The position numbers and the translations under genes are program-made. 64,000 bases of DNA from Nocardioides panacis (GTDB taxonomy: Bacteria > Actinomycetota > Actinomycetes > Propionibacteriales > Nocardioidaceae). The notes below the pieces were generated by a model, which did not search any database, was not told where the DNA came from, and saw nothing but the letters and a program-made list of their open reading frames with translations. The DNA is taken from positions 4,340,001 to 4,404,000 of the forward strand of contig NZ_CP077062.1 in NCBI RefSeq assembly GCF_019039255.1. The letters are read 5' to 3'. Shown here in pieces: positions 1-64,000 of the stretch. Positions within the stretch are counted from its first letter, which is position 1; each line of letters starts with the position of its first letter.

Positions 1-50
1 TCGTCGACGACCAGGACGTGGGGGGTCGGTTGCTCGGTGCCTGTGGTCAC
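1..50 (-). CDS. Response regulator, N-terminus only (cut by window edge)
   Basis: Reading the minus strand from a GTG at 50 gives MTTGTEQPTPHVLVVDD and then the window ends. The VLVVDD string is the classic first beta strand and acidic pair of a CheY-like receiver domain, so this is probably the start of a response regulator whose remainder lies before the window. Only 16 codons are visible, there is no strong ribosome binding site, and the output domain cannot be known. It lies just downstream of an EAL protein on the same strand, which would suit a signalling locus. Confidence 0.45.
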   Translation of the reverse strand, partial: MTTGTEQPTPHVLVVD

Positions 51-133
51 GTCCCAACTCTGCCACCCGTGCCTGAGTCGCGGCTGAGAACCGGCCGAGG
101 GGTGCCGGTGCGGTGCCGGGCGGCGCGTCCGGG

Positions 134-1363
134 TCAGCCGCGGGTGTCGGCGAGGTAGGTGACCACGCGCTCGATGGGCACCGCCCCGACCAGCCGGCCG
201 CCGTCGTCGACGCACAGCAGCGGGTCGAAGCGCTGGGCCGGGATCCGGGCCACCGCGCGGTGCGCGGCGTGCGCCACCGTCGTGTCCTGGTCGATCCAGG
301 TGCTGGCGTCGGCGAGCTGGACGCCGCGCGCGCCGACGACCGCGACGGGCCGCGACTCGGCGTCGACCAGCACCACCAGCGGCGCGGAGACCACCTCACC
401 GTCCAGGTCCGCGTCCTCGGCGGCGAACGCCTCGCGCGCGGTGGTCAGGTCGCGGACCACGACCACGTCCTGGGTGAGCAGCCGCAGGCTGTCGCGGGCC
501 ACCGGGAACCGGCGCAGCTTGAGGTGCGCGGAGGTGTCGGTGTCCAGGTCGGCCCAGGGCAGCGCGGGCCGGGCCAGCAGGTAGCCCTGCGCCATCGTCA
601 CGCCCAGCGACACCAGGGTGTCGAGCTCCCCGGAGCGCTCGATGCCTTCGGCGAGCACCTCGGCGTGCACCCGGGTGGCGAACGAGCCGATCATCTCGAC
701 CAGGGCGCGCTTGGTCTCGTCGCAGTCGATGTTCTCGATCAGCCGCCGGTCGAGCTTGATCAGGTGCGGCTTGATCCCGACGATGTGCTGCAGCCCGGCG
801 TAGCCGGCGCCCGCGTCGTCGAGCGCGATCAGCGCACCCACGCCCCGGAGCCGGTCGAGGATCGGCTGGAGCGCCTCGTAGGAGTCGATGCGGGCGTGCT
901 CGGTGAGCTCGATGATCACCCCGGACAGCGACGGGTGCTCGCTCCACACCGCCTGGACGACGGGGTCGGCGATCACGTCCGGGCCGATGTTGACCGACAG
1001 GAACGTGTCGGCCGGCAGCTCGTCGCGGGAGTCCAGGGCGCGGCGCAGGGTGAGGCTCTCCAGCTGGGCGCCGCAGCCGTGCCGGTGCGCGGCGGCGAAC
1101 CACTCGAGCGGGTCGGAGACCGAGTAGCCGTCGAACCGGGCCAGCGCCTCGTAGCCCACCACGGTGCCGCGGACCAGGTCCACGATCGGCTGGAAGTGCA
1201 CGCCGACCCCGACTCCGCGCAGCGCGGAGCCGAGCATCGCCGGCCAGTCGACCTGGCTCGGCAGCGCGGCGAGCGCGGGCTGGCCCGGGGGCGTGGGCGG
1301 TCCGGGAGGCGTGGGCGTGCCGGAAGGGCCGGTGGTCGCGCGGACCGGCATGGCGGGCTGCAT
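134..1363 (-). CDS. EAL-domain cyclic-di-GMP phosphodiesterase
   Basis: This 409-aa cytoplasmic protein is predicted to hydrolyse cyclic di-GMP. After a Pro-rich leader (1-40) the EAL domain runs from about residue 45 to 275. The catalytic set looks complete: E72 of the EAL signature, N125, E152, the D182-D183 pair, K203, E239 and Q259. That argues for an active enzyme rather than a degenerate sensor. There is no GGDEF domain. The C-terminal 130 residues resemble a CBS-pair or EAL-associated sensor module that could bind a ligand. The ATG at 1363 was chosen because AGGAGC stands 7 nt upstream; an in-frame start at 1459 lacks this. Family assignment is secure, the input signal is unknown. Confidence 0.9.
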   Translation of the reverse strand: MQPAMPVRATTGPSGTPTPPGPPTPPGQPALAALPSQVDWPAMLGSALRGVGVGVHFQPIVDLVRGTVVGYEALARFDGYSVSDPLEWFAAAHRHGCGAQLESLTLRRALDSRDELPADTFLSVNIGPDVIADPVVQAVWSEHPSLSGVIIELTEHARIDSYEALQPILDRLRGVGALIALDDAGAGYAGLQHIVGIKPHLIKLDRRLIENIDCDETKRALVEMIGSFATRVHAEVLAEGIERSGELDTLVSLGVTMAQGYLLARPALPWADLDTDTSAHLKLRRFPVARDSLRLLTQDVVVVRDLTTAREAFAAEDADLDGEVVSAPLVVLVDAESRPVAVVGARGVQLADASTWIDQDTTVAHAAHRAVARIPAQRFDPLLCVDDGGRLVGAVPIERVVTYLADTRG

Positions 1364-1507
1364 CAGGGTGGCTCCTGGTCGGGCCGGCAGGGAGCGGGCG
1401 CCGGAGTGGCGCTCGGGGCCCGGACCTCGACGTCCGCATGCTGGCACGCGGAGCCCCATTCCGTCCTGATGTCGCGCGGCGTGGCGTCTTAAGGAGTACG
1501 AACCGGG

Positions 1508-2389
1508 TCAGAGCAGGCTGCGCGCCGCGTCGCCCGCCCGGGCGCCGTACCCGCTGCCGCCGGAGCCGGACCCGAAGTGGCAGGCGTGCACCAGCAGCGG
1601 GAACAGCTGGTGCAGCGCGACCCGGTCCTGCCAGCCGTCGGCGAGCGGGCTCACCTCGGCGTAGGCCTCCAGCACCCGGGGCAGCTGTGGGCAGCCGAAC
1701 AGGCTGAGCATCGCCAGGTCGGTCTCCCGGTGCCCGCCGTGCGCCGCGGGGTCGATCAGCCAGACCCGGGCGCCCAGGCCCCACACGAGGTTGCCGGACC
1801 AGAGGTCGCCGTGCAGCCGGGCCGGCGGCTCGTCGGGGCCGGCGAGGTCGACGATCCGGCGCACCACCCGCTCCACCGCGCCGGCGTCGGCCGCGGAGAT
1901 CCCGCCCCGGTCGCTGGCGAGCTTGAGGTAGGGCAGCACCCGGCGGGTCGCGAAGAACTCCGGCCAGGTGGGGGCGCCGCGGTTGGGCAGCGGCAGCGTG
2001 CCGATGTAGCCGTCGGTGCCGGACCCGGTGCCGAACCCGTCGGCCCCGGCCCGGTGGGTGGCGGCGAGCTGGCGGCCGAACGCCTCGGCGCCGTCGGTGG
2101 TGGGCCGGCTGGCCTCGATCCACGCGACGATCAGGCAGTCGTCCTCGACGGCGAGCACCTGCGGCGTGCCCACGCCGCCGGCCTCGGCCAGCCAGCGCAG
2201 GCCCGCGGCCTCGGTCCGGAAGAAGTCGGCCGGCGCGTGCGGCCGGGTCTTGATCAGCGCGGAGGTGCCGTTCGACAACCGGAGCCGGGTGGCGGTGCAG
2301 ATGTCCCCGCCGGCCACCGGCGTGGTGGCCACGACGGCGGTCCCGAGCAGCGTCTCCGCCCGGTGCGCGACCCCGCCCAGCCGTGCCAC
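1508..2389 (-). CDS. Fructosamine kinase family protein
   Basis: The 293-aa protein has the protein-kinase-like fold of the fructosamine-3-kinase/aminoglycoside phosphotransferase group. It shows an ATP-lysine (K47 in ALIKT), the catalytic loop HGDLWSGN at 193-200 and the metal-binding IDPA at 212-215. The LHGDLWSGN wording is typical of fructosamine kinases, which phosphorylate ketoamine adducts on proteins or small molecules so that the glycation is lost. GTG start, one base after the stop of the phosphatase gene, so it is the last gene of an operon with the phosphatase and the small membrane protein. Bacterial fructosamine kinases often sit beside low-molecular-weight phosphatases, but the substrate here is inferred from family only. 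Confidence 0.85.
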   Translation of the reverse strand: MARLGGVAHRAETLLGTAVVATTPVAGGDICTATRLRLSNGTSALIKTRPHAPADFFRTEAAGLRWLAEAGGVGTPQVLAVEDDCLIVAWIEASRPTTDGAEAFGRQLAATHRAGADGFGTGSGTDGYIGTLPLPNRGAPTWPEFFATRRVLPYLKLASDRGGISAADAGAVERVVRRIVDLAGPDEPPARLHGDLWSGNLVWGLGARVWLIDPAAHGGHRETDLAMLSLFGCPQLPRVLEAYAEVSPLADGWQDRVALHQLFPLLVHACHFGSGSGGSGYGARAGDAARSLL

Positions 2390-2390
2390 G

Positions 2391-2936
2391 TCAGTCGCCC
2401 GGCTCCACCGCGACGGGCCGGGCCCCGCGCAGCGCCGCGTCCAGCGCCGCGACCAGGGCGTCGCAGGTCCGCTCGACCATCGCCAGCACCGCGGCGAAGC
2501 CGTCGTCGCCGCCGAAGTAGGGGTCCGGCACGTCCCGGTCGTGCTCGCCGGCGCGCGGGTCGAAGTCGCGGAACATCCGCACGGTCGCGTCCGGTCCCTG
2601 CGCGACGATGTCGGCGTAGTTGTCGGCGTCCATGGCCAGCACCAGGTCGGTCTCGGCGAACCACTCCGGCCCGAACTGCTGTGCGACGTGCCGCGAGGCG
2701 TCGTACCCGTGCGTGGTCAGCAGCGCCGCGGCCCGCCGGTCCATCGGGCCGCCGACGTGCCAGCCGCCGGTGCCCGCGCTGACCACCTCCACGCGGTCGC
2801 CCAGCCCGGCCGCGTCGACCCGGTCGGTGAGCACCACGTCGGCCATCGGCGAGCGGCAGATGTTGCCCAGGCACACCACCGCCACGCGGTACGGCGCACC
2901 GCCGGGCCGGGTCGGCGCGGGGAGGGCGGCCGTCAC
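2391..2936 (-). CDS. Low molecular weight protein-tyrosine-phosphatase
   Basis: This 181-aa cytoplasmic enzyme carries the P-loop CLGNICRS at residues 22-29 (nucleophile C22, phosphate-binding R28) and the late DP pair in VPDPYFGGDDGF that supplies the general acid. Both match the low-molecular-weight phosphotyrosine phosphatase family. Its GTG start overlaps the stop of the upstream membrane protein by 4 nt (GTGA), and its stop lies one base before the fructosamine-kinase gene, so the three genes should be translated together. Arsenate reductases share this fold, but the CLGNICRS wording and the context favour a phosphatase. Confidence 0.9.
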   Translation of the reverse strand: MTAALPAPTRPGGAPYRVAVVCLGNICRSPMADVVLTDRVDAAGLGDRVEVVSAGTGGWHVGGPMDRRAAALLTTHGYDASRHVAQQFGPEWFAETDLVLAMDADNYADIVAQGPDATVRMFRDFDPRAGEHDRDVPDPYFGGDDGFAAVLAMVERTCDALVAALDAALRGARPVAVEPGD

Positions 2937-3307
2937 CGGTCACCCGGCAGGACGAGCTCGAGGCACCAGCTGACCACGCTGATGATCAGGGCGCCGACGA
3001 TCGCGGTCCAGAAGCCGTCCACCGAGAAGCCCAGGCCGAGCTGCTCGGAGAGCCAGCCGGTGAGCATCAGCATCAGCGCGTTGATCACGAAGATCAGCAG
3101 CCCGAGCGTGAGCAGGATGAAGGGGAAGGAGAAGAACTTCACCACCGGCCGGACCACGGCGTTCACCACGCCGAACAGCACGCCGACCACGAGCAGGGTC
3201 AGCAGCTGGTCGCCCCGGCCGGCGTCGGTCAGCCGGATGCCGGCCAGCAGCCAGGCGGCGGCCGCGATCGCGACGGCGTTCACCACGACCCGCATCAGGA
3301 AGCTCAC
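2933..3307 (-). CDS. Phage holin family (4-TM) membrane protein
   Basis: A small, very hydrophobic protein of 124 aa with four predicted membrane helices and little loop sequence, matching the Phage_holin_4_2/mycobacterial 4TM family (PF04020-like). Despite the name these chromosomal proteins have no proven lysis role and their function is unknown. I chose the GTG at 3307 (MSFLMRVVVN) because related proteins begin just before the first helix; a GTG at 3331 would add eight residues and no better ribosome site is visible. It is first in an operon with the phosphatase and fructosamine kinase. Confidence 0.75.
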   Translation of the reverse strand: MSFLMRVVVNAVAIAAAAWLLAGIRLTDAGRGDQLLTLLVVGVLFGVVNAVVRPVVKFFSFPFILLTLGLLIFVINALMLMLTGWLSEQLGLGFSVDGFWTAIVGALIISVVSWCLELVLPGDR

Positions 3308-3365
3308 GCCCCGATCTTGCCAGGTCGCCACCAGCGGGGTGCGGGAGCCGGGAGCCGGGCGGCCC

Positions 3366-4034
3366 TCAGGCCAGGTCGAGGGCGGTGAGCATCGAGGTCT
3401 CGGCGTGCTCGAGGTGCCGGGTCAGCTCGGCGGCCGCCTCGTCGAGCCGGCCGGCCTCGAGCAGGTCGACCAGCGTGGTGTGGGAGTGCACCTGGTCGCC
3501 GGCGTTGCGCCGGATCCGGTCGACCTTGGCCAGCGCGAGCCGGATCTCGGAGGTCAGGGACTCGGCCAGCGCGACCAGCCGGGTGGACCCGGTGAGGCCG
3601 ACGAACGAGCGGTGGATGGCCAGGTGGGCGGCGGTCAGCTCGGCCGGGCTGGCCCCGGAGCCGGCCGCCTCGGCGAAGTCGCGCAGCGCCCGGCGGCAGG
3701 CCTCCCGGGCCTCCTCCCCGGCCTCGGCCCACCGGTGCACCCCGGCCACCTCGAGCACCAGCCGGGCGGCGGACACGTCGTGCACGGAGGCGGGGTCGGG
3801 CTCGGTGACGTGCACGCCGCGGTTGGGGGTCCGGGTGGCGAGCCCCTCGGCCACCAGCACGCCGAGCGCCTCGCGGATCGTCGAGCGGGACACCCCCATG
3901 GCGCCGGCCAGCGCGACCTCCCGCAGCGGCGTACCGGCCTCGACCTCGCCGTCGAACAGTGCCCGGCGCAGCTCCTCGGCGACCCGGTCGACGGTCGAGG
4001 AGTGCTCCAGGCTGAGCGTCTCGAACGGGTTCAC
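3366..4034 (-). CDS. GntR/FadR-subfamily (FCD) transcriptional regulator
   Basis: A 222-aa DNA-binding regulator. Residues 15-75 form the GntR winged helix (recognition region around GVSRSTIREALGVL), and residues 90-215 form an all-helical FCD ligand domain of the FadR type, which usually binds a small organic acid. GGGAGG lies upstream of the GTG start at 4034. The gene diverges from the DDAH-like gene at 4270, and two copies of the palindrome TTGTCNGACAA lie between them, so it very probably represses both itself and the amidinohydrolase. The ligand may be an arginine derivative or its product; that is inference. Confidence 0.88.
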   Translation of the reverse strand: MNPFETLSLEHSSTVDRVAEELRRALFDGEVEAGTPLREVALAGAMGVSRSTIREALGVLVAEGLATRTPNRGVHVTEPDPASVHDVSAARLVLEVAGVHRWAEAGEEAREACRRALRDFAEAAGSGASPAELTAAHLAIHRSFVGLTGSTRLVALAESLTSEIRLALAKVDRIRRNAGDQVHSHTTLVDLLEAGRLDEAAAELTRHLEHAETSMLTALDLA

Positions 4035-4138
4035 CGGTGCTGCCCTCCCTGGGGTGCCGTGGGGAACCGGGCGGGCGGGCTGCTCGCGGGGCTCCGGCCG
4101 TCACGCGACCCGAACGCGGGTGTGACGCCCGCGACACA

Positions 4139-4149
4139 TTGTCGGACAA
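4139..4149. promoter_or_regulatory. Operator copy 1, TTGTCGGACAA
   Basis: A perfect palindrome TTGTC-G-GACAA lying 3 nt upstream of the -35 box of the promoter that faces the amidinohydrolase gene. An almost identical copy lies 59 bp further on. The TNGTNNNACNA core is what FadR-type GntR regulators recognise, so the divergent GntR protein is the likely ligand. Confidence 0.7.
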
Positions 4150-4152
4150 AAC

Positions 4153-4183
4153 TTGACGGGCGGGCCACCCCGGGTCGCATACT
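4153..4183 (+). promoter_or_regulatory. ddaH: Promoter for the amidinohydrolase gene
   Basis: TTGACG at 4153-4158 and CATACT at 4178-4183, separated by 19 nt, face the gene at 4270. One operator copy stands just upstream of the -35 box and the other (4198-4208) covers the region just after the expected transcription start, a geometry that suits repression, possibly through looping. Confidence 0.5.
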
Positions 4184-4197
4184 GGGCTCGCGTCTGA

Positions 4198-4208
4198 TTG
4201 TCCGACAA
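4198..4208. promoter_or_regulatory. Operator copy 2, TTGTCCGACAA
   Basis: Second palindrome, differing from copy 1 only in the central base. Its centre is 59 bp from the first, it lies about 15 nt past the -10 box, and it would block early elongation when bound by the GntR regulator encoded at 3366-4034. Confidence 0.7.
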
Positions 4209-4269
4209 TCCGACCAGCGGTGTGACCGAGGCCGCGGGGACGTCACGAGACCAGCCGAGGAGGCGAACG

Positions 4270-5166
4270 ATGGAGCAGCACACCCTGAGCTGGGGCCGGC
4301 GCTACCTGATGGTGGAGCCGGACCACTTCCGCGTGGACTACGCGATCAACCCCTACATGGACGTCCGCGACCAGCCCGACCCGGCGCTCTCCCGTGAGCA
4401 GTGGCGCGGGCTCGTCGAGGCGATCCGGTCCGCCGGCGGCGAGGTCGAGGTGCTCGGCCAGCGCGCCGACAGCCCCGACATGGTCTACGCGATGAACCTC
4501 GGCCTGGTGGTCGACGGCGGCCCCGCCGGGGCGGACCGGCGGGTCGTGCACTCGCACATGCGCCACCCCGAGCGCCGCCGCGAGACGCGGACCGCGCAGC
4601 CGTGGTTCGCCGCGCACGGCTTCGCCGGGACGTACGTCGGGCGGGACGGCGTCGGCGCGCACTTCGAGGCCGGCGACGCCTTCGCCTGGCGCGACGCGCT
4701 CGTCGTGGGCTACGGCCCGCGCACCGAGGAGCTCGGTCTCAAGCACCTGGCCACCGAGCTGGACGTCCGGGTCCGCGGGCTGCGGATCACGCACCCGGGG
4801 ATGTACCACCTCGACCTGGCGTTCTGCCCGCTCGACGAGACCCGCGCGATGGTCTGCCCGTCCGCGCTCGACGAGGCCTCCGCCGCGGCGCTGCTGGCCC
4901 TGGTGCCCGAGCCGCTGGTGCTCACCGAGGAGGAGGCGCTGACGTTCTGCGCCAACTCGATCGTGGTCGGCTCGACCGTGCTGATGCCCGCCGTGCCGGA
5001 CCGGGTCCGCGCGCAGCTGGAGGACTGGGGCTTCGAGGTCGTGCTGGTCGACGTCGGCGAGTTCCACAAGGGCGGCGGCTCGGTCCGCTGCCTGACCAAC
5101 CCGCTCGACGTGGTCCGGGGCCGCGACCTGCCCCGCGTCGCCGGCGGCGAGGTGCTGCTGCCCTGA
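4270..5166 (+). CDS. ddaH: DDAH/arginine-deiminase-superfamily amidinohydrolase (dimethylargininase)
   Basis: A 298-aa enzyme of the guanidine-modifying superfamily. The likely catalytic His is H180 (GMYHLDLAF) and the nucleophile C274 in SVRCLTNPL near the C-terminus; the five-bladed fold is suggested by the MNLGLVVDG and MRHPERRRE segments. DDAH enzymes split N-methylated arginines into citrulline and methylamines; related members act on arginine or other guanidines, so the substrate is not certain. ATG at 4270 was chosen because GAGGAGG stands just before it. The gene has its own promoter and two operators shared with the divergent GntR regulator, and a strong hairpin after its stop. Confidence 0.82.
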
Positions 5167-5210
5167 CCTGCGAGCCGCCGGACCCGCCGGCGGCCGGCGG
5201 ACGGCGCGGC

Positions 5211-5244
5211 ACGGGCCCGCACACCTCGCGGTGTGCGGGCCCGT
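5211..5244. terminator. Strong hairpin terminator between convergent genes
   Basis: A perfect 15-bp stem (5211-5225 with 5230-5244) closed by the tetraloop TCGC, located between the amidinohydrolase gene and the convergent EamA gene. There is no T-tract, as is common in high-GC actinobacteria; the position suggests it stops transcription from both sides. Confidence 0.75.
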
Positions 5245-5432
5245 TCCCGTGGTCTCCCACGTGTCCCCCCCGGAGGTGGCACCGCGGTTCCCGTAGCAGG
5301 ACGGGGCACGTGGTGCCGTGCCGGCGCCGACCAGGCCCCCCCTCGCGCCGCCGACCGGACCAGCCTGCCCGATCCACCGACTCGTCCGCGTCGTCCGAAT
5401 GGTCGGTTCGAAACCATCCGGACAGGGGAGGT

Positions 5433-6383
5433 TCACACGAGGTGGGGTGGTTCGACCCGGACGGTCCGGCGGGCGCTCTGGGCCACGACGATGCCCGCGA
5501 CCACGGCCACGCCGCCCGCCAGCGCGACCGCGTCGAGCGTCTCCGCGAACCAGACCCAGCCCAGCGCGCTGACCCCGATCGGCTCGAGCATCGCGACCAT
5601 CGTCACGGTGGTGGCCGACAGGTGCCGCAGGGCCAGCAGGGTCAGCCCGAAGGGCAGCAGCGTGCCCACCACGACGATCCAGGCCAGCACCGCCCACACG
5701 GGTGCGCTGGCGCCGGCCAGCCGGCCGAGCAGCGGGGCGTGCGTGCCGAGCAGGCCCCAGCGGGTGCCGGTCAGCGGGTGCACCACGTTGAGGCCGACGG
5801 CGGCGACCCCGAACGACCAGAGGATCACCCGCAACGGGTCGAGCCGCCCCACGCCGTGCTCCCCGATCAGGAAGTACGCCGCGAAGCAGACCGCCGCGCC
5901 GAGGCCCGCGAGCACGCCGACCCCGTCGAGCACGAGGCCGCGCCAGATGCCGGTGGCCGCGGCCAGCCCGCCCCAGGCCAGCGCGAGGCCGCCCCACAGC
6001 CGCGGGCGGACCCGCTCGTGCTGCACGAAGCGCGCCCACAGGGCCACCAGGATCGGTGCCTGGTACTCCAGCAGCAGGGCCATCCCGACCGGCAGCCGGT
6101 CGATCGCCACGAAGTAGGTCCACTGCAGGGCCGCGACGCCCAGCAGCCCGTGCGCGACGACGAGCAGGCCGAGCCGCCCGGGCGGTGGGCGCAGCGCGTC
6201 CCGGCGGAACAGCACGGCGACCAGCAGCAGCACCGCGAACGTGCCGCTGACCCGCAGGGTGGTCAGCGCCACCGGGTCGACCCCGGCACGCAGGGCGACC
6301 CGGGACACCCCGGCGTTCTGGATGAACAGGGCCGACCCGACCACCACGAGGGCGAGGCCGACGGCGGGGCTGCGGGGCTGCAT
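5433..6383 (-). CDS. EamA/DMT-family transporter
   Basis: A 316-aa inner-membrane protein with about ten hydrophobic helices arranged as two EamA repeats (roughly residues 8-140 and 150-300). Members of the drug/metabolite transporter superfamily export amino acids, metabolites or drugs; nothing in the sequence tells which. The ATG at 6383 appears to be leaderless: a TACGCT box lies 7 nt upstream with no ribosome binding site. It diverges from the HisC/Pat aminotransferase gene, so an amino-acid or amino-acid precursor link is possible but unproven. Confidence 0.88.
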
Positions 6384-6390
6384 GCGCCCG

Positions 6391-6396
6391 AGCGTA
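6391..6396 (-). promoter_or_regulatory. -10 box of the leaderless EamA gene
   Basis: TACGCT on the minus strand, ending 7 nt before the ATG at 6383. The transcription start would fall on or next to the A of the start codon, which explains the absence of a Shine-Dalgarno sequence. Confidence 0.45.
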
Positions 6397-6445
6397 AGGG
6401 GTGTAGACCGCTCTCACCCCTGTCGTACCAGGGGCTGGGAACGGG

Positions 6446-6451
6446 TAGTCT
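6446..6451 (+). promoter_or_regulatory. hisC: -10 box of the leaderless hisC gene
   Basis: TAGTCT followed by 7 nt and the ATG at 6459. No ribosome binding site is present, so the transcript should start at the ATG. A short inverted repeat, CCCCTG-6 nt-CAGGGG at 6417-6434, lies just upstream and could be a regulator site for either divergent gene. Confidence 0.45.
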
Positions 6452-6458
6452 TCGGGCC

Positions 6459-7550
6459 ATGACGACGAGCCCCTCCGCCGCACCCGGTCCGCAGGTCCGC
6501 CAGGTCGTCCGGGACCTCCCGGCCTACGTCCCGGGCCGCCCGCCCGCGCCGCGGCCGGGCGTCACGACGTACAAGCTGTCCTCCAACGAGAACCCCCACG
6601 ACCCGCTGCCCGGGGTGCTCGAGGCGGCCGTCGAGGCGGCCGGGCGGATGAACCGCTACCCGGACATGGGCTGCACCGAGCTGTACGCCGCGCTCGCCGA
6701 CCGGCTCGAGGTGCCGGTCACGCGCCTCGCCGCGGGCACCGGGTCGGTCGCCGTGCTCTACCACCTGCTCCAGGCGTTCTGCGAGCCCGGCGACGAGGTC
6801 GTCTACGCCTGGCGCTCCTTCGAGGCCTACCCGATCGCGGTCGCGGTCCCCGGCGCGGTCTCCGTGCAGGTCCCGCTGACCGCGGACGCCCGGCACGACC
6901 TCGACGCGATGGCCGCGGCGGTCACCGACCGCACGAAGGTGGTCATCGTCTGCAGCCCGAACAACCCCACCGGCCCGTCGGTCCGACGCGCCGAGCTCGA
7001 GGCGTTCCTGGACCGGGTGCCGCCGCACGTCGTGGTGGTGCTCGACGAGGCCTACCGCGAGTTCGTCCGCGACCAGGACCCCTTCGACGGGGTCGAGGTG
7101 CACCGCTCGCGCCCCAACGTCGTGGCGATGCGCACCTTCGCCAAGGCCTACGGCCTGGCCGGCTTCCGGGTCGGGTACGTCGTCGCGGCCGAGCCGATCG
7201 CGGCCGCCGTACGCGCCTGCGCCCTGCCGTTCGGCGTCTCGTCGGTCGCGCAGGCGGCGGCCGTCGCGTCGCTGGCCCGCGAACCCGAGCTGTTCGCGCG
7301 GGTCGAGGCGCTCGTCGCCGAGCGCGCCCGGGTGGCCGGGACACTGCGCGAGCAGGGCTGGGACGTCCCCGACGCCCAGGGCAACTTCGTCTGGCTGCCG
7401 CTCGGCGACCGGGCCACCGACTTCGCCGCCGCCGCCGAGCGGGCCGGGGTGATGGTGCGCCCGTTCGCCGGCGACGGGGTCCGGGTCAGCATCGGCGAGC
7501 CCGCGGGCAACGACGTGCTCCTCGAGGTCGCGGCGGCGTTCCGGGCCTGA
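6459..7550 (+). CDS. hisC: Histidinol-phosphate/aromatic aminotransferase (HisC/Pat type)
   Basis: A 363-aa fold-type I PLP aminotransferase. The cofactor lysine is K229 in [11 protein letters not shown], the PLP-anchoring motifs SPNNPTG (166-172) and LDEAY (D196) are intact. HisC makes histidinol phosphate in histidine synthesis; the close paralogue Pat transaminates aromatic amino acids. The [12 protein letters not shown] and WRSFEAYP segments resemble actinobacterial Pat/HisC2 proteins, and no other his gene is nearby, so an aromatic aminotransferase is at least as likely. Start chosen at the ATG 7 nt after a TAGTCT box; transcript probably leaderless. Confidence 0.85.
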
Positions 7551-7628
7551 CGCCACCGGGCTCCGGGGCGCTGCGGCCCACGGGGTGGTGTCGGTGGTGG
7601 GTGGTTGTCTCGGACCACGGAAAACGAG

Positions 7629-7658
7629 TTGGGGCCGGTCAGGACCACCGAGTAATCT
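7629..7658 (+). promoter_or_regulatory. Promoter of the ABC exporter operon
   Basis: TTGGGG (7629-7634), an 18-nt spacer and TAATCT (7653-7658) lie in the 197-nt gap after hisC and would give a leader of about 80 nt before the ATG at 7748. Confidence 0.4.
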
Positions 7659-7747
7659 GTGCCTTACAACTTCCAGACGCTTCCGGTCCCGGGTCATCCG
7701 CCCTGCCCGGGGGGCGTCCGGCACCACGAGGGGACTGCCACCAGCAG

Positions 7748-9535
7748 ATGACGGACGCACCAGCCGAGACAGCCGGCCCGAACGACCATCCCCCGGCAGG
7801 CGTGGGGTCGCTGTGGCGGCTCCGCGGCTACCTGCGACCGCACCTGCGCGCGCTGGTCATCATGGCCACCACCGCGCTCTCCGGGGTCGGCCTGACGATC
7901 GCGATCCCGCTCGTCACCCGGGCGATGATCGACGGCCCGATCGCGGACCGGGACCTCAGCGCGCTGCTGCCGCTCGGCCTGCTGGCCCTGGCGCTCGGCG
8001 TCCTCGAGGCGGTGCTGATCTTCATCCGCCGCTGGGTGCAGTCCAACGCGGTGCTCGGCGTCGAGACGACCATGCGCCACGACCTCTACGCCCGGCTCCA
8101 GCAGCTCCCGATGGCCTTCCACGGCCAGTGGCAGTCCGGCCAGCTGCTCTCCCGGGTCACCAACGACCTCTCGAGCATCCGGCGGTTCTTCGGCTTCGGG
8201 CTGCTGTTCCTGGTGATGAACGTGCTCCAGCTGGTCGTGGTCACCCTCGTGCTGCTCAAGATGTACTGGCCGCTCGGTCTCGTCGTCGCGGCCGCCGCGC
8301 TGCCGATCATCGCGCTGTCCAACCGCTTCGAGCGCACGTACGTCCTGGTCTCCCGCCGGGTCCAGGACCAGCAGGGCGACCTCGCGACCGCGGCCGAGGA
8401 GGGCGCGGTCGGCTTCCGGGTGATCAAGAGCTTCGGCCGGGGGCCGTTCGTCGCCGGGCGCTACAACGACTCCGCGCGCACCCTCTACGACACCTCCATG
8501 GACAAGGTGCGGCTCTCCGCGAAGTTCTGGACCTTCCTCGAGGTGATCCCCAACTTCGCCGTGGTGGTGGTGCTGCTGTTCGGCGCCCTCGGCGTCGGCC
8601 GGGGTGACCTCACCCCCGGCACCCTGGTCGCCTTCATCACGCTGATGCTCTCGCTGGTCTGGCCGATCGCCTCGCTGGGCTACATCCTCGCGATGGCGCA
8701 GGAGGCGATGACGGCGGGAGCCCGGATCAACGAGATCTTCGACACCGAGCCCTCCATCGTGTCCGGCGCGCACGTCATCGAGCGGCCCCGCGGGCACCTG
8801 CGTCTGGAGGGCGTCGGCTTCGCCTTCCCCGACCAGCCCGACGAGCCGGTGCTGCACGACGTGAACCTCGAGGTGGCGCCCGGCGAGACGGTCGCCATCG
8901 TCGGTGCCACCGGCTCCGGCAAGACCACGCTGACCGCCCTGGTCCCGCGGCTCTACGACGTGACGGCCGGGCGCATCACGGTCGACGGGATCGACGTACG
9001 CGACCTGGAGCTGGGGAACCTGCGGCAGATCGTGGCGACCGCCTTCGAGGAGCCCACGCTGTTCTCGATGAGCGCGCGGGAGAACCTCCTGCTCGGCCGC
9101 CGCGACGCGACCGAGGCCGACGTGCACGCGGCCGTCGAGGTGGCCCAGGCGCAGTTCGTCCACGACCTGCCGTGGGGGCTGGACACCCGCATCGGCGAGC
9201 AGGGCATGTCCCTGTCCGGCGGGCAGCGCCAGCGCCTCGCGCTGGCTCGCGCGGTGCTCGCCCAGCCGCGGATCCTGGTGCTCGACGACACCCTGTCCGC
9301 GCTCGACGTGCACACCGAGAAGCTCGTCGAGGAGGCGCTGCGCCGGGTGCTGGCCGACGCGACCGGCATCGTCGTCGCGCACCGCGCCTCGACCGTGCTG
9401 CTCGCCGACAAGGTGGCCCTGCTCCAGGACGGCACGATCACCCACGTCGGTGACCACAGCGAGCTGCTCGCCACGGTCCCGGCCTACCGCGAGCTGCTCG
9501 CGGCCGACGCGGACCTCGAGGAGGTGGGCGCATGA
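7748..9535 (+). CDS. ABC exporter half-transporter, degenerate-site subunit
   Basis: A 595-aa type IV ABC exporter subunit: six membrane helices in residues 20-330, then an ATPase with Walker A GATGSGKT (386-393), signature LSGGQRQR (around 489) and Walker B ILVLDD. The residue after the Walker B aspartate is D514 instead of the usual catalytic glutamate. In heterodimeric exporters such as TM287/288 one partner carries this substitution and the other the true Glu; the next gene supplies the Glu. Likely role is multidrug, lipid or peptide export. ATG at 7748 is preferred because it begins just before the helices; upstream in-frame codons look non-coding. It overlaps the next gene by ATGA. Confidence 0.88.
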   Translation: MTDAPAETAGPNDHPPAGVGSLWRLRGYLRPHLRALVIMATTALSGVGLTIAIPLVTRAMIDGPIADRDLSALLPLGLLALALGVLEAVLIFIRRWVQSNAVLGVETTMRHDLYARLQQLPMAFHGQWQSGQLLSRVTNDLSSIRRFFGFGLLFLVMNVLQLVVVTLVLLKMYWPLGLVVAAAALPIIALSNRFERTYVLVSRRVQDQQGDLATAAEEGAVGFRVIKSFGRGPFVAGRYNDSARTLYDTSMDKVRLSAKFWTFLEVIPNFAVVVVLLFGALGVGRGDLTPGTLVAFITLMLSLVWPIASLGYILAMAQEAMTAGARINEIFDTEPSIVSGAHVIERPRGHLRLEGVGFAFPDQPDEPVLHDVNLEVAPGETVAIVGATGSGKTTLTALVPRLYDVTAGRITVDGIDVRDLELGNLRQIVATAFEEPTLFSMSARENLLLGRRDATEADVHAAVEVAQAQFVHDLPWGLDTRIGEQGMSLSGGQRQRLALARAVLAQPRILVLDDTLSALDVHTEKLVEEALRRVLADATGIVVAHRASTVLLADKVALLQDGTITHVGDHSELLATVPAYRELLAADADLEEVGA

Positions 9536-11444
9536 GCACGCCCCCCCACGACCGGCCCCACGACCGGCCCGACCCCCGCACCTGCGGCCCCGGCCGGGCA
9601 GTCCGCGACCGGTGCCGCGCCCGAGGAGTCGCAGTGGCGCGGCGTCGCCGCCGAGCACCGCGGCGACGACCTCACCGCGACCGAGTCCGGGCTGCTGCAG
9701 GACCGGTCCCGCCGGCTCCTGGGCAGCCTGCTGCGCCCGCACAAGAAGGTCCTCCGGGTGCTGCTCGCGATCGTGGTGCTGGAGAACGCCGCCCGCCTGT
9801 CGATCCCGTACCTCGTCAAGGAGGGCATCGACCGCGGCATCCCGCCGATCAAGGCGACCGGGGACACCTCGGTGCTGTACACGGTCGTGGCGCTGGTGCT
9901 GCTCGCCACGATCGTCCAGGCGATCACCCGCCGTACGTTCCTGGTGAAGTCCGGCAAGATCGGCCAGGACATGCTCTACGAGCTCCGCCGACGGGTGTTC
10001 CGGCACTTCCAGAAGCTCAGCCCCGCCTTCCACGACGAGTACACCTCCGGGCGGGTGATCTCCCGGCAGACCTCCGACATGGACGCGATCTACGAGATGC
10101 TCGAGACCGGGTTCGACGGCCTGGTGACCGCCGTGCTCACCCTGGTGGGCGTCGCGATCCTGCTGCTCACGCTGGACGTGGAAGCTCGCGCTGGTGGCGC
10201 TGGTCTGCTTCCCGTTCCTGCTCTGGCTGACCAACTGGTTCCGCAAGGAGTCCTCCAAGACCTACCGGGTCACCCGCGAGAAGGTCGCGCTGGTGATCGT
10301 GCAGTTCGTCGAGTCGATGCTGGGCATCCGCGCGGTGCAGGCGTTCCGCCGCGAGCCGCGCAACCAGGAGATCTTCGACGACGTCAACGAGCAGTACCGC
10401 GCCGCCAACCTCCGCGCGTTCCGGCTGGTCGCCTGGTTCATGCCCGGCATCAAGCTGATCGGCAACATCACCATCTCCGTGGTGCTGCTGTACGGCGCCT
10501 ACCTCGCGTTCGAGGGCGAGGTCACCGTCGGCGTGCTCGCAGCGTTCCTGCTCTACCTGCGGCAGTTCTTCGAGCCGATGCAGGAGATCTCGCAGTTCTA
10601 CAACACCTTCCAGTCCGCCAGCGCCGCGCTCGAGAAGCTCTCCGGCGTGCTGGAGGAGCAGCCCAGCGTGCCCGAGCCGGACCGCCCGGCCCGGGTCGGC
10701 GAGGTGCGCGGCGACGTGCGCTTCGAGCAGGTCCGCTTCGAGTACGTCGAGGGCGCGGCGGTGCTGCCCGGCCTCGACCTCGAGGTCCCCGCGGGCCAGA
10801 CGGTCGCGCTGGTGGGCACCACCGGCGCCGGCAAGACCACGATCGCCAAGCTGCTGTCCCGGTTCTACGACCCGACGGCCGGGCGGGTCACCCTCGATGG
10901 CGTCGACCTGCGCGCGCTCGACGAGCGGACCCTCCGGTCGGCGGTCGTGATGGTCACCCAGGAGAACTACATGTTCGGCGGCACCGTCGCCGACAACATC
11001 CGGTTCGGCCGTCCCGAGGCGACCATGGACGAGGTGGTCGCGGCGGCGCAGGCGATCGGCGCGCACGAGTTCATCACCCGGCTGCCGCACGGCTACGAGA
11101 CCGACGTCGCCAACAAGGGCGGCCGGCTCTCGGCCGGCCAGCGCCAGCTCGTCGCGTTCGCCCGGGCGTTCCTGGCCGACCCCGACGTGCTGATCCTCGA
11201 CGAGGCCACCTCGTCTCTCGACGTGCCCTCCGAGCGGCTCGTGCAGCGCGCGCTCCGCACGATCCTGGCCGACCGGACGGCCGTGATCATCGCCCACCGG
11301 CTCTCCACCGTGGAGATCGCCGACCGGGTGCTGGTGCTCGAGCACGGCCGGATCGTCGAGGACGGCTCCCCGCACGACCTGGTGGAGTCGCAGACCGGCC
11401 GGTTCTCCGACCTCCACGACGCCTGGCTCGAGTCCCTCGCCTGA
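9532..11444 (+). pseudogene. ABC exporter half-transporter, canonical subunit, with two apparent frameshifts
   Basis: Partner of the preceding ABC subunit, starting at the overlapping ATGA. Removing one base from the C7 run 9541-9547 and one base near 10178-10185 (context GACGTGGAAGC) restores a single 636-aa protein: a Pro/Thr-rich N-terminus, six helices, Walker A GTTGAGKT, signature LSAGQRQLV and Walker B LILDEATSSLD with the catalytic Glu. The signature is LSAGQ rather than LSGGQ. Because the restored protein is complete and conserved, and both changes are single extra bases, sequence error is more likely than true loss. As written, translation from 9532 breaks within about 5 codons. A 55-bp repeat element follows the stop. 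Confidence 0.8.
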
Positions 11445-11445
11445 C

Positions 11446-11506
11446 GCCGACCCGTCACCCGTGCAGCACGGACACGCGCGTCGCGGTGCATGAGTGACGG
11501 GTCGGC
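11446..11506. repeat. 55-bp palindromic intergenic element, copy A
   Basis: Core 11449-11503 is bounded by GACCCGTCAC and its exact complement GTGACGGGTC; flanking bases extend the arms to 13 bp. Inside lie GTGCA, the near-palindrome GACACGCGCGTC and TGCATGA. It begins 5 nt after the stop of the ABC gene. Copies B (12585-12639) and C (40334-40388) have exactly the same length and ends. Confidence 0.75.
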
Positions 11507-11596
11507 GGGGCCGGGACCATTGACCCTGGGGGCCGGCCCGCCCCCGGCGCGAGGATGGGGCCGCGGGGGCGAGGGTCCAGGGTCGAGGTGAGGGCG

Positions 11597-12586
11597 ATGG
11601 CGACACCGGCAGTGCCCCTCGACACCCTGCTCTCCCGCTGGGTCGCCGACGGGCTGGTGAGCGCCGAGCAGGCCGCCGCGATCCGGGACGCCGAGCCGGG
11701 CGCCGCCGTCGTCGCGACGCAGCCGAGCGTCGTCGGCCCGGTCGGGCCCGAGGCGACCGCACCCGGCCACTCGCTGCTGGTCGAGGCGCTCGGCTACCTC
11801 GGTGGCGTGGTGATCCTGGTCGCCGCGGGGCTGGTCACCGCCCGGTTCTGGGACGACCTCTCGGGCGGCGGCCGGGTCGCGATCGGGGCCCTGGCCACGG
11901 CGCTGCTCGTCGGGGCCGGCCTGAGGGTGCCCCGCGGCCCCGGTGACGTGCTCGACGACCCGGGCCGCCGGCTGTGCGCGGTGCTGCTGGGGATGGGCGT
12001 CGCCGGCACCGCCGTCACGCTCGGCCTGGCCGCCAACGAGCTGCTCGACCTCACCGGTGAGCCGGCGGCGCTGCTGACGGCCGGCGGTGCGGCCCTGGTG
12101 GCGGGCGGGCTCGCGTGGCGCCGGCCGTCGGTGGTGCAGCAGGTGGCGACCGTCGTACCCCTGATGGTGAGCGGCGGCGTGCTCGCGTCGCTGCTCGGCG
12201 CGGGGACGTTCGGTGTCGGGCTGGCGATCTGGCTGGTCGGTCCGGCGTGGTACGCCCTGGGGACGCTCGGGCTGTTCGGTCCGCGCCGCGCGGACGCCCC
12301 GCTGGCGGCCACGGTCTGCGTCGCGGGGGCGGTGGTCGCGACCCCGACGGACGCCGGGATCGTGCTGGGGCTGGGCACCACCGCTGCGGTGGTCGCGCTG
12401 GCCCTGGTCCGGCGGGACCTGCTGCTGCTCGGCGTCGGGGCGGTCGCCGCGTTCCTGGTGCTGCCGCCGGCGGTCGGGACCTGGTTCCCCGGGTCGGTGG
12501 CCGCGCCGGTCGCCCTGCTCGTGGTGGGCTTCGGGCTGGTCGCGGTCGCGCTGACGATGGCCCGCACCTCCCGGCACCCCCGCTGA
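11597..12586 (+). CDS. DUF2157-like polytopic membrane protein
   Basis: A 329-aa protein. Residues 1-40 form a soluble segment (LLSRWVADGLVSAEQAAAI) typical of the start of DUF2157-type proteins, followed from about residue 60 by a run of roughly eight to ten Ala/Val/Leu-rich helices with glycine-rich turns. No catalytic motif is visible and the family has no known function. ATG at 11597 was chosen because of GAGGTGAGGG just upstream. The stop codon TGA at 12584-12586 runs directly into copy B of the 55-bp repeat. Confidence 0.65.
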   Translation: MATPAVPLDTLLSRWVADGLVSAEQAAAIRDAEPGAAVVATQPSVVGPVGPEATAPGHSLLVEALGYLGGVVILVAAGLVTARFWDDLSGGGRVAIGALATALLVGAGLRVPRGPGDVLDDPGRRLCAVLLGMGVAGTAVTLGLAANELLDLTGEPAALLTAGGAALVAGGLAWRRPSVVQQVATVVPLMVSGGVLASLLGAGTFGVGLAIWLVGPAWYALGTLGLFGPRRADAPLAATVCVAGAVVATPTDAGIVLGLGTTAAVVALALVRRDLLLLGVGAVAAFLVLPPAVGTWFPGSVAAPVALLVVGFGLVAVALTMARTSRHPR

Positions 12587-12639
12587 CCCGTCACTGGTGC
12601 AGCGGGACACGCGTGTCTGGACTGCACGAGTGACGGGTG
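12585..12639. repeat. 55-bp palindromic intergenic element, copy B
   Basis: Bounded by GACCCGTCAC and GTGACGGGTG. The interior has GTGCAGC, the perfect palindrome GACACGCGTGTC and TGCACGA. The first two bases of the element are the last two of the stop codon of the membrane protein gene. It separates two convergent genes and may act as a bidirectional terminator. Confidence 0.75.
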
Positions 12640-12643
12640 GGCG

Positions 12644-13108
12644 TCAGGGGGTGGCGGCGAGGTCTTCCTCGGCGGCCTTCTTCAGCCGCACCAGGGTCTC
12701 GGTGATGCCGGCCTGGTTGCGGGCCGGGAAGCCGAGCGCGCGCAGGGCGGCGAACACCGGCGCGGAGTAGCGCGTCGCGTCCCAGGTCTCGGTGACCCGG
12801 GTGGCGCCGTCGCCGACGGGCTCGAGCTCGTAGCGCCAGCGGTGCGCGCCGAAGTGCCGCCACGCGATCCGCCGGTCGGCCTCGAGCTCCACGACCGTGT
12901 TGCGGATCTTGTAGGGCAGCCCGAACAGCTTCATGTCCATGCCGAACGTGTCGCCCTTGGCGACCAGCCGGTCGGGTCCCGTGATCACGCCCTGCAGGGA
13001 GCCGGAGCCGTCGATGCGGGGGTGCTGCCGGGGGTCGGAGACGATCGCGAACACCACGGCGGGCGGGGCGTCGATCGTCGTGCTGTCCGAGACCAGTCTG
13101 TCGCTCAT
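12644..13108 (-). CDS. SRPBCC (START/Bet v1-like) family protein
   Basis: A 154-aa single-domain protein of the helix-grip fold. Typical segments are the early DAPPAVVFAIVSDPRQH, the middle strand set around RNTVVELEADRRIAWRH, WRYELEPVGDGATRVTETW, and a long C-terminal helix ending in LVRLKKAAEED. Such proteins bind hydrophobic ligands in a cavity; many actinobacterial copies are uncharacterised polyketide cyclase/dehydrase-like proteins. No signal peptide. The ATG at 13108 has TACCGT 6 nt upstream and no ribosome site, so the transcript may be leaderless. Confidence 0.82.
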   Translation of the reverse strand: MSDRLVSDSTTIDAPPAVVFAIVSDPRQHPRIDGSGSLQGVITGPDRLVAKGDTFGMDMKLFGLPYKIRNTVVELEADRRIAWRHFGAHRWRYELEPVGDGATRVTETWDATRYSAPVFAALRALGFPARNQAGITETLVRLKKAAEEDLAATP

Positions 13109-13152
13109 GGCCCCACGGTAGCCAGCGCGGGAAGCCGGCCGGCGCCGAGGCG

Positions 13153-14175
13153 TCAGCGCGCGGGGTCCTCCGCGCAGACCTCGTCGACAGGTCCGGGCTC
13201 GCCGCCCACCGCGGCGGGGACCGGTCCGCCCCCCGCCTTCGTCGTACGGCGCCGGGGTCGCTCGGCCGAGATCACCAGGGCCACCGCCGAGACCACGATC
13301 CCGCCGCCGGCCACGACCGCCCAGGTGACGTGCTCGCCGAGCACCAGCCAGCCGAGGAACACCGCGACCACCGGGTTGACGTAGGCGTAGGTCGCCACGA
13401 AGGAGATCGGCGCGTTCGCGAGCAGCCAGACGTAGGACGTGAACGCGACGACCGAGCCGAACACGACGAGGTAGCCCAGCGCGCTCCAGGTGCGCGCGCC
13501 GTAGGCCGCGGCGGTGAACGACTCGCCGGAGAGCCGGCCGACGGTGAGCAGCAGCAGGCCGCCGAACAGCATCTCGTAGACCGTCGTGACGAACACGTCC
13601 CGGGGCAGCCACAGCCGTGGCTGCACGTAGGAGCCGAACGCCCAGCAGGTCGACGCGAACATCACCAGCAGCGCCGGCCCGACCGGGAACCCGCCGACCG
13701 CCCCGCCGCCGACGAGCACCAGCACCGCGAGCCCGGCGAACCCGAGCAGCACGCCGGCCACCGACAGCGGCCGGGGGCGGTCGCCCTCGGCGAACCGGAA
13801 CACCACGATCATCAGCGGCGCCACGGCGATCAGCAGCGCGGCGACGCCCGAGGGGGCGCCGAGGTTCTCCGCGACCGACACCATCCCGTTGCCGAGCAGC
13901 GGGAGCATCAGCCCGAGGAACGCGGTGCCCAGCGCCTGCCGGCGGGTGAGCCGCAGCCGCCGTACGCCGCCCTTCAGGCGGAGCAGCGCGCCGAGCACCA
14001 GGGCCGCGGTGGAGTAGCGCAGGCCCATCGAGGTGAGCGGCGGGGCCTGCTCCACGACGATCCGGATGGCGAGGTACGTCGACCCCCAGACGACGTACAC
14101 GATGCCGAGCGCGACCAGCACCAGGCCGAACGCGGGGGCTGCCTTGGCGACCGGCGCCGGCACGGTGTGTGTCAT
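13153..14175 (-). CDS. EamA/DMT-family transporter
   Basis: A 340-aa inner-membrane protein with about ten helices in two EamA repeats (residues 15-150 and 165-300), containing WGSTYLAIR in helix 1 and the conserved LLIAVAPLMIV segment, followed by a charged and Pro/Gly-rich cytoplasmic tail (305-340). It resembles RhtA/YdcZ-like or PecM-like exporters; the substrate cannot be read from sequence. ATG at 14175 is backed by AGAAGGGA. The tail is longer than usual. Its neighbours are the SRPBCC gene downstream and the divergent 2-oxo-acid dehydrogenase operon. Confidence 0.88.
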   Translation of the reverse strand: MTHTVPAPVAKAAPAFGLVLVALGIVYVVWGSTYLAIRIVVEQAPPLTSMGLRYSTAALVLGALLRLKGGVRRLRLTRRQALGTAFLGLMLPLLGNGMVSVAENLGAPSGVAALLIAVAPLMIVVFRFAEGDRPRPLSVAGVLLGFAGLAVLVLVGGGAVGGFPVGPALLVMFASTCWAFGSYVQPRLWLPRDVFVTTVYEMLFGGLLLLTVGRLSGESFTAAAYGARTWSALGYLVVFGSVVAFTSYVWLLANAPISFVATYAYVNPVVAVFLGWLVLGEHVTWAVVAGGGIVVSAVALVISAERPRRRTTKAGGGPVPAAVGGEPGPVDEVCAEDPAR

Positions 14176-14457
14176 GGGTGTCCCTTCTGTGACTCCTGTC
14201 AAGGTTAGGGCGTGCCTGACCCGGGTGTCGCGCGACTTTCGGACATCTTGTGCACCACATCCGGTCACCGACCTGATTAGGCGGTCCTCGCGGGGAGCCG
14301 GTACGTTATGGCTACCCCGACCGGTGTGGTGCCGGTCACAGCACGACCAGCCGCACGGCCGCGACGCACCATCCCCGCGCGCGCGTCGCGCAGCGCGTCG
14401 TGAGCTTCTTGCCGGCAGCGGACACCCCGTGAGCCGACGACACGAAGGAGTGCACCC

Positions 14458-15624
14458 TTGAGTGAGCACAAGTCCGACTTCGGGCCGGACCTCGGCGAGG
14501 TCTTCGGGCCCCACCAGGCCGACGGCGGCCCAGACCTGGTGCAGCTGCTGACGCCCGAGGGCGAGCGCGTCGAGCACCCCGACTTCTCCTTCGACCTCGA
14601 CGACGAGGCGATCAAGGGCTTCTTCCGGGACATGGTGCTGACCCGGCGCATCGACACCGAGGCCACCGCGCTCCAGCGGCACGGCGAGCTCGGTATCTGG
14701 GCCCAGCTCCTCGGCCAGGAGGCCGCGCAGATCGGCTCCGGGCGGGCGCTGCGCAAGCAGGACTTCGCGTTCCCGACCTACCGCGAGCACGGCGTGGCCT
14801 GGTGCCGCGACATCGACCCGCTCCGGCTGCTCGGCCTGTTCCGCGGCGTCGACCAGGGCGGCTGGGACCCGAACGACGGCAACTTCGGGCTCTACACGAT
14901 CGTGATCGGCGCGCAGACCCTGCACGCCACCGGCTACGCGATGGGCATGCAGCGCGACGGCGTGGTCGGCACCGGCGACCCGGACCGCGACGCCGCGGTC
15001 GTCGCCTACTTCGGTGACGGCGCGAGCAGCCAGGGCGACGTCAACGAGGCGTTCATCTTCGCGGCCTCCTACAACGCCCCGGTCGTGTTCTTCTGCCAGA
15101 ACAACCAGTGGGCGATCTCCGAGCCGATCGAGCGGCAGACCCGGATCCCGCTCTACCAGCGGGCCCTCGGCTTCGGCTTCCCCGGCGTCCGCGTCGACGG
15201 CAACGACGTCCTCGCGACGTACGCCGTGTCGCAGGCCGCCCTGCAGCGGGCCCGCGACGGCCAGGGCCCCACGCTCGTCGAGGCGTACACCTACCGGATG
15301 GGCGCGCACACGACCACCGACGACCCGACGCGCTACCGGCTCTCCGAGGACCTCGAGACCTGGAAGCTGAAGGACCCGATCCAGCGGGTCAAGGCCTACC
15401 TCACCCGCAACGGCCTGGCCGACCAGGACTTCTTCGAGGAGCTCGACCACGAGGCCGAGAAGCTCGGCGAGCACCTGCGCGAGGGCTGCCGGGCGCTGCC
15501 GGAGCCGAAGCCGCTCGACGTCTTCGACTACGTCTACGCCGAGCAGACCGAGGAGCTGGCGGAGCAGAAGGCCGGGTACGCCGCCTACCTCGACTCCTTC
15601 GAGACCACCGGAGGTCACCGATGA
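14458..15624 (+). CDS. pdhA: 2-oxo-acid (pyruvate/branched-chain) dehydrogenase E1 alpha subunit
   Basis: A 388-aa thiamine-diphosphate enzyme subunit. The cofactor motif begins GDGASSQGDVNEA at about residue 186 and ends in QNNQW near 215; PTYREHG and the phosphorylation-loop region YRMGAHTTTDDPTRYR are typical of heterotetrameric E1 alpha chains. With the beta subunit it decarboxylates a 2-oxo acid and transfers the acyl group to lipoyl-E2. Gene order alpha-beta-E2 matches the mycobacterial bkdABC operon, so branched-chain 2-oxo acids are a real alternative to pyruvate. TTG start at 14458 behind GAAGGAG; it ends in an ATGA overlap with the beta gene. Confidence 0.9.
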   Translation: MSEHKSDFGPDLGEVFGPHQADGGPDLVQLLTPEGERVEHPDFSFDLDDEAIKGFFRDMVLTRRIDTEATALQRHGELGIWAQLLGQEAAQIGSGRALRKQDFAFPTYREHGVAWCRDIDPLRLLGLFRGVDQGGWDPNDGNFGLYTIVIGAQTLHATGYAMGMQRDGVVGTGDPDRDAAVVAYFGDGASSQGDVNEAFIFAASYNAPVVFFCQNNQWAISEPIERQTRIPLYQRALGFGFPGVRVDGNDVLATYAVSQAALQRARDGQGPTLVEAYTYRMGAHTTTDDPTRYRLSEDLETWKLKDPIQRVKAYLTRNGLADQDFFEELDHEAEKLGEHLREGCRALPEPKPLDVFDYVYAEQTEELAEQKAGYAAYLDSFETTGGHR

Positions 15625-16598
15625 CCAAGATCACCCTGGCCAAGGGCCTCAACGCCGGCCTGCGCAAGGCGATGGAGGACGACCCGAAGGTCCTCATCAT
15701 GGGCGAGGACGTCGGCAAGCTCGGCGGCGTGTTCCGGATCACCGACGGCCTGCAGAAGGACTTCGGCGAGGACCGGGTCATCGACTCGCCGCTCGCCGAG
15801 TCCGGCATCCTCGGCACCGCGGTCGGCATGGCGATGCGCGGCTACCGGCCGGTCTGCGAGATCCAGTTCGACGGGTTCGTCTACCCGGCCTACGACCAGA
15901 TCGTCAGCCAGGTCGCCAAGATCCACTTCCGCAGCATGGGCAAGGTCAAGATGCCCATCGTCGTGCGGATCCCGTTCGGCGGCGGCATCGGCGCGGTCGA
16001 GCACCACAGCGAGAGCCCCGAGGCGCAGTTCGCGCACACGCCGGGCCTCAAGGTGGTCGCCTGCTCCAACCCGGTCGACGGCTACTGGATGATCCAGCAG
16101 GCCATCGCCTGCGACGACCCGGTGATCTTCCTGGAGCCCAAGCGGCAGTACCACGCCGACAAGGCCGAGCTCGACGAGTCGGTCCTGCCGCAGCCGCTGT
16201 TCACCTCCCGGGTCGTGCGCGAGGGCTCGGACCTCACCCTGCTGGCCTACGGCCCGATGGTGAAGACCTGCCTGCTGAGCGCCGAGGCGGCCGCCGGCGA
16301 GGGCAAGAGCGTCGAGGTCATCGACCTGCGCACGCTGTCCCCGCTCGACCTGGGCCCGGTCTACGCCTCGGTCCGCAAGACCGGTCGCGCCGTCGTCGCC
16401 CACGAGGCGCACGTCAACCTCGGCATGGGCTCGGAGATCGCGGCCCGGATCACCGAGCAGTGCTTCTACCACCTCGAGGCTCCGGTGCTGCGGGTCGGCG
16501 GGTTCGACACGCCCTACCCGCCGAGCCGCATCGAGGAGGAGTGGCTCCCCGACCTCGACCGCGTGCTCGATGCCGTGGACCGCTCGCTCGCGTACTGA
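15621..16598 (+). CDS. pdhB: 2-oxo-acid dehydrogenase E1 beta subunit
   Basis: A 325-aa protein with the pyrimidine-binding domain of transketolase-like enzymes in the N-terminal half (MGEDVGKLGGVFRIT, catalytic glutamate in CEIQFDGFVYPAYDQ) and the transketolase C-terminal domain from about residue 200 (DLTLLAYGPMVKTC, HEAHVNLGMGSEIA). It forms the alpha2-beta2 E1 with the preceding gene. The ATG at 15621 overlaps the alpha stop by 4 nt and has GGAGGT upstream. The E2 gene follows after 20 nt. Confidence 0.92.
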   Translation: MTKITLAKGLNAGLRKAMEDDPKVLIMGEDVGKLGGVFRITDGLQKDFGEDRVIDSPLAESGILGTAVGMAMRGYRPVCEIQFDGFVYPAYDQIVSQVAKIHFRSMGKVKMPIVVRIPFGGGIGAVEHHSESPEAQFAHTPGLKVVACSNPVDGYWMIQQAIACDDPVIFLEPKRQYHADKAELDESVLPQPLFTSRVVREGSDLTLLAYGPMVKTCLLSAEAAAGEGKSVEVIDLRTLSPLDLGPVYASVRKTGRAVVAHEAHVNLGMGSEIAARITEQCFYHLEAPVLRVGGFDTPYPPSRIEEEWLPDLDRVLDAVDRSLAY

Positions 16599-16618
16599 TC
16601 GCCCCGAGGAGAACTGCT

Positions 16619-18130
16619 GTGCCTGACTTCAAGCTGCCCGACGTCGGCGAGGGCCTCACCGAGGCCGAGATCGTCACCTGGAAGGTGAAGGTCGGCGACG
16701 TGATCAAGATCAACGACATCATCGTCGAGATCGAGACCGCCAAGTCGCTCGTCGAGCTGCCCTCGCCGTACGCCGGGACCGTGCAGGCCCTGCACGTGCC
16801 GGAGGGCGAGACCGTCCCGGTCGGCACGCCGATCATCACCGTCGGGGACGGCGCGGCCGCCCCGGTCGCGGCGCCGGCTCCCGCCGCGGCGCCCGCCGCC
16901 ACGACGTCCAACGACAGCGACCCCTACCTCGGGCTCGCCGAGAAGGCCGGCGCCGCCTCGGTGGCCGCCGGCGAGATCGACATGTCGAACCCGGCCGCGA
17001 CCGGTGGCGGCGAGAACCAGACGCTCGTCGGCTACGGCCCGCGCACCGCCTCGGTCCAGCGCCGTCCGCGTCGCGGCGGTGCGAGCCCGTCGACCGAGGC
17101 CGGAGCCGCCGCGCAGCTGCAGCTGCAGGGCGCGTTCGGCCAGGGTGCCCGGGAGAGCACCGACGTGGTCCCGGCCGACGAGCCGGTGGTGCCCGCGACC
17201 CCGGCCGTGCACGAGCCGGCGGCCCCGTCGGCGCCGACCGGCGACGTACGCGTGCTGGCGAAGCCGCCGGTCCGCAAGCTCGCCAAGGACCTCGGCGTCG
17301 ACCTGCGCACCCTGACCCCGACCGGCCCGCAGGGCACCGTGACCCGGGCAGACGTCGAGGCAGCGACGTCGACGTCTCCCGAGGAGTTGTCCGGCGCTCA
17401 GACGGCCCCGACCGGGTCAACGCCTGACAGGTCGGCGGACCGGCGCGAGCCGATCAAGGGCGTGCGGAAGATGATGGCCCAGGCCATGGTCGACTCCGCG
17501 TTCACGGCCCCGCACGTCACCGAGTGGATCACCGTCGACGTGACCAGGACGATGAAGCTGGTCGAGAAGCTCAAGGCGCACCGTGACTTCCGCGAGGTCA
17601 AGGTGTCCCCGCTGCTCGTCGTCGCCAAGGCGGTCTGCCTGGCCATGCGCCGCACCGAGGAGATCAACGCGACCTGGGACGAGGCGGCCGGCGAGGTCGT
17701 GTTCAAGTCCGGCGTGAACCTCGGGATCGCCGCGGCCACGCCGCGCGGCCTGGTGGTGCCCAACATCAAGGGCGCCGACGCGCTGTCGCTGCCCGAGCTG
17801 GGTGCCGCGATCAACGGCCTCACGCGTACGGCGCGCGAGGGCCGCACGCAGCCCGCGGAGATGAGTGGCGGGACGTTCACGATCACCAACGTGGGCGTCT
17901 TCGGCGTCGACGCGGGCACCCCGATCATCAACCCCGGCGAGTCGGCGATCCTGTGCTTCGGTGCGGTCCGGCCGCAGCCGTGGGTGCACAAGGGGCGGAT
18001 CAAGGTGCGCGACCTCACCACCTTGGCGCTGTCCTTCGACCACCGGCTCGTCGACGGCGAGAAGGGCTCGCGGTTCCTGGCCGACGTGGCCGCGGTGCTG
18101 GAGGACCCGAGCAGCGCGCTGCTCTTCTAG
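16619..18130 (+). CDS. Dihydrolipoamide acyltransferase (E2) of 2-oxo-acid dehydrogenase
   Basis: A 503-aa E2 core. Residues 1-80 are one lipoyl domain with the lipoylated lysine K42 in ETAKSLVELPS. A long Ala/Pro-rich linker follows, then the peripheral subunit-binding domain (about 215-250, VRKLAKDLGVDLRTL), a second linker, and the catalytic domain (about 275-503) with the active-site FDHRLVDG near residue 475. It passes acyl groups from E1 to CoA. GTG start behind GAGGAG. No E3 gene is present in this operon, so lipoamide dehydrogenase must come from elsewhere. The substrate class (acetyl or branched-chain acyl) is unresolved. Confidence 0.9.
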   Translation: MPDFKLPDVGEGLTEAEIVTWKVKVGDVIKINDIIVEIETAKSLVELPSPYAGTVQALHVPEGETVPVGTPIITVGDGAAAPVAAPAPAAAPAATTSNDSDPYLGLAEKAGAASVAAGEIDMSNPAATGGGENQTLVGYGPRTASVQRRPRRGGASPSTEAGAAAQLQLQGAFGQGARESTDVVPADEPVVPATPAVHEPAAPSAPTGDVRVLAKPPVRKLAKDLGVDLRTLTPTGPQGTVTRADVEAATSTSPEELSGAQTAPTGSTPDRSADRREPIKGVRKMMAQAMVDSAFTAPHVTEWITVDVTRTMKLVEKLKAHRDFREVKVSPLLVVAKAVCLAMRRTEEINATWDEAAGEVVFKSGVNLGIAAATPRGLVVPNIKGADALSLPELGAAINGLTRTAREGRTQPAEMSGGTFTITNVGVFGVDAGTPIINPGESAILCFGAVRPQPWVHKGRIKVRDLTTLALSFDHRLVDGEKGSRFLADVAAVLEDPSSALLF

Positions 18131-18178
18131 CCGGCCCTAGGCCCGGAGGGACCGGGGCGGGGCGGGGCTCCGGCCGCT

Positions 18179-18184
18179 TACGAT
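18179..18184 (+). promoter_or_regulatory. -10 box of the leaderless GntR-MFS operon
   Basis: TACGAT ends 7 nt before the ATG at 18192, with no ribosome binding site, so transcription should start at or beside that ATG. An ATG at 18183 lies inside the box and is therefore not the likely start. Confidence 0.45.
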
Positions 18185-18191
18185 GGACGCG

Positions 18192-18912
18192 ATGAGCACG
18201 CCCGACCCCGCTGTCGACCCCACCGCCCTTCCCGCCGCCGCACCCGTCGTCGTCCCCCCCGGCCTCCTCCGCCCTCTCCGTCGAGGACCAGTACGGGGAG
18301 CGCGCCTACGAGTTCGCCAAGTGGGCGATCCTGAGCGCGGTCTACCCCGCCGGGACCCTGGTCGGCGAGGCCGAGCTGGCCCACGAGATCGGGCTGTCCC
18401 GTGCCCCCGTGCGGGAGGCCTTCCTGCGCCTGGAGATGGAGGGCCTGGTCACCCGCGAGCCGGGCTACGGCGCCCGGGTGAGCACCTTCTCCCTGGACGA
18501 GGTCGAGGACGTGCTCGAGGCCCGGGTGCTGGTGGAGAACCACACCGCGGGCCGTTCCTTCGCGCACCGCGAGGAGCTGCTGCCCCGGGCCGAGGCCGCG
18601 CACGAGGCGATGGTGCGCAGCTGCCGGGAGCGCGACACCGCCGCCTTCACGGCCGCGGACCGGCTGTTCCACGAGCTGATCGTGGACGCCGCCGGCAACG
18701 CGCTGCTGTCCGCGGTCTACCGGACGCTGCGGGAGCGGCAGACGCTGTTCACCTCGGCGGTGGTGCGCGGTCGCGCCGACCGGATGCAGGACGCCATCGC
18801 CGAGCACGTGCGGGTCCTGACCACCCTGCGCGGCGACGACCAGGAGGCGTTCTGCGCCGCGGTCAACGACCACCTGGCGTGGTCGACCGCGCTGGCGCGG
18901 GAGTCCCTGTGA
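18192..18912 (+). pseudogene. GntR/FadR-type regulator with one apparent frameshift
   Basis: Translation from 18192 runs MSTPDPAVDPTALP and leaves frame at the C7 run 18254-18260. Dropping one C gives a continuous 239-aa GntR protein: a winged helix with EAELAHEIGLSRAPVREAFLRLEMEGL, then an FCD domain (EARVLVENHTAGRSF, DRLFHELIVDAAGN, MQDAIAEHVRVLTTL). The intact downstream part overlaps the MFS gene by GTGA, and codon use stays normal through the join, so the extra C is probably a sequence error. It would be the regulator of the MFS gene. Confidence 0.78.
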
Positions 18913-20264
18913 CCGAGAGCCACCGGCTCGGCGGTCGCCGGGCCGTCGTCGTGTGGGGCACCGGCGTCGCGGTCTACTTCTTGGCGATCTTCCACCGCTC
19001 CTCGCTCGGCGTCGCCGGCCTGGCCGCGGCCGACCGCTTCCACATCACCGCCTCCCAGCTGTCCACGTTCACGGTCCTCCAGCTGCTGGTGTACGCCGCG
19101 ATGCAGATCCCGGTCGGCGTGCTGCTCGACCGCTTCGGCCCGCAGCGGCTGCTGGTCGCGGGCGCGGTGTTCATGACCGCCGCGCAGCTCGGCTTCGCCT
19201 GGACCGGGACGTACGGCGGCGCGGTGACCGCCCGGGTGTTCGTCGGGATGGGCGACGCGATGGTGTTCATCAGCGTGCTGCGGCTGATCGCGTCCTGGTT
19301 CCCGCCGATGCGCAGCCCGCTCGTCACGGCGTTCACCGCCATGCTCGGCCAGTGCGGTGCGCTGGTCGCGGCCATCCCGCTGTCCCGGTCGCTGGCGACG
19401 TACGGCTGGACGGTGACGTTCGCGGCCAGCGCCTCGGTCGGCATCCTGCTCGGGCTGCTGGTGATCCTGCTGGTCCGCGACGTGCCGCCGGGGGCGCCGC
19501 CGTCCCGCTCGGTCAAGGACGTCCGGACGGTGGGCCGCGACCTGCGGCTGGCCTGGCAGGACCCCGGCACCAAGCTCGGGCTGTGGTCGCACTTCACCAC
19601 CCAGTTCGCCTCGAACGTGATGGGGCTGCTGTGGGGGTTCCCGTTCTTCGTGCACGCCGAGCACCGCACCAAGGGCCAGGCCGGGGCGCTGCTCACCCTG
19701 CTGGTCGTGGTGTTCATCGTCGGCGGTCCGCTGATCGGCGGCTACATCTCCCGGCATCCCTGGCAGCGCTCGACGGTGGTGCTGTCCATCGTCGCGGCGA
19801 TGGCGACCACCTGGACGGTGACGCTGCTGTGGCCCGGGGACGCGCCGACCTGGCTGCTCTGCGTGCTGGTCGTGACCACCGGCCTGGGCGGGCCGGGGTC
19901 GATGATCGCCTTCGACCTCGCGCGCACCTTCGCGCCGGCCTCCCGGCTCGGCCAGGCCAGCGGGATCGTCAACGTCGGCGGGTTCACCGCCTCGCTGCTC
20001 GCGGTGCTCGGCATCGGCCTGGTGCTCGACGCCGTCACGCAGGGGTCGTCGACCGACTACAGCAGCGGCGCGTACAAGACCGCGATGTGCGTGCAGTACG
20101 TCTTCTGGGTGCTCGGCGGCCTGCAGGTCTGGCGCTACCGGTACCGCGCACGGGCGCACCTCGCCGACACCCAGCCCGAGACGTTCCGGGACATGAGCGG
20201 CTTCGAGGAGTACGCCCCTAGGCCCTCCCGAGTGCGCGATATCGGGCGGCGCGGTCGGCGGTGA
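18909..20264 (+). CDS. MFS transporter
   Basis: A 451-aa inner-membrane protein with about twelve helices. The loop motif DRFGPQRLLVAG between helices 2 and 3 is the standard MFS signature and a second copy of the six-helix unit begins near residue 215. Substrate unknown; linkage with a FadR-type GntR regulator suggests an organic acid or sugar acid. The GTG start at 18909 overlaps the regulator stop. The last 15 codons run into the convergent carboxyltransferase gene, overlapping it by 47 bp. Confidence 0.87.
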   Translation: MTESHRLGGRRAVVVWGTGVAVYFLAIFHRSSLGVAGLAAADRFHITASQLSTFTVLQLLVYAAMQIPVGVLLDRFGPQRLLVAGAVFMTAAQLGFAWTGTYGGAVTARVFVGMGDAMVFISVLRLIASWFPPMRSPLVTAFTAMLGQCGALVAAIPLSRSLATYGWTVTFAASASVGILLGLLVILLVRDVPPGAPPSRSVKDVRTVGRDLRLAWQDPGTKLGLWSHFTTQFASNVMGLLWGFPFFVHAEHRTKGQAGALLTLLVVVFIVGGPLIGGYISRHPWQRSTVVLSIVAAMATTWTVTLLWPGDAPTWLLCVLVVTTGLGGPGSMIAFDLARTFAPASRLGQASGIVNVGGFTASLLAVLGIGLVLDAVTQGSSTDYSSGAYKTAMCVQYVFWVLGGLQVWRYRYRARAHLADTQPETFRDMSGFEEYAPRPSRVRDIGRRGRR

Positions 20265-21711
20265 CGGTGGCCGAGTCGCGCTGCATCAGCGCGGCCAGCT
20301 CGTAGCGCAGCACGTCCGAGAGCCGGGCGCAGAACGCCTCCGGCTCGTCCGCGGCGTCCGGTCGCTCCGCGACGATCCGGTCCACGATCCCGTTGCGCCT
20401 CAGGTCGAGCGAGCGCACCCCCTGGGCGCGGGCCATGTCCGGGGCGTGGTCGAGGTCGCGGTGCACGATCGCGCTCGCGCCCTCCGGTGGCAGCGGGGAC
20501 AGCCAGCCGTGCTGGGCGGCGATCACCCGGTCGGTCGGCAGCAGGGCCAGCGCGCCCCCGCCGTTGCCCTCGCCGAGCAGCAGGCACAGCGTGGGCGCGT
20601 CGAGGGTGACCAGGTCGGCGAGGCAGCGGGCGATCTCGCCGGCCATCCCGCCCTCCTCGGCCTCCACCGACAGGGCCGCGCCGGGGGTGTCGATGACGGT
20701 CATCAGCGGCAGGTGCAGCTCGGCGGCGAGCCGCATCCCGCGCCGCGCCTCGCGCAGCGCCCCCGGCCCGAGCGGGTGCGCCTTGGTCTGGCCCCGCCGG
20801 TCCTGGCCCAGGAAGATGCACGGCGAGCCGCCGAACTTCGCGAGCGCGATCAGCAGCCCCGGGTCGGACTCGCCCTGCCCGGTGCCGTTGAGCGGGATCA
20901 CGTCCGTGGCGCCGTACTTCAGCAGGCGGCGTACGCCGGGCCGCTCGGGGCGCCGCGAGCGGGTGACCGACTCCCAGGTGTCCACGTCGGGGATCTCGTC
21001 GACCGGCGGGTTGGGTACGTCGACCAGCACCTCGTTGCGGGCGGTCAGCACGGTCAGCGCGCGGGCCAGGATCTCGGCGACCTGGTCGTGCGGGACGACC
21101 CCGTCGATGAGGCCGTGGGCGTAGAGGTTCTCCGAGGTCTGCACACCCTCGGGGAACGTCCGGGCGTAGAGCGCCTCGTAGACGCGCGGCCCCAGGAAGC
21201 CGAGCAGCGCACCGGGCTCGGCGACCGTGACGTGGCCCAGCGACCCCCACGAGGCCATCACGCCGCCGGTGGTCGGGTGCCGCAGGTAGACGAGGTAGGG
21301 CAGCCCGGCCTTCTTGTGCGCCGCGATCGCCGCGGAGATCTTGATCATCTGCACGAAGGCGACCGTGCCCTCCTGCATCCGGGTGCCGCCGGAGACCGGC
21401 GCGGCCAGCAGCGGCAGCCGCTCGGCCGTCGCGCGCTCGACGGCGCGGGTCAGCCGCTCGGCGGAGTCCACGCCGATCGACCCGGCCAGGAACCGGAACT
21501 CGCAGGCCACGACGGCCACCCGTCGCCCGCGCATCCGGCCCTCCCCGGAGATCACCGACTCGTCGAGCCCGGTCCTCTCCTGCGCGGCGGCGAGCTCCGC
21601 GGCGTACTCCTCGGAGATCGGCCCGCGCACCGGAGGCGTGTCCCAGGAGGTGAACGACGCGTCGTCGAGCACCAGGTCGATCAGGTCGGTCGCGGAGAGA
21701 CGGTCAGCCAT
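20218..21711 (-). CDS. Acetyl/acyl-CoA carboxylase carboxyltransferase, fused alpha-beta form (AccD3-like)
   Basis: A 497-aa enzyme with both halves of a carboxyltransferase. The beta-like half (1-240) has the acyl-CoA-binding AAPVSGGTRMQEGTVAFVQM region; the alpha-like half (250-497) has IDTPGAALSVEAEEGGMAGEIA with the oxyanion glycines and GEGNGGGALAL. It would transfer the carboxyl group from biotin to an acyl-CoA. Length and order match mycobacterial AccD3 proteins, whose exact substrate is uncertain. No zinc-finger cysteines are seen. No biotin carboxylase gene is nearby. ATG start with TAGGTT 6 nt upstream, so probably leaderless. Confidence 0.85.
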   Translation of the reverse strand: MADRLSATDLIDLVLDDASFTSWDTPPVRGPISEEYAAELAAAQERTGLDESVISGEGRMRGRRVAVVACEFRFLAGSIGVDSAERLTRAVERATAERLPLLAAPVSGGTRMQEGTVAFVQMIKISAAIAAHKKAGLPYLVYLRHPTTGGVMASWGSLGHVTVAEPGALLGFLGPRVYEALYARTFPEGVQTSENLYAHGLIDGVVPHDQVAEILARALTVLTARNEVLVDVPNPPVDEIPDVDTWESVTRSRRPERPGVRRLLKYGATDVIPLNGTGQGESDPGLLIALAKFGGSPCIFLGQDRRGQTKAHPLGPGALREARRGMRLAAELHLPLMTVIDTPGAALSVEAEEGGMAGEIARCLADLVTLDAPTLCLLLGEGNGGGALALLPTDRVIAAQHGWLSPLPPEGASAIVHRDLDHAPDMARAQGVRSLDLRRNGIVDRIVAERPDAADEPEAFCARLSDVLRYELAALMQRDSATVTADRAARYRALGRA

Positions 21712-21761
21712 CCCCCGAACCTACCGACCCTCGCCGGCCGGGGTGCGGGCGGAGCGGGGGG

Positions 21762-23177
21762 TCAGTCCGGGGGGAGGTCGACCGGCAGGCGGACCCGCAT
21801 GACCGTGTCCCCGGGCCGGGAGTCGACGGAGATCTCGCCGTGGTGCCGCTCGACCACGATGCGGCGGGCGATGTCGAGGCCCAGGCCGGTGCCGGCGTCC
21901 ACGTCCTTGGTCGTGTAGAACGCCTCGAACGCCCGGGCCGCCACCTGCGGCGTCATCCCGGTGCCGGTGTCGCCGACCTCCACGACGACCGAGCCGTCGT
22001 CGAGCCGGGTGCTGACCCGCAGCGTGCCGGAGCCGCCCATGGCGTCGACGGCGTTGTCCACGAGGTTGGTCCACACCTGGTTCAGCTCGCCGGGGTACGC
22101 CTCGATCATCGGTACGTCGTCCGCGTACTCCCGCACCACCGCCACCCCCGGCCGCAGCTTGTGGCTGAGCATCACCAGCGTGCTCTCGAGGCCGTCGGTG
22201 ACCCGGATGCGTTGCCGCGAGGCCCGGTCCATCTGCGAGTAGGAGCGCACCGCGCCGACCAGCTCGGAGATCCGGCGGGTGGACTCCCGCACCTCGCCCA
22301 GCAGGGTCGCGGCCTCGAACGTGCTGGCCGCCCACCGCAGCGCCGGCTCGAGCGCCGGGCCCTCGACCACGGCCGCGACCCGGTCGCACCACGCCACGTC
22401 CACGCCGGCCGCGGCCAGCGGGGCGGCCAGCGTCCAGCCGTCCGCGACGCCGCGCCGGGACAGCCACGCCGACAGCTCCTGCTCCCGGTCGGCGAGCGCG
22501 AGCGGGTCCACCGCCGCCGGGGCCGAGCCGGGCGGGGCGACCACGGCCGGCACCACCTCGAGGCGCAGCGCGTCGAGCGCCGCGAACTGGCCCGGGGAGA
22601 TCTCGTCGTGCGCGAGCCGGCCGAGCGAGGAGAGCAGCGTGTCGCAGGTGGTGCCGAGGGCGTCGGCGGCCCGGGTCGCGGCCGCGGCCGGGTTGTTGAT
22701 CTCGTGGGCGAGCCCGGCGGCCAGCGTGCCCAGCGTCAGCAGCGCCCCGCGCTGCCGGGCGGTCGACTCGATGGAGCGGGCGGTGCGGTAGACGCCCTCG
22801 ATCAGGTGGCCGCCGAACGGGAACCACGCGTCCGAGAGCCGGCGCAGCACCGCGGACGGCACGCACAGCACCCGTCCAGGTGCCACCCCGCGGCCGGTCG
22901 CGAGGTAGACCCCCTGGTCGTCCCAGGCCCGGAAGCCGCCGGCCCAGCGGCCCGGCACGTCCATCCGCGCGACGACGGTCTCCTCGCGGCCGATCACCTT
23001 GACCAGCTCGAGCGCACCGTCGACCAGGACCCACCAGGAGTCGGCCGGCTCGCCCTCGCGGAACAGCACGGCGCCCGGCGCGACGCCGACCTCGGCGCCG
23101 CCGGCCAGCAGCTCCGCCAGCCGGTCGTCGTCCAGCCCGTCGAAGAGCGGCAGCGGGCGCAGGTCCGCGACGCGCAT
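21762..23177 (-). CDS. Sensor histidine kinase with cyclic-nucleotide-binding-like sensor domain
   Basis: A 471-aa soluble kinase. Residues 10-115 form a cNMP-binding (Crp-type) beta barrel (VLFREGEPADSWWVLVDG), and residues 145-230 include the dimerisation/phospho-acceptor helix with H158 in GLAHEINNP. The ATPase domain has the N box (NLVDNAVDAM), G1 (DTGTGM) and G2 (TGLGLDIARRIV). There are no membrane segments, so the signal is cytoplasmic. Its ATG overlaps the TGA of the upstream response-regulator/flavoprotein gene (TGATG), so the two form a coupled two-component pair. Confidence 0.88.
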   Translation of the reverse strand: MRVADLRPLPLFDGLDDDRLAELLAGGAEVGVAPGAVLFREGEPADSWWVLVDGALELVKVIGREETVVARMDVPGRWAGGFRAWDDQGVYLATGRGVAPGRVLCVPSAVLRRLSDAWFPFGGHLIEGVYRTARSIESTARQRGALLTLGTLAAGLAHEINNPAAAATRAADALGTTCDTLLSSLGRLAHDEISPGQFAALDALRLEVVPAVVAPPGSAPAAVDPLALADREQELSAWLSRRGVADGWTLAAPLAAAGVDVAWCDRVAAVVEGPALEPALRWAASTFEAATLLGEVRESTRRISELVGAVRSYSQMDRASRQRIRVTDGLESTLVMLSHKLRPGVAVVREYADDVPMIEAYPGELNQVWTNLVDNAVDAMGGSGTLRVSTRLDDGSVVVEVGDTGTGMTPQVAARAFEAFYTTKDVDAGTGLGLDIARRIVVERHHGEISVDSRPGDTVMRVRLPVDLPPD

Positions 23178-24835
23178 CAGGTCGTCGCCAGGTAGCGGTG
23201 CACGAGGTAGACCGACATCGCGCCCTCGCCGACGGCGGACGCCACCCGCTTCATCGAGTCCAGGCGCACGTCGCCCGCGGCGAACAGCCCGGGCACGCTG
23301 GACTCCAGGGCCAACGGCGGCCGGGCCAGCGGCCAGCGGGGCCCGGCGTCGGACGCGGCCAGCTCGGGGCCGGTGAGCACGAACCCGAGGTCGTCGCGGA
23401 CCACGTCGGGACCGAGCCACTCGGTGCGCGGCGCCGCGCCGATGAACACGAACAGCCAGCTCGTCGCCACGTCCTCGGTGGTGCCCGCGTCCCGGTCCCG
23501 CAGGGTCAGCGTCTTGAGGTGGCCGTCGCCGGACGCCGCGGCGACCTCGGTGCGCAGCCGGACCTCGACCGTCGGGACCGCCCGGATCCGCTCGACGAGG
23601 TACTGCGACATGCTCACCTCCAGCGAGCCGGACCGGACCAGGAGCACCACCCGCTTGGCGAAGCGCGACAGGTTCAGCGCGGCCTGGCCGGCGGAGTTGG
23701 CCGCGCCGACGATGTAGACGTCGTCGTCCTGGCACTGGCTCGCCTCGGAGGCGTTCACGCCGTAGTAGACGCCGCGGCCGGTGAGGTCGGCGAGCCCCGG
23801 CGCCGCCAGCCTCCGGTAGGAGACGCCGGTCGCGGCGACCACCGCGCGGGCCTCGATCTCCGCACCGCCCTCGAGGAGCACCGCGCGGACCGGCCCGCGC
23901 GTCTCGAAGCCGACGACGTCGCGGGCGAGCACCAGCTCGGCGCCGAACCGGGTCACCTGGGCCAGCGCCCGGTGCGCGAGGTCGGAGCCGCTCAGGCCGC
24001 GCGGGAAGCCGAGGTAGTTCTCGATCGCCGCGCTCTGGCCCGCCTGCCCGCCGGGTGCCTCGCGCTCGACGATCACCGTGCTCAGGCCCTCCGAGGCGGC
24101 GTACACGCCGGCGGCCAGCCCGGCCGGCCCGCCGCCGACGATGCAGAGGTCGTAGAGCGGTCGCTGGGCGCTGGTGTGCAGGCCGAGCGCGCCGGCGACC
24201 TCCAGCGTCGAGGGCGAGCGGAGGGTCGGGCCGTCCGGCACCAGCACCAGCGGCAGGTCGGCGGGCTGCGCCTGCGCGAGGTGCTGGAGCCGGGTCCCCT
24301 CGGCGTCCCGCTCGACGTCGTACCAGCGGTAGGAGACGTGGTTGCGGGTCAGGAACAGCTTGATCTCATGGCTGCGGTCGGACCACCGGTGCCCGACCAC
24401 CCGCACCTCGGACGTCTCCTCGGGGTGGTCCTGCCGCCAGTCGTCGAGCAGCTCGTCGACGACCGGGTAGAGCCGCTCGTCGGGCGGGTCCCACGGCTTC
24501 ATCAGGTAGTAGTCGAGGCCGATGTCGTTGATCGCGGTGATCGCGACGTCGGTGTCCGCGTAGGCGGTCAGCAGCAGGAACTTCGCGTCCGGCGCGTGCT
24601 CGCGGGCCAGCGCGAGCATCTCGGTGCCGGTCATCCGCGGCATCCGCTGGTCCGCGACGACCATCGCGACCGGGTCGTCGCGCAGGGCCAGCCGGGCCAG
24701 CAGGTCGAGCGCCTCCGGGCCGGACGTGGCGCGGACGACCCGGTAGTCGGCGCCGTACCGGGCGAGGAGGTCACGGCCGATCGCGGCCGACACCATCGGG
24801 TCGTCGTCGACCGTCAGGATCGCGGGCTTGCTCAT
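23177..24835 (-). CDS. Response regulator fused to thioredoxin-reductase-like flavoprotein
   Basis: A 552-aa three-part protein. Residues 1-125 are a receiver domain (acidic DDD at 10-12, phospho-acceptor D62, K113). Residues 145-215 look like a small thioredoxin/glutaredoxin-type domain without a CxxC. Residues 225-552 are a thioredoxin-reductase-like FAD/NAD(P)H domain with GGGPAG and a second dinucleotide motif VGAANSAGQAA. The redox-active CxxC expected between them is missing; the segment reads GVNASEASQC. So the output is neither DNA binding nor classical thioredoxin reduction. It is translationally coupled to the cNMP-domain kinase downstream. ATG 24835 chosen as the start of the receiver domain. 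Confidence 0.87.
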   Translation of the reverse strand: MSKPAILTVDDDPMVSAAIGRDLLARYGADYRVVRATSGPEALDLLARLALRDDPVAMVVADQRMPRMTGTEMLALAREHAPDAKFLLLTAYADTDVAITAINDIGLDYYLMKPWDPPDERLYPVVDELLDDWRQDHPEETSEVRVVGHRWSDRSHEIKLFLTRNHVSYRWYDVERDAEGTRLQHLAQAQPADLPLVLVPDGPTLRSPSTLEVAGALGLHTSAQRPLYDLCIVGGGPAGLAAGVYAASEGLSTVIVEREAPGGQAGQSAAIENYLGFPRGLSGSDLAHRALAQVTRFGAELVLARDVVGFETRGPVRAVLLEGGAEIEARAVVAATGVSYRRLAAPGLADLTGRGVYYGVNASEASQCQDDDVYIVGAANSAGQAALNLSRFAKRVVLLVRSGSLEVSMSQYLVERIRAVPTVEVRLRTEVAAASGDGHLKTLTLRDRDAGTTEDVATSWLFVFIGAAPRTEWLGPDVVRDDLGFVLTGPELAASDAGPRWPLARPPLALESSVPGLFAAGDVRLDSMKRVASAVGEGAMSVYLVHRYLATT

Positions 24836-24937
24836 GGCATCGCCGTTCCGGGTGGGCTGTGGCCGTTCCCGAGGTGGCCGCAGGACGAGGGTGCGGTTGC
24901 CCGTCAGCATAGGCGGCCCCGACCGGATCGGGCAGCC

Positions 24938-26374
24938 TCAGGCGGGCGGGGTCCGGGAGAGCAGCCAGCGGTCCACGAACGCCCGCAGCTCGACCGGGTC
25001 CTCCCCGGTGCTCGCGGCCAGCCAGGCGACGTACGACGTCCGGTCCTGCACCGTGTTGCGGTGCTCCTGCGGCCACCGGCGGACCAGGTCGTCGAAGACC
25101 GCGGCGCCGAACCGCTCGCGCAGCCGGACGAGCATCCGCGCGGTGCAGAAGTACACGTTGATCTGCGCGAACTGGTCGGGGTCGTAGGCGCCGGGCGGGC
25201 CGTAGAGCCGGCGCCAGAGCCCGTCGGTGCTGGTGAACTGGTCGTCCCAGTAGGCCCAGGTCTGCCAGCCGCGGGACGTCGAGAACAATGCCTCGACGTA
25301 CATCGCCATGCCCTCGTTCATCCACAGGTCGGACCAGTCGTCGGGCGTGACGGTGTCGCCGTACCAGGCGTGCGCGAGCTCGTGGACGACCGTCTGGCGC
25401 ACCCCGCGGGTGCCGAACCGGTAGTTCCGGGCGCCGAAGGTGACCAGCGTCTGGGTCTCCATCGCGGAGTCCGACGGCGTCACCACGACCCCGGCCCGGT
25501 CGAACGGGTAGGGCCCCAGGCGGCTCTCCAGCCACCGCAGCGCGGCCGGCGTGGCGCGCAGCGGCACGAGGTACTCCGGGTGCGCGCGCGGCACCCAGTA
25601 GCTCAGCGGCAGGCCGTGCGGGCCGGTCTGGGTGGCCCGCACGTAGGGCCCGATCGCCACCGTCATCAGGTAGGACGCCATCGGGTCGCGGTTGGTGAAG
25701 TGCGTCAGCGTCCGGCCGTGCCGCACCCGCCGGCTGTCCAGCCGGCCGTTGGACACCCCGACCCAGCGGCGCGGCACGTCCAGCGCGACCCGGTAGGTCG
25801 CCTTGTCCGACGGGTGGTCGTTGACCGGGTACCACGTGAACGCGCCGTACGGCTCCTGCATCGCCCACGCCTGGCCGTCGCGGGTGGTCTGCCAGCCGAG
25901 CCCGGCCATGTCGCCGCGGCTCGACGGCGCCGGCGTGGGACCCGGGCGGCCGCGGTAGGAGATCACCACGTCGTACGTCGACCCCGCGACCAGCCCGGGC
26001 GCGGAGACGTCGAGGTGCCGGCCGGCGTGCCGGGACGTCGAGGCGACCGGCCTGCCGGTCCGGCGGTCGGTCACCGCGAGCCGGGAGACCGCGAGCCGCC
26101 CGGACAGGTCGAGCCGGAACCGGCCGTCCCGCGCCGGGACCAGCCGGACCCGTGCGACCCCGGCCAGCGTGCGGGTCCGCGGCTGCCAGCGCAGGTGCAG
26201 GCCGTAGTCGAGGACGTCGACCCCGGGGTTGCCGACGGAGGGGTAGACCGAGTCGGCGTGCCGGTCGGTAGTCGAGGCCGGGGCCGGCGTCGACGGTGCG
26301 GCCACCGTGGCGGCGGGCATCGGGGCACCGGCGAGCAGCGCGCTCGTCAGCGCGGCGACCAGAGAACGCAGCAT
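24938..26374 (-). CDS. Secreted M1 family metallopeptidase
   Basis: A 478-aa exported aminopeptidase-like enzyme. A signal peptide (MLRSLVAALTSALLAG) precedes an Ala/Pro-rich stretch; the M1 N-terminal beta domain covers about 45-230, and the gluzincin core has HELAHAW near residue 328 followed by the third zinc ligand in LWMNEGMAMY. The C-terminus is short, lacking the large helical domain of PepN, as in other small secreted M1 proteins. ATG 26374 is preferred over a GTG two codons earlier because GGAAGG stands 6 nt upstream. It probably trims peptides outside the cell. Confidence 0.9.
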   Translation of the reverse strand: MLRSLVAALTSALLAGAPMPAATVAAPSTPAPASTTDRHADSVYPSVGNPGVDVLDYGLHLRWQPRTRTLAGVARVRLVPARDGRFRLDLSGRLAVSRLAVTDRRTGRPVASTSRHAGRHLDVSAPGLVAGSTYDVVISYRGRPGPTPAPSSRGDMAGLGWQTTRDGQAWAMQEPYGAFTWYPVNDHPSDKATYRVALDVPRRWVGVSNGRLDSRRVRHGRTLTHFTNRDPMASYLMTVAIGPYVRATQTGPHGLPLSYWVPRAHPEYLVPLRATPAALRWLESRLGPYPFDRAGVVVTPSDSAMETQTLVTFGARNYRFGTRGVRQTVVHELAHAWYGDTVTPDDWSDLWMNEGMAMYVEALFSTSRGWQTWAYWDDQFTSTDGLWRRLYGPPGAYDPDQFAQINVYFCTARMLVRLRERFGAAVFDDLVRRWPQEHRNTVQDRTSYVAWLAASTGEDPVELRAFVDRWLLSRTPPA

Positions 26375-26416
26375 GCACACCTTCCCTGACGACCCGGACC
26401 CCCGGATCCTAGGGGC

Positions 26417-27721
26417 TCACGGCCGGGTCGGGACGTGGAACGGCGTCAGCGCCAGCGTCCAGGCCGTCACGGTCCCGGGCACGTCGAGCCGCCACCGGCT
26501 GCCCGGACGCGGGTAGCCCCGGGTCGTGCACGACTCGGGACCGCCCGCGAAGATCTCCACCATCGAGCCGTCGACGAGCAGCCGGGGCGGCTGCAGCGGC
26601 TCGGCCGGGGTCTCCCAGCGCGCGACGGGCTCCGAGGTCCCGTCGGCGTGCACCAGCCACAGCTCCGACCGGGTGCCGGCGGCGAGCTCGACCTCGTACG
26701 CCGCGGCCCTGAACGGCCGGCCGGGCGTGAGGTCCAGCCGGGCCGCCCGGAGCCCGGTCAGCTCGGCGGCCGGCCGCGACACGAGCCGGTCGCCGTGCAG
26801 CCGCAGGTCGCGGGGGAACGTCAGCGCCCCGGCCCAGCCGGCCCGCCGGACGTCGGCGTCGCTGCGGCCGTGCTCCCACGACCACGCCCACAGCAGCACC
26901 CGGCCGTCGTGCGCGAGCAGCTGCGGGGCGTAGAAGCAGGGGCCGGTGTCGAGGACCCCACCGGTCGCGGGCACGAAGCGCGGGGTGCCGCCCTCGAGCA
27001 GTAGGTCGCCGACCAGCCAGCGGACCCCGGCCAGCGGGGACCGGTCCCCGTCCGCGCGCCACAGCGAGAGCACCAGCAGCCACCGGTCCCCGAGCCGGAC
27101 CAGGTTGGGGCACTCCCAGATGTCCGCGGGCGCGAGCGGGCCGGCCACCGGGTCGTCGGGGCCCAGCAGCCGGCCGAGCTCCCGCCACGACGCCAGGTCG
27201 TCGGCGTCGTACACCAGCAGCGCGGGACTGCCGTGCGGGCTGCCGGCACCCTGGACCGCGTAGCGGTGCCCGTCGAGCTCGAACAGGAAGGGGTCGCGCA
27301 CGTCGCTCAGCGTCGGGTCCTGCGGCATCCCGACCGCCGGCCGGGGGTCCTGCACCCACGTCGCGAGGCCGTCCCCGGAGCGGGCGAGCAGCACGTGGGA
27401 GGCGCCCGAGGTGTCCGCGACCCCGCTGTACACCGCGGTCGGGACGCCGTCCTCGACGGTCAGGCAGCCGGTCCAGCAGCCGCGGGCGTCGTGCCCGCCG
27501 GGCCGCGGCACCAGGGCCGGCGGCTCCGCGCGCCAGGACACCAGGTCGGCGGAGCTGACGTGCCCCCAGGTGATCGCGTCGTGCACCGGCGCGGCCGGGT
27601 TGTGCTGGAAGAACACGTGGAACCGCCCGTCGACGTGCGCGAGGCCGTTGGGGTCGTTGACCCACCCGGCGGCGGGGCGTGCGTGCAGCGCCGGGAACGC
27701 GGGGTCCGGGGGAGCGGTCAT
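26417..27721 (-). CDS. Glycoside hydrolase family 32 (sucrose/fructan hydrolase)
   Basis: A 434-aa beta-fructosidase-like enzyme without a signal peptide. It shows the three GH32 landmarks: WVNDPNG with the nucleophile Asp near residue 22, the transition-state RDP in LSDVRDPFLF, and the acid/base Glu in WECPNL. A C-terminal beta-sandwich follows from about residue 315. Cytoplasmic members cleave sucrose or sucrose-6-phosphate. The ATG at 27721 lies 5 nt after the stop of paaK on the same strand, an unexpected operon neighbour. No sugar transporter adjoins it. Confidence 0.9.
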   Translation of the reverse strand: MTAPPDPAFPALHARPAAGWVNDPNGLAHVDGRFHVFFQHNPAAPVHDAITWGHVSSADLVSWRAEPPALVPRPGGHDARGCWTGCLTVEDGVPTAVYSGVADTSGASHVLLARSGDGLATWVQDPRPAVGMPQDPTLSDVRDPFLFELDGHRYAVQGAGSPHGSPALLVYDADDLASWRELGRLLGPDDPVAGPLAPADIWECPNLVRLGDRWLLVLSLWRADGDRSPLAGVRWLVGDLLLEGGTPRFVPATGGVLDTGPCFYAPQLLAHDGRVLLWAWSWEHGRSDADVRRAGWAGALTFPRDLRLHGDRLVSRPAAELTGLRAARLDLTPGRPFRAAAYEVELAAGTRSELWLVHADGTSEPVARWETPAEPLQPPRLLVDGSMVEIFAGGPESCTTRGYPRPGSRWRLDVPGTVTAWTLALTPFHVPTRP

Positions 27722-27726
27722 CCGGG

Positions 27727-28992
27727 TCAGCGCCGGTCGGAGATCCGTCGCGCCTTGCCCAGCGAGCGCTCCAGCGCGTGCGGCGCGAGCACCTCGACCC
27801 GGACCGTCGTGCCGACGTTGTCCTTGACGTGCCCGGCCAGCCGCCGGCCGAGCGCCTCGCGGTCGGCCTCGGCGACCTGCTCGTGCGCCTCGACCTGGAC
27901 CGTCAGCTCGTCGAGCGTGCCCGGCCGGGTGAGCACGCACAGGTAGTGCGGGGTCAGCCCCTCGACCTTGAGGATCTGCTCCTCGACCATCGTCGGGAAG
28001 ACGTTCACGCCCCGCACGATCATCATGTCGTCGGTGCGGCCGGTGACCTTCTGCATCCGCCGGAACGCCGGGTAGGCCGTGCCCGGCAGCAGCCGGGTCA
28101 GGTCCCGGGTTCGGTAGCGGACCACCGGCATCGCCTGCTTGGTCAGGGACGTGAAGACCAGCTCGCCCTCCTCGCCGTCGGGCAGCACCTCGCCGGTCAC
28201 CGGGTCGATCACCTCGGGGTAGAAGTGGTCCTCCCAGACGTGCAGCCCGTCCTGGGTGTCCACCGCCTCCTGCGAGACGCCCGGGCCCATCACCTCGGAC
28301 AGCCCGTAGATGTCGACGGCCTTGATGCCGCCGCGCCGCTCGACCTCGCGGCGCATCTCGTCGGTCCACGGCTCGGCGCCGAAGATCCCGATCTCCAGGC
28401 TGGTGCTGCGCGGGTCGACGCCCTGCGCCTCCATCTCGTCGAGGATCGCGAGGAAGTACGACGGGGTCACCATGATCACCCGTGGCTCGAAGTCCACGAT
28501 CAGCTGCACCTGGCGCGGGGTCATGCCGCCGGAGACCGGGACCACCGTGCAGCCCAGCCGCTCGGCCCCGTAGTGCGCGCCGAGACCGCCGGTGAACAGC
28601 CCGTAGCCGTAGGCGACGTGCACCAGGTCCCCGGGCCGGCCGCCCGCGGCGTAGATGGAGCGCGCCATCACCTCGGCCCACACGTCGAGGTCGTCGCTGG
28701 TGTAGCCCACGACGGTCGGCTTGCCCGTCGTACCGGAGGAGGCGTGCACCCGGCTGACCTCGGCCCGCGGGACGGCGAACATGCCGAACGGGTAGTTCTG
28801 CCGCAGGTCCTCCTTGGTGGTGAACGGGAACCGGGCCAGGTCGGCCAGCGACCGCAGGTCGGCGGGGGCCACGCCCACGGCGTCGAACGCGCGCCGGTAG
28901 TGCGGGACGTGCTCGTAGACCCGATCGAGGGTCGTGCGCAGGTCGACCAGCTGCTGCGCCTGCAGCGCCTCGACGTCGAGGTCGGGGATCAT
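27727..28992 (-). CDS. paaK: Phenylacetate-CoA ligase
   Basis: A 421-aa adenylate-forming ligase of the short PaaK class. It has the AMP loop SSGTTGKPT (about residues 90-98), the YGLSE motif, RYRTRDL, and the C-terminal hinge GRTDDMMIVRGVNVFP. It converts phenylacetate, CoA and ATP to phenylacetyl-CoA in the cytoplasm, the entry step of the epoxide route of phenylacetate breakdown. It follows the paaI-like thioesterase by a single base. The paaABCDE epoxidase genes are not in this window, so the pair may serve a separate aryl-acid pathway. Confidence 0.92.
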   Translation of the reverse strand: MIPDLDVEALQAQQLVDLRTTLDRVYEHVPHYRRAFDAVGVAPADLRSLADLARFPFTTKEDLRQNYPFGMFAVPRAEVSRVHASSGTTGKPTVVGYTSDDLDVWAEVMARSIYAAGGRPGDLVHVAYGYGLFTGGLGAHYGAERLGCTVVPVSGGMTPRQVQLIVDFEPRVIMVTPSYFLAILDEMEAQGVDPRSTSLEIGIFGAEPWTDEMRREVERRGGIKAVDIYGLSEVMGPGVSQEAVDTQDGLHVWEDHFYPEVIDPVTGEVLPDGEEGELVFTSLTKQAMPVVRYRTRDLTRLLPGTAYPAFRRMQKVTGRTDDMMIVRGVNVFPTMVEEQILKVEGLTPHYLCVLTRPGTLDELTVQVEAHEQVAEADREALGRRLAGHVKDNVGTTVRVEVLAPHALERSLGKARRISDRR

Positions 28993-28993
28993 C

Positions 28994-29434
28994 TCAGTCC
29001 TCCTCCGTCGGCTCCGGGGAGAACAGCGTCCCGCGGATCTCCTTGCTGCGGCCCACGAACTGCGCGACGACGGCGTCGGCGGACCGGACCGTGACGTCGT
29101 AGACCCCGTCGCGTCCCTCGCGGCTGCGCTCCACCGCGTCCGCGACCAGCACGTCCCCGAGCCGGGTGGGCGCCAGGAAGCTGATCTCCGCGCCGGCCGC
29201 GACGGTGCTCCGGTTGTAGGAGTTGCAGGCGAACGCGAACGCCGAGTCGGCGAGGGTGAAGGTGAGGCCGCCGTGCCCGATCGCGTGCCCGTTGACCATG
29301 TCCGCGCGCACCGTCATCCGCAGCCTCGCGCGGCCGGGGGCGACCTCGACGAGCTCCATGCCCAGGCCCTGGCTGGTGGCGTCGCCGGCCCACATCGCCT
29401 CCGCGCTTCGGCGGGCGACCTCGTCCGGGGTCAC
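28994..29434 (-). CDS. paaI: Hydroxyphenylacetyl-CoA thioesterase PaaI (hotdog fold)
   Basis: A 146-aa hotdog-fold thioesterase with the PaaI hallmark NGHAIGHGGLTFTLADSAFAFACN, in which the Asp of LADSAF is the usual catalytic acid. PaaI hydrolyses dead-end hydroxylated phenylacetyl-CoA products and rescues CoA. The GTG start overlaps the stop of the upstream GNAT gene (GTGA), and paaK starts one base after its stop, so all three are co-translated. Confidence 0.9.
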   Translation of the reverse strand: MTPDEVARRSAEAMWAGDATSQGLGMELVEVAPGRARLRMTVRADMVNGHAIGHGGLTFTLADSAFAFACNSYNRSTVAAGAEISFLAPTRLGDVLVADAVERSREGRDGVYDVTVRSADAVVAQFVGRSKEIRGTLFSPEPTEED

Positions 29435-29908
29435 AGCGGCTTCTCCAGCATCGCCACCAGGTGCTCGTCGTCCCCGAGCCGGCCGACCTCGCGGTAGCCC
29501 CGGGCGGCGTGGAACGCCAGGGACGCGTCGTTGCGCGGCACGAGGTTCACCTCCAGGGCGAGCCGGGTGTACGGCGCCGCGATCCGCTCGATCTCGTCGT
29601 ACACCTGGCCGCCGAGGCCGCGCCGCCGGAAGCCCTCGTGCAGCACGATCCGGTCCAGGTAGTAGAACCGCTCGTGCCGCGCGGCGAACCAGCGGTAGTT
29701 GACCGAGTCGTACGCCGCGCCCGGGGCGAACGTGATAACGAAGCCGGCGAACGCGCCGTCCACGTCGAGCACGTCGAACCGGTCGGCGCTCTCGCGCACC
29801 TCGTGCAGCCGGGCCTCGTCCATCGGCGCGAGCTTCCACGACGTTGCGGTCGTTGAGGGTGAGGACGTCGGCCACGTCGGTGTCGCGCAGCGGTCGCAGG
29901 TCGGGCAC
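29431..29908 (-). pseudogene. GNAT N-acetyltransferase with one apparent frameshift
   Basis: From the GTG at 29908 translation gives MPDLRPLRDTDVADVLTLND and then leaves frame at GTGGAAGC (29832-29839). Removing one base there joins it to an intact frame with FDVLDVDGAFAGFVITF, YLDRIVLHEGFRRRGLGG (acetyl-CoA loop RRRGLG) and VNLVPRNDASLAFHAARGY, giving a 158-aa GNAT acetyltransferase. The substrate is unknown. A TAGGGT box stands 6 nt before the GTG, so it may be leaderless and head the GNAT-paaI-paaK-GH32 operon. The same GTGGAAGC context occurs at two other frameshifts in the window. Confidence 0.75.
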
Positions 29909-30019
29909 CTCGTCACCCTAACCGCGGCCGGACCCTGTCCACTCCTCGATCCGGGTGGGTGCGGGGAGCGGAGGCCCGGCCCTAGCCTGGGCCGGGGGCG
30001 TTCATCCGGAGGGAATCCG

Positions 30020-30871
30020 ATGACCATCACAGCCGGCGAGCAGGTCGAGATCGACCACGCCAACGCGTCGGACGCGACGCCGATCGTCTTCGTGCACGGC
30101 CTGTGGCTGCTGCGCAGCAGCTGGCGGCCCTGGCGGGACGCCGCGGAGAGCCAGGGGTTCGTGACGCTGGCGCCCGGCTGGCCCGACGACCCGGAGACCG
30201 TCGCCGAGGCCCGGGCGCACCCGGACGTGCTCGCCGGCAAGGGCGTCGCGGGGGTCACCGACCACTACGCCGCGGTGATCGGCAGCCTGCACCGCGCGCC
30301 GGTGGTGATCGGTCACTCGTTCGGCGGGCTGATCACCCAGAAGCTCGCGGGGCGCGGCCTGGCGCGGGCGTCGGTCGCGATCGACCCGGCCCCGTTCCGG
30401 GGCGTGCTGCCGCTCCCGGTCTCCGCGCTCCGGGCGTCCTCCGCGGTGCTCGCCAACCCCGCCAACCGCGGGCGTGCGGTGATGCTCAGCGAGAAGCAGT
30501 TCCGCTACGCCTTCGGGAACGCCGTGTCGGAGGGCGAGTCCCGCGAGCTCTACCAGCGCTACGCGGTGCCGGGCCCGGGCCGCCCGCTGTTCCAGGCCGC
30601 GACGGCCAACCTGCACCCCGGGACCGAGGCGAGCGTGGACACGATGCACCCCGAGCGCGGGCCGCTGCTGATCGTCTCCGGCGAGCGGGACCACACCGTG
30701 CCGTGGGCGATCGCCAACGCGTCGTACAAGAAGCAGGCCCGCAACCCGCACGCGACCGCGATCACGGAGATCTCCGGACGGGGCCACTCGCTGGTGATCG
30801 ACCACGGCTGGCCGGAGGTCGCCGACTCGGCGTTCGGGTTCCTGGCCACGCACGGCGTCACCGCGTCCTGA
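30020..30871 (+). CDS. Alpha/beta hydrolase
   Basis: A 283-aa cytoplasmic alpha/beta-hydrolase-fold enzyme. It has the oxyanion HG motif (VFVHGLW), nucleophile S100 in IGHSFGG, an acid in VSGERDHTVPW and the catalytic His in GRGHSLVIDHG. The cap region (about 125-200) is short. The substrate, probably an ester or amide, is not evident. The ATG at 30020 follows GGAGGGA. The gene stands alone between the GNAT operon on the other strand and the lipoprotein gene downstream. Confidence 0.87.
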   Translation: MTITAGEQVEIDHANASDATPIVFVHGLWLLRSSWRPWRDAAESQGFVTLAPGWPDDPETVAEARAHPDVLAGKGVAGVTDHYAAVIGSLHRAPVVIGHSFGGLITQKLAGRGLARASVAIDPAPFRGVLPLPVSALRASSAVLANPANRGRAVMLSEKQFRYAFGNAVSEGESRELYQRYAVPGPGRPLFQAATANLHPGTEASVDTMHPERGPLLIVSGERDHTVPWAIANASYKKQARNPHATAITEISGRGHSLVIDHGWPEVADSAFGFLATHGVTAS

Positions 30872-30915
30872 CCGGCCGCTCGAAACCACCTGCGCCGCGA
30901 CGCACACTGGGCACC

Positions 30916-31791
30916 GTGGCCCTGTCCGTCGACCGCCGCGGCTTCCTGCTCGTCGCAGGAGGCGCCGTGCTGACGGCCTGCAGCGGTGGCGCCGGCCCCG
31001 TCCCTCGCGCGTCGGCGCCCCGCTCCTCGGTCGCGCCGGCGCGCACGCCCGCCCCCACACCGGCCCCCGCGCCGGGGCTGCCCCCCGTCACTCGCTGGCA
31101 GCCGGGCCCTGCGGAGCTGGTGCCGGCGGCCAAGCGCGCGGCGGTCCACGAGGTCGAGCGGCGCGGGACCGGGCCGACGCGCGCCGTCCAGGTGGTCGAC
31201 GCGCAGTACGGCGGCCTGCTGCCCGACACGGCCAGCGTGCTCGTGGTCTGCCGGTCCTGGCGGCTCCGGGACGGGAAGGTGACCCCGGGCGGGGCGACGT
31301 ACGACGTCCGGGTGGCCCGTCGCGCCTCCGGATGGCAGGTCACGGCGGTGCACCCCTCACGACCCGGGCCGGCACGCCGCCCGCTGACCGGCCGGGAACG
31401 GGCGGTGCTCACCAGCAGCCGCATCGGGCTGCCTCCGGCCGCCCGGGCCGACGTGCTGTCCGGGCAGGTGCACCCGAGCGTCCTGGGAGCGATGCTGGCG
31501 GTCTCGAGGGCTCACCGGATCGAGGTGAGCGTCGTCCGGTCCGGCCATCCCCTCCACGTGTTCGGCACCACCCGGCTCAGCGACCATCCCCGCGGCCGGG
31601 CCTTCGACACCTGGCGGGTGGACGGCCAGCCGGTCGTCAGCGCGGACCGGCGGCTCGTCGCCGGCTACCTGCACGCGCTGGCCGACGCGGGCTCCTACAA
31701 CGTCGGCGGCCCGGTCCTGCTGGGGGCGGCACCGCAGTGGTTCAGCGACGCCACCCACCACGACCACGTCCACGCGGGGTTCACCACCTGA
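30916..31791 (+). CDS. Tat-type lipoprotein with LAS/M15-like (zinc D,D-peptidase fold) C-terminus
   Basis: A 291-aa protein. The N-terminus VDRRGFLLVAGGAVLTAC combines a twin-arginine-like motif (R7-R8) with a lipobox ending in C22, so it is likely exported by Tat and anchored as a lipoprotein. An Ala/Pro/Ser-rich spacer follows to about residue 55. The last 90 residues hold SDHPRGRAFD and HHDHVHAG, which resemble the SxHxxGxAxD and HxH zinc-ligand motifs of LAS peptidases (M15, VanX/VanY-like). A cell-wall peptidase role is therefore possible but not shown. GTG start, no clear ribosome site. Confidence 0.65.
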   Translation: MALSVDRRGFLLVAGGAVLTACSGGAGPVPRASAPRSSVAPARTPAPTPAPAPGLPPVTRWQPGPAELVPAAKRAAVHEVERRGTGPTRAVQVVDAQYGGLLPDTASVLVVCRSWRLRDGKVTPGGATYDVRVARRASGWQVTAVHPSRPGPARRPLTGRERAVLTSSRIGLPPAARADVLSGQVHPSVLGAMLAVSRAHRIEVSVVRSGHPLHVFGTTRLSDHPRGRAFDTWRVDGQPVVSADRRLVAGYLHALADAGSYNVGGPVLLGAAPQWFSDATHHDHVHAGFTT

Positions 31792-31798
31792 CCCCCGG

Positions 31799-34246
31799 TC
31801 AGCCGCGGATCCGGTCGTTCCCGGGGTCGTACGGCGCCCGCAGCCCGACCCGGACCGGGTGCACCGCGCCGCCGGCGTCCACCGACCAGGAGCCCGAGCC
31901 GACCCAGTCGCGCGACGTCGTGCCGGCCGGGTCTGCGACGTACCCGAGCCCGACGCAGGCGCCGACGGTCTCGCCCCAGGCCGCACTGGTGAGCTGGCCG
32001 ACCGGGACCCCGTCGCGGAGCACCAGCTCGCCGCCCCACAGCATCGGCTCGGGGTCCTCGACGACGACCGAGACCAGCCGCCGGCGGGGTCCGGCGGCGC
32101 GCGCCGTCTCGACCGCGGCCCGGCCCAGGAAGTCCACGTCGGTGCGCAGCTTGCAGGCGAACAGCAGCCCCGCCTCGACCGGCGCGTGGTCCGGGGTGAG
32201 CTCGCGCCCGAACGCGCGGTAGCCCTTCTCCAGCCGCAGCGACTCGATCGCGGAGTAGCCCGCGTCGACGACGCCGAGGTCCGCGCCGGCGGCCATCAGC
32301 GCGTCGTACACGCCGGTGGCGGTCTCGGTCGGGGCGTACAGCTCCCAGCCCAGCTCGCCGACGTAGGTGATCCGGGTGGCCCGCACGGTGGCGCGGCCGA
32401 CCCGCAGCATCCGCGACGTCGCGAAGCCGAAGTCGTCGAGCGGCTCCCCGGACACCACCGCGAGCAGCTCCCGCGAGCGCGGCCCCATCACGCCGAGCAC
32501 GGCGTGCGCGGAGGTCACGTCGACGACCCGGGTGTCGTGCCCGGCCGGCACGTGCCGCCGCAGGTGGTCGAGGTCGCGCTCGGTGGTGGCCGAGCTGCTC
32601 ACCAGGAGGTACTCCTCGGCCGAGACCCGGGTGACGGTGAGGTCGGACTCGTAGGTGCCGCGCCGGTTCAGCAGCGCGGTGTACACGACCGTGCCGACCG
32701 GCACCGCGACGTCGTTGGAGCAGATCCACTGCAGGCTGGCCTCGGCGTCGCGGCCCACCACGAGGTACTTCGAGAACGAGGTCTGGTCGAACACCGCGAC
32801 CCCGGTGCGGGTGGCGCGCTGCTCCGCGGCCGACCAGGGCAGCCAGGCCGGCTTCCCCCAGGTGTACGGCGTCCGCGGCGACGTCCCGGCCGGCGCGAAG
32901 ACGTTCGGGCGCTCCCACCCGGCCCGGGACCCGAACGCGGCGTTGCGGGCGGCGAGCCGGTCGTGCAGCGGCGAGCAGCGCAGCGGGCGGGCGCTCTCCA
33001 GCTCCCGGTTCGGCCACGGCACGGCGTAGTGCAGGCCGAGGATCTCCACGACCCGGTCGCGCAGCCACCCGGTGTTCGCGGCGTACGCCCCGAACCGGCG
33101 GAGGTCCACCGACACCAGGTCGCTGGTCGGCTCGCCCTCGACGACCCACTCGGCCAGGGCGCGGCCGGCGCCGCCCGCCGAGGCGATGCCGACCGAGTTG
33201 AAGCCGGCGCCCACGAAGAAGCCGCGCACGTTCGGGGCCTCGCCCATCAGGAACTGGTTGTCGGGGGTGAAGGACTCCGGCCCGTTGTAGAACTTGCGGA
33301 TCCCGGTCTCGGCGAGCGCCGGGATCCGGTGCAGGGCGCTGTCCATCAGGATCCCGAAGTGGTCCCAGTCCTCGTCGAGCAGCGCGAACTCGAACGGGTA
33401 GGGCACCTGGTCCGGCGCGACCCACGGCTTGGCCTCGGGCTCGAAGCCGCCGACGACCAGGCCGCCGACCTCCTCCTTGAAGTAGGTCCAGCCGTCCGGG
33501 TCCCGCAGGATCGGCAGGTCCGGGTGGACGCCCTCGACCTGGTCGGTGACGACGTAGAAGTGCTCGGCCGAGTGCAGCGGCACCGCGACGCCGGCCATCG
33601 CGCCGACCTGGGCGGCCCACTGGCCGGCGCAGTTCACCACCACCTCGGCCTCGACGTCGCCGCGGTCGGTCCGGACCCCGGTCACCGCGCCGTCGCGGAC
33701 GAGCACGTCGAGCACCCGCGTCCGCTCCGCGACCGTGGCCCCGTGCTGCCGGGCGCCCTTGGCCAGCGCCATGGTCAGGTCGGTGGGGTTGGCCTTGCCG
33801 TCCCCGGGCAGCCAGATCGCGCCGAGCAGGTCGTCGACGCGCATCGCCGGCCAGCGGGACAGCGCCTCGTCGGGCGTCATCATCGAGCACTCGAGCCCGA
33901 ACGCGTCCGCGGTCGCCGCGGTCCGGCGCAGCTGGGTCATCCGGTCCTCGGTGCGGGCCACGATCACCCCGCCGCACTGCTTGTAGCCGGCGGACAGCCC
34001 GGTCTCGGCCTCGAGCCGGGCGTACAGCTCGCCGCTGTACTGCACCAGCCGGGTGCCGCTCTCCGAGGCCCGCAGCTGCCCGACCAGGCCGGCGGCGTGC
34101 CAGGTGGTGCCGCCGGACAGCGACCCCTGCTCGAGCAGCAGCACGTCGGTCCAGCCGAGCCGGGTCAGGTGGTAGGCCGTGCTGGTGCCGATCACCCCGC
34201 CACCGACGATCACGACCCGGGCCCGGGACGGCAGGTCAGTCGGCAC
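31799..34246 (-). CDS. FAD-dependent oxidoreductase fused to GcvT-like folate domain (dimethylglycine/sarcosine dehydrogenase family)
   Basis: An 815-aa cytoplasmic enzyme. Residues 8-370 are a DAO-type FAD domain (VVIVGGGVIGTS, then GGTTWHAAGLVGQ where such enzymes attach FAD through His). Residues 380-440 are a short linker domain, and residues 450-815 are a GcvT aminomethyltransferase-like half (GVMGPRSRELL, YVGELGWELY, AFGRELTPDHAPVEAGL) that in relatives passes the oxidised methyl to tetrahydrofolate. Substrates of the family are N-methylated glycines. GTG at 34246 was chosen because GGAGGAGG lies 6 nt upstream; this overlaps the kinase-like gene by 11 nt. It is last in the permease-kinase-oxidoreductase operon. 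Confidence 0.9.
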   Translation of the reverse strand: MPTDLPSRARVVIVGGGVIGTSTAYHLTRLGWTDVLLLEQGSLSGGTTWHAAGLVGQLRASESGTRLVQYSGELYARLEAETGLSAGYKQCGGVIVARTEDRMTQLRRTAATADAFGLECSMMTPDEALSRWPAMRVDDLLGAIWLPGDGKANPTDLTMALAKGARQHGATVAERTRVLDVLVRDGAVTGVRTDRGDVEAEVVVNCAGQWAAQVGAMAGVAVPLHSAEHFYVVTDQVEGVHPDLPILRDPDGWTYFKEEVGGLVVGGFEPEAKPWVAPDQVPYPFEFALLDEDWDHFGILMDSALHRIPALAETGIRKFYNGPESFTPDNQFLMGEAPNVRGFFVGAGFNSVGIASAGGAGRALAEWVVEGEPTSDLVSVDLRRFGAYAANTGWLRDRVVEILGLHYAVPWPNRELESARPLRCSPLHDRLAARNAAFGSRAGWERPNVFAPAGTSPRTPYTWGKPAWLPWSAAEQRATRTGVAVFDQTSFSKYLVVGRDAEASLQWICSNDVAVPVGTVVYTALLNRRGTYESDLTVTRVSAEEYLLVSSSATTERDLDHLRRHVPAGHDTRVVDVTSAHAVLGVMGPRSRELLAVVSGEPLDDFGFATSRMLRVGRATVRATRITYVGELGWELYAPTETATGVYDALMAAGADLGVVDAGYSAIESLRLEKGYRAFGRELTPDHAPVEAGLLFACKLRTDVDFLGRAAVETARAAGPRRRLVSVVVEDPEPMLWGGELVLRDGVPVGQLTSAAWGETVGACVGLGYVADPAGTTSRDWVGSGSWSVDAGGAVHPVRVGLRAPYDPGNDRIRG

Positions 34247-35162
34247 GCGCAACCTCCTCCAGCAGGGCGTCGAAGCCGCGGGAGGTGAACCCCCGTGCGG
34301 CCTTCTCGAACCGCTCGCGGCCCCAGCTGTCGAAGTCGAAGTCCAGGGTGCTGGCGCACGCCTGGATCGCCCCCCACAGCGACCAGCCGTAGGCCGACAC
34401 CAGCGCCTGGAGCCGCACGCGCGCCAGCCGGCTCCGGGTCGCCCGTCCGTCGTACGCCGCGAGGAGGGCCTCGACCTGGTCGTCGTCGAGGTCGCACTCG
34501 GTGGCGGTGTTGCCCAGCTCGAAGCAGGCGTCGTTGTTGCCGGAGTACTCGTAGTCGATCAGCCACACCCGGGTGCCGTCGTCGACGAAGTTGCCGGCGA
34601 GCAGGTCGTTGTTGCAGGGCACGGTCGGCGCGGCCCGCACGGCGAGCGCGGCCTGCACCCGGCGGAAGGCCGGGCCGTGGTCGGCGTACCCCTCGACGAG
34701 GCGGAAGCCCCGCTCCTGCACGGTCCGCAGGTAGCCCGCCTGCCGGGCGAACATGTCGAAGTCGCCGGTGAACCGCGGGCCGTCGTGCAGCCGCCGGACC
34801 GCCCGCCCGGCCCGCGCGAGGGCGTCCGGGGAGGCGAACGAGCCGTTGTCGTACGTCGTCCCGTCGATGTAGCCGATCACCAGCACGCCGAGGTCCGGCC
34901 GGTAGTCGACGACCGGGGCGCCGACCCCGGCCTGCGCGGCGGCCCGGGTGTTCAGGTGCTCGGCGTCCCGGTCGATCCCGAGCAGCGCCGCGTCCCCGCG
35001 GAACCGGCGGACGACCAGGTCGTCGGTGGGCGTGGTCACCCGGAGGTTCTGGTTCGTCAGGCCGCCGGGCAGCTCCACGACGGAGCGCGGGAGGCCCCGC
35101 AGGACCGGGATCCGGTCCAGCAGGGCCTCCAGCTCGACGTCCTGCGCGAGGTCGTCGGCCAC
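34236..35162 (-). CDS. Choline/ethanolamine-kinase-like phosphotransferase
   Basis: A 308-aa kinase of the aminoglycoside-phosphotransferase fold. Landmarks are the N-terminal GGLTNQNLRV loop (as in choline kinases), LVVRRF, the catalytic loop CNNDLLAGNF in place of the usual HxDxxxxN, and IDYEYSGNNDACFELGN, which is very close to choline/ethanolamine kinases. The family phosphorylates amino alcohols with ATP. Note the Cys where most kinases of this fold have His (HGDLHPGN), although NxD follows. The GTG start lies one base after the permease stop, so a shared substrate such as an amino alcohol is likely. Confidence 0.83.
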   Translation of the reverse strand: MADDLAQDVELEALLDRIPVLRGLPRSVVELPGGLTNQNLRVTTPTDDLVVRRFRGDAALLGIDRDAEHLNTRAAAQAGVGAPVVDYRPDLGVLVIGYIDGTTYDNGSFASPDALARAGRAVRRLHDGPRFTGDFDMFARQAGYLRTVQERGFRLVEGYADHGPAFRRVQAALAVRAAPTVPCNNDLLAGNFVDDGTRVWLIDYEYSGNNDACFELGNTATECDLDDDQVEALLAAYDGRATRSRLARVRLQALVSAYGWSLWGAIQACASTLDFDFDSWGRERFEKAARGFTSRGFDALLEEVARAD

Positions 35163-35163
35163 G

Positions 35164-36705
35164 TCAGTCGTCGAACGCCTTGATGACGGTCTCGTCGATC
35201 GTGTGCTTGGGCCCGGTGAACCACTTCTTCGCCGAGACGTTCCACCAGATCGCGAGCACGATCAGCACGCCGAAGGTCAGGATCGGGGCGTAGTTGAAGC
35301 TCGCCCAGCTGAAGTCCTTGTTGAAGGGCACGCCCGACGGGGTGAAGGGCAGGATGAAGTAGACGGAGATGACCGCGATCTCGATGACCGCGACCAGGTT
35401 CATCCACTTGTACTTCGACCCGAGGGTCCACGACCCCGGCTCGAAGGCGTCGCCCATCCGCCAGCGCAGGAAGATCGGGATCAGGAAGGCGAGGTACAGC
35501 CCGATCACCGCGACCGACACGATCGCGAGGAACGCGACCGGGATGCCACCGATGCTCTTGAGCGCCGGCAGCGTGATGATGATGCCGATCGTGGTGACGA
35601 AGATGACCGCGTTGGCCGGGATCCGCGTCTTGGGGTTGACCTTGGCCAGCCAGGTGGAGCCGGGGATCGCGCCGTCGCGGCTGAACGCGAAGGTCATCCG
35701 GGACGCGCTGGTCAGGCACGCGGTGGTGCAGAACAGCTGGCCGGCGGTGGAGATCAGCAGCACCAGGAAGTGCCAGCCCTCCGGCAGCGCCTGGCTGAAG
35801 ATGACGTCGATGCCGCCGCCGCCCTCGGTCACCTTGGCGGGGTCCTGGACGGCGAAGACGAACGCCAGCAGCAGCACGTAGCCGCCGATGGCCGAGTAGA
35901 AGATCGACCGCCAGATGCCCTTGGCCGCGCCGTCCGCCGCGTCGTGCGTCTCCTCCGACAGGTGCGCCGAGGCGTCGAAGCCGGTGATCGTGTACTGCGT
36001 GAGCAGGAAGCCCAGCGGCAGCACGAGGAACCAGTAGCTGCTGTTGCTGAAGCCGGAGTTGTTGATCCGCTCGGTGAACACGAAGTTCACGCTCTGGTGG
36101 GTGTCCGGCACGATGATCAGCACCAGGATCACGATCGCGGCACCCGCGACGTGCCACCACACCGAGATGTTGTTGACGACCGCGAGCAGGTGGCTGCGGA
36201 AGATGTTCATCACCGCGGCCAGCACCAGGATCACCACGAACAGGATGAACACCCGGGTGAGGGAGTAGCCGTCGGCCCAGTCGCTGCTGATCGTGCTGAT
36301 GGTCAGGTCGAGGAAGGTCGCCGCGCCGTAGGCGACCGAGGCGGTCACCGCGAGCAGCCCGATCAGGTTCAGCCACCCGGTGAAGAAGCCCGCCGCGGGG
36401 CCGCCCATCTTGGACGCCCACCAGTAGATGCCGCCGGACGTCGGGTACGCCGACACCAGCTCGGACATCGTGAAGCCGATGATCAGGATGAACGCCGAGA
36501 TCAGCGGCCAGCCCCAGGAGATGGCGACCGGGCCGCCGTTGTTCCAGCCCTGGTAGAAGGTCGTGAAGCATCCGGCGAGGATCGAGATGATCGAGAACGA
36601 GATCGCGAAGTTCGAGAAGCCGGACCAGGAGCGGCTGAGCTCCTGCTTGTAGCCCAGCTTGGCGAGCAGCTGCTCGTCGGAGGACAGTTCGGTCGGTTCG
36701 GCCAT
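35164..36705 (-). CDS. APC-family amino acid/amine permease
   Basis: A 513-aa membrane protein with about twelve helices. The start SWSGFSNFAISFSIISILAG and the run SELVSAYPTSGGIYWWASK are typical of the APC amino acid/choline/GABA permease branch. Charged surface loops include FDASAHLSEETHDAADGA. It would import an amine or amino acid by proton or cation symport. The ATG at 36705 follows GGGAGC. It is first in an operon with the kinase and the FAD/GcvT enzyme and diverges from a GntR regulator gene, with a palindrome between them. Confidence 0.9.
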   Translation of the reverse strand: MAEPTELSSDEQLLAKLGYKQELSRSWSGFSNFAISFSIISILAGCFTTFYQGWNNGGPVAISWGWPLISAFILIIGFTMSELVSAYPTSGGIYWWASKMGGPAAGFFTGWLNLIGLLAVTASVAYGAATFLDLTISTISSDWADGYSLTRVFILFVVILVLAAVMNIFRSHLLAVVNNISVWWHVAGAAIVILVLIIVPDTHQSVNFVFTERINNSGFSNSSYWFLVLPLGFLLTQYTITGFDASAHLSEETHDAADGAAKGIWRSIFYSAIGGYVLLLAFVFAVQDPAKVTEGGGGIDVIFSQALPEGWHFLVLLISTAGQLFCTTACLTSASRMTFAFSRDGAIPGSTWLAKVNPKTRIPANAVIFVTTIGIIITLPALKSIGGIPVAFLAIVSVAVIGLYLAFLIPIFLRWRMGDAFEPGSWTLGSKYKWMNLVAVIEIAVISVYFILPFTPSGVPFNKDFSWASFNYAPILTFGVLIVLAIWWNVSAKKWFTGPKHTIDETVIKAFDD

Positions 36706-36784
36706 TGGGGCTCCCAGGACGAGGGGCGAAGTTCGCTCAACGTAGCGCCGCCCGAGAAAGTCCGTCCAGACCTTCGGCGTAAAA

Positions 36785-36800
36785 GGTTTGAAGTCAAACC
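36785..36800. promoter_or_regulatory. Candidate GntR operator in the divergent promoter region
   Basis: GGTTTGA-AG-TCAAACC is an inverted repeat of two 7-nt half-sites. It lies 1 nt upstream of the -35 box of the regulator gene and contains a TTGACT facing the permease gene, so one bound dimer could control both directions. The regulator encoded at 36838 is the natural candidate. Confidence 0.6.
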
Positions 36801-36801
36801 A

Positions 36802-36831
36802 TTGACTCCGTTACGTCCCTGTCACGAGACT
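36802..36831 (+). promoter_or_regulatory. Promoter of the GntR-glutamine-synthetase-like operon
   Basis: TTGACT (36802-36807), 18 nt, GAGACT (36826-36831), then 6 nt to the GTG at 36838. The start codon would be at or beside the first transcribed base. Confidence 0.45.
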
Positions 36832-36837
36832 TGCGGA

Positions 36838-37569
36838 GTGTCGGCCAACCCCAGCATCGAGCTGAGCGAGACCGTCCTGCGTGCCGTGCGGGGGCATCAC
36901 GCCTTCGAGGGATGTGTCGAGCAGCTGGGCACCGCCATCCGGCTCGGGGTCTACCCCCGCGGGACCTCGCTCCCACCCGAGCGCGAGCTCGCCGAGCGGA
37001 TGGGCGTCTCCCGGGCCACGCTCCGCGAGGCGATCGCCGCGCTGCGGGCGGCCGAGTTCGTCCAGACCACCCGTGGGCGCGGCGGCGGGACCGTGGTGAG
37101 CTACCGGCCGAGGAAGCCGTCCGCCCGCGGCGCCCGGGCCCTCGGGCCGCGCAGCGACGCGCTGCGGGACATGCTGGTCTTCCGCCGGGTCGTGGAGCCC
37201 GGCGCCTGCCACATCGCCGCCTGCCGGGAGCTCGGGGAGAGCCAGCGGGACCTGCTGGTGGCCGCCCACGACGACGTCGCCGGGGCCACCGACCCGGCCG
37301 AGCACCGGCAGGCCGACTCCCGCTTCCACCTCGCGGTCGCCGCGGTCACCGAGTCCCCGCTGACGGTCCGCGCCGTGGCGGCGGTCCAGTCCGACCTGCA
37401 CGACATGCTCAGCGCCATCCCGGTGCTCGACGTCAACATCGAGCACTCCGCCCGGCAGCACCGGACGATCCTCACCGCGATCCTCAAGGGCGAGGCCACC
37501 CAGGCCCGCCGGGTCATGGAGAGCCACTGCGACGACACCGCCGCGCTGCTCCGCGGACTCCTCACGTGA
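36838..37569 (+). CDS. FadR-type GntR transcriptional regulator
   Basis: A 243-aa regulator. Residues 20-90 are the winged helix (GTSLPPERELAERMGVSRATLREAIAALRAAEFV) with a Gly/Arg wing; residues 105-240 are an FCD helical domain with the usual metal-site residues (RVVEPGACHIA, DSRFHLAVAAV, HSARQHRTIL). It sits between the divergent permease operon and the glutamine-synthetase-like gene, 28 nt ahead of the latter, so it probably controls the whole amine cluster. The effector is likely the amine or a gamma-glutamyl intermediate. GTG start; transcript probably leaderless. Confidence 0.85.
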   Translation: MSANPSIELSETVLRAVRGHHAFEGCVEQLGTAIRLGVYPRGTSLPPERELAERMGVSRATLREAIAALRAAEFVQTTRGRGGGTVVSYRPRKPSARGARALGPRSDALRDMLVFRRVVEPGACHIAACRELGESQRDLLVAAHDDVAGATDPAEHRQADSRFHLAVAAVTESPLTVRAVAAVQSDLHDMLSAIPVLDVNIEHSARQHRTILTAILKGEATQARRVMESHCDDTAALLRGLLT

Positions 37570-37597
37570 GCACCATCCCGACCAACCTGGAGAACCC

Positions 37598-38965
37598 ATG
37601 AGCCTGCCCAAACGGAACCCCCGGCTGCTGAGCCTCGAGCACCTCAAGGACCTGATCCGCAACGACGAGGTCGACACCGTCGTCATCGCCTTCACCGACA
37701 TGCAGGGGCGCCTGCAGGGCAAGCGGCTGCACGCGTCGTACTTCGTGGACGTGGTGGTCGACCAGGGCGCGGAGGGCTGCAACTACCTGCTGGGCGTCGA
37801 CGTGGACATGAACACCGTCGACGGCTACGCGATGACGTCGTGGGAGAAGGGCTACGGGGACATGGAGTTCGTCCTCGACTACGACACGATCCGCTGGCTG
37901 CCGCACCTGCCCAAGACCGTCCTGGTGCAGTGCGACCTGGTGCTGGCCGACCACGTGGCCGTCGAGCCGGCGCCGCGCACGATCCTCAAGAAGCAGCTCG
38001 CCCGGGCCGCCGAGCTCGGGTACGTCGCGCTGGCCGGCACCGAGCTGGAGTTCATCGTGTTCGACGACACCTACGAGAGCGCCTGGAACGCCGGCTACCG
38101 CGGGCTGACCCCGAGCAACCAGTACAACGTCGACTACTCCATCCTCGGTACGACGCGCGTGGAGCCGCTGCTGCGCGACATCCGCAACTCGATGCACGCC
38201 GCCGGGATGGTCGTCGAGGGCGCGAAGGGCGAGTGCAACCTCGGCCAGCACGAGATCGGCTTCCTCTACGACGAGGCGCTGGTGACCGCGGACAACCACT
38301 CGGTCTACAAGACCTCGGCCAAGGAGATCGCGGCGCTGCACGGCAAGGCACTGACGTTCATGGCGAAGTTCGACCAGCGGGAGGGCAACTCCTGCCACAT
38401 CCACCTGTCGCTGCGCGGCGCCGACGGGGACGTCGTGTTCTGGAAGGACGGGCGGCGTACCCCGCTCTACGACCACTTCGTCGCAGGCGTGCTCGCGACC
38501 ATGCAGGAGTTCACGCTGTTCTACGCGCCGAACGTCAACTCCTACAAGCGGTTCGCGGACGGCTCCTTCGCCCCCACCGCGGTCGCCTGGGGCCTGGACA
38601 ACCGGACCTGCGCGGTGCGGCTGGTCGGGCACGGGCCGTCGGCCCGGATGGAGAACCGGCTCCCGGGTGGGGACGTGAACCCCTACTTGGCACTGGCTGC
38701 CATGCTGGCGGGCGGCCTGCACGGCATCGAGCACGAGCTGGAGCTCGAGGACGAGCAGGTCGGCAACGCCTACACCTCCGACAAGCCCAAGGTGCCCCGC
38801 ACCCTGCGCGCCGCGAGGGACGCGTTCACCACCTCGGAGGTGGCGCGGTCCGTCTTCGGTGACGAGGTGGTGGACCACTACACGAACATGGCCGACGTGG
38901 AGCTCGCCTCCTTCGACTCGGCCGTGACCGACTGGGAGCTGCGCCGCGGCTTCGAGAGGATGTGA
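37598..38965 (+). CDS. Glutamine-synthetase family gamma-glutamylamine ligase
   Basis: A 455-aa cytoplasmic ligase of the glutamine synthetase fold. It has the beta-grasp N-terminus (about 15-115) and the catalytic domain with GTELEFIVF, KGECNLGQHEIG, NSCHIHLSL and RMENRLPGGDVNPYL. True GlnA enzymes differ around the ammonium site, and genes of this branch next to ALDH and PuuD-like genes usually glutamylate amines (PuuA, GlnA3, GlnA4). The expected reaction is glutamate plus amine plus ATP to gamma-glutamylamide. ATG behind CTGGAG. Its stop is close to, or overlaps, the aldehyde dehydrogenase start. Confidence 0.87.
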   Translation: MSLPKRNPRLLSLEHLKDLIRNDEVDTVVIAFTDMQGRLQGKRLHASYFVDVVVDQGAEGCNYLLGVDVDMNTVDGYAMTSWEKGYGDMEFVLDYDTIRWLPHLPKTVLVQCDLVLADHVAVEPAPRTILKKQLARAAELGYVALAGTELEFIVFDDTYESAWNAGYRGLTPSNQYNVDYSILGTTRVEPLLRDIRNSMHAAGMVVEGAKGECNLGQHEIGFLYDEALVTADNHSVYKTSAKEIAALHGKALTFMAKFDQREGNSCHIHLSLRGADGDVVFWKDGRRTPLYDHFVAGVLATMQEFTLFYAPNVNSYKRFADGSFAPTAVAWGLDNRTCAVRLVGHGPSARMENRLPGGDVNPYLALAAMLAGGLHGIEHELELEDEQVGNAYTSDKPKVPRTLRAARDAFTTSEVARSVFGDEVVDHYTNMADVELASFDSAVTDWELRRGFERM

Positions 38966-38973
38966 CCCGCAGC

Positions 38974-40335
38974 ATGAGCACCTACACGGTGGTCAACCCG
39001 GCGACCGAGCAGCCGGTGGTCGACGTGCAGCTCGCGACGGCCGAGGAAGCAGACGTGCTGATCGAGCGCGCGCACGCCGCGTTCCCGGCCTGGCGCGACG
39101 TCGCCCCCGGCGAGCGGGCCCGGCTGCTGCGCCGGTTCGCCGCCGTCGTCGACGAGCACGTCGAGGAGCTCGCCGAGATCGAGGTCCGCAACGCCGGCCA
39201 CACCTGGGGCAACGCCACCTGGGAGGCCGGCAACGTCCGCGACTGCCTGAACTACTACTCCGCGTCGCCGGAGCGGATGTTCGGCCGGCAGATCCCGGTG
39301 CCCGGTGGCGTCGACCTCACCTTCCACGAGCCGCTCGGCGTCGTCGGCATCATCGTGCCCTGGAACTTCCCGATGCCGATCCTGGCCTGGGGGATGGCGC
39401 CGGCGCTCGCCGCCGGGAACACCGTGGTCCTCAAGCCGGCCGAGCTCACCCCGCTGACCGCCATCCGGATCGCCGAGCTGGCGCTGGAGGCCGGTCTCCC
39501 CGAGGGTGTGCTCACGGTCATCCCGGGCAAGGGGTCGGTCGTCGGCGAGCGGTTCGTGACGCACCCGCTGGTCCGCAAGGTGGCGTTCACCGGCTCCACC
39601 GAGGTCGGCAAGCGGATCATGGCCGGCTGCGCGGAGCAGGTGAAGCGCTGCACCCTCGAGCTCGGCGGCAAGAGCGCCAACGTGATCTTCGCCGACGCCG
39701 ACCTGGCCGCGGCGGCCGCGGCGGCGCCGTACGCCGTGTTCGACAACGCCGGCCAGGACTGCTGCGCACGCTCGCGGATCCTCGTCGAGCGCTCGGCCTA
39801 CGACGAGTTCCTCGGGCTGCTCGAGCCCGCCGTGCGCGGGATGGCGGTGCTCGACCCGACGGACCGGTCGAGCGAGATGGGCCCGCTGATCTCCGCCCAC
39901 CAGCGCTCCGTCGTGCAGGGGTACGTCGACGAGGTCGACGTCGCCTTCGCCGGCAGCACGCCCGAGGGGCCCGGGTTCTGGGTGCCGCCGACCGTCGTGC
40001 TCGCCGGCTCCCCGGACGAGCGGATCTGGCGCGAGGAGGTGTTCGGCCCGGTCGTCGCGGTGATGCCCTTCGACGACGAGGCCGACGCCGTGGCCCGGGC
40101 CAACGACACCGAGTACGGCCTGTCCGGCTCGGTCTTCACCAACGACGTCGGCAAGGCGCTGCGCGTCGCGCGCGGCATCCAGGCCGGCAACCTGTCGGTG
40201 AACTCGAACTCCGCGGTGCGCTACTGGACCCCGTTCGGCGGCTACAAGCAGTCCGGCCTCGGCCGCGAGCTCGGCCCGGACGCCCCGAACGCCTTCACCG
40301 AAGAGAAGAACATCTTCATCTCCCACTCACGCTGA
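38974..40335 (+). CDS. NAD(P)-dependent aldehyde dehydrogenase
   Basis: A 453-aa enzyme of the ALDH superfamily with the cofactor segment IIVPWNFPMPILAWGMAPALAAGN, base Glu in LELGGKS, nucleophile Cys in NAGQDCCARSR and the C-terminal FGGYKQSGLGRELG. In this cluster it would oxidise the aldehyde of a gamma-glutamylated substrate to the acid, as PuuC does. A GTG at 38962 overlapping the ligase stop is an alternative start; the AGAGGA site stands too close to it, so I prefer the ATG at 38974. The stop TGA runs into copy C of the 55-bp repeat. Confidence 0.9.
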   Translation: MSTYTVVNPATEQPVVDVQLATAEEADVLIERAHAAFPAWRDVAPGERARLLRRFAAVVDEHVEELAEIEVRNAGHTWGNATWEAGNVRDCLNYYSASPERMFGRQIPVPGGVDLTFHEPLGVVGIIVPWNFPMPILAWGMAPALAAGNTVVLKPAELTPLTAIRIAELALEAGLPEGVLTVIPGKGSVVGERFVTHPLVRKVAFTGSTEVGKRIMAGCAEQVKRCTLELGGKSANVIFADADLAAAAAAAPYAVFDNAGQDCCARSRILVERSAYDEFLGLLEPAVRGMAVLDPTDRSSEMGPLISAHQRSVVQGYVDEVDVAFAGSTPEGPGFWVPPTVVLAGSPDERIWREEVFGPVVAVMPFDDEADAVARANDTEYGLSGSVFTNDVGKALRVARGIQAGNLSVNSNSAVRYWTPFGGYKQSGLGRELGPDAPNAFTEEKNIFISHSR

Positions 40336-40388
40336 CCCGTCACCCACGCACCCCTTTCCCCGGCGTGTCGTGGCACAAGTGACGGGTC
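40334..40388. repeat. 55-bp palindromic intergenic element, copy C
   Basis: Same length and ends as copies A and B: GACCCGTCAC and GTGACGGGTC. The interior differs more (CCACGCACC, then GGCGTGTCGTGG) but keeps the spacing. It begins inside the stop codon of the aldehyde dehydrogenase gene and ends 21 nt before the next start. Confidence 0.75.
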
Positions 40389-40409
40389 GCCCAGGAAAGG
40401 ACGCACGAC

Positions 40410-41177
40410 ATGGCAGGACGTCTGGACGGCAGGGTGGCCGTCGTCACCGGCGGGTGCTCCGGCATCGGCCTGGCGACGGTCAAGCGGTTCGCCGAGGAGG
40501 GCGCGCAGGTGGTCATCGGCGACCTGGACGACGCCCGGGGCAAGGAGGTCGTGGCCGGCATCGCGGGGCTGTTCGTGCACTGCGACGTCACCGACAAGGA
40601 GCAGGTCGACGCGCTGTTCAAGGCCGCCAAGGACACCTACGGCTCGGTCGACATCGCGTTCAACAACGCGGGCATCTCGCCGCCCGAGGACGACTCGATC
40701 CTGGACACCGACCTCGACGCCTGGCGCAAGGTGCAGGAGGTCAACCTGACCAGCGTGTACCTCTGCTGCAAGGCGGCGCTGCCCTACATGCTCGAGCAGA
40801 AGCGCGGCTCGATCATCAACACCGCCTCGTTCGTCGCGGTGATGGGTGCGGCCACCTCGCAGATCTCCTACTCGGCCTCCAAGGGCGGGGTGCTCTCGAT
40901 GTCGCGCGAGCTCGGCGTGCAGTTCGCGCGCGACGGCGTGCGGGTCAACGCGCTGTGCCCCGGGCCGGTCAACACCCCGCTGCTGCAGGAGCTGTTCGCG
41001 AAGGACGAGGACCGGGCGCAGCGGCGGCTGGTGCACGTCCCGATGGGCCGGTTCGCCGAGCCGGAGGAGATCGCCAACGCCGTGCTGTTCCTGGCCTCCG
41101 ACGAGTCCAGCTTCATCACCGCCAACACGTTCCTCGTCGACGGCGGGATCTCCGGCGCCTACGTCACCCCGCTGTGA
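40410..41177 (+). CDS. Short-chain dehydrogenase/reductase (SDR)
   Basis: A 255-aa classical SDR. It has the cofactor loop TGGCSGIG (14-21), an acidic residue in GDLDD that favours NAD(H), NNAG, and the catalytic Ser and YSASK. It ends in the standard FLVDGGISGAY. Between an aldehyde dehydrogenase and a gamma-glutamyl hydrolase it is well placed to oxidise the alcohol group of a gamma-glutamylated amino alcohol. AGGAAAGG precedes the ATG. The stop overlaps the next gene by GTGA. Confidence 0.88.
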   Translation: MAGRLDGRVAVVTGGCSGIGLATVKRFAEEGAQVVIGDLDDARGKEVVAGIAGLFVHCDVTDKEQVDALFKAAKDTYGSVDIAFNNAGISPPEDDSILDTDLDAWRKVQEVNLTSVYLCCKAALPYMLEQKRGSIINTASFVAVMGAATSQISYSASKGGVLSMSRELGVQFARDGVRVNALCPGPVNTPLLQELFAKDEDRAQRRLVHVPMGRFAEPEEIANAVLFLASDESSFITANTFLVDGGISGAYVTPL

Positions 41178-41882
41178 CGCACGTCGAGCCGCTCGTCGGC
41201 CTGTCCACCTACCGGGAGCAGGCCCGGTGGGGGGGTGTGGGACCAGCCGGCCGACCTGCTGCCCACGACGTACGTCGACGCGGTGACCCGCGCGGGCGGC
41301 GTACCCGTGCTGCTGCCACCGCAGGACCCGTCGACCGCGCGCGCCGTCGTGGCCCGGCTCGACGCCCTGGTGATCACCGGCGGCGCGGACGTCGACCCGG
41401 GCCGGTACGCCGCAGAGCCGCACCCGCGGACGGTCAGCTGGCGGACCGACCGGGACGCCTGGGAGCTGGCGCTCCTCGACGCCGCCGACGCCAGGAGCCT
41501 GCCGGTGCTGGGGATCTGCCGCGGGATGCAGGTGATGGCGGTGCACCGCGGGGGCCGGCTCGTCCAGCACCTCCCCGACGACGTGGGGCACGAGACGCAC
41601 TCGCCGGGCGGGGACGTCTTCGGCGACGTCGAGGTGTCGGTCAGCGCGGGCACCCGGCTCCGGGGGCTGGTCGGCGAGGAGGGCCTGGTGTCCTGCCACC
41701 ACCACCAGGCGGTCGCCGAGCACCCCGGCTACACCGCCTCCGCGTACGCCGCCGACGGCACGCTCGAGGCGATGGAGGCCGCCGGCGACCGGTTCGAGGT
41801 GGCCGTCCAGTGGCACCCCGAGACGCGCGCCGACGCCGGCCTGTTCAGCGGTCTGGTGGCCGCGGCCGTCGACGCCGGCTGA
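41174..41882 (+). pseudogene. Gamma-glutamyl hydrolase (peptidase C26, PuuD-like) with one apparent frameshift
   Basis: The GTG at 41174 overlaps the SDR stop. Translation reads MTHVEPLVGLSTYREQARWG and leaves frame in the G7 run 41229-41235; dropping one G continues as VWDQPADLLPTTYVDAV, a standard PuuD/C26 N-terminus. The repaired 235-aa class I amidotransferase has the nucleophile Cys in LGICRGMQ and the His-Glu pair in VQWHPE. It would release glutamate from a gamma-glutamylated acid, closing the pathway. All catalytic residues are intact, so sequence error is the likely cause. Confidence 0.82.
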
Positions 41883-42057
41883 CCCCGGCGTCGCGCGAAC
41901 GCACCCTCCGCCCCGGTCTGCTCCGACTCGTCCGCGATCCTCCTCCGGCCGCTCCCGAAGAACACTCCGGAGCAAGCGGACGTAGCGGCCATCGGCCCTT
42001 GCGGTCGGCAGAAACAGGCGCACTATGAGATCCACGGCATGGTGCGAGGAGGGGCGC

Positions 42058-43353
42058 ATGAGGTCTTCCGAGGTCCGAGGGGCCGGCGTCGGAGCCCGGC
42101 GGCGGAGCGTGGCCCTGACCGCCGTGCTCGTCCTCGTGGCCGGCCTGCTGGCCGCCTGCTCGTCGGCCTCGGCCAAGCCGGTGCTCACGTGGTACATCAA
42201 CCCGGACACCGGTGGCCAGGACGCGGTCGCCAAGCGGTGCAGCACGAGCCAGTACACGATCACCACCCAGGTGCTCCCCACGGACGCCGGCCAGCAGCGC
42301 ATCCAGCTGGCCCGCCGCCTCGCGGCCGGTGACTCGAGCATCGACCTGATGAGCATCGACCCGCCCTACACCGCGGAGTTCGCCAACGCCGGCTACCTGG
42401 CCCCCATCCCGGCCGACCTCGCCTCGACGTTCGCCAAGCGGTCCTTCCGCAGCGCGGTCGCGGCGGCGACCTGGAAGGGCCGACTGGTCGTGGCGCCGTT
42501 CTGGTCCAACACCCAGGTGCTGTGGTACCGCAAGTCCTTCGTCAAGAAGGCCGGCATCGACATGAACCGGCCGGTGACCTGGACGCAGATCATCAAGACC
42601 GCCTCGCAGAACGGCGGCACGGTCGCGGTCCAGGCGAACAAGTACGAGGGGTACGTCGTGTGGATCAACGCCCTCGTCTCGGGCGCCGGCGGGACGCTCG
42701 TGAAGAACGCCGCCAAAGGGGTCGACGCGACGATCTCCGTCAACTCGCCCGCCGGGCACGCCGCCGCCGGCGTGATCGAGGACCTGGCGCACTCCAAGGC
42801 CGCTCCGGCCGACCTGTCGGTGTCCACCGAAGGCACGGCCGGCACGACGTTCGGCGGTCCCACCGGGGCCTTCATGGTCAACTGGACCTACATCTTCCAC
42901 AACTACGACTCCGACGCCCCGCAGGTCGCCAAGGACATCGGCTACACGACGTATCCGCGGACCCTGCCGGGTCGGCCGGCCCGGCCGCCGTACGGCGGGA
43001 TCGGGATCGGGGTCAGCAAGTTCTCCGCCCACGCCGCGCTGGCCACCCAGGCGCTCTCCTGCCTGACGTCGCCGACCAGCCAGGGCGTGAACGCCAAGAT
43101 CACCGGCAACATGCCGTCCAGCGCCGCGGGCTACCAGTACGCGCCGCTGAGGAAGATCTACCCGGCGAACCTCCTGGCGCTGTTCCAGAAGAGCCTGGTG
43201 CTGGCCGCGCCCCGGTCGGTGACGCCGTACTGGAGCGACATCTCCAGCGCGTTGCAGAGCACGTGGCACTCGCCGACCAGCGTGAACGCCTCGACGCCCC
43301 AGAAGTCGGCGAGCTTCATCGAGCAGGTCCTGCAGGGAAAGGCGCTGCTGTGA
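42058..43353 (+). CDS. LpqY-like sugar-binding lipoprotein of an ABC importer
   Basis: A 431-aa extracellular solute-binding protein anchored by a lipobox (GLLAACSS) after a 36-residue signal. Several segments match the mycobacterial trehalose-binding LpqY: QRIQLARRLAAGD, YTAEFANAGYL, SNTQVLWYR, VQANKYEGYVVW, and SGAGGTL. So trehalose or a similar disaccharide is a fair guess. The ATG at 42058 has GAGGAGG upstream; an in-frame ATG at 42025 has none. It leads a four-gene operon in the order binding protein, permease, permease, ATPase, overlapping the next gene by GTGA. Confidence 0.87.
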   Translation: MRSSEVRGAGVGARRRSVALTAVLVLVAGLLAACSSASAKPVLTWYINPDTGGQDAVAKRCSTSQYTITTQVLPTDAGQQRIQLARRLAAGDSSIDLMSIDPPYTAEFANAGYLAPIPADLASTFAKRSFRSAVAAATWKGRLVVAPFWSNTQVLWYRKSFVKKAGIDMNRPVTWTQIIKTASQNGGTVAVQANKYEGYVVWINALVSGAGGTLVKNAAKGVDATISVNSPAGHAAAGVIEDLAHSKAAPADLSVSTEGTAGTTFGGPTGAFMVNWTYIFHNYDSDAPQVAKDIGYTTYPRTLPGRPARPPYGGIGIGVSKFSAHAALATQALSCLTSPTSQGVNAKITGNMPSSAAGYQYAPLRKIYPANLLALFQKSLVLAAPRSVTPYWSDISSALQSTWHSPTSVNASTPQKSASFIEQVLQGKALL

Positions 43354-44294
43354 CGACCACCGTGTCCACCCCGACGACGAGCGCGGCCGAGCCGCACGCC
43401 AGCGACCGGGCCACCGCGGAGAACCGGCTGGGTCTCAAGCTGGTCGCCCCGGCGGTGGTGATGATGCTGCTGGTGACCGCCTACCCCATGCTGCAGGCGC
43501 TCTACCTCTCGCTCTTCCGCTACCGGCTGACCACCCCGGGCGAGAAGCAGTTCGTCGGGCTGGGCAACTACGCCACCGCGCTCACCGACTCGCTCTTCTG
43601 GCAGGACCTGTTCAACACCGTGGTGATCATGGTCGTGAGCGTGGCGGTGGAGCTGGTGATCGGCTTCGCGTTCGCCATGGTGATGCACCGGATCATCGTC
43701 GCCCGCGGCCTGATGCGTACCTCGATCCTCATCCCCTACGGGATCATCACCGTGGTCTCGGCCTTCGCCTGGCAGTTCGCGTTCAGCCTCAACAACGGGT
43801 TCGTCAACGGCTGGTTCCAGTGGCTGCCGTGGATCAGCGCGGACACCAACTGGTTCGGCTCCCACTGGCCGGCGATGTTCGCGATCATCGTCTCCGAGAT
43901 CTGGAAGACCACCCCGTTCATGGCGCTGCTGCTGCTCGCCGGGCTGTCCCAGGTGTCCGACGACATGCTCGAGGCCGCGCAGGTGGACGGCGCGACGTGG
44001 TGGCAGCGGCTGTACAAGGTGATCCTGCCGAACATGCGCGCGGCGATCATGGTGGCGGTGCTGTTCCGCGCGCTCGACGCGTTCCGGATCTTCGACAACA
44101 TCTTCGTGATGACCAAGGGTGCGCAGGGCACCGAGTCCAGCTCGTTCCTGACCTACCGGCAGGTGATCGAGCAGTTCCAGCTCGGCATGGGCTCGGCGCT
44201 GTCGGTGCTGCTGTTCCTCGCGGTGCTGCTGCTGGCGTTCCTGATCGTCCGGCTGTTCCGCGTCGACCTGGCGCAGGCGAGGGGTGAGGCGTGA
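43350..44294 (+). CDS. Sugar ABC transporter permease (SugA/MalF-like)
   Basis: A 314-aa inner-membrane protein with six helices after a Thr/Ser-rich cytoplasmic N-terminus. The coupling loop for the ATPase is the EAA motif EAAQVDGATWWQRLYKVILP near residue 210. Length and order match SugA of the LpqY-SugABC system. The GTG start overlaps the binding-protein stop, and the stop overlaps the next permease start. Confidence 0.9.
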   Translation: MTTTVSTPTTSAAEPHASDRATAENRLGLKLVAPAVVMMLLVTAYPMLQALYLSLFRYRLTTPGEKQFVGLGNYATALTDSLFWQDLFNTVVIMVVSVAVELVIGFAFAMVMHRIIVARGLMRTSILIPYGIITVVSAFAWQFAFSLNNGFVNGWFQWLPWISADTNWFGSHWPAMFAIIVSEIWKTTPFMALLLLAGLSQVSDDMLEAAQVDGATWWQRLYKVILPNMRAAIMVAVLFRALDAFRIFDNIFVMTKGAQGTESSSFLTYRQVIEQFQLGMGSALSVLLFLAVLLLAFLIVRLFRVDLAQARGEA

Positions 44295-45124
44295 TGAGAG
44301 GACGGACCGCCGTCGGGATCTGGACCGGCTTCGTGCTGATCCTGGTCTGGTGCCTGCTGCCCGTGGTCTGGATCCTGTCGCTGTCGTTCAAGCCGGTCTC
44401 CGAGACCACCGTGGGCAGCCCGCAGTTCCTCCCGAAGACCTGGACGACCCAGAACTACTCCGACATCATCGCCAACCCCGACTTCACCCGTGCGCTGCTG
44501 AACTCCTTCGGCATCGCGCTGATCTCCACGGCGCTGGCGGTCCTCTTCGCGACGTTCGCCGCGTACGCCATCGCCCGGCTGGAGTTCCGCGGCAAGCGGC
44601 TCGTGCTCTCGCTGGCGCTGGCGATCGCGATGTTCCCGGTGGTGTCGCTGGTCGGCCCGCTGTTCGACATGTGGCGCGCGGTCGGGCTGTTCAACACCTG
44701 GCCGGGGCTGATCATCCCGTACATGTCGTTCACGCTGCCTCTGGCGATCTGGACGCTGTCGGCGTTCTTCCGGGAGATCCCGTGGGAGATGGAGCAGGCC
44801 GCGCAGGTCGACGGCGCCACCAACTGGCAGGCCTTCCGGAAGGTGATCGTGCCGCTCGCGGCGCCCGGCGTGTTCACGGCCGCGATCCTGACCTTCTTCT
44901 TCGCCTGGAACGAGTTCGTGCTCGCGATCTCGCTGACCTCGACGACGGCGGCCCGCACGGTGCCGGCCCAGCTGTCGTACTTCGTCGGGCCGGACCCGTT
45001 CAACCCGCCGTACTCCCAGCTCGCGACCGCCTCGGTCGTGGTGACCATCCCGGTGGTCCTGATCGTCCTGCTGTTCCAGCGCCGTATCGTCGCCGGGCTC
45101 ACCGCCGGCGCAGTGAAGGGGTGA
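44291..45124 (+). CDS. Carbohydrate ABC transporter permease (SugB/MalG-like)
   Basis: A 277-aa membrane protein with six helices and the coupling loop EQAAQVDGATNWQAFRKVIV. It pairs with the preceding permease to form the translocation channel. The start is either the GTG at 44291 overlapping the previous stop, or the ATG next to it at 44294; GAGGGGTGAGG stands just upstream of both. The ATPase gene follows after 7 nt. Confidence 0.9.
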   Translation: MMRGRTAVGIWTGFVLILVWCLLPVVWILSLSFKPVSETTVGSPQFLPKTWTTQNYSDIIANPDFTRALLNSFGIALISTALAVLFATFAAYAIARLEFRGKRLVLSLALAIAMFPVVSLVGPLFDMWRAVGLFNTWPGLIIPYMSFTLPLAIWTLSAFFREIPWEMEQAAQVDGATNWQAFRKVIVPLAAPGVFTAAILTFFFAWNEFVLAISLTSTTAARTVPAQLSYFVGPDPFNPPYSQLATASVVVTIPVVLIVLLFQRRIVAGLTAGAVKG

Positions 45125-45131
45125 GACCCGC

Positions 45132-46298
45132 GTGGCCGCCATCGAGATGAAGCACATCGTCAAGAAGTACGGCGACGGCTTCCCGGCCGTCAACGACGTG
45201 AGCATCGACGTCAAGGACGGCGAGTTCATGATCCTGGTGGGGCCCTCGGGCTGCGGGAAGTCCACGCTGCTGAGGATGATCGTCGGCCTGGAGGACATCA
45301 CCTCCGGCGACATGGTGGTCGGCGGCGACCGGGTCAACGACAAGGCGCCGCGCGAGCGCAACCTCGCGATGGTGTTCCAGAACTACGCGCTCTACCCGCA
45401 CCTGACGGTCTACGAGAACATCGCCTTCCCGCTGCGGCTGTCCAAGCAGTTCAGCGAGAAGGAGATCGACGAGAAGGTCCGCCAGGCCAGCGAGCTCCTC
45501 GAGCTCGACGAGCACCTCGAGCGCCGGCCGGCGAACCTCTCCGGCGGTCAGCGGCAGCGGGTCGCGATGGGGCGGGCGATCGTCCGCCAGGCCGAGGCGT
45601 TCCTGTTCGACGAGCCGCTGTCGAACCTCGACGCCAAGCTGCGCGGCCAGATGCGCACCGAGATCTCCCGGCTGCAGCGCCGGCTCGGCATCACCACGGT
45701 CTACGTCACGCACGACCAGACCGAGGCGATGACCCTCGGCGACCGGGTCGCCGTGCTCAAGCGCGGCATCCTGCAGCAGCTCGCGACCCCGCGCGAGCTC
45801 TACGAGCACCCCAACAACCTGTTCGTCGCCGGGTTCATCGGCTCCCCGCCGATGAACTTCCTGCCGGCGACCGTCGAGGGGGAGACCGTCAGCCTCCCGT
45901 TCGGGAAGGTGTCGATCCCGCCGGAGAAGGCCCGGCTCGCCCAGGGCAAGGGCCTGCTGATCGCCGGCATCCGGCCCGAGCACTTCGACGACGCGGCGGT
46001 GGTCGAGCCGCACCGGCTCGAGCACGGCTCGACGTTCCGCGCCAAGGTCGACGTCACCGAGTGGCTGGGCAACGAGGCCTACGCCTACATCCCCATCGAC
46101 CTGCCCGCGGAGATCCAGGGCCAGCTCACCGACCTGGAGCGCGAGCTCGACATGGAGGCACTGCGGCCGCAGCTGGTCGTCTCCCTCGACGCCGCGAGCC
46201 GGATCGGGGAGGGTGAGGAGGCGGAGATCTTCGTCGACGCCCGCAAGATGCACCTGTTCGACCCGGAGTCCCAGGAGAACCTCACCGTCGGTCTCTGA
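45132..46298 (+). CDS. ugpC: ABC importer ATPase (SugC/UgpC/MsiK-like)
   Basis: A 388-aa ATPase with Walker A GPSGCGKST (about residues 38-46), Q-loop VFQNYALYPH, signature LSGGQRQRV, Walker B AFLFDEPLSNLDAKL and the switch His in VTHDQTEA. From about residue 240 a C-terminal OB/regulatory domain of the MalK type follows (IGSPPMNFLPA, GIRPEHF). It drives sugar uptake through the two preceding permeases. GTG start. Confidence 0.92.
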   Translation: MAAIEMKHIVKKYGDGFPAVNDVSIDVKDGEFMILVGPSGCGKSTLLRMIVGLEDITSGDMVVGGDRVNDKAPRERNLAMVFQNYALYPHLTVYENIAFPLRLSKQFSEKEIDEKVRQASELLELDEHLERRPANLSGGQRQRVAMGRAIVRQAEAFLFDEPLSNLDAKLRGQMRTEISRLQRRLGITTVYVTHDQTEAMTLGDRVAVLKRGILQQLATPRELYEHPNNLFVAGFIGSPPMNFLPATVEGETVSLPFGKVSIPPEKARLAQGKGLLIAGIRPEHFDDAAVVEPHRLEHGSTFRAKVDVTEWLGNEAYAYIPIDLPAEIQGQLTDLERELDMEALRPQLVVSLDAASRIGEGEEAEIFVDARKMHLFDPESQENLTVGL

Positions 46299-46365
46299 CC
46301 CACCCGGAGCCCGACCCGGGTCGAGGTGACGGGAGGCCCGGGTCGGCGTGAGGGAAGGAGCTGGG

Positions 46366-47103
46366 ATGCAGGCGAGGAGAGTGGTCGCGGGAGCGGTGGC
46401 CGCGCTGGTCGCCGGGCTGGTGCCGGGGTCCGCGGTCGCCGGGGCGCAGGCCGGCGCACCGGGCTCGGGTGCGGGTCCCGGGTCGGGATCGCCGGAGTTC
46501 GACCACCCCGGCCGCAACGTCTACTTCCCCCTGGTGCCGGGCACCGTGTCCCGCTACCGGGGGTCCGCCGACGGGGAGCAGCTCCGCGAGACGGTCACGG
46601 TGACCCGCCGGCACAGGACGATCCAGGGTGTCCGCACCACGGTCGTGCTCGACGTGCTGCGCCGGCTCGACGGCAGCCTCGCGGAGCGCACGGACGACTG
46701 GTACGCGATCGACGACCTCGGCAACGTCTGGTACTTCGGAGAGGCCACCGCCACCTACGACCGGCACGGCCACCTCCAGGACCGGGAGGGGTCGTGGCAG
46801 TCCGGTGTCCACGGCGGACGGCGCGGCATCGTCATGCCGGCGTCGCCCCACCCCACGAACGCCTACCGGCAGGAGTTCGACCGCGGCACCGCGGAGGACC
46901 AGGCCTGGATCGTCCAGCGGCACCTCCGGGTCACGGTGCCGTTCGGGGTCGTCGAGGAGGGCCTGCGCAGCTTCGAGTGGTCGCGCCTCGAGCCGAACGT
47001 GCTGTCGGCCAAGATCTACGCCCCGGGCCTCGGCATCGTGCGCGAGCGCGACGTGGCCGGCGGCGACGAGACGTTCGACCTCGTGTCGGTCACCCGGCAC
47101 TAG
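46366..47103 (+). CDS. Secreted protein of unknown function
   Basis: A 245-aa protein with a clear signal peptide (MQARRVVAGAVAALVAGLVPGSAVAGAQA) and a Gly/Pro spacer. The mature part, from about residue 45, is rich in beta strands and has many aromatic positions (YFPLVPGTVSRYRG, WYAIDDLGNVWYFGE, GIVMPASPHPTNAYRQEF). No cysteines or catalytic motif are evident. Similar proteins of unknown function are common in actinobacteria. ATG 46366 chosen because of GAAGGAG 5 nt upstream. It follows the sugar importer by 67 nt and may share its transcript. Confidence 0.75.
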   Translation: MQARRVVAGAVAALVAGLVPGSAVAGAQAGAPGSGAGPGSGSPEFDHPGRNVYFPLVPGTVSRYRGSADGEQLRETVTVTRRHRTIQGVRTTVVLDVLRRLDGSLAERTDDWYAIDDLGNVWYFGEATATYDRHGHLQDREGSWQSGVHGGRRGIVMPASPHPTNAYRQEFDRGTAEDQAWIVQRHLRVTVPFGVVEEGLRSFEWSRLEPNVLSAKIYAPGLGIVRERDVAGGDETFDLVSVTRH

Positions 47104-47119
47104 CCGACGGATGGCCCGA

Positions 47120-47160
47120 GTGGTCTCGACGGGCTCGACCAGCCGAGGACAGGCTCGAAC
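47120..47160. repeat. GGTCTCGAC/GGCTCGACC dispersed repeat, copy 1
   Basis: The gap between two convergent genes holds GTGGTCTCGACGGGCTCGAC, then CAGCCG and AGGACAGGCTCGAAC. The same words, in the opposite orientation and as three tandem units, occur at 56114-56181. The element can fold on itself and may serve as a terminator here. Confidence 0.6.
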
Positions 47161-47174
47161 GGCCGGGCCGCACC

Positions 47175-48680
47175 TCAGCGGCCGCCGGCGCGGGTGACGA
47201 AGCCCGCGAGGTCCTTGCTCTGCTGGAGCCGGGACGGCTCGTGGACGTACATCATGTGCCCGGCCTCGTAGTACTTGTGCTCGATGTTGGCGCGCAGCTC
47301 GTCGGGCAGGTGCAGGTGCGCGATGACGTCCTCGGCCGCGAAGTGCGGCGTGGCGCCGTCGTAGTAGCCGTAGGCGACGTGCACCTGCAGGTGCGGGTTG
47401 GCCCGCATCGCCCGCTCCAGCTTCGGGGTGACGTCGACCGGGCGGCCCTCGAAGTCCTTGAACGACCAGGGGTTCACGCGTCGGGAGATCTGCTCGTAGG
47501 GCAGGTCGCTCTCGTAGCCGAGCTCGTCGCGCACGTAGTGGTTGAACGCGGCGGCGTACGGTCCGGCGATCGCGTCGTGCGACGGGTCGGCGTCCATCTC
47601 CTCGGCGATCGCGGAGGCCATCGGGCCGGTGAAGCGGGCGTCGAGGCGGCCGACGGTGCGGCGCTCGTCGCGCAGCAGCTCGCCGAAGAACCGCCAGTGC
47701 TCGATCCGCAGGTCGGCGCGGTCCACGTAGTCCTCGCTCAGCCCGGTCAGCCCGGCCAGTCGCCGCACCGCGGCGGCGCGCTCCTTCGCGGTCAGCCGGT
47801 CGCCGCGCGAGAGCACCCAGGGGTAGTCGCGCGCGGCGTACTCCTCGGCGTCGGCGAGCACCGACTGCAGGGACCGGCGGCCGTGCCTGCCGTGGTAGTG
47901 CGCGACCGCGGCGTACGTCGGGAGGTACAGCGCGTGCGCCCGGTCGTTGCGCTGGTTCTCGAAGTCCAGCGACGCGAAGTCGAGCACGCTGGAGATCAGG
48001 ATCAGCCCGTTGAGGTACATCCCGTAGCGGGACTGCAGGTGCTCGGCGAGGGCGGCGCCGCGCGTGGTGCCGTAGGACTCGCCGGCCACGAACTTGGGCG
48101 ACATCCAGCGCTTGTTGCGCGAGGTCCACACGCGGATCAGCTCGGCGACCGAGTCGATGTCGCCCTGGTAGCCGTGGAACGGCTCGGGCTTGGTGCCCTC
48201 GACGGCCCGCGAGTAGCCGGTCGACACCGGGTCGATGAACACCAGGTCGCTGACGGCGAGCAGGGACTCGGCGTTGTCGGCGAGCTCGTACGGCGGCGGG
48301 GTCAGCGCCCCGACGTCCCCCATCACCACCCGTCGCGGCCCGAGCAGACCGAGGTGCAGCCACACGCTGGAGCTGCCCGGCCCGCCGTTGAACGCGAAGG
48401 TCACCGGCCGGTCCGGGGCGCCGCCCTCGACGACGTACGACGTCATCGACATCTCGGCCTTGGCCTTGAACCCGGTGAACTTGCCGTCCTCGTAGACCTC
48501 GTCGCGGAGCACGACCCGGCCGGTCGTCGCGGCGTACTCCAGGGTCGTGCGCCCGACCCGCAGGTGGTGCCGGGTGGTGACCAGGTCGTCGGTCGGGTCG
48601 GCCGGCTTGGTCTCGGCGGCCCCCGCCTTCGGGGTCTCGTCGGTGGTCTTCTTCTCGGCAGGCGTCTTCTCGTCGGGCAC
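47175..48680 (-). CDS. S10 family serine carboxypeptidase-like peptidase
   Basis: A 501-aa alpha/beta-hydrolase-fold peptidase. The charged, Lys/Glu/Thr-rich first 30 residues have no signal peptide. S10 landmarks are the oxyanion FNGGPGSSSVWLH, nucleophile Ser in AGESYGTTRG, and the catalytic His in YEAGHMMYVHEP. Bacterial S10 proteins of this size are usually cytoplasmic or exported by unknown routes, and cleave C-terminal residues. GTG start with TAGGCT 6 nt upstream and no ribosome site, so probably leaderless. Confidence 0.9.
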   Translation of the reverse strand: MPDEKTPAEKKTTDETPKAGAAETKPADPTDDLVTTRHHLRVGRTTLEYAATTGRVVLRDEVYEDGKFTGFKAKAEMSMTSYVVEGGAPDRPVTFAFNGGPGSSSVWLHLGLLGPRRVVMGDVGALTPPPYELADNAESLLAVSDLVFIDPVSTGYSRAVEGTKPEPFHGYQGDIDSVAELIRVWTSRNKRWMSPKFVAGESYGTTRGAALAEHLQSRYGMYLNGLILISSVLDFASLDFENQRNDRAHALYLPTYAAVAHYHGRHGRRSLQSVLADAEEYAARDYPWVLSRGDRLTAKERAAAVRRLAGLTGLSEDYVDRADLRIEHWRFFGELLRDERRTVGRLDARFTGPMASAIAEEMDADPSHDAIAGPYAAAFNHYVRDELGYESDLPYEQISRRVNPWSFKDFEGRPVDVTPKLERAMRANPHLQVHVAYGYYDGATPHFAAEDVIAHLHLPDELRANIEHKYYEAGHMMYVHEPSRLQQSKDLAGFVTRAGGR

Positions 48681-48759
48681 GGGAGCAGCCTAGGACGTCC
48701 GGGGCTTCCGTCCCCGGCGACGCGGGGACAGAATCGGGAGACGCACAGGAGGAGGACAC

Positions 48760-49182
48760 ATGACCAGCAGGCTCAACCCGTACCTCGGGTTCCGCGACAA
48801 CGCGCGCGAGGCGATGGACTTCTACCACTCGGTCTTCGGCGGCGAGCTGACCAGCAGCACGTTCGCCGAGATGCAGGCCAGCGAGGACGACACGGAGAGC
48901 GGCAAGATCATGCACTCCCAGCTGGTCACCCCGAGCGGCTACACGCTGATGGCCGCGGACACCCCGAACAGCATGGAGTTCTCACCGACCAGCAACCACT
49001 CGGTGTCGCTCAGCGGTGACAGCTCGGACCAGGCCGAGCTGAGCGGCTACTTCGAGAAGCTCTCCGCCGGCGGCACCGTGGCGCTGCCGCTGGAGAAGGC
49101 GCCCTGGGGCGACTACTTCGGGATGGTCATCGACCGGTTCGGGGTGCAGTGGCTGGTGAACATCGGCGGTTCCCCGGCGTAG
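48760..49182 (+). CDS. VOC family (PhnB-like glyoxalase-fold) protein
   Basis: A 140-aa protein of the vicinal-oxygen-chelate fold. The pattern LNPYLGFRDNAREAMDFYHSVFGGEL, the middle KIMHSQLVTPSGYTLMAAD and the end WGDYFGMVIDRFGVQWLVNI match PhnB/YjdN-like proteins often annotated as 3-demethylubiquinone methyltransferase-like. No function can be given beyond the fold. AGGAGGAGG before the ATG is a strong ribosome site. It has no operon partner. Confidence 0.88.
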   Translation: MTSRLNPYLGFRDNAREAMDFYHSVFGGELTSSTFAEMQASEDDTESGKIMHSQLVTPSGYTLMAADTPNSMEFSPTSNHSVSLSGDSSDQAELSGYFEKLSAGGTVALPLEKAPWGDYFGMVIDRFGVQWLVNIGGSPA

Positions 49183-49206
49183 CGCGGCCCGGCGGTACGT
49201 CGCGGG

Positions 49207-49767
49207 CTAGCGCCGCACGCGGTACTGCAGGTGCACGACGCCGTTGCCGAACTGGTGGGTGGCGACGGGCTCCAGCTCGAGCCGGATCCCCTCCGGCAGC
49301 GCGGACGTGCCGCCGCCCACCAGCACCGGGCTCCAGAACAGGTGCACGTCGTCGACGAGCCCGGCCTGGAAGGCGCGCGCCCCGAGGCGGGGCCCACCGA
49401 TGGTGACGTCCCGGTCGGCCGACGCCACCAGGCGGCGGACGGCGTCGGGGTCGAACCGTCGCTCGAGGCGGGTCCGCGCCGACGTCACCGCCGGCAGGGT
49501 AGTCGAGTAGACGACCTTGTCGGCCGCCCGCCAGATCTTCGCGAAGTCGCGGACGACGGCCGGTGCGTCGGGCTCGTCGGGCAGGGTCTCCCAGGCAACC
49601 AGCACGTCGTACATCCGGCGGCCGTAGAGATGCGTCCCGACCGGGCGCAGCAGGTCGTTGACGAACGCGTGCACCTCCTCGTCGGGCGCGGACCAGGAGA
49701 AGTCGCCCTCCTGGTCCGCGACGTACCCGTCGAGGGAGCTGATCGCCGAGTAGACGAGCCGTCCCAT
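49207..49767 (-). CDS. Dihydrofolate reductase family protein (RibD C-terminal-like)
   Basis: A 186-aa protein of the DHFR/RibD reductase fold: LVYSAISSLDGYVADQEGDF at the start, GTHLYGRRMYD, DVTIGGPRLGARAFQAGLVDDV and VLVGGGTSALP. Such proteins bind NADPH; this subgroup is uncharacterised. The ATG at 49767 lies 14 nt after the true stop of the aldehyde dehydrogenase. As the sequence stands, the dehydrogenase reading frame runs straight into this gene, but that fusion is created by the frameshift at 49865-49873. Confidence 0.83.
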   Translation of the reverse strand: MGRLVYSAISSLDGYVADQEGDFSWSAPDEEVHAFVNDLLRPVGTHLYGRRMYDVLVAWETLPDEPDAPAVVRDFAKIWRAADKVVYSTTLPAVTSARTRLERRFDPDAVRRLVASADRDVTIGGPRLGARAFQAGLVDDVHLFWSPVLVGGGTSALPEGIRLELEPVATHQFGNGVVHLQYRVRR

Positions 49768-49781
49768 CGGACTGTCGGCCC

Positions 49782-51159
49782 TCAGCCCTTGGAGACCCGG
49801 ACGAGCTTCTTGTTGACGAACTCGTCCATGCCCCACGGACCGAGCTCGCGGCCGAAGCCGGAACGCTTCCACGCCGCCGAAGGGCAGCGCCGGGAGCGTG
49901 GTGCCGTGCTCGTTGACGAAGGCCATGCCGACGTCGAGACGGTCCGCGACCTCGCGGGCGGCCTCCAGGTCGGTGCCCCAGACCGAGCCGCTGAGCCCGA
50001 ACGAGGAAGAGTTCGTCAGCTCGACGGCCTCGTCCGCGGACCCGACCTTGTAGACCACGCCGACCGGGCCGAACAGCTCCTCGGAGAAGGCGTGGGTGCC
50101 GGGCTTCACGTCCGCGAGCAGCGTGGGCTGGACGTAGGCACCCGGGCCGTCGACCTTCTGGCCGCCGACCAGCACGGTCGCACCCTCGGCGACCGCGGTC
50201 TCGACCTGCTGGGTGAGGGTGTCCGCCGCGGCCTGCGAGGAGAGCGGGCCGATCGCGGTCTTGGGGTCCATCGGGTCGCCGGGGACCATCGCCGCGAACG
50301 ACGCGGTGAGCTTGGCGACGAACTCGTCGTAGTAGGGCTCGAGGACCACGAAGCGCTTGGCGGCGTTGCAGGCCTGCCCGGTGTTGGACATCCGGCCGCG
50401 GGTCGCGGACTTCACCGTGGCGTCCATGTCGGCGGTGTCCAGCACGATGAACGCGTCGGAGCCGCCGAGCTCGAGGACGACCTTCTTCAGGTTCCGCCCG
50501 GCGATCTCGGCGACCGCCGAGCCGGCCCGCTCGGAGCCGGTCAGCGAGACGCCGTGGATCCGCGGGTCGGCGATCATGTCGGCGATCTGGTCGTTGGTGG
50601 CGAAGACGTTGACGTAGGCGTCGGCGGGCAGGCCCGCGGCGACGAAGATCTCCTCCATCAGCAGGGCGGCCTGCGGGCAGCTCGGCGCGTGCTTGAGCAC
50701 GACGGTGTTGCCGAGCATCAGGTTCGGCGCCGCGAACCGGGCGACCTGGTAGTAGGGGAAGTTCCACGGCATGATCCCGAGCAGCGGGCCCACCGGCAGC
50801 TTGCGTACGACGGTCTCCTCGGCCCCTGGGACGTCGAGGGGCTCGTCCTCGAGCAGCTTCGGGCCCTGCTCGGCGTAGTAGGCGTAGATCATCGAGGAGA
50901 GCTTCACCTCGCCGGCGGCCTGCTTGACGGGCTTGCCCATCTCCAGGGAGATGGTGCGGGCGAGCTCGTCGGCCCGCTCGTCGTACAGCTCGGCGACCCT
51001 GGTGAGGACGGCGGCGCGGTCGGCGACGGGGGTGGCCCGCCACGTCGCGAAGCCCGAGGTGACCCGGGTGAGGGCCTGCTCGACCCCGGCTGCGTCCAGG
51101 GTGGGGAACTCCCGGACGGTCTCGCCGGTGGCAGGGTTGACGGTCTTGTAGTCGGTCAT
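49782..51159 (-). pseudogene. Succinate-semialdehyde-type aldehyde dehydrogenase with one apparent frameshift
   Basis: An ALDH of the SSADH/YneI type (458 aa after repair): GIMPWNFPYYQVARFAAPNL, base Glu in LELGGSD, nucleophile Cys in NTGQACNAAKR. Near the end the written frame turns from FGGV into unrelated sequence at CGTGGAAGC (49865-49873). Removing one base restores FGG-KRSGFGRELGPWG-MDEFVNKKLVRVSKG and a TGA at 49782-49784, exactly the expected ALDH C-terminus. Everything else is intact. It would oxidise succinate semialdehyde or a similar aldehyde. ATG start at 51159; SerA lies upstream on the same strand. Confidence 0.85.
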
Positions 51160-51206
51160 GTCCCGACCGTACCCGTCCGAACGGGCGCCAGACAGGGCCC
51201 GGACGT

Positions 51207-52415
51207 CTACTCGATCACGCGCAGCCGGACGGTCTCCGGGATGGCGTTCAGGCCCGCCAGCACCTCACCGGACAGGCCCGACCCGGTGTCGGTGACGACG
51301 TAGCCGGTGTGCCCGCGGGTGGCGAGCACCTGACCGGCGATGTTCACGTCGTGCTCGGCGAGGACCTGGTTGACCTTGGCCAGCACGCCCGGGGTGTTGT
51401 GGTGGATGTGCGCGATCCGCTGGGCCTGTCCCTCGGACACCTCGGAGCGCCCCGGGGTCAGCGTCGGCAGGTTCACCGACAGGGAGGTGCTGCCGCTGTG
51501 CACGTAGTCGCGGAGCTTGCCGCCGACGAACCGGCCGATGTCCTCCTGAGCCTCCTCCGTCGACCCGCCGACGTGCGGGGTGAGGATCACGTTGGGTAGG
51601 CCGCGGAGCGGGGACTCGAAGGCGTCGCCGCGCTTCTTGGGCTCGGTCGGGAACACGTCGACCGCGGCGCCGGCCAGGTGACCGGACGCCACCGCGTCGC
51701 GCAGGGCGCCGTAGTCGACGACGAAGCCGCGGGAGAGGTTCAGGAACAGCGAGCGGGGGCGCATCTGGGCGAACTGGGCGGCCCCGAAGATGCCGGCGTT
51801 GCCCATCCGGCCGTCGACGTGCAGGGTGACCGTCTCGACGGTGTCGAGCAGCTCGTCGAGCGAGGAGCACCGGCGGGCGTTGCCGAGCGCCAGCTTGTCG
51901 TCGGTGTCGTAGAAGTAGACCTGCATGCCGAGCATCTCCGCGACGACCGACAGCTGGGAGCCGATGTTGCCGTAGCCGACGATGCCGAGCGTCCGGCCGC
52001 GGATCTCGTGGCTGCCGGTGGCGGACTTGTCCCAGATCCCGGCGTGCAGCGCCTTGTCCCGCTCGGTGAGCCGGCGGGCCATCGCGATGATGTTGGCGAT
52101 CGCGAGCTCGACGACCGAGCGGGTGTTGGAGAACGGCGCGTTGAACGCGGCGATCCCGTGCGTGGTAGCGGCGTTCAGGTCGATCTGGTTGGTGCCGATG
52201 CAGAACGCGCCGATGGCGACCAGGTCGGGCCGGGCGGCCAGGACGCGGGGGGTCACCTCGGTCTTCGAGCGGATGCCGAGCAGGTCGACGCCGTCGAGGG
52301 CCTCGATCAGCTCGTCCTCGTCGAGGGCGCCCGGTCGGTTCTCGACCTCGATGTCGGCCGCGCCGAGGATCGACGAGGCGAGCGGGTGCAGGTTCTCCAG
52401 GAGCAGCGCTTTCAC
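51207..52415 (-). CDS. serA: D-3-phosphoglycerate dehydrogenase with ACT domain
   Basis: A 402-aa enzyme that oxidises 3-phosphoglycerate, the first step of serine synthesis. It has the E. coli-type layout: substrate domain (GALDEDELIEALDGVDLLGIRSKTEVT, GAFCIGTNQIDL), Rossmann domain with VGYGNIGSQ, catalytic region ILTPHVGGSTEEAQEDIG, and a C-terminal ACT domain from about residue 325 (IAHIHHNTPGVLAKVNQVLAEHDVN) that senses serine. The intervening domain of mycobacterial SerA is absent. GTG at 52415 places the start just before the first strand; a GTG three codons earlier is possible. Confidence 0.9.
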   Translation of the reverse strand: MKALLLENLHPLASSILGAADIEVENRPGALDEDELIEALDGVDLLGIRSKTEVTPRVLAARPDLVAIGAFCIGTNQIDLNAATTHGIAAFNAPFSNTRSVVELAIANIIAMARRLTERDKALHAGIWDKSATGSHEIRGRTLGIVGYGNIGSQLSVVAEMLGMQVYFYDTDDKLALGNARRCSSLDELLDTVETVTLHVDGRMGNAGIFGAAQFAQMRPRSLFLNLSRGFVVDYGALRDAVASGHLAGAAVDVFPTEPKKRGDAFESPLRGLPNVILTPHVGGSTEEAQEDIGRFVGGKLRDYVHSGSTSLSVNLPTLTPGRSEVSEGQAQRIAHIHHNTPGVLAKVNQVLAEHDVNIAGQVLATRGHTGYVVTDTGSGLSGEVLAGLNAIPETVRLRVIE

Positions 52416-52589
52416 ACTGCCCACTGTCCCAGGCTCCCGCGAGGCCCCGGGCCTGGCCCCACCTCGTGGACATCGAAGACGTTTCCGAGATATCCCCGGC
52501 AGCCGGCCCGTGCTGGTCTTGACCGGGGTTGTCGGCACCCGGTGGGGGGGCCTGTTTCCTGGGAGGCGGGGCAGGCGAGGGAGGGCGTC

Positions 52590-53496
52590 ATGAGGGGTCG
52601 CATCTGGGGGGGCACTGGCGAGTCTGGTCGGGGTGGTCCTCGTGGTGGTCGGGGGCGACGGGGGGCCGGCGTCCGCGACCGGCGGCTGCGCGTCCCCGTG
52701 GGTCTACGCGGAGTCGCAGGCCTGGTGGTCCCCGGCGCCGGGCACCACCGGCGGGCAGGACTTCGGGCACGTGCACGTCGGGGCCTGCATCCCGGAGCGG
52801 GACACGCTCACCGCGAGCACGGCGCTCCCGGTCACGGTGATCCTGCACAACAACCCGGGCGTGCTCCAGGACGTCGGCGTCGTCTACCGGAGGGACTCCT
52901 CGGAGAAGACGGTGGCCAAGGTCGCACCGGTCCAGCGCACCTGCCCGGCCATGGAGACCTGCACGATCGCGATGACGGCGCCGATCGACCTCGCCAAGTT
53001 CTCCCACAGCGGGCTGCAGGAGGTCCGGCTGCGGGTGTTCGTGACCGAGCCGGACGGGAAGGTCCTGCACGCCAGCCTCAACTTCCAGGTGGACGTCGAG
53101 AACGGCAAGACCCGCTCGGACGTCACCCGGGAGTCCTACCTGCGCTCCAAGGGCTGGTACACCGGCTTCGGCTACTGCGAGGCGGACGTGCTCGGCGTAC
53201 CCGTGCCCGACGGCCCGGTGAGCGGCACGGTCTCCTTCGCGGTCCAGCAGGTCGACCACGGGTCCGGTGACGTCGACCCGAGCTACCACCGGGTCGCGCT
53301 GGACTCCGACGCGCACGCCGGGATCCCCGGCACGATGCTGGCCGAGGGGTTCGGGCCGATGGTGCCCGCGCTGGTCACCGTCGACACCACCCGGCTCGCG
53401 AACGGGACCCACCGGCTCGTGCAGCGGGCGGAGTGCGCCCGGGGCAACCAGGTGCTCGCGGGGGTGAGCGTGCTCCGCTTCGACGTGCAGAACTGA
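52590..53496 (+). pseudogene. Secreted six-cysteine protein, paralogue 1, with one apparent frameshift in the signal peptide
   Basis: ATG at 52590 behind AGGGAGGG. The frame breaks in the G7 run 52606-52612; dropping one G gives MRGRIWGALASLVGVVLVVV, matching the signal peptide of the next gene, and a 301-aa protein. The mature part has six cysteines, the aromatic AESQAWWSPAPGTTGG, the histidine motif DFGHVHVGACIP, and LRSKGWYTGFGYCEADVLGV, all at the same places in paralogue 2. No known domain recognised. If the run is real, a GTG at 52633 could still give the mature part but with only half a signal peptide. Confidence 0.75.
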
Positions 53497-53519
53497 GGCC
53501 TTTTACCACTTCTGTCCGG

Positions 53520-53547
53520 TTGAAACGTGACAAGCGGAAATTAAGGT
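53520..53547 (+). promoter_or_regulatory. Candidate promoter of secreted paralogue 2
   Basis: The gap 53497-53654 is unusually AT-rich for this window. TTGAAA (53520-53525), 16 nt, TAAGGT (53542-53547) face the gene at 53655 and would leave a leader of about 100 nt. Confidence 0.4.
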
Positions 53548-53654
53548 GATTTTCAGGTCTTCGACCCGGTTGCGGTCAAGACCGGGGTGCTGAGAGGCCC
53601 CCCCCGAGTGCCGACTCCTCTCCCTGGACCCGGGTCACTCGAGGGAGAACAAGC

Positions 53655-54563
53655 ATGAGATCTCGCATCTGGCTCGCACTGGCGAGCCTGGTCGGCCTGC
53701 TCGGGCTGGTGGCGGTCGTCGGGAACAGCGGCACCGCCTCCGCCACCGGCGGCTGCCCCGCACCACGGGTGTTCGCGGAGTCCCAGGCGTGGTGGTCCCC
53801 GGTGCCGGGCACGACGGGCGGCAAGGACTTCGGGCACGTGCACGTCGGTGCCTGCATCCCCGACCGGGACGTCCTCTCGGCAAGCACCACCGTCCCGCTC
53901 ACCCTGATCCTGCACGACAACCCCGGAAAGCTGCAGGACGTCAGCGTGGTCTTCAAGACCAACGCCTCGGAGACGACGGTGGCCAAGGTGGTCCCCAGCC
54001 AGCGGACCTGTCCGGTCGGCCAGACCTGCACGATCACCGCGACGGCGCCGATCGACATCTCGAAGTTCGACCGCAGCGGCCTCCAGGAGGTCCGGTTCCG
54101 GGTGTACGTCGACGAGCCCGACGGCAAGCGGATGCACAGCAGCCTGAACTTCCAGGCCTACGTGCAGAACGGCAAGGCCAAGTCCGACGTGACCCGTCAG
54201 CCCTACCTGCGCTCGAAGGGCTGGTACACCGGCTTCGGCTACTGCGAGGCCGACGTGCTCGGCGTACCCCTGCCGGACGGGCCGCTCAAGGGCACCGTGC
54301 GGTTCACGGTGCAGCAGGTCGACCACGGACCCGACGACGTCGACCCGACCCACCACCGGGTGGCGCTCGACGCGAACGCGCACGCCGGGATCCCCGGGAC
54401 GACGCTGTCCGACGGGCCGGGGCCGCTGCCGGCCACCACGCTGAGCGTGGACACCACCACCCTGACCAACGGCACCCACCGGCTGGTGCAGAAGGTGGAG
54501 TGCGCGAAGGGCAACCAGGTGGTGTCCGGAGCCGGCGTGTTCCTGTTCGACGTGCAGAACTGA
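53655..54563 (+). CDS. Secreted six-cysteine protein, paralogue 2
   Basis: A 302-aa exported protein with a signal peptide (MRSRIWLALASLVGLLGLVA, cleavage near ASA-TGGC). The mature part shares six cysteines with paralogue 1 (in TGGC, VGACIP, RTCP, QTCTI, FGYCEAD and VECAKG), which suggests three disulfides, and the motif FGHVHVGAC with two histidines that could bind metal. Predicted strands dominate (VPLTLILHDNP, GLQEVRFRVYVDEPDG). GAGGGAGAA precedes the ATG. I do not recognise the family; a wall-associated or metal-binding beta-sandwich is a guess. Confidence 0.8.
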   Translation: MRSRIWLALASLVGLLGLVAVVGNSGTASATGGCPAPRVFAESQAWWSPVPGTTGGKDFGHVHVGACIPDRDVLSASTTVPLTLILHDNPGKLQDVSVVFKTNASETTVAKVVPSQRTCPVGQTCTITATAPIDISKFDRSGLQEVRFRVYVDEPDGKRMHSSLNFQAYVQNGKAKSDVTRQPYLRSKGWYTGFGYCEADVLGVPLPDGPLKGTVRFTVQQVDHGPDDVDPTHHRVALDANAHAGIPGTTLSDGPGPLPATTLSVDTTTLTNGTHRLVQKVECAKGNQVVSGAGVFLFDVQN

Positions 54564-54571
54564 CCCCGCGG

Positions 54572-56102
<1,531 letters not shown>

Positions 56103-56113
56103 GGAACCTCCAG

Positions 56114-56181
56114 CGGCTGGTCGAGCCTGGCTCTCGGGCGGTCGAGCCTGTTCTCGGGCGGTCGAGCCTGTCGAGACCACC
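56114..56181. repeat. Dispersed GGTCGAGCCTG repeat, three tandem units
   Basis: Units starting GGTCGAGCCTG at 56119, 56140 and 56160 are separated by CTCTCGGGC and TTCTCGGGC spacers and the array ends in TCGAGACCACCC. It is the inverse of the element at 47120-47160. It lies in the promoter gap between the ligase and the NHLRC2-like gene. Confidence 0.6.
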
Positions 56182-56308
56182 CTTCACCACCCGGGACCGC
56201 CGGACCACCCTCCGAGCGGACGGGCCCGGCCGCGACCCTGGCCCGCCGCCACCGGCTCCGGCCGACCCCTCGGGATGACGCGCGGGCCCTCTCGCGTTAA
56301 CTACCGGC

Positions 56309-58105
56309 GTGAGTGCTCCCGACACCGGCCGTCGTCCCCGCGTCCGCGCCCCCGAGCTCGCCGGCCGCGGCTGGCTGAACACCGGCGGCCAGACCCTGCG
56401 CCTGTCCGACCTGCGCGGCCGCTTCGTGCTGCTCGACTTCTGGGCCTTCTGCTGCATCAACTGCCTGCACGTCCTGGACGAGCTGCGCCCCCTGGAGGAG
56501 AAGTACGACGGCGAGCTCGTCGTGGTGGGCGTGCACTCGCCGAAGTTCGTGCACGAGGCCGACCCGGACGCGCTGCGCGCCGCGGTCGAGCGCTACCAGG
56601 TCGAGCACCCGGTGCTCGACGACCCGGAGCTGGTGACCTGGCAGGCCTACACCGCCCGCGCCTGGCCGACGCTGGTGCTCGTCGACCCGGAGGGCTACGT
56701 CGTCGCGCAGTACGCCGGCGAGGGGCACGCCCACGCCATCGACGCCCTCGTCGCCGAGCTGCGCGACGAGCACCGCGCCCGCGGCACGCTGCAGCCGGGC
56801 GGCTCGCCCTACGTCGCCCCGCCCGTGCAATCCGGCGACCTGCTGTTCCCGGCCACGACGGTCGCCCTGCCCGGCGGGGGCTTCCTGGTCGCGGACGCGG
56901 GGCACCACGCCCTCGTCGAGCTCGCGGCGGACGCGGAGACCGTCGTACGCCGCATCGGGTCGGGGGAGCGCGGCCTGGTCGACGGCGGGCGGCCGTCCTT
57001 CAACGAGCCCAACGGACTGTGCCTGCTGCCCGACGACCTGGCCGCCGCGGTCGGGTACGACGTGGTGGTCGCCGACACCGTCAACCACGCGCTGCGCGGC
57101 GTGCACCTCGCGACCGGCACCGTCCGCACGCTCGCCGGGACCGGTCGGCAGCTGGTGCCGGGCGAGGACGACGGCGCGCTGTCGAGCCCGTGGGACGTGG
57201 CCTGGTGGCAGGACCGGGTCTGGGTGGCGATGGCCGGGGTGCACCAGCTCTGGACCCTCGACCCGCGCACCGGTGCCGTCGAGGTGGCCGCCGGCACCGC
57301 CCACGAGGGCCTGCTGGACGGCCCGCTCGCCGAGGCCTGGTTCGCCCAGACCTCGGGGCTGGCCGCCGCGGGGGACCGGCTGTGGATCGCGGACAGCGAG
57401 ACCTCCAGCCTGCGCTACGTCGAGGCGGGCGAGGTGCGCACCGCCGTCGGCACCGGCCTGTTCGACTTCGGGTTCCAGGACGGCGACGCGGGCACCGCGC
57501 TGCTCCAGCACCCGTTGGGGGTGACCGTGCTGCCCGACGGTTCGGTCGCGGTCTGCGACACCTACAACGGCGCCGTACGACGCTGGGCGGACGGGCAGGT
57601 GACCACCATCGCCACCGGGCTGGCCGAGCCGAGCGGCGCGGTCGTCGACGGGAAGCACCTGGTGGTCGTGGAGTCCGCGGCGCACCGGCTGACCCGGGTC
57701 CCGCTGGCCGGCGTCGCCCGCGCCGACGGGTTCGCGCACACCACGCAGCGCCCGGTGACCGAGATCGCCGGCGGGGACCTGGAGATCGTCGTGGACTTCA
57801 CCCCGCCGCCCGGCCAGAAGGTCGACGACCGGTTCGGGCCGCCGTCCCAGCTCTTCGTGTCCTCGACGCCGCCGGGGCTGATCCGGGCGGGCGAGGGCCG
57901 CGGCACCGACCTGGCCCGGGTGGTCAGCATCGACGCCGCGGTCGGCGACGGGGTGCTGCACGTGGCCGCCCGGGCCGCCTCCTGCGACGCGCACGGCGGC
58001 GAGGGCGCGGCCTGCCACCTGCACCAGCAGGACTGGGGGGTGCCGGTGCGGGTGACCTCCGGCGGCGAGGCCCGGCTGGTGCTGCCGCTGTCCGGGCTCG
58101 CCTGA
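56309..58105 (+). CDS. NHLRC2-like protein: thioredoxin domain plus NHL beta-propeller
   Basis: A 598-aa soluble protein. Residues 15-155 are a TlpA/AhpC-like thioredoxin domain with the unusual active site FWAFCCINC (CCINC in place of CxxC), as in NHLRC2 proteins. Residues about 170-490 form an NHL-type six-bladed propeller (LVADAGHHALVELA, EPNGLCLLP, VVADTVNHALRGV, VCDTYNGAVRRW), and a beta-rich tail follows. No signal peptide. The biochemical role is not established. GTG start at 56309 with TTAACT 6 nt upstream and no ribosome site. Confidence 0.88.
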   Translation: MSAPDTGRRPRVRAPELAGRGWLNTGGQTLRLSDLRGRFVLLDFWAFCCINCLHVLDELRPLEEKYDGELVVVGVHSPKFVHEADPDALRAAVERYQVEHPVLDDPELVTWQAYTARAWPTLVLVDPEGYVVAQYAGEGHAHAIDALVAELRDEHRARGTLQPGGSPYVAPPVQSGDLLFPATTVALPGGGFLVADAGHHALVELAADAETVVRRIGSGERGLVDGGRPSFNEPNGLCLLPDDLAAAVGYDVVVADTVNHALRGVHLATGTVRTLAGTGRQLVPGEDDGALSSPWDVAWWQDRVWVAMAGVHQLWTLDPRTGAVEVAAGTAHEGLLDGPLAEAWFAQTSGLAAAGDRLWIADSETSSLRYVEAGEVRTAVGTGLFDFGFQDGDAGTALLQHPLGVTVLPDGSVAVCDTYNGAVRRWADGQVTTIATGLAEPSGAVVDGKHLVVVESAAHRLTRVPLAGVARADGFAHTTQRPVTEIAGGDLEIVVDFTPPPGQKVDDRFGPPSQLFVSSTPPGLIRAGEGRGTDLARVVSIDAAVGDGVLHVAARAASCDAHGGEGAACHLHQQDWGVPVRVTSGGEARLVLPLSGLA

Positions 58106-58137
58106 CCGCCCACCCGGCGCCAGTGGCGGCCAGATCC

Positions 58138-58223
58138 CGCCGACCCGGCGTGTCTGGCGGGCGTACCGCCGCCAGACACGCCGGGTCGGCGCGAACCGGG
58201 CCGCCAGACGCGCCGGGTCGGCG
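58138..58223. repeat. 23-bp inverted repeat plus a third copy of the arm
   Basis: 58138-58160 pairs perfectly with 58169-58191 around an 8-nt loop; each arm contains CGGCGTGTCTGGCGG or its complement. A further near-identical copy of the right arm follows at 58201-58223, and a weaker one precedes at about 58117-58139. The hairpin stands 33 nt after the stop of the NHLRC2-like gene and may terminate it. Confidence 0.7.
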
Positions 58224-58272
58224 AAGCGTGGTGCAGGTCTCCCTCGCTCTGGTCGGCCTCGTCCGGGTGCGC

Positions 58273-58281
58273 TGGTAGGAT
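58273..58281 (+). promoter_or_regulatory. Extended -10 promoter of the DEAD-box helicase
   Basis: TGG followed by TAGGAT forms an extended -10 box with no clear -35. Transcription would start near 58288, directly in front of the terminator-like hairpin at 58292-58310. Confidence 0.5.
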
Positions 58282-58291
58282 CGAGGTAGCC

Positions 58292-58317
58292 AAGGCCGCT
58301 CGTCGGCCTTCTTTTGT
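58292..58317 (+). terminator. Attenuator-like intrinsic terminator in the helicase leader
   Basis: AAGGCCG-CTCGT-CGGCCTT forms a 7-bp stem and 5-nt loop, followed by CTTTTGT. T-tract terminators are rare in this window. Its place between the promoter and the coding region of the helicase suggests that most transcripts stop here unless something prevents it, as in cold-shock or autoregulatory control of RNA helicases. Confidence 0.65.
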
Positions 58318-58444
58318 GGCCCGGTGTGGGTGCGCGGATCGTCGCGCAAGACCAGTGATCGGGCACGAACTGCGTCTCGCAGGCTCGCCGGACCACGCCG
58401 TGGATTCGTTGCAGGGACGTGCCCGCCATCCTGAGGAAACCTTC

Positions 58445-59863
58445 TTGTCTTCCCCTGCCCCGACCCTGCCCTCCTTCGCCCAGCTCGGCCTGTCCGGCAA
58501 GGTGATCATGGCTCTCGAGAAGCTCGAGATCACCACCCCGACGCCGGTCCAGGCCGCCGTCATCCCGGACGCCATGAAGGGCTCCGACGTGCTCGGCCGC
58601 GCCCAGACCGGCTCCGGCAAGACGCTCGCCTTCGGCCTGCCGATCCTGGCCCGCCTGGCCGGTGAGCACAGCCGCCCCAAGCACCCGCGTGCGCTGATCA
58701 TCGTGCCGACCCGCGAGCTGGCCACCCAGGTGCGCCGCTCCATCGAGCCGCTCGCGTTCGCCACCCAGCTCAAGCTCGTCACCGTGTACGGCGGCACGCC
58801 GTACGACCGTCAGATCAAGCAGCTGAAGGCCGGGGCCGACATCGTCGTCGCCACGCCGGGTCGCCTGCAGGACCTGATGGACAAGGGCCACTGCCGCACC
58901 GACGACGTGCAGATCACCGTCCTCGACGAGGCCGACCACCTGTGCGACCTGGGCTTCTACCCGGCCGTCGACAAGCTGCTCAAGGCCACCCCGTCCACCG
59001 GCCAGCGGATGCTGCTCTCGGCCACGCTCGACGGTGACGTCGACCGCCTGGTCCGGGCGCACCTGCGCGAGCCGGTGCTGCACGAGCTCGACGCCAACAA
59101 GGGCTCGGTCACCACGATGGCGCACCACGTGCTGGTCGTCGGCGGCTTCCGCGACAAGGTGGAGGCGGCGGTCGCGCTGATCGAGGCCAACCCGCGCTCG
59201 ATCGTGTTCACCCGCACCCGTGAGGGCGCCACCGAGCTGGCCGAGGCGTTCGGCACGCACGGCATCGAGGCGGTGGACCTGCACGGCAACCTGTCGCAGC
59301 GGGTGCGCGAGCGCAACCTGCACAAGTTCTCCTCGGGCAAGGCCTCCGTGGTCGTCGCCACCGACGTCGCCGCGCGCGGCATCCACGTCGACTCGGTCGG
59401 CCTGGTCGTGCACTTCGACGCCCCGGCGGACGCCAAGGCCTACCTGCACCGCTCCGGGCGTACGGCGCGGGCCGGCGAGGCCGGTGCGGTCGTCTCGATC
59501 ACCACGCCGCGCCAGGTCGACGACGTCGTGCGGCTGATGAGCCGGGCCGGCGTCGAGTCCCTGCACCACGACTCGCGCAACACCCCCCACCCGATGACGG
59601 CGGAGGCGCTCTCGACGTCGGGCACCCCGGCGCCGCAGGCCAACAAGGGCGGCTCGACCTCCGCCAGCCGTGGCCGCACCGGCGGCTACCGCGGTGGCAG
59701 CAGCACCGGCGGCTACCGGGGCAGCAACAGCTCCTCGTCGCGCAGCAGCAGCGGCGGCTACCGGGGCAGCGCCCCCAGCCGCGGCGGCCGCGCGGGGCAG
59801 ACCGGCAACGGTCGCCCGAAGACCGTCAGCCGCAGCGAGCGCTGGTCGCCCGCCGACCGCTGA
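58445..59863 (+). CDS. DEAD-box ATP-dependent RNA helicase
   Basis: A 472-aa helicase. RecA domain 1 (about 15-225) has motif I AQTGSGKT, PTRELA, motif II LDEADHL and motif III SAT; domain 2 (230-370) has IVFTRT, VVVATDVAARGIHV and HRSGRTARAG. The tail (385-472) is low-complexity with GGYRGG/GGYRGS repeats and many Arg/Ser, a basic RNA-binding tail. It would unwind structured RNA during ribosome assembly or cold shock. The TTG at 58445 was chosen because of GAGGAAA 7 nt upstream. A perfect palindrome follows the stop. Confidence 0.9.
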   Translation: MSSPAPTLPSFAQLGLSGKVIMALEKLEITTPTPVQAAVIPDAMKGSDVLGRAQTGSGKTLAFGLPILARLAGEHSRPKHPRALIIVPTRELATQVRRSIEPLAFATQLKLVTVYGGTPYDRQIKQLKAGADIVVATPGRLQDLMDKGHCRTDDVQITVLDEADHLCDLGFYPAVDKLLKATPSTGQRMLLSATLDGDVDRLVRAHLREPVLHELDANKGSVTTMAHHVLVVGGFRDKVEAAVALIEANPRSIVFTRTREGATELAEAFGTHGIEAVDLHGNLSQRVRERNLHKFSSGKASVVVATDVAARGIHVDSVGLVVHFDAPADAKAYLHRSGRTARAGEAGAVVSITTPRQVDDVVRLMSRAGVESLHHDSRNTPHPMTAEALSTSGTPAPQANKGGSTSASRGRTGGYRGGSSTGGYRGSNSSSSRSSSGGYRGSAPSRGGRAGQTGNGRPKTVSRSERWSPADR

Positions 59864-59884
59864 GCCTCAGCCTGACGAACGCCG

Positions 59885-59918
59885 AAGGGGCGTCGAGACC
59901 ATGGTCTCGACGCCCCTT
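59885..59918. terminator. 34-bp perfect palindrome after the helicase gene
   Basis: The sequence 59885-59918 is a perfect palindrome with 17-nt arms, centred on CCATGG and containing GTCGAGACC/GGTCTCGAC; it is followed by TCTGTCTGTCC. It sits between the convergent helicase and DUF6458 genes and should stop transcription from both. It shares the GGTCTCGAC word with the dispersed repeat. Confidence 0.7.
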
Positions 59919-59931
59919 CTGTCTGTCCGGG

Positions 59932-60147
59932 TCAGCGGGCAGGGTCGTCGTAGCGACGCTCCTCGACGTGCTTGGTGCGCGAGCGCTGCTGGTTCATCAC
60001 CAGCGCCAGGATGATCGCCAGCACGCCGACGACCAGCAGGATCCACCCGAGTGCCACGTCGTCCACCAGGCCGATGTCGAAGTTCACGACACCGAGCACG
60101 AGGATCAGGCCGACCACCAGCAGCACGATGCCGGTACCGATACCCAT
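59932..60147 (-). CDS. Small DUF6458-type membrane protein
   Basis: A 71-aa protein with two hydrophobic helices (GIVLLVVGLILVLGV and LGWILLVVGVLAIILALVM) separated by a short acidic turn, and a charged C-terminal tail. The opening MGIGTGIVLLVVGLIL and the central VDDVALGWIL match the DUF6458 family, which has no known function. ATG 60147 follows AGGAG with 6 nt spacing; an upstream in-frame GTG at 60204 is not supported. Confidence 0.8.
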   Translation of the reverse strand: MGIGTGIVLLVVGLILVLGVVNFDIGLVDDVALGWILLVVGVLAIILALVMNQQRSRTKHVEERRYDDPAR

Positions 60148-60256
60148 GTTGTCTCCTAGGTTCTCTGCGACCGCGGTCGCCCGGGGCGGTGTGCCCTCGG
60201 TCACAGGGATACCCCTGGCCCGGCGATCTCAATCCGGGACCGCTCAGGTCACGTGC

Positions 60257-60293
60257 GACGGCCGCCCCACCCGCAGCGGGTGGGACGGCCGTC
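60257..60293. terminator. Terminator hairpin after the acyl-CoA dehydrogenase gene
   Basis: GACGGCCG-C-CCCACCCGC pairs with GCGGGTGGG-A-CGGCCGTC around a single-base gap, an 18-position stem with one mismatch. It lies 19 nt past the stop of the minus-strand dehydrogenase gene. Confidence 0.7.
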
Positions 60294-60311
60294 GTACGTC
60301 GGGCGGGTCGG

Positions 60312-62171
60312 TCAGAACGCGGACTCGTCGAGCTCCATCAGCGACAGGTCGGTCGCCTCGGCGATGGCCCGCTCGGCGGTGATCTTCGGGAGCACGGTGC
60401 GGGCGAAGAACTGCGCCGCCGCGACCTTGCCCTCGTAGAACGCCTGGTCCTTGCCGGTGTCGCCGGAGAGCTTCTCCAGGGCGATCTCCGCCTGCCGCAG
60501 CAGCAGCCAGGCGCAGACGATGTCGCCGAGCACCATCAGCAGGCGCGAGGTGTTCAGGCCCACCTTGTAGATGTTCGCGATGCTGCCGCCCTCGGCGTTC
60601 GGGTCGGCCGACATCAGGTCGGTGATCAGGTGACCGACGATCGCCTGGGTGTCCTCGAGCCCCTTGGCGAGCAGCTCGCGCTCGTTCTTGAGGCGGCCGT
60701 TGCCGGCCCCGCTGCCGATGAACTTCTCGATCTCGCCGGCCAGGAAGCCGAGCGCCGTGGCCTGGTCCTTGACGATCTTGCGGAAGAACAGGTCCTGGCC
60801 CTGGATCGCCGTGGTGCCCTCGTAGAGCGTGTCGATCTTGGCGTCCCGGACGTACTGCTCGATCGGGTAGTCCTGCAGGAACCCGGACCCGCCGAAGGTC
60901 TGCAGCGACTCGGTGCCGAGCAGCACCCACGAGCGCTCCGAGCCGTAGCCCTTCACGATCGGCAGCAGCAGGTCGTTGACCCGCTCGGCGAGCTCGTCCT
61001 TCTCGCCGTTGTGCTCGGAGACCATCACCCGGTCCTGCCAGGAGGCGGTGTAGAGCACCAGCGCGCGCATGGCCTCCGCGAACGACTTCTGGGTCATCAG
61101 CGAGCGACGTACGTCGGGGTGGTGGGTGATCGTGACGCGCGGCGCGGTCTTGTCCGAGGCGCGGGTCAGGTCCGGGCCCTGCACGCGGCTCTTGGCGTAG
61201 TCGAGCGCGTTGAGGTAGCCGGTCGACAGCGTCGCGATGGCCTTGGTGCCGACCATCATCCGGGCGTTCTCGATGACCTGGAACATCTGCGCGATGCCGT
61301 CGTGCACCTCGCCGAGCAGCCAGCCCTGGGCGGGCTCGTGCTCGCCGAAGGTGACCTCGCAGGTGTTGGAGACCTTGATGCCCATCTTCTTCTCGACGTT
61401 GGTGACGTGCGCGCCGTTGCGCTCGCCGGTCAGCTCGCCGGTCTCGAGGTCGAAGTGCAGCTTGGGGACGATGAACAACGAGAGGCCCTTGGTGCCGGGT
61501 CCGCCCTTGCCCTCGACGCCCACCGGCCGCGCCAGCACGAGGTGGATGATGTTCTCGCTCATCTGGTGCTCGGCGGAGGTGATGAACCGCTTCACGCCCT
61601 CGATGTGCCAGGAGCCGTCGGACTGCTGGGTGGCCTTGGCCCGGCCGGCGCCGACGTCGGAGCCGGCGTCGGGCTCGGTGAGCACCATGGTGGCGCCCCA
61701 CTGCTTCTCGATCATGTGCTCCGCGATCTTCTTGTCGCGGTCGTTGCCGTTGCGGTGCAGGATCGAGGCGAAGCTCGGGCCGCAGGCGTACATCCAGACC
61801 GGCGCGTTCGAGCCGAGCACCAGCTCGCCGATCGCCCAGTTCAGGGTCGACGGCGCGGGCTGGCCACCGAGGGCGGCGGGGATCGAGAGCCGCCAGTACT
61901 CCGCGTCCATCCAGGCCTGGTAGCTCTTCGCGAACGACGCCGGGACGTCCGCGGTGCCGGTCGCCGGGTCGAACACCGGCGCGTGCCGGTCCCCGTCCTC
62001 GTACGACGCGGCGAGCTCGTCGCCCGCCAGCCGGTCGACCTCGCTGAGGATCGAGCGCGCCGTGGCGGTGTCGATCTCCTCGAACGGGCCGGTGCCGAGG
62101 ATCTCGTCGCGCGCGAGGACCTCGAACAGGTTGAACTCGATGTCCCGGAGGTTGCTCTTGTAGTGGCTCAC
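60312..62171 (-). CDS. Acyl-CoA dehydrogenase, FadE5-like long form
   Basis: A 619-aa flavoenzyme of fatty acid beta-oxidation. The start [18 protein letters not shown] and the blocks [59 protein letters not shown] and [14 protein letters not shown] match mycobacterial FadE5 and related long acyl-CoA dehydrogenases. The C-terminal 130 residues are an extra helical domain (AcylCoA_DH_N/C fused form). It oxidises acyl-CoA at the alpha-beta bond and feeds electrons to ETF. GTG start behind AGGTGGAG. A good promoter with a palindrome over the -10 box lies upstream. Confidence 0.92.
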
Positions 62172-62246
62172 TGCTCCACCTTCGAAATCAGGAGGTACCG
62201 CTCACCCGAGGATGGGCGGTGGCCGGCATGTCGGCCCTACTCGTCA

Positions 62247-62264
62247 GTAACATCATTATGCTAC
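62247..62264. promoter_or_regulatory. Imperfect 18-bp palindrome over the fadE5-like promoter
   Basis: GTAACATCATTATGCTAC has seven of nine base pairs matching in dyad symmetry and covers the -10 box. Its form suits a TetR-type fatty-acid regulator; the regulator gene is not in the window. Confidence 0.55.
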
Positions 62265-62283
62265 CGGCGAGTACGAACGGCAA
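62255..62283 (-). promoter_or_regulatory. Promoter of the FadE5-like gene
   Basis: On the minus strand TTGCCG (62283-62278), 17 nt, CATAAT (62260-62255). This is the best consensus promoter seen in the window. The leader is about 75 nt. Confidence 0.65.
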
Positions 62284-62437
62284 CCCCGACCCCCCGACCG
62301 GCCCGTCCGGGTCATTGTCGGCCCGGGGCCCCGCCCCTAGCGTCGAGGAGGGTGACCAGGACGTCGCACCGGGGGGAGCTGGGGCGGCGCCCCGCCGAGC
62401 GGCACCGGTCATCCGCCCGACCCGATCGGAGCAGGCC

Positions 62438-62728
62438 ATGGCCTACGGAATCGTCCACCACTTCGCCGGCGGCACCCAGGAGCAGTACGACGCGTCCATC
62501 GCCGCCGTGCACCCCGGCCCGGACCAGCTGCCGGAGGGCCAGGTCTTCCACGCCGCCGGACCGTCGGAGGGCGGCTGGACCATCGTCGCGGTCCACGAGT
62601 CCCAGGCGAGCTGGGAGAAGTTCCGCGACGAGATCCTCCTGCCGCGCATGCAGGCCGGCATCGACGGCGGCTTCGCCGGGCCGCCCACGGAGACCACGAT
62701 CGACCTGTACGCCCTGCACACGCCGTAG
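62438..62728 (+). CDS. Small conserved protein, possible dimeric alpha/beta-barrel fold
   Basis: A 96-aa protein without signal peptide or membrane helix. The layout MAYGIVHHFAGGTQEQYDAS, AAGPSEGGWTIVAVHESQASWEKFRDE and a closing strand resembles small actinobacterial proteins with a ferredoxin-like dimeric alpha/beta-barrel (antibiotic-monooxygenase-like) fold. No function is known. CGGAG stands 7 nt before the ATG at 62438. It has no partner gene on the same strand. Confidence 0.72.
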   Translation: MAYGIVHHFAGGTQEQYDASIAAVHPGPDQLPEGQVFHAAGPSEGGWTIVAVHESQASWEKFRDEILLPRMQAGIDGGFAGPPTETTIDLYALHTP

Positions 62729-62746
62729 CCCGGCGCCGCGGCCGGC

Positions 62747-63205
62747 TCAGTGCGGGGCGAGGACCGAGGGCGGCAGCTCCAGGTCGGGCACCAGCTCGAC
62801 GAGCAGGGCGCGGACCCGGGCGTCGAGGTCGGCGACGATGCCCCGCACCGTCCGCGGGTCCTGCCCGCCGGGGTCGGCGACCGGCCAGTCGACGTACCGG
62901 ACGCCCGGCACGTAGGGGCACTCCTCGCCGCAGCCCAGCGTGACGGCGACCGTGCTCGCGGCGACGGTGTCGCGGGTCAGGCGCTCGGGCACCTCGCGCG
63001 AGGTGTCCAGGCCGAGCGCCTCGAGCACCTCGGCGACCTCGGCGTGGATGTGCTCGCCGGGCTGGGTGCCCGCGGAGAGCGCGCGCACGCGGCCGCCGGC
63101 GTAGTGCTCGGCCAGCACCCGGCTGATCACGGAGCGGCCGCCGTTGCGGACGCAGGCGAACACCACCTGGGGGACGGTCTCGGTGGGTTCCTCGGGGGTC
63201 GTCAT
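62747..63205 (-). CDS. Arsenate reductase-like low-MW phosphatase (ArsC)
   Basis: A 152-aa protein of the low-molecular-weight phosphatase fold. The P-loop VFACVRNGGRSVISR (nucleophile C18, R24) and the later LGCGEECPYVPGVRYVDWPVADP match the ArsC/ACR group that reduces arsenate with thiols. The CxxxC-type pair near residue 95 (GCGEEC) would supply the resolving cysteines. Its ATG overlaps the stop of the aquaporin gene by 4 nt. Arsenate reductase next to an aquaglyceroporin is a known arsenic resistance pairing, in which arsenite leaves through the channel. Confidence 0.85.
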   Translation of the reverse strand: MTTPEEPTETVPQVVFACVRNGGRSVISRVLAEHYAGGRVRALSAGTQPGEHIHAEVAEVLEALGLDTSREVPERLTRDTVAASTVAVTLGCGEECPYVPGVRYVDWPVADPGGQDPRTVRGIVADLDARVRALLVELVPDLELPPSVLAPH

Positions 63206-63963
63206 CGGGCGCTCCTCGGGGTGCTGCCGGTCTCGTGACCGGGTGCGTGCGGGACGACGACGTCCCCGGCCGCCTCGCCGACGTGCGGGTAGAGCCAGGC
63301 GACGAGGCCGACCGCGACCGCGCCGCCGACGAGCTGGGCGAGGACGAAACCGGGGACGGAGCCGGGAGCGATGCCGGCGAAGGTGTCGGAGAAGACCCGT
63401 CCCAGGGACACCGCCGGGTTCGCGAACGACGTGCTCGAGGTGAACCAGTAGGCGGCCCCGATGTAGGCGCCGACGGCGGGCGCGGCGAGCATGCCCCGAC
63501 CGGTGCGCGCGAGGGCGAAGACCAGCGCGACGAGCCCGGCCGTCGCGACGACCTCGGCGAGGAGGAGGTGGCCGCCGGAGCGGTCCTTCGTGGAGAGCTC
63601 GGTGAGCGGCACCTGGTACATCAGGTTGGCGAGCTCGGCGCCGGCGACCGCCCCGACGCACTGCGCGACCGTGTAGGCGGCCGCGTCGGCGCCGGAGAGC
63701 CCGGTGCGGGTACGGCGGCCGAGGAACCAGTCGGCGGCGGACACGACGGGGTTGAGGTGGGCCCCGGAGACGGGACCGAACAGCAGGATGAGGACCGTCA
63801 GGCCGAGGAACGTGGCCGTCGAGTTCTCCAGGAGCTGCAGGCCGACGTCGTCGGGCGAGAGCCGTTGCGCGGCGATGCCGGACCCCACGACGACCGTGAC
63901 GAGCAGGGCGGTGCCGAGGAGCTCGGCGGTGAGCCGTCGGGCGAGGTCGCGAGGTGGCGTCAT
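63202..63963 (-). CDS. MIP-family channel (aquaporin/aquaglyceroporin, AqpS-like)
   Basis: A 253-aa membrane protein with six helices and two half-helix loops. The first pore motif is NPV (SGAHLNPVVS) instead of NPA; the second is the normal NPA (FANPAVS). It would pass water, glycerol or, with the coupled ArsC gene, arsenite. The tail is charged and His-containing. ATG at 63963; the region upstream (63964-64000) contains a direct repeat GGTGCAGGTC and then the window ends, so any ArsR-type regulator lies outside. Confidence 0.88.
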   Translation of the reverse strand: MTPPRDLARRLTAELLGTALLVTVVVGSGIAAQRLSPDDVGLQLLENSTATFLGLTVLILLFGPVSGAHLNPVVSAADWFLGRRTRTGLSGADAAAYTVAQCVGAVAGAELANLMYQVPLTELSTKDRSGGHLLLAEVVATAGLVALVFALARTGRGMLAAPAVGAYIGAAYWFTSSTSFANPAVSLGRVFSDTFAGIAPGSVPGFVLAQLVGGAVAVGLVAWLYPHVGEAAGDVVVPHAPGHETGSTPRSAR

Positions 63964-64000
63964 CGGGTGGTGTCGTTCCTTCGGTGCAGGTCGGTGCAGG

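Follow-up and report, generated by a model that had tools for sequence, protein, structure and literature searches.

The window analyzed here is a stretch of 64,000 nucleotides from the genome of Nocardioides panacis. Its positions 21762–24835, as delimited in the original prediction, hold two genes, one encoding a fusion protein and the other a histidine kinase; both lie on the minus strand and share a single base within the sequence TGATG. Their features are summarized in Table 1. Chance open reading frames can be dismissed, as each protein has matches to curated families and is conserved.

Table 1. Features of the fusion and kinase genes (positions in the window)
Feature	Position	Strand	Basis
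Fusion gene: receiver, glutaredoxin-like domain, and thioredoxin reductase (TrxR)-like FAD module, 552 amino acids	23177..24835	-	
Receiver domain, residues 1–130	24446..24835	-	Pfam Response_reg 6–118; invariant residues
Asp62, predicted phosphorylation site	24650..24652	-	Alignment
Glutaredoxin-like domain lacking CxxC, residues 142–220	24176..24412	-	Predicted secondary structure; CxxC-bearing relatives
TrxR-like FAD/NAD-type module, residues 226–552	23180..24160	-	Pfam; PDB fold matches
GVNASEASQC at the TrxR CxxC position, residues 359–368	23732..23761	-	
Altered pyrophosphate motif GAANSAGQAA, residues 377–386	23678..23707	-	
Arg530, in place of Gln of the TrxR RQ motif	23246..23248	-	
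Histidine kinase gene, 471 amino acids	21762..23177	-	
Cyclic nucleotide-binding (CNB; Crp-like) sensor domain, residues ~1–117	22827..23177	-	Pfam cNMP_binding 32–114
His158, predicted autophosphorylation site	22704..22706	-	H in 75/75 kinase ORFs
Helical insert between the two DHp helices, residues ~191–272	22362..22607	-	AlphaFold2 secondary structure
HATPase_c catalytic domain, residues 364–467	21777..22088	-	Pfam; kinase structures

Pfam recognizes Response_reg (57 bits) in the receiver of the fusion protein and Pyr_redox_2 (residues 228–538, 101 bits) in its FAD module. The acidic pair D10/D11, D62, T90, and K113 are all present in the window receiver; across 22 aligned full-length relatives, D11, D62, T90, and K113 are invariant and the FAD motifs are conserved. 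An AlphaFold2 model of the fusion (22 sequences, mean pLDDT 82.8, pTM 0.53), in which the orientation of the domains is uncertain, gives the middle domain the order b-a-b-a-b-b-a, and the equivalent domain of L097, the one CxxC-bearing relative scanned, is assigned to Glutaredoxin by Pfam. This small domain had been described as thioredoxin-like and devoid of CxxC; the absence of the motif stands, since the site reads WSDRS, but the domain is better called glutaredoxin-like.

Structure comparisons, which mainly cover fusion residues 222–552 and kinase residues 140–469, align the FAD module with TrxR and AhpF structures in the PDB, the top matches being 4a5l_B (Z 33.4, rmsd 2.8, 303 residues) and 5usx_B (Z 33.4, rmsd 2.6, 308 residues). 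The TrxR-like ferredoxin/flavodoxin-NADP reductases have a TrxR-like fold without CxxC and pass electrons from NADPH to ferredoxin or flavodoxin; FNR structures 8c16 and 6gar rank lower in the fold list (Z approximately 26). The fusion misses the NCBIfam equivalog cutoff for TIGR01292, scoring 193.7 against 343.45 bits.

The Crp-like domain proposed for the kinase is indeed present as a CNB fold (cNMP_binding, 35.2 bits; cutoff 27.5). The phosphate-binding cassette of cAMP/cGMP receptors has the form FGE...R(T/S)A; judged by eye only, the window domain reads RWAGGFRAWDDQGVYLATGRG at this place, without the Glu, and the sequence argues neither for nor against cAMP or c-di-GMP as the ligand. Pfam detects HATPase_c and only the first half of HisKA (149–174), the latter below cutoff, and the catalytic domain matches known kinase structures. 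The putative phosphoacceptor His158 is invariant throughout the family, and the N, D, and G box residues are conserved. In the AlphaFold2 model of the kinase (20 sequences, mean pLDDT 82.8, pTM 0.46), a long helix (119–190) is followed by four shorter helices (195–270) and by a helix at 273–317. The insert between the DHp helices is thus all-helical, and carries Trp and Asp/Glu residues conserved across the kinase family; it may guide docking of the receiver of the fusion. Two other kinases of the family (L133, 10257–11675, and L209, 3290–4714) carry a receiver-like N-terminal region in place of the CNB domain.

Relatives of the fusion were collected by BLAST. Of the 172 genes found, 11 were excluded: L009, identical with the window; L173; and nine TrxR-like genes that stand alone and have no space for the middle domain (L111, L112, L114–L119, and L122). 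With P0001 added, the alignment held 162 rows. These comprise 74 with an intact receiver, 28 with a degenerate receiver, 47 with other N-termini, 3 bare forms, and 10 bearing CxxC. A receiver was called intact when it had D/E10, D11, D62, T90, and K113; this class and the CxxC class are thus defined by residues, and the presence of a kinase and of CxxC at the glutaredoxin site were scored independently. Thinning at 72% identity reduced 160 rows to the 114 from which the tree was built.

The replacement of the TrxR CxxC by GVNASEASQC, proposed from the window sequence, is borne out, and the two disulfide sites go together: of 162 rows, the same 10 carry CxxC in each domain, and the other 152 lack it in both. 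CxxC-bearing relatives are under-sampled in this set, since every relative was collected through its resemblance to the window proteins. The ten, L097 and L105 from Chloroflexota and L195–L202 from the window's own phylum, Actinomycetota, read WC(P/G)DC at the glutaredoxin site and CATCDG at the TrxR site. A single Cys remains at the glutaredoxin site in 10 of the 152 CxxC-less rows. An absence this widespread rules out a frameshift or misassembly masking a CxxC in the window. The seven CxxC rows in the tree form one group opposite the other 107 (SH-aLRT 100, quick method). Fixed differences between the two sets include R530 for Q (R in all 149 CxxC-less rows that have a residue at the position, Q in all 10 CxxC rows), Q384 for E, and H546 for R. 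By comparison with PDB entry 5uwy, the two Cys have become G359 and S363, the Asp that follows them Glu364, and the RQ motif KR. Because the FAD motifs are conserved and Arg530 is without exception, the paired absence of CxxC does not look like simple decay. We infer from these patterns that the disulfide relay was dismantled as a whole, with the flavin site under continued selection, and that the direction of change was loss, which the tree alone cannot prove. With both disulfide centres absent, thioredoxin is probably not the real partner.

The identity of the electron donor is less secure, and NAD(P)H, named as reductant in the original prediction, now appears a weak candidate: the motif for the 2'-phosphate of NADPH is missing, and that for the pyrophosphate is altered. 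PMC5627308 gives the NADPH motifs as GGGxxAxE and VxxxHRRDxxRA. The window has GAANSAGQ in place of the former and VVLLVRSGSLEVSM (LVRSGSLEVSM) in place of the latter; the corresponding family patterns are GG(A/G)NSAGQ and VR(G/S)xSLxxSMSxYL. Gln384 occurs in 151/151 CxxC-less rows with a letter at that position, and Arg401 is kept in 147 of 152. Turnover of NAD(P)H may therefore be absent, and use of NADPH is, to judge from these motifs, doubtful; NADH or a different donor may serve instead.

The proposal that the two genes form a two-component pair agrees with the intact kinase and receiver residues in the window and with the distribution of kinases among the relatives. A kinase of the same family lies nearby in the fetched DNA for 71 of 74 intact-receiver genes, the window's included, and the three lacking one (L025, L081, and L203) lie at or near contig ends. 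No kinase of the family was found in the fetched DNA flanking any of the 88 rows without an intact receiver; these flanks extend, on both sides, at least 500 bases in 80 rows and at least 1200 bases in 63, so that absence is less certain in the eight with less than 500 bases on one side. The kinase is downstream at 59 of the 74 loci and upstream at 7 (five of them from Bacteroidota), two kinases are present at 5, and none at 3. Among 70 fetched loci, fusion and kinase lie no more than 200 bases apart in 68 and approximately 2.5 kb apart in L060 and L133. In a test of correlated evolution between kinase and intact receiver, both of the independent pairs agreed, but because the tree offers only these two contrasts the clean split is not significant once kinship is taken into account. 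By the counts themselves we regard the predicted link between kinase and receiver as strong. In four genomes (G195, G130, G248, and G227) one fusion gene is flanked by three consecutive kinases of the family, as though several sensors fed one output there.

Full-length relatives with a kinase were found in Actinomycetota, Cyanobacteriota, Bacteroidota, Gemmatimonadota, Acidobacteriota, Pseudomonadota, and Deinococcota. Among 296 genomes of the window's phylum, the fusion family occurs in 70 (E ≤ 1e-60), the kinase in 42, and both in 38; in the order, where 196 genomes were searched, 60 have a close relative of the fusion (E ≤ 1e-150), and the window's genome is one of these. Where the flanks are longer, just two neighbors recur widely, the kinase (36 loci) and a gene for a zf-UBP zinc-finger protein (11 loci); the next cluster, ABC-type ATPases, reaches 6 loci. 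In the phylum set, 15/40 fusion places with a kinase have zf-UBP within 12 kb, versus 6/64 without, and zf-UBP is present in 48 of 70 genomes with the fusion versus 20 of 226 others; plasmid records of Tsukamurella and Streptomyces place it third, after the kinase. No zf-UBP gene was found near the window pair, although three matches occur elsewhere in its genome, one of them near L012. Small zf-UBP genes also adjoin receiver-fused, CNB-fused, and bare forms (L063, L066, L075, L094, L102–L104, L135, and others).

Other members of the family appear to take their input differently. A profile of the kinase CNB domain matches 39 of the 47 rows with other N-termini (E ≤ 2e-10), placing a CNB-like domain directly on the flavoprotein, and Pfam finds cNMP_binding in eight of nine scanned relatives, the ninth (L011) having a degenerate receiver. 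Made without an outside Crp control, this profile match speaks for a shared CNB fold but does not show descent from the kinase; that the flavoprotein acquired its CNB domain from the kinase itself is offered as a suggestion only. When the tree is rooted on the CxxC group, the receiver forms are basal and the CNB and degenerate-receiver forms nested (supports 92, not starred), which suggests that a CNB domain fused straight to the flavoprotein took the place of kinase and receiver. Besides the window pair, the same genome encodes two degenerate-receiver paralogs (L010 and L011), the CNB-fused L012, and one truncated paralog. The last (L013/L211; G000:C1:1146260-1147603), of 447 amino acids, retains a degenerate receiver and the FAD halves; the NAD(P) domain is missing in frame, and Gly stands at the equivalent of Arg530. 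In 28 other genomes of the order, the similarity to it ends close to where the domain is deleted, but within open frames of 577–981 amino acids. As these appear full length, the loss is probably decay in one strain and does not mark the NAD(P) domain as dispensable.

Taken together, these data lead us to favor, at a probability of roughly 55%, a dedicated two-component system whose putative output is not DNA binding but kinase-gated flavin redox chemistry with a non-dithiol partner. That the output would not be transcription was already part of the original prediction, and a non-DNA-binding flavoprotein without a dithiol centre agrees with it. We propose that the CNB-fold domain sets autophosphorylation of the kinase at His158, that the phosphoryl group would pass to Asp62 of the adjacent receiver, and that the resulting change would reach the TrxR-like module by way of the glutaredoxin-like linker, itself redox-dead, and would alter there what a presumably bound FAD reacts with or binds. 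The module is related to glutaredoxin–TrxR fusions with two dithiol centres, both of which are gone in this clade; this loss, together with the remodelled flavin surroundings (Gln to Arg530), makes redox chemistry with a non-dithiol partner the most likely activity. Points that weigh against the proposal are the altered pyridine-nucleotide motifs, the small number of independent contrasts on the tree, the short flanks of eight kinase-free rows, the uncertain domain orientation in the model, and the truncated paralog of the same genome, which has neither the NAD(P) domain nor Arg530. A system in which kinase and fusion are mere neighbors, the receiver being a structural remnant, seems highly improbable: receivers are degenerate in 28 of 162 rows, L010 and L011 of the same genome among them, and the two contrasts on the tree are few, but both partners are intact in the window, and their pairing recurs in seven phyla and in both gene orders. 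There is also little to recommend a disulfide reductase that would work through an external thiol or through a different cysteine, such as Cys368. In its favor, the protein has the TrxR fold, and Cys368 is present in 98 of 152 CxxC-less rows and in 62 of 74 with an intact receiver; it is nevertheless not conserved (1/28 among degenerate-receiver forms), no other column exceeds 20% Cys, there is no second Cys, and the glutaredoxin-like site likewise has no Cys pair.

The main rival is a flavin redox sensor or adaptor in place of a turnover enzyme, a possibility we rate as real if somewhat unlikely. The oxidation state of FAD and phosphorylation of the receiver (or a CNB ligand) would be read together and would alter the binding of a partner protein, the best candidate being the zf-UBP protein of other lineages. 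Loss of both dithiol centres, the altered NAD(P)H motifs, and the standing of zf-UBP as the only widely recurring neighbor besides the kinase all fit such a role; the gene is, however, absent near the window pair, and strict conservation of the flavin-site residues fits catalysis as well. Still more tentatively, the TrxR-like clade, having no dithiol and perhaps no NAD(P)H chemistry, could be a flavin switch gated by kinase and receiver or by a CNB ligand and acting on a zf-UBP partner. Were this so, it would detect the coincidence of redox state and signal, and two-component systems would have gained a further, non-transcriptional type of output. The relatives supply natural controls (intact receivers with a kinase, degenerate receivers without one, CNB-fused forms, and CxxC-bearing relatives) with which to ask how a phosphorylated receiver affects the flavin site.

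The architecture itself is already in print (PMC5847659): response regulators joining a receiver to thioredoxin reductase (TrxB) are listed in domain censuses (PMC5847659, PMC9953108), and the window fusion, with the same receiver and TrxR-like arrangement, is most likely one of them. The census output is named thioredoxin reductase, whereas the window fusion lacks both CxxC centres, and the passages of the two papers available to us do not mention the kinase, the glutaredoxin-like linker, or zf-UBP. In the open-access literature searched we found neither a functional study of a receiver/TrxR-like system nor a report of the paired disulfide loss, the kinase/receiver segregation, or the input swap. 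Census papers and database names alike class these proteins with thioredoxin reductases; to judge by the comparisons made here, the window fusion should not be filed there, and if the label is wrong for the whole receiver/CNB clade, a widespread signaling output has been misfiled. Proteins annotated as "cyclic nucleotide-binding domain-containing thioredoxin-disulfide reductase" (e.g., L136) have the same CxxC-less glutaredoxin-like/TrxR-like module and nest with the receiver forms on the tree; unlike the window pair, they carry the CNB domain fused directly, without a receiver and with no kinase found adjacent. AhpF and the fusions of TrxR with glutaredoxin or thioredoxin (e.g., L097, L195–L202) resemble the window protein in joining a thioredoxin-fold domain to a TrxR module, but L097, L105, and L195–L202 retain both dithiol centres and the window protein neither. 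DvTRi, an atypical, NAD(P)H-independent TrxR, likewise combines the TrxR fold with degenerate NADPH motifs, but it keeps its CxxC and can reduce thioredoxin when artificially reduced (PMC5627308), whereas the window protein has no CxxC.
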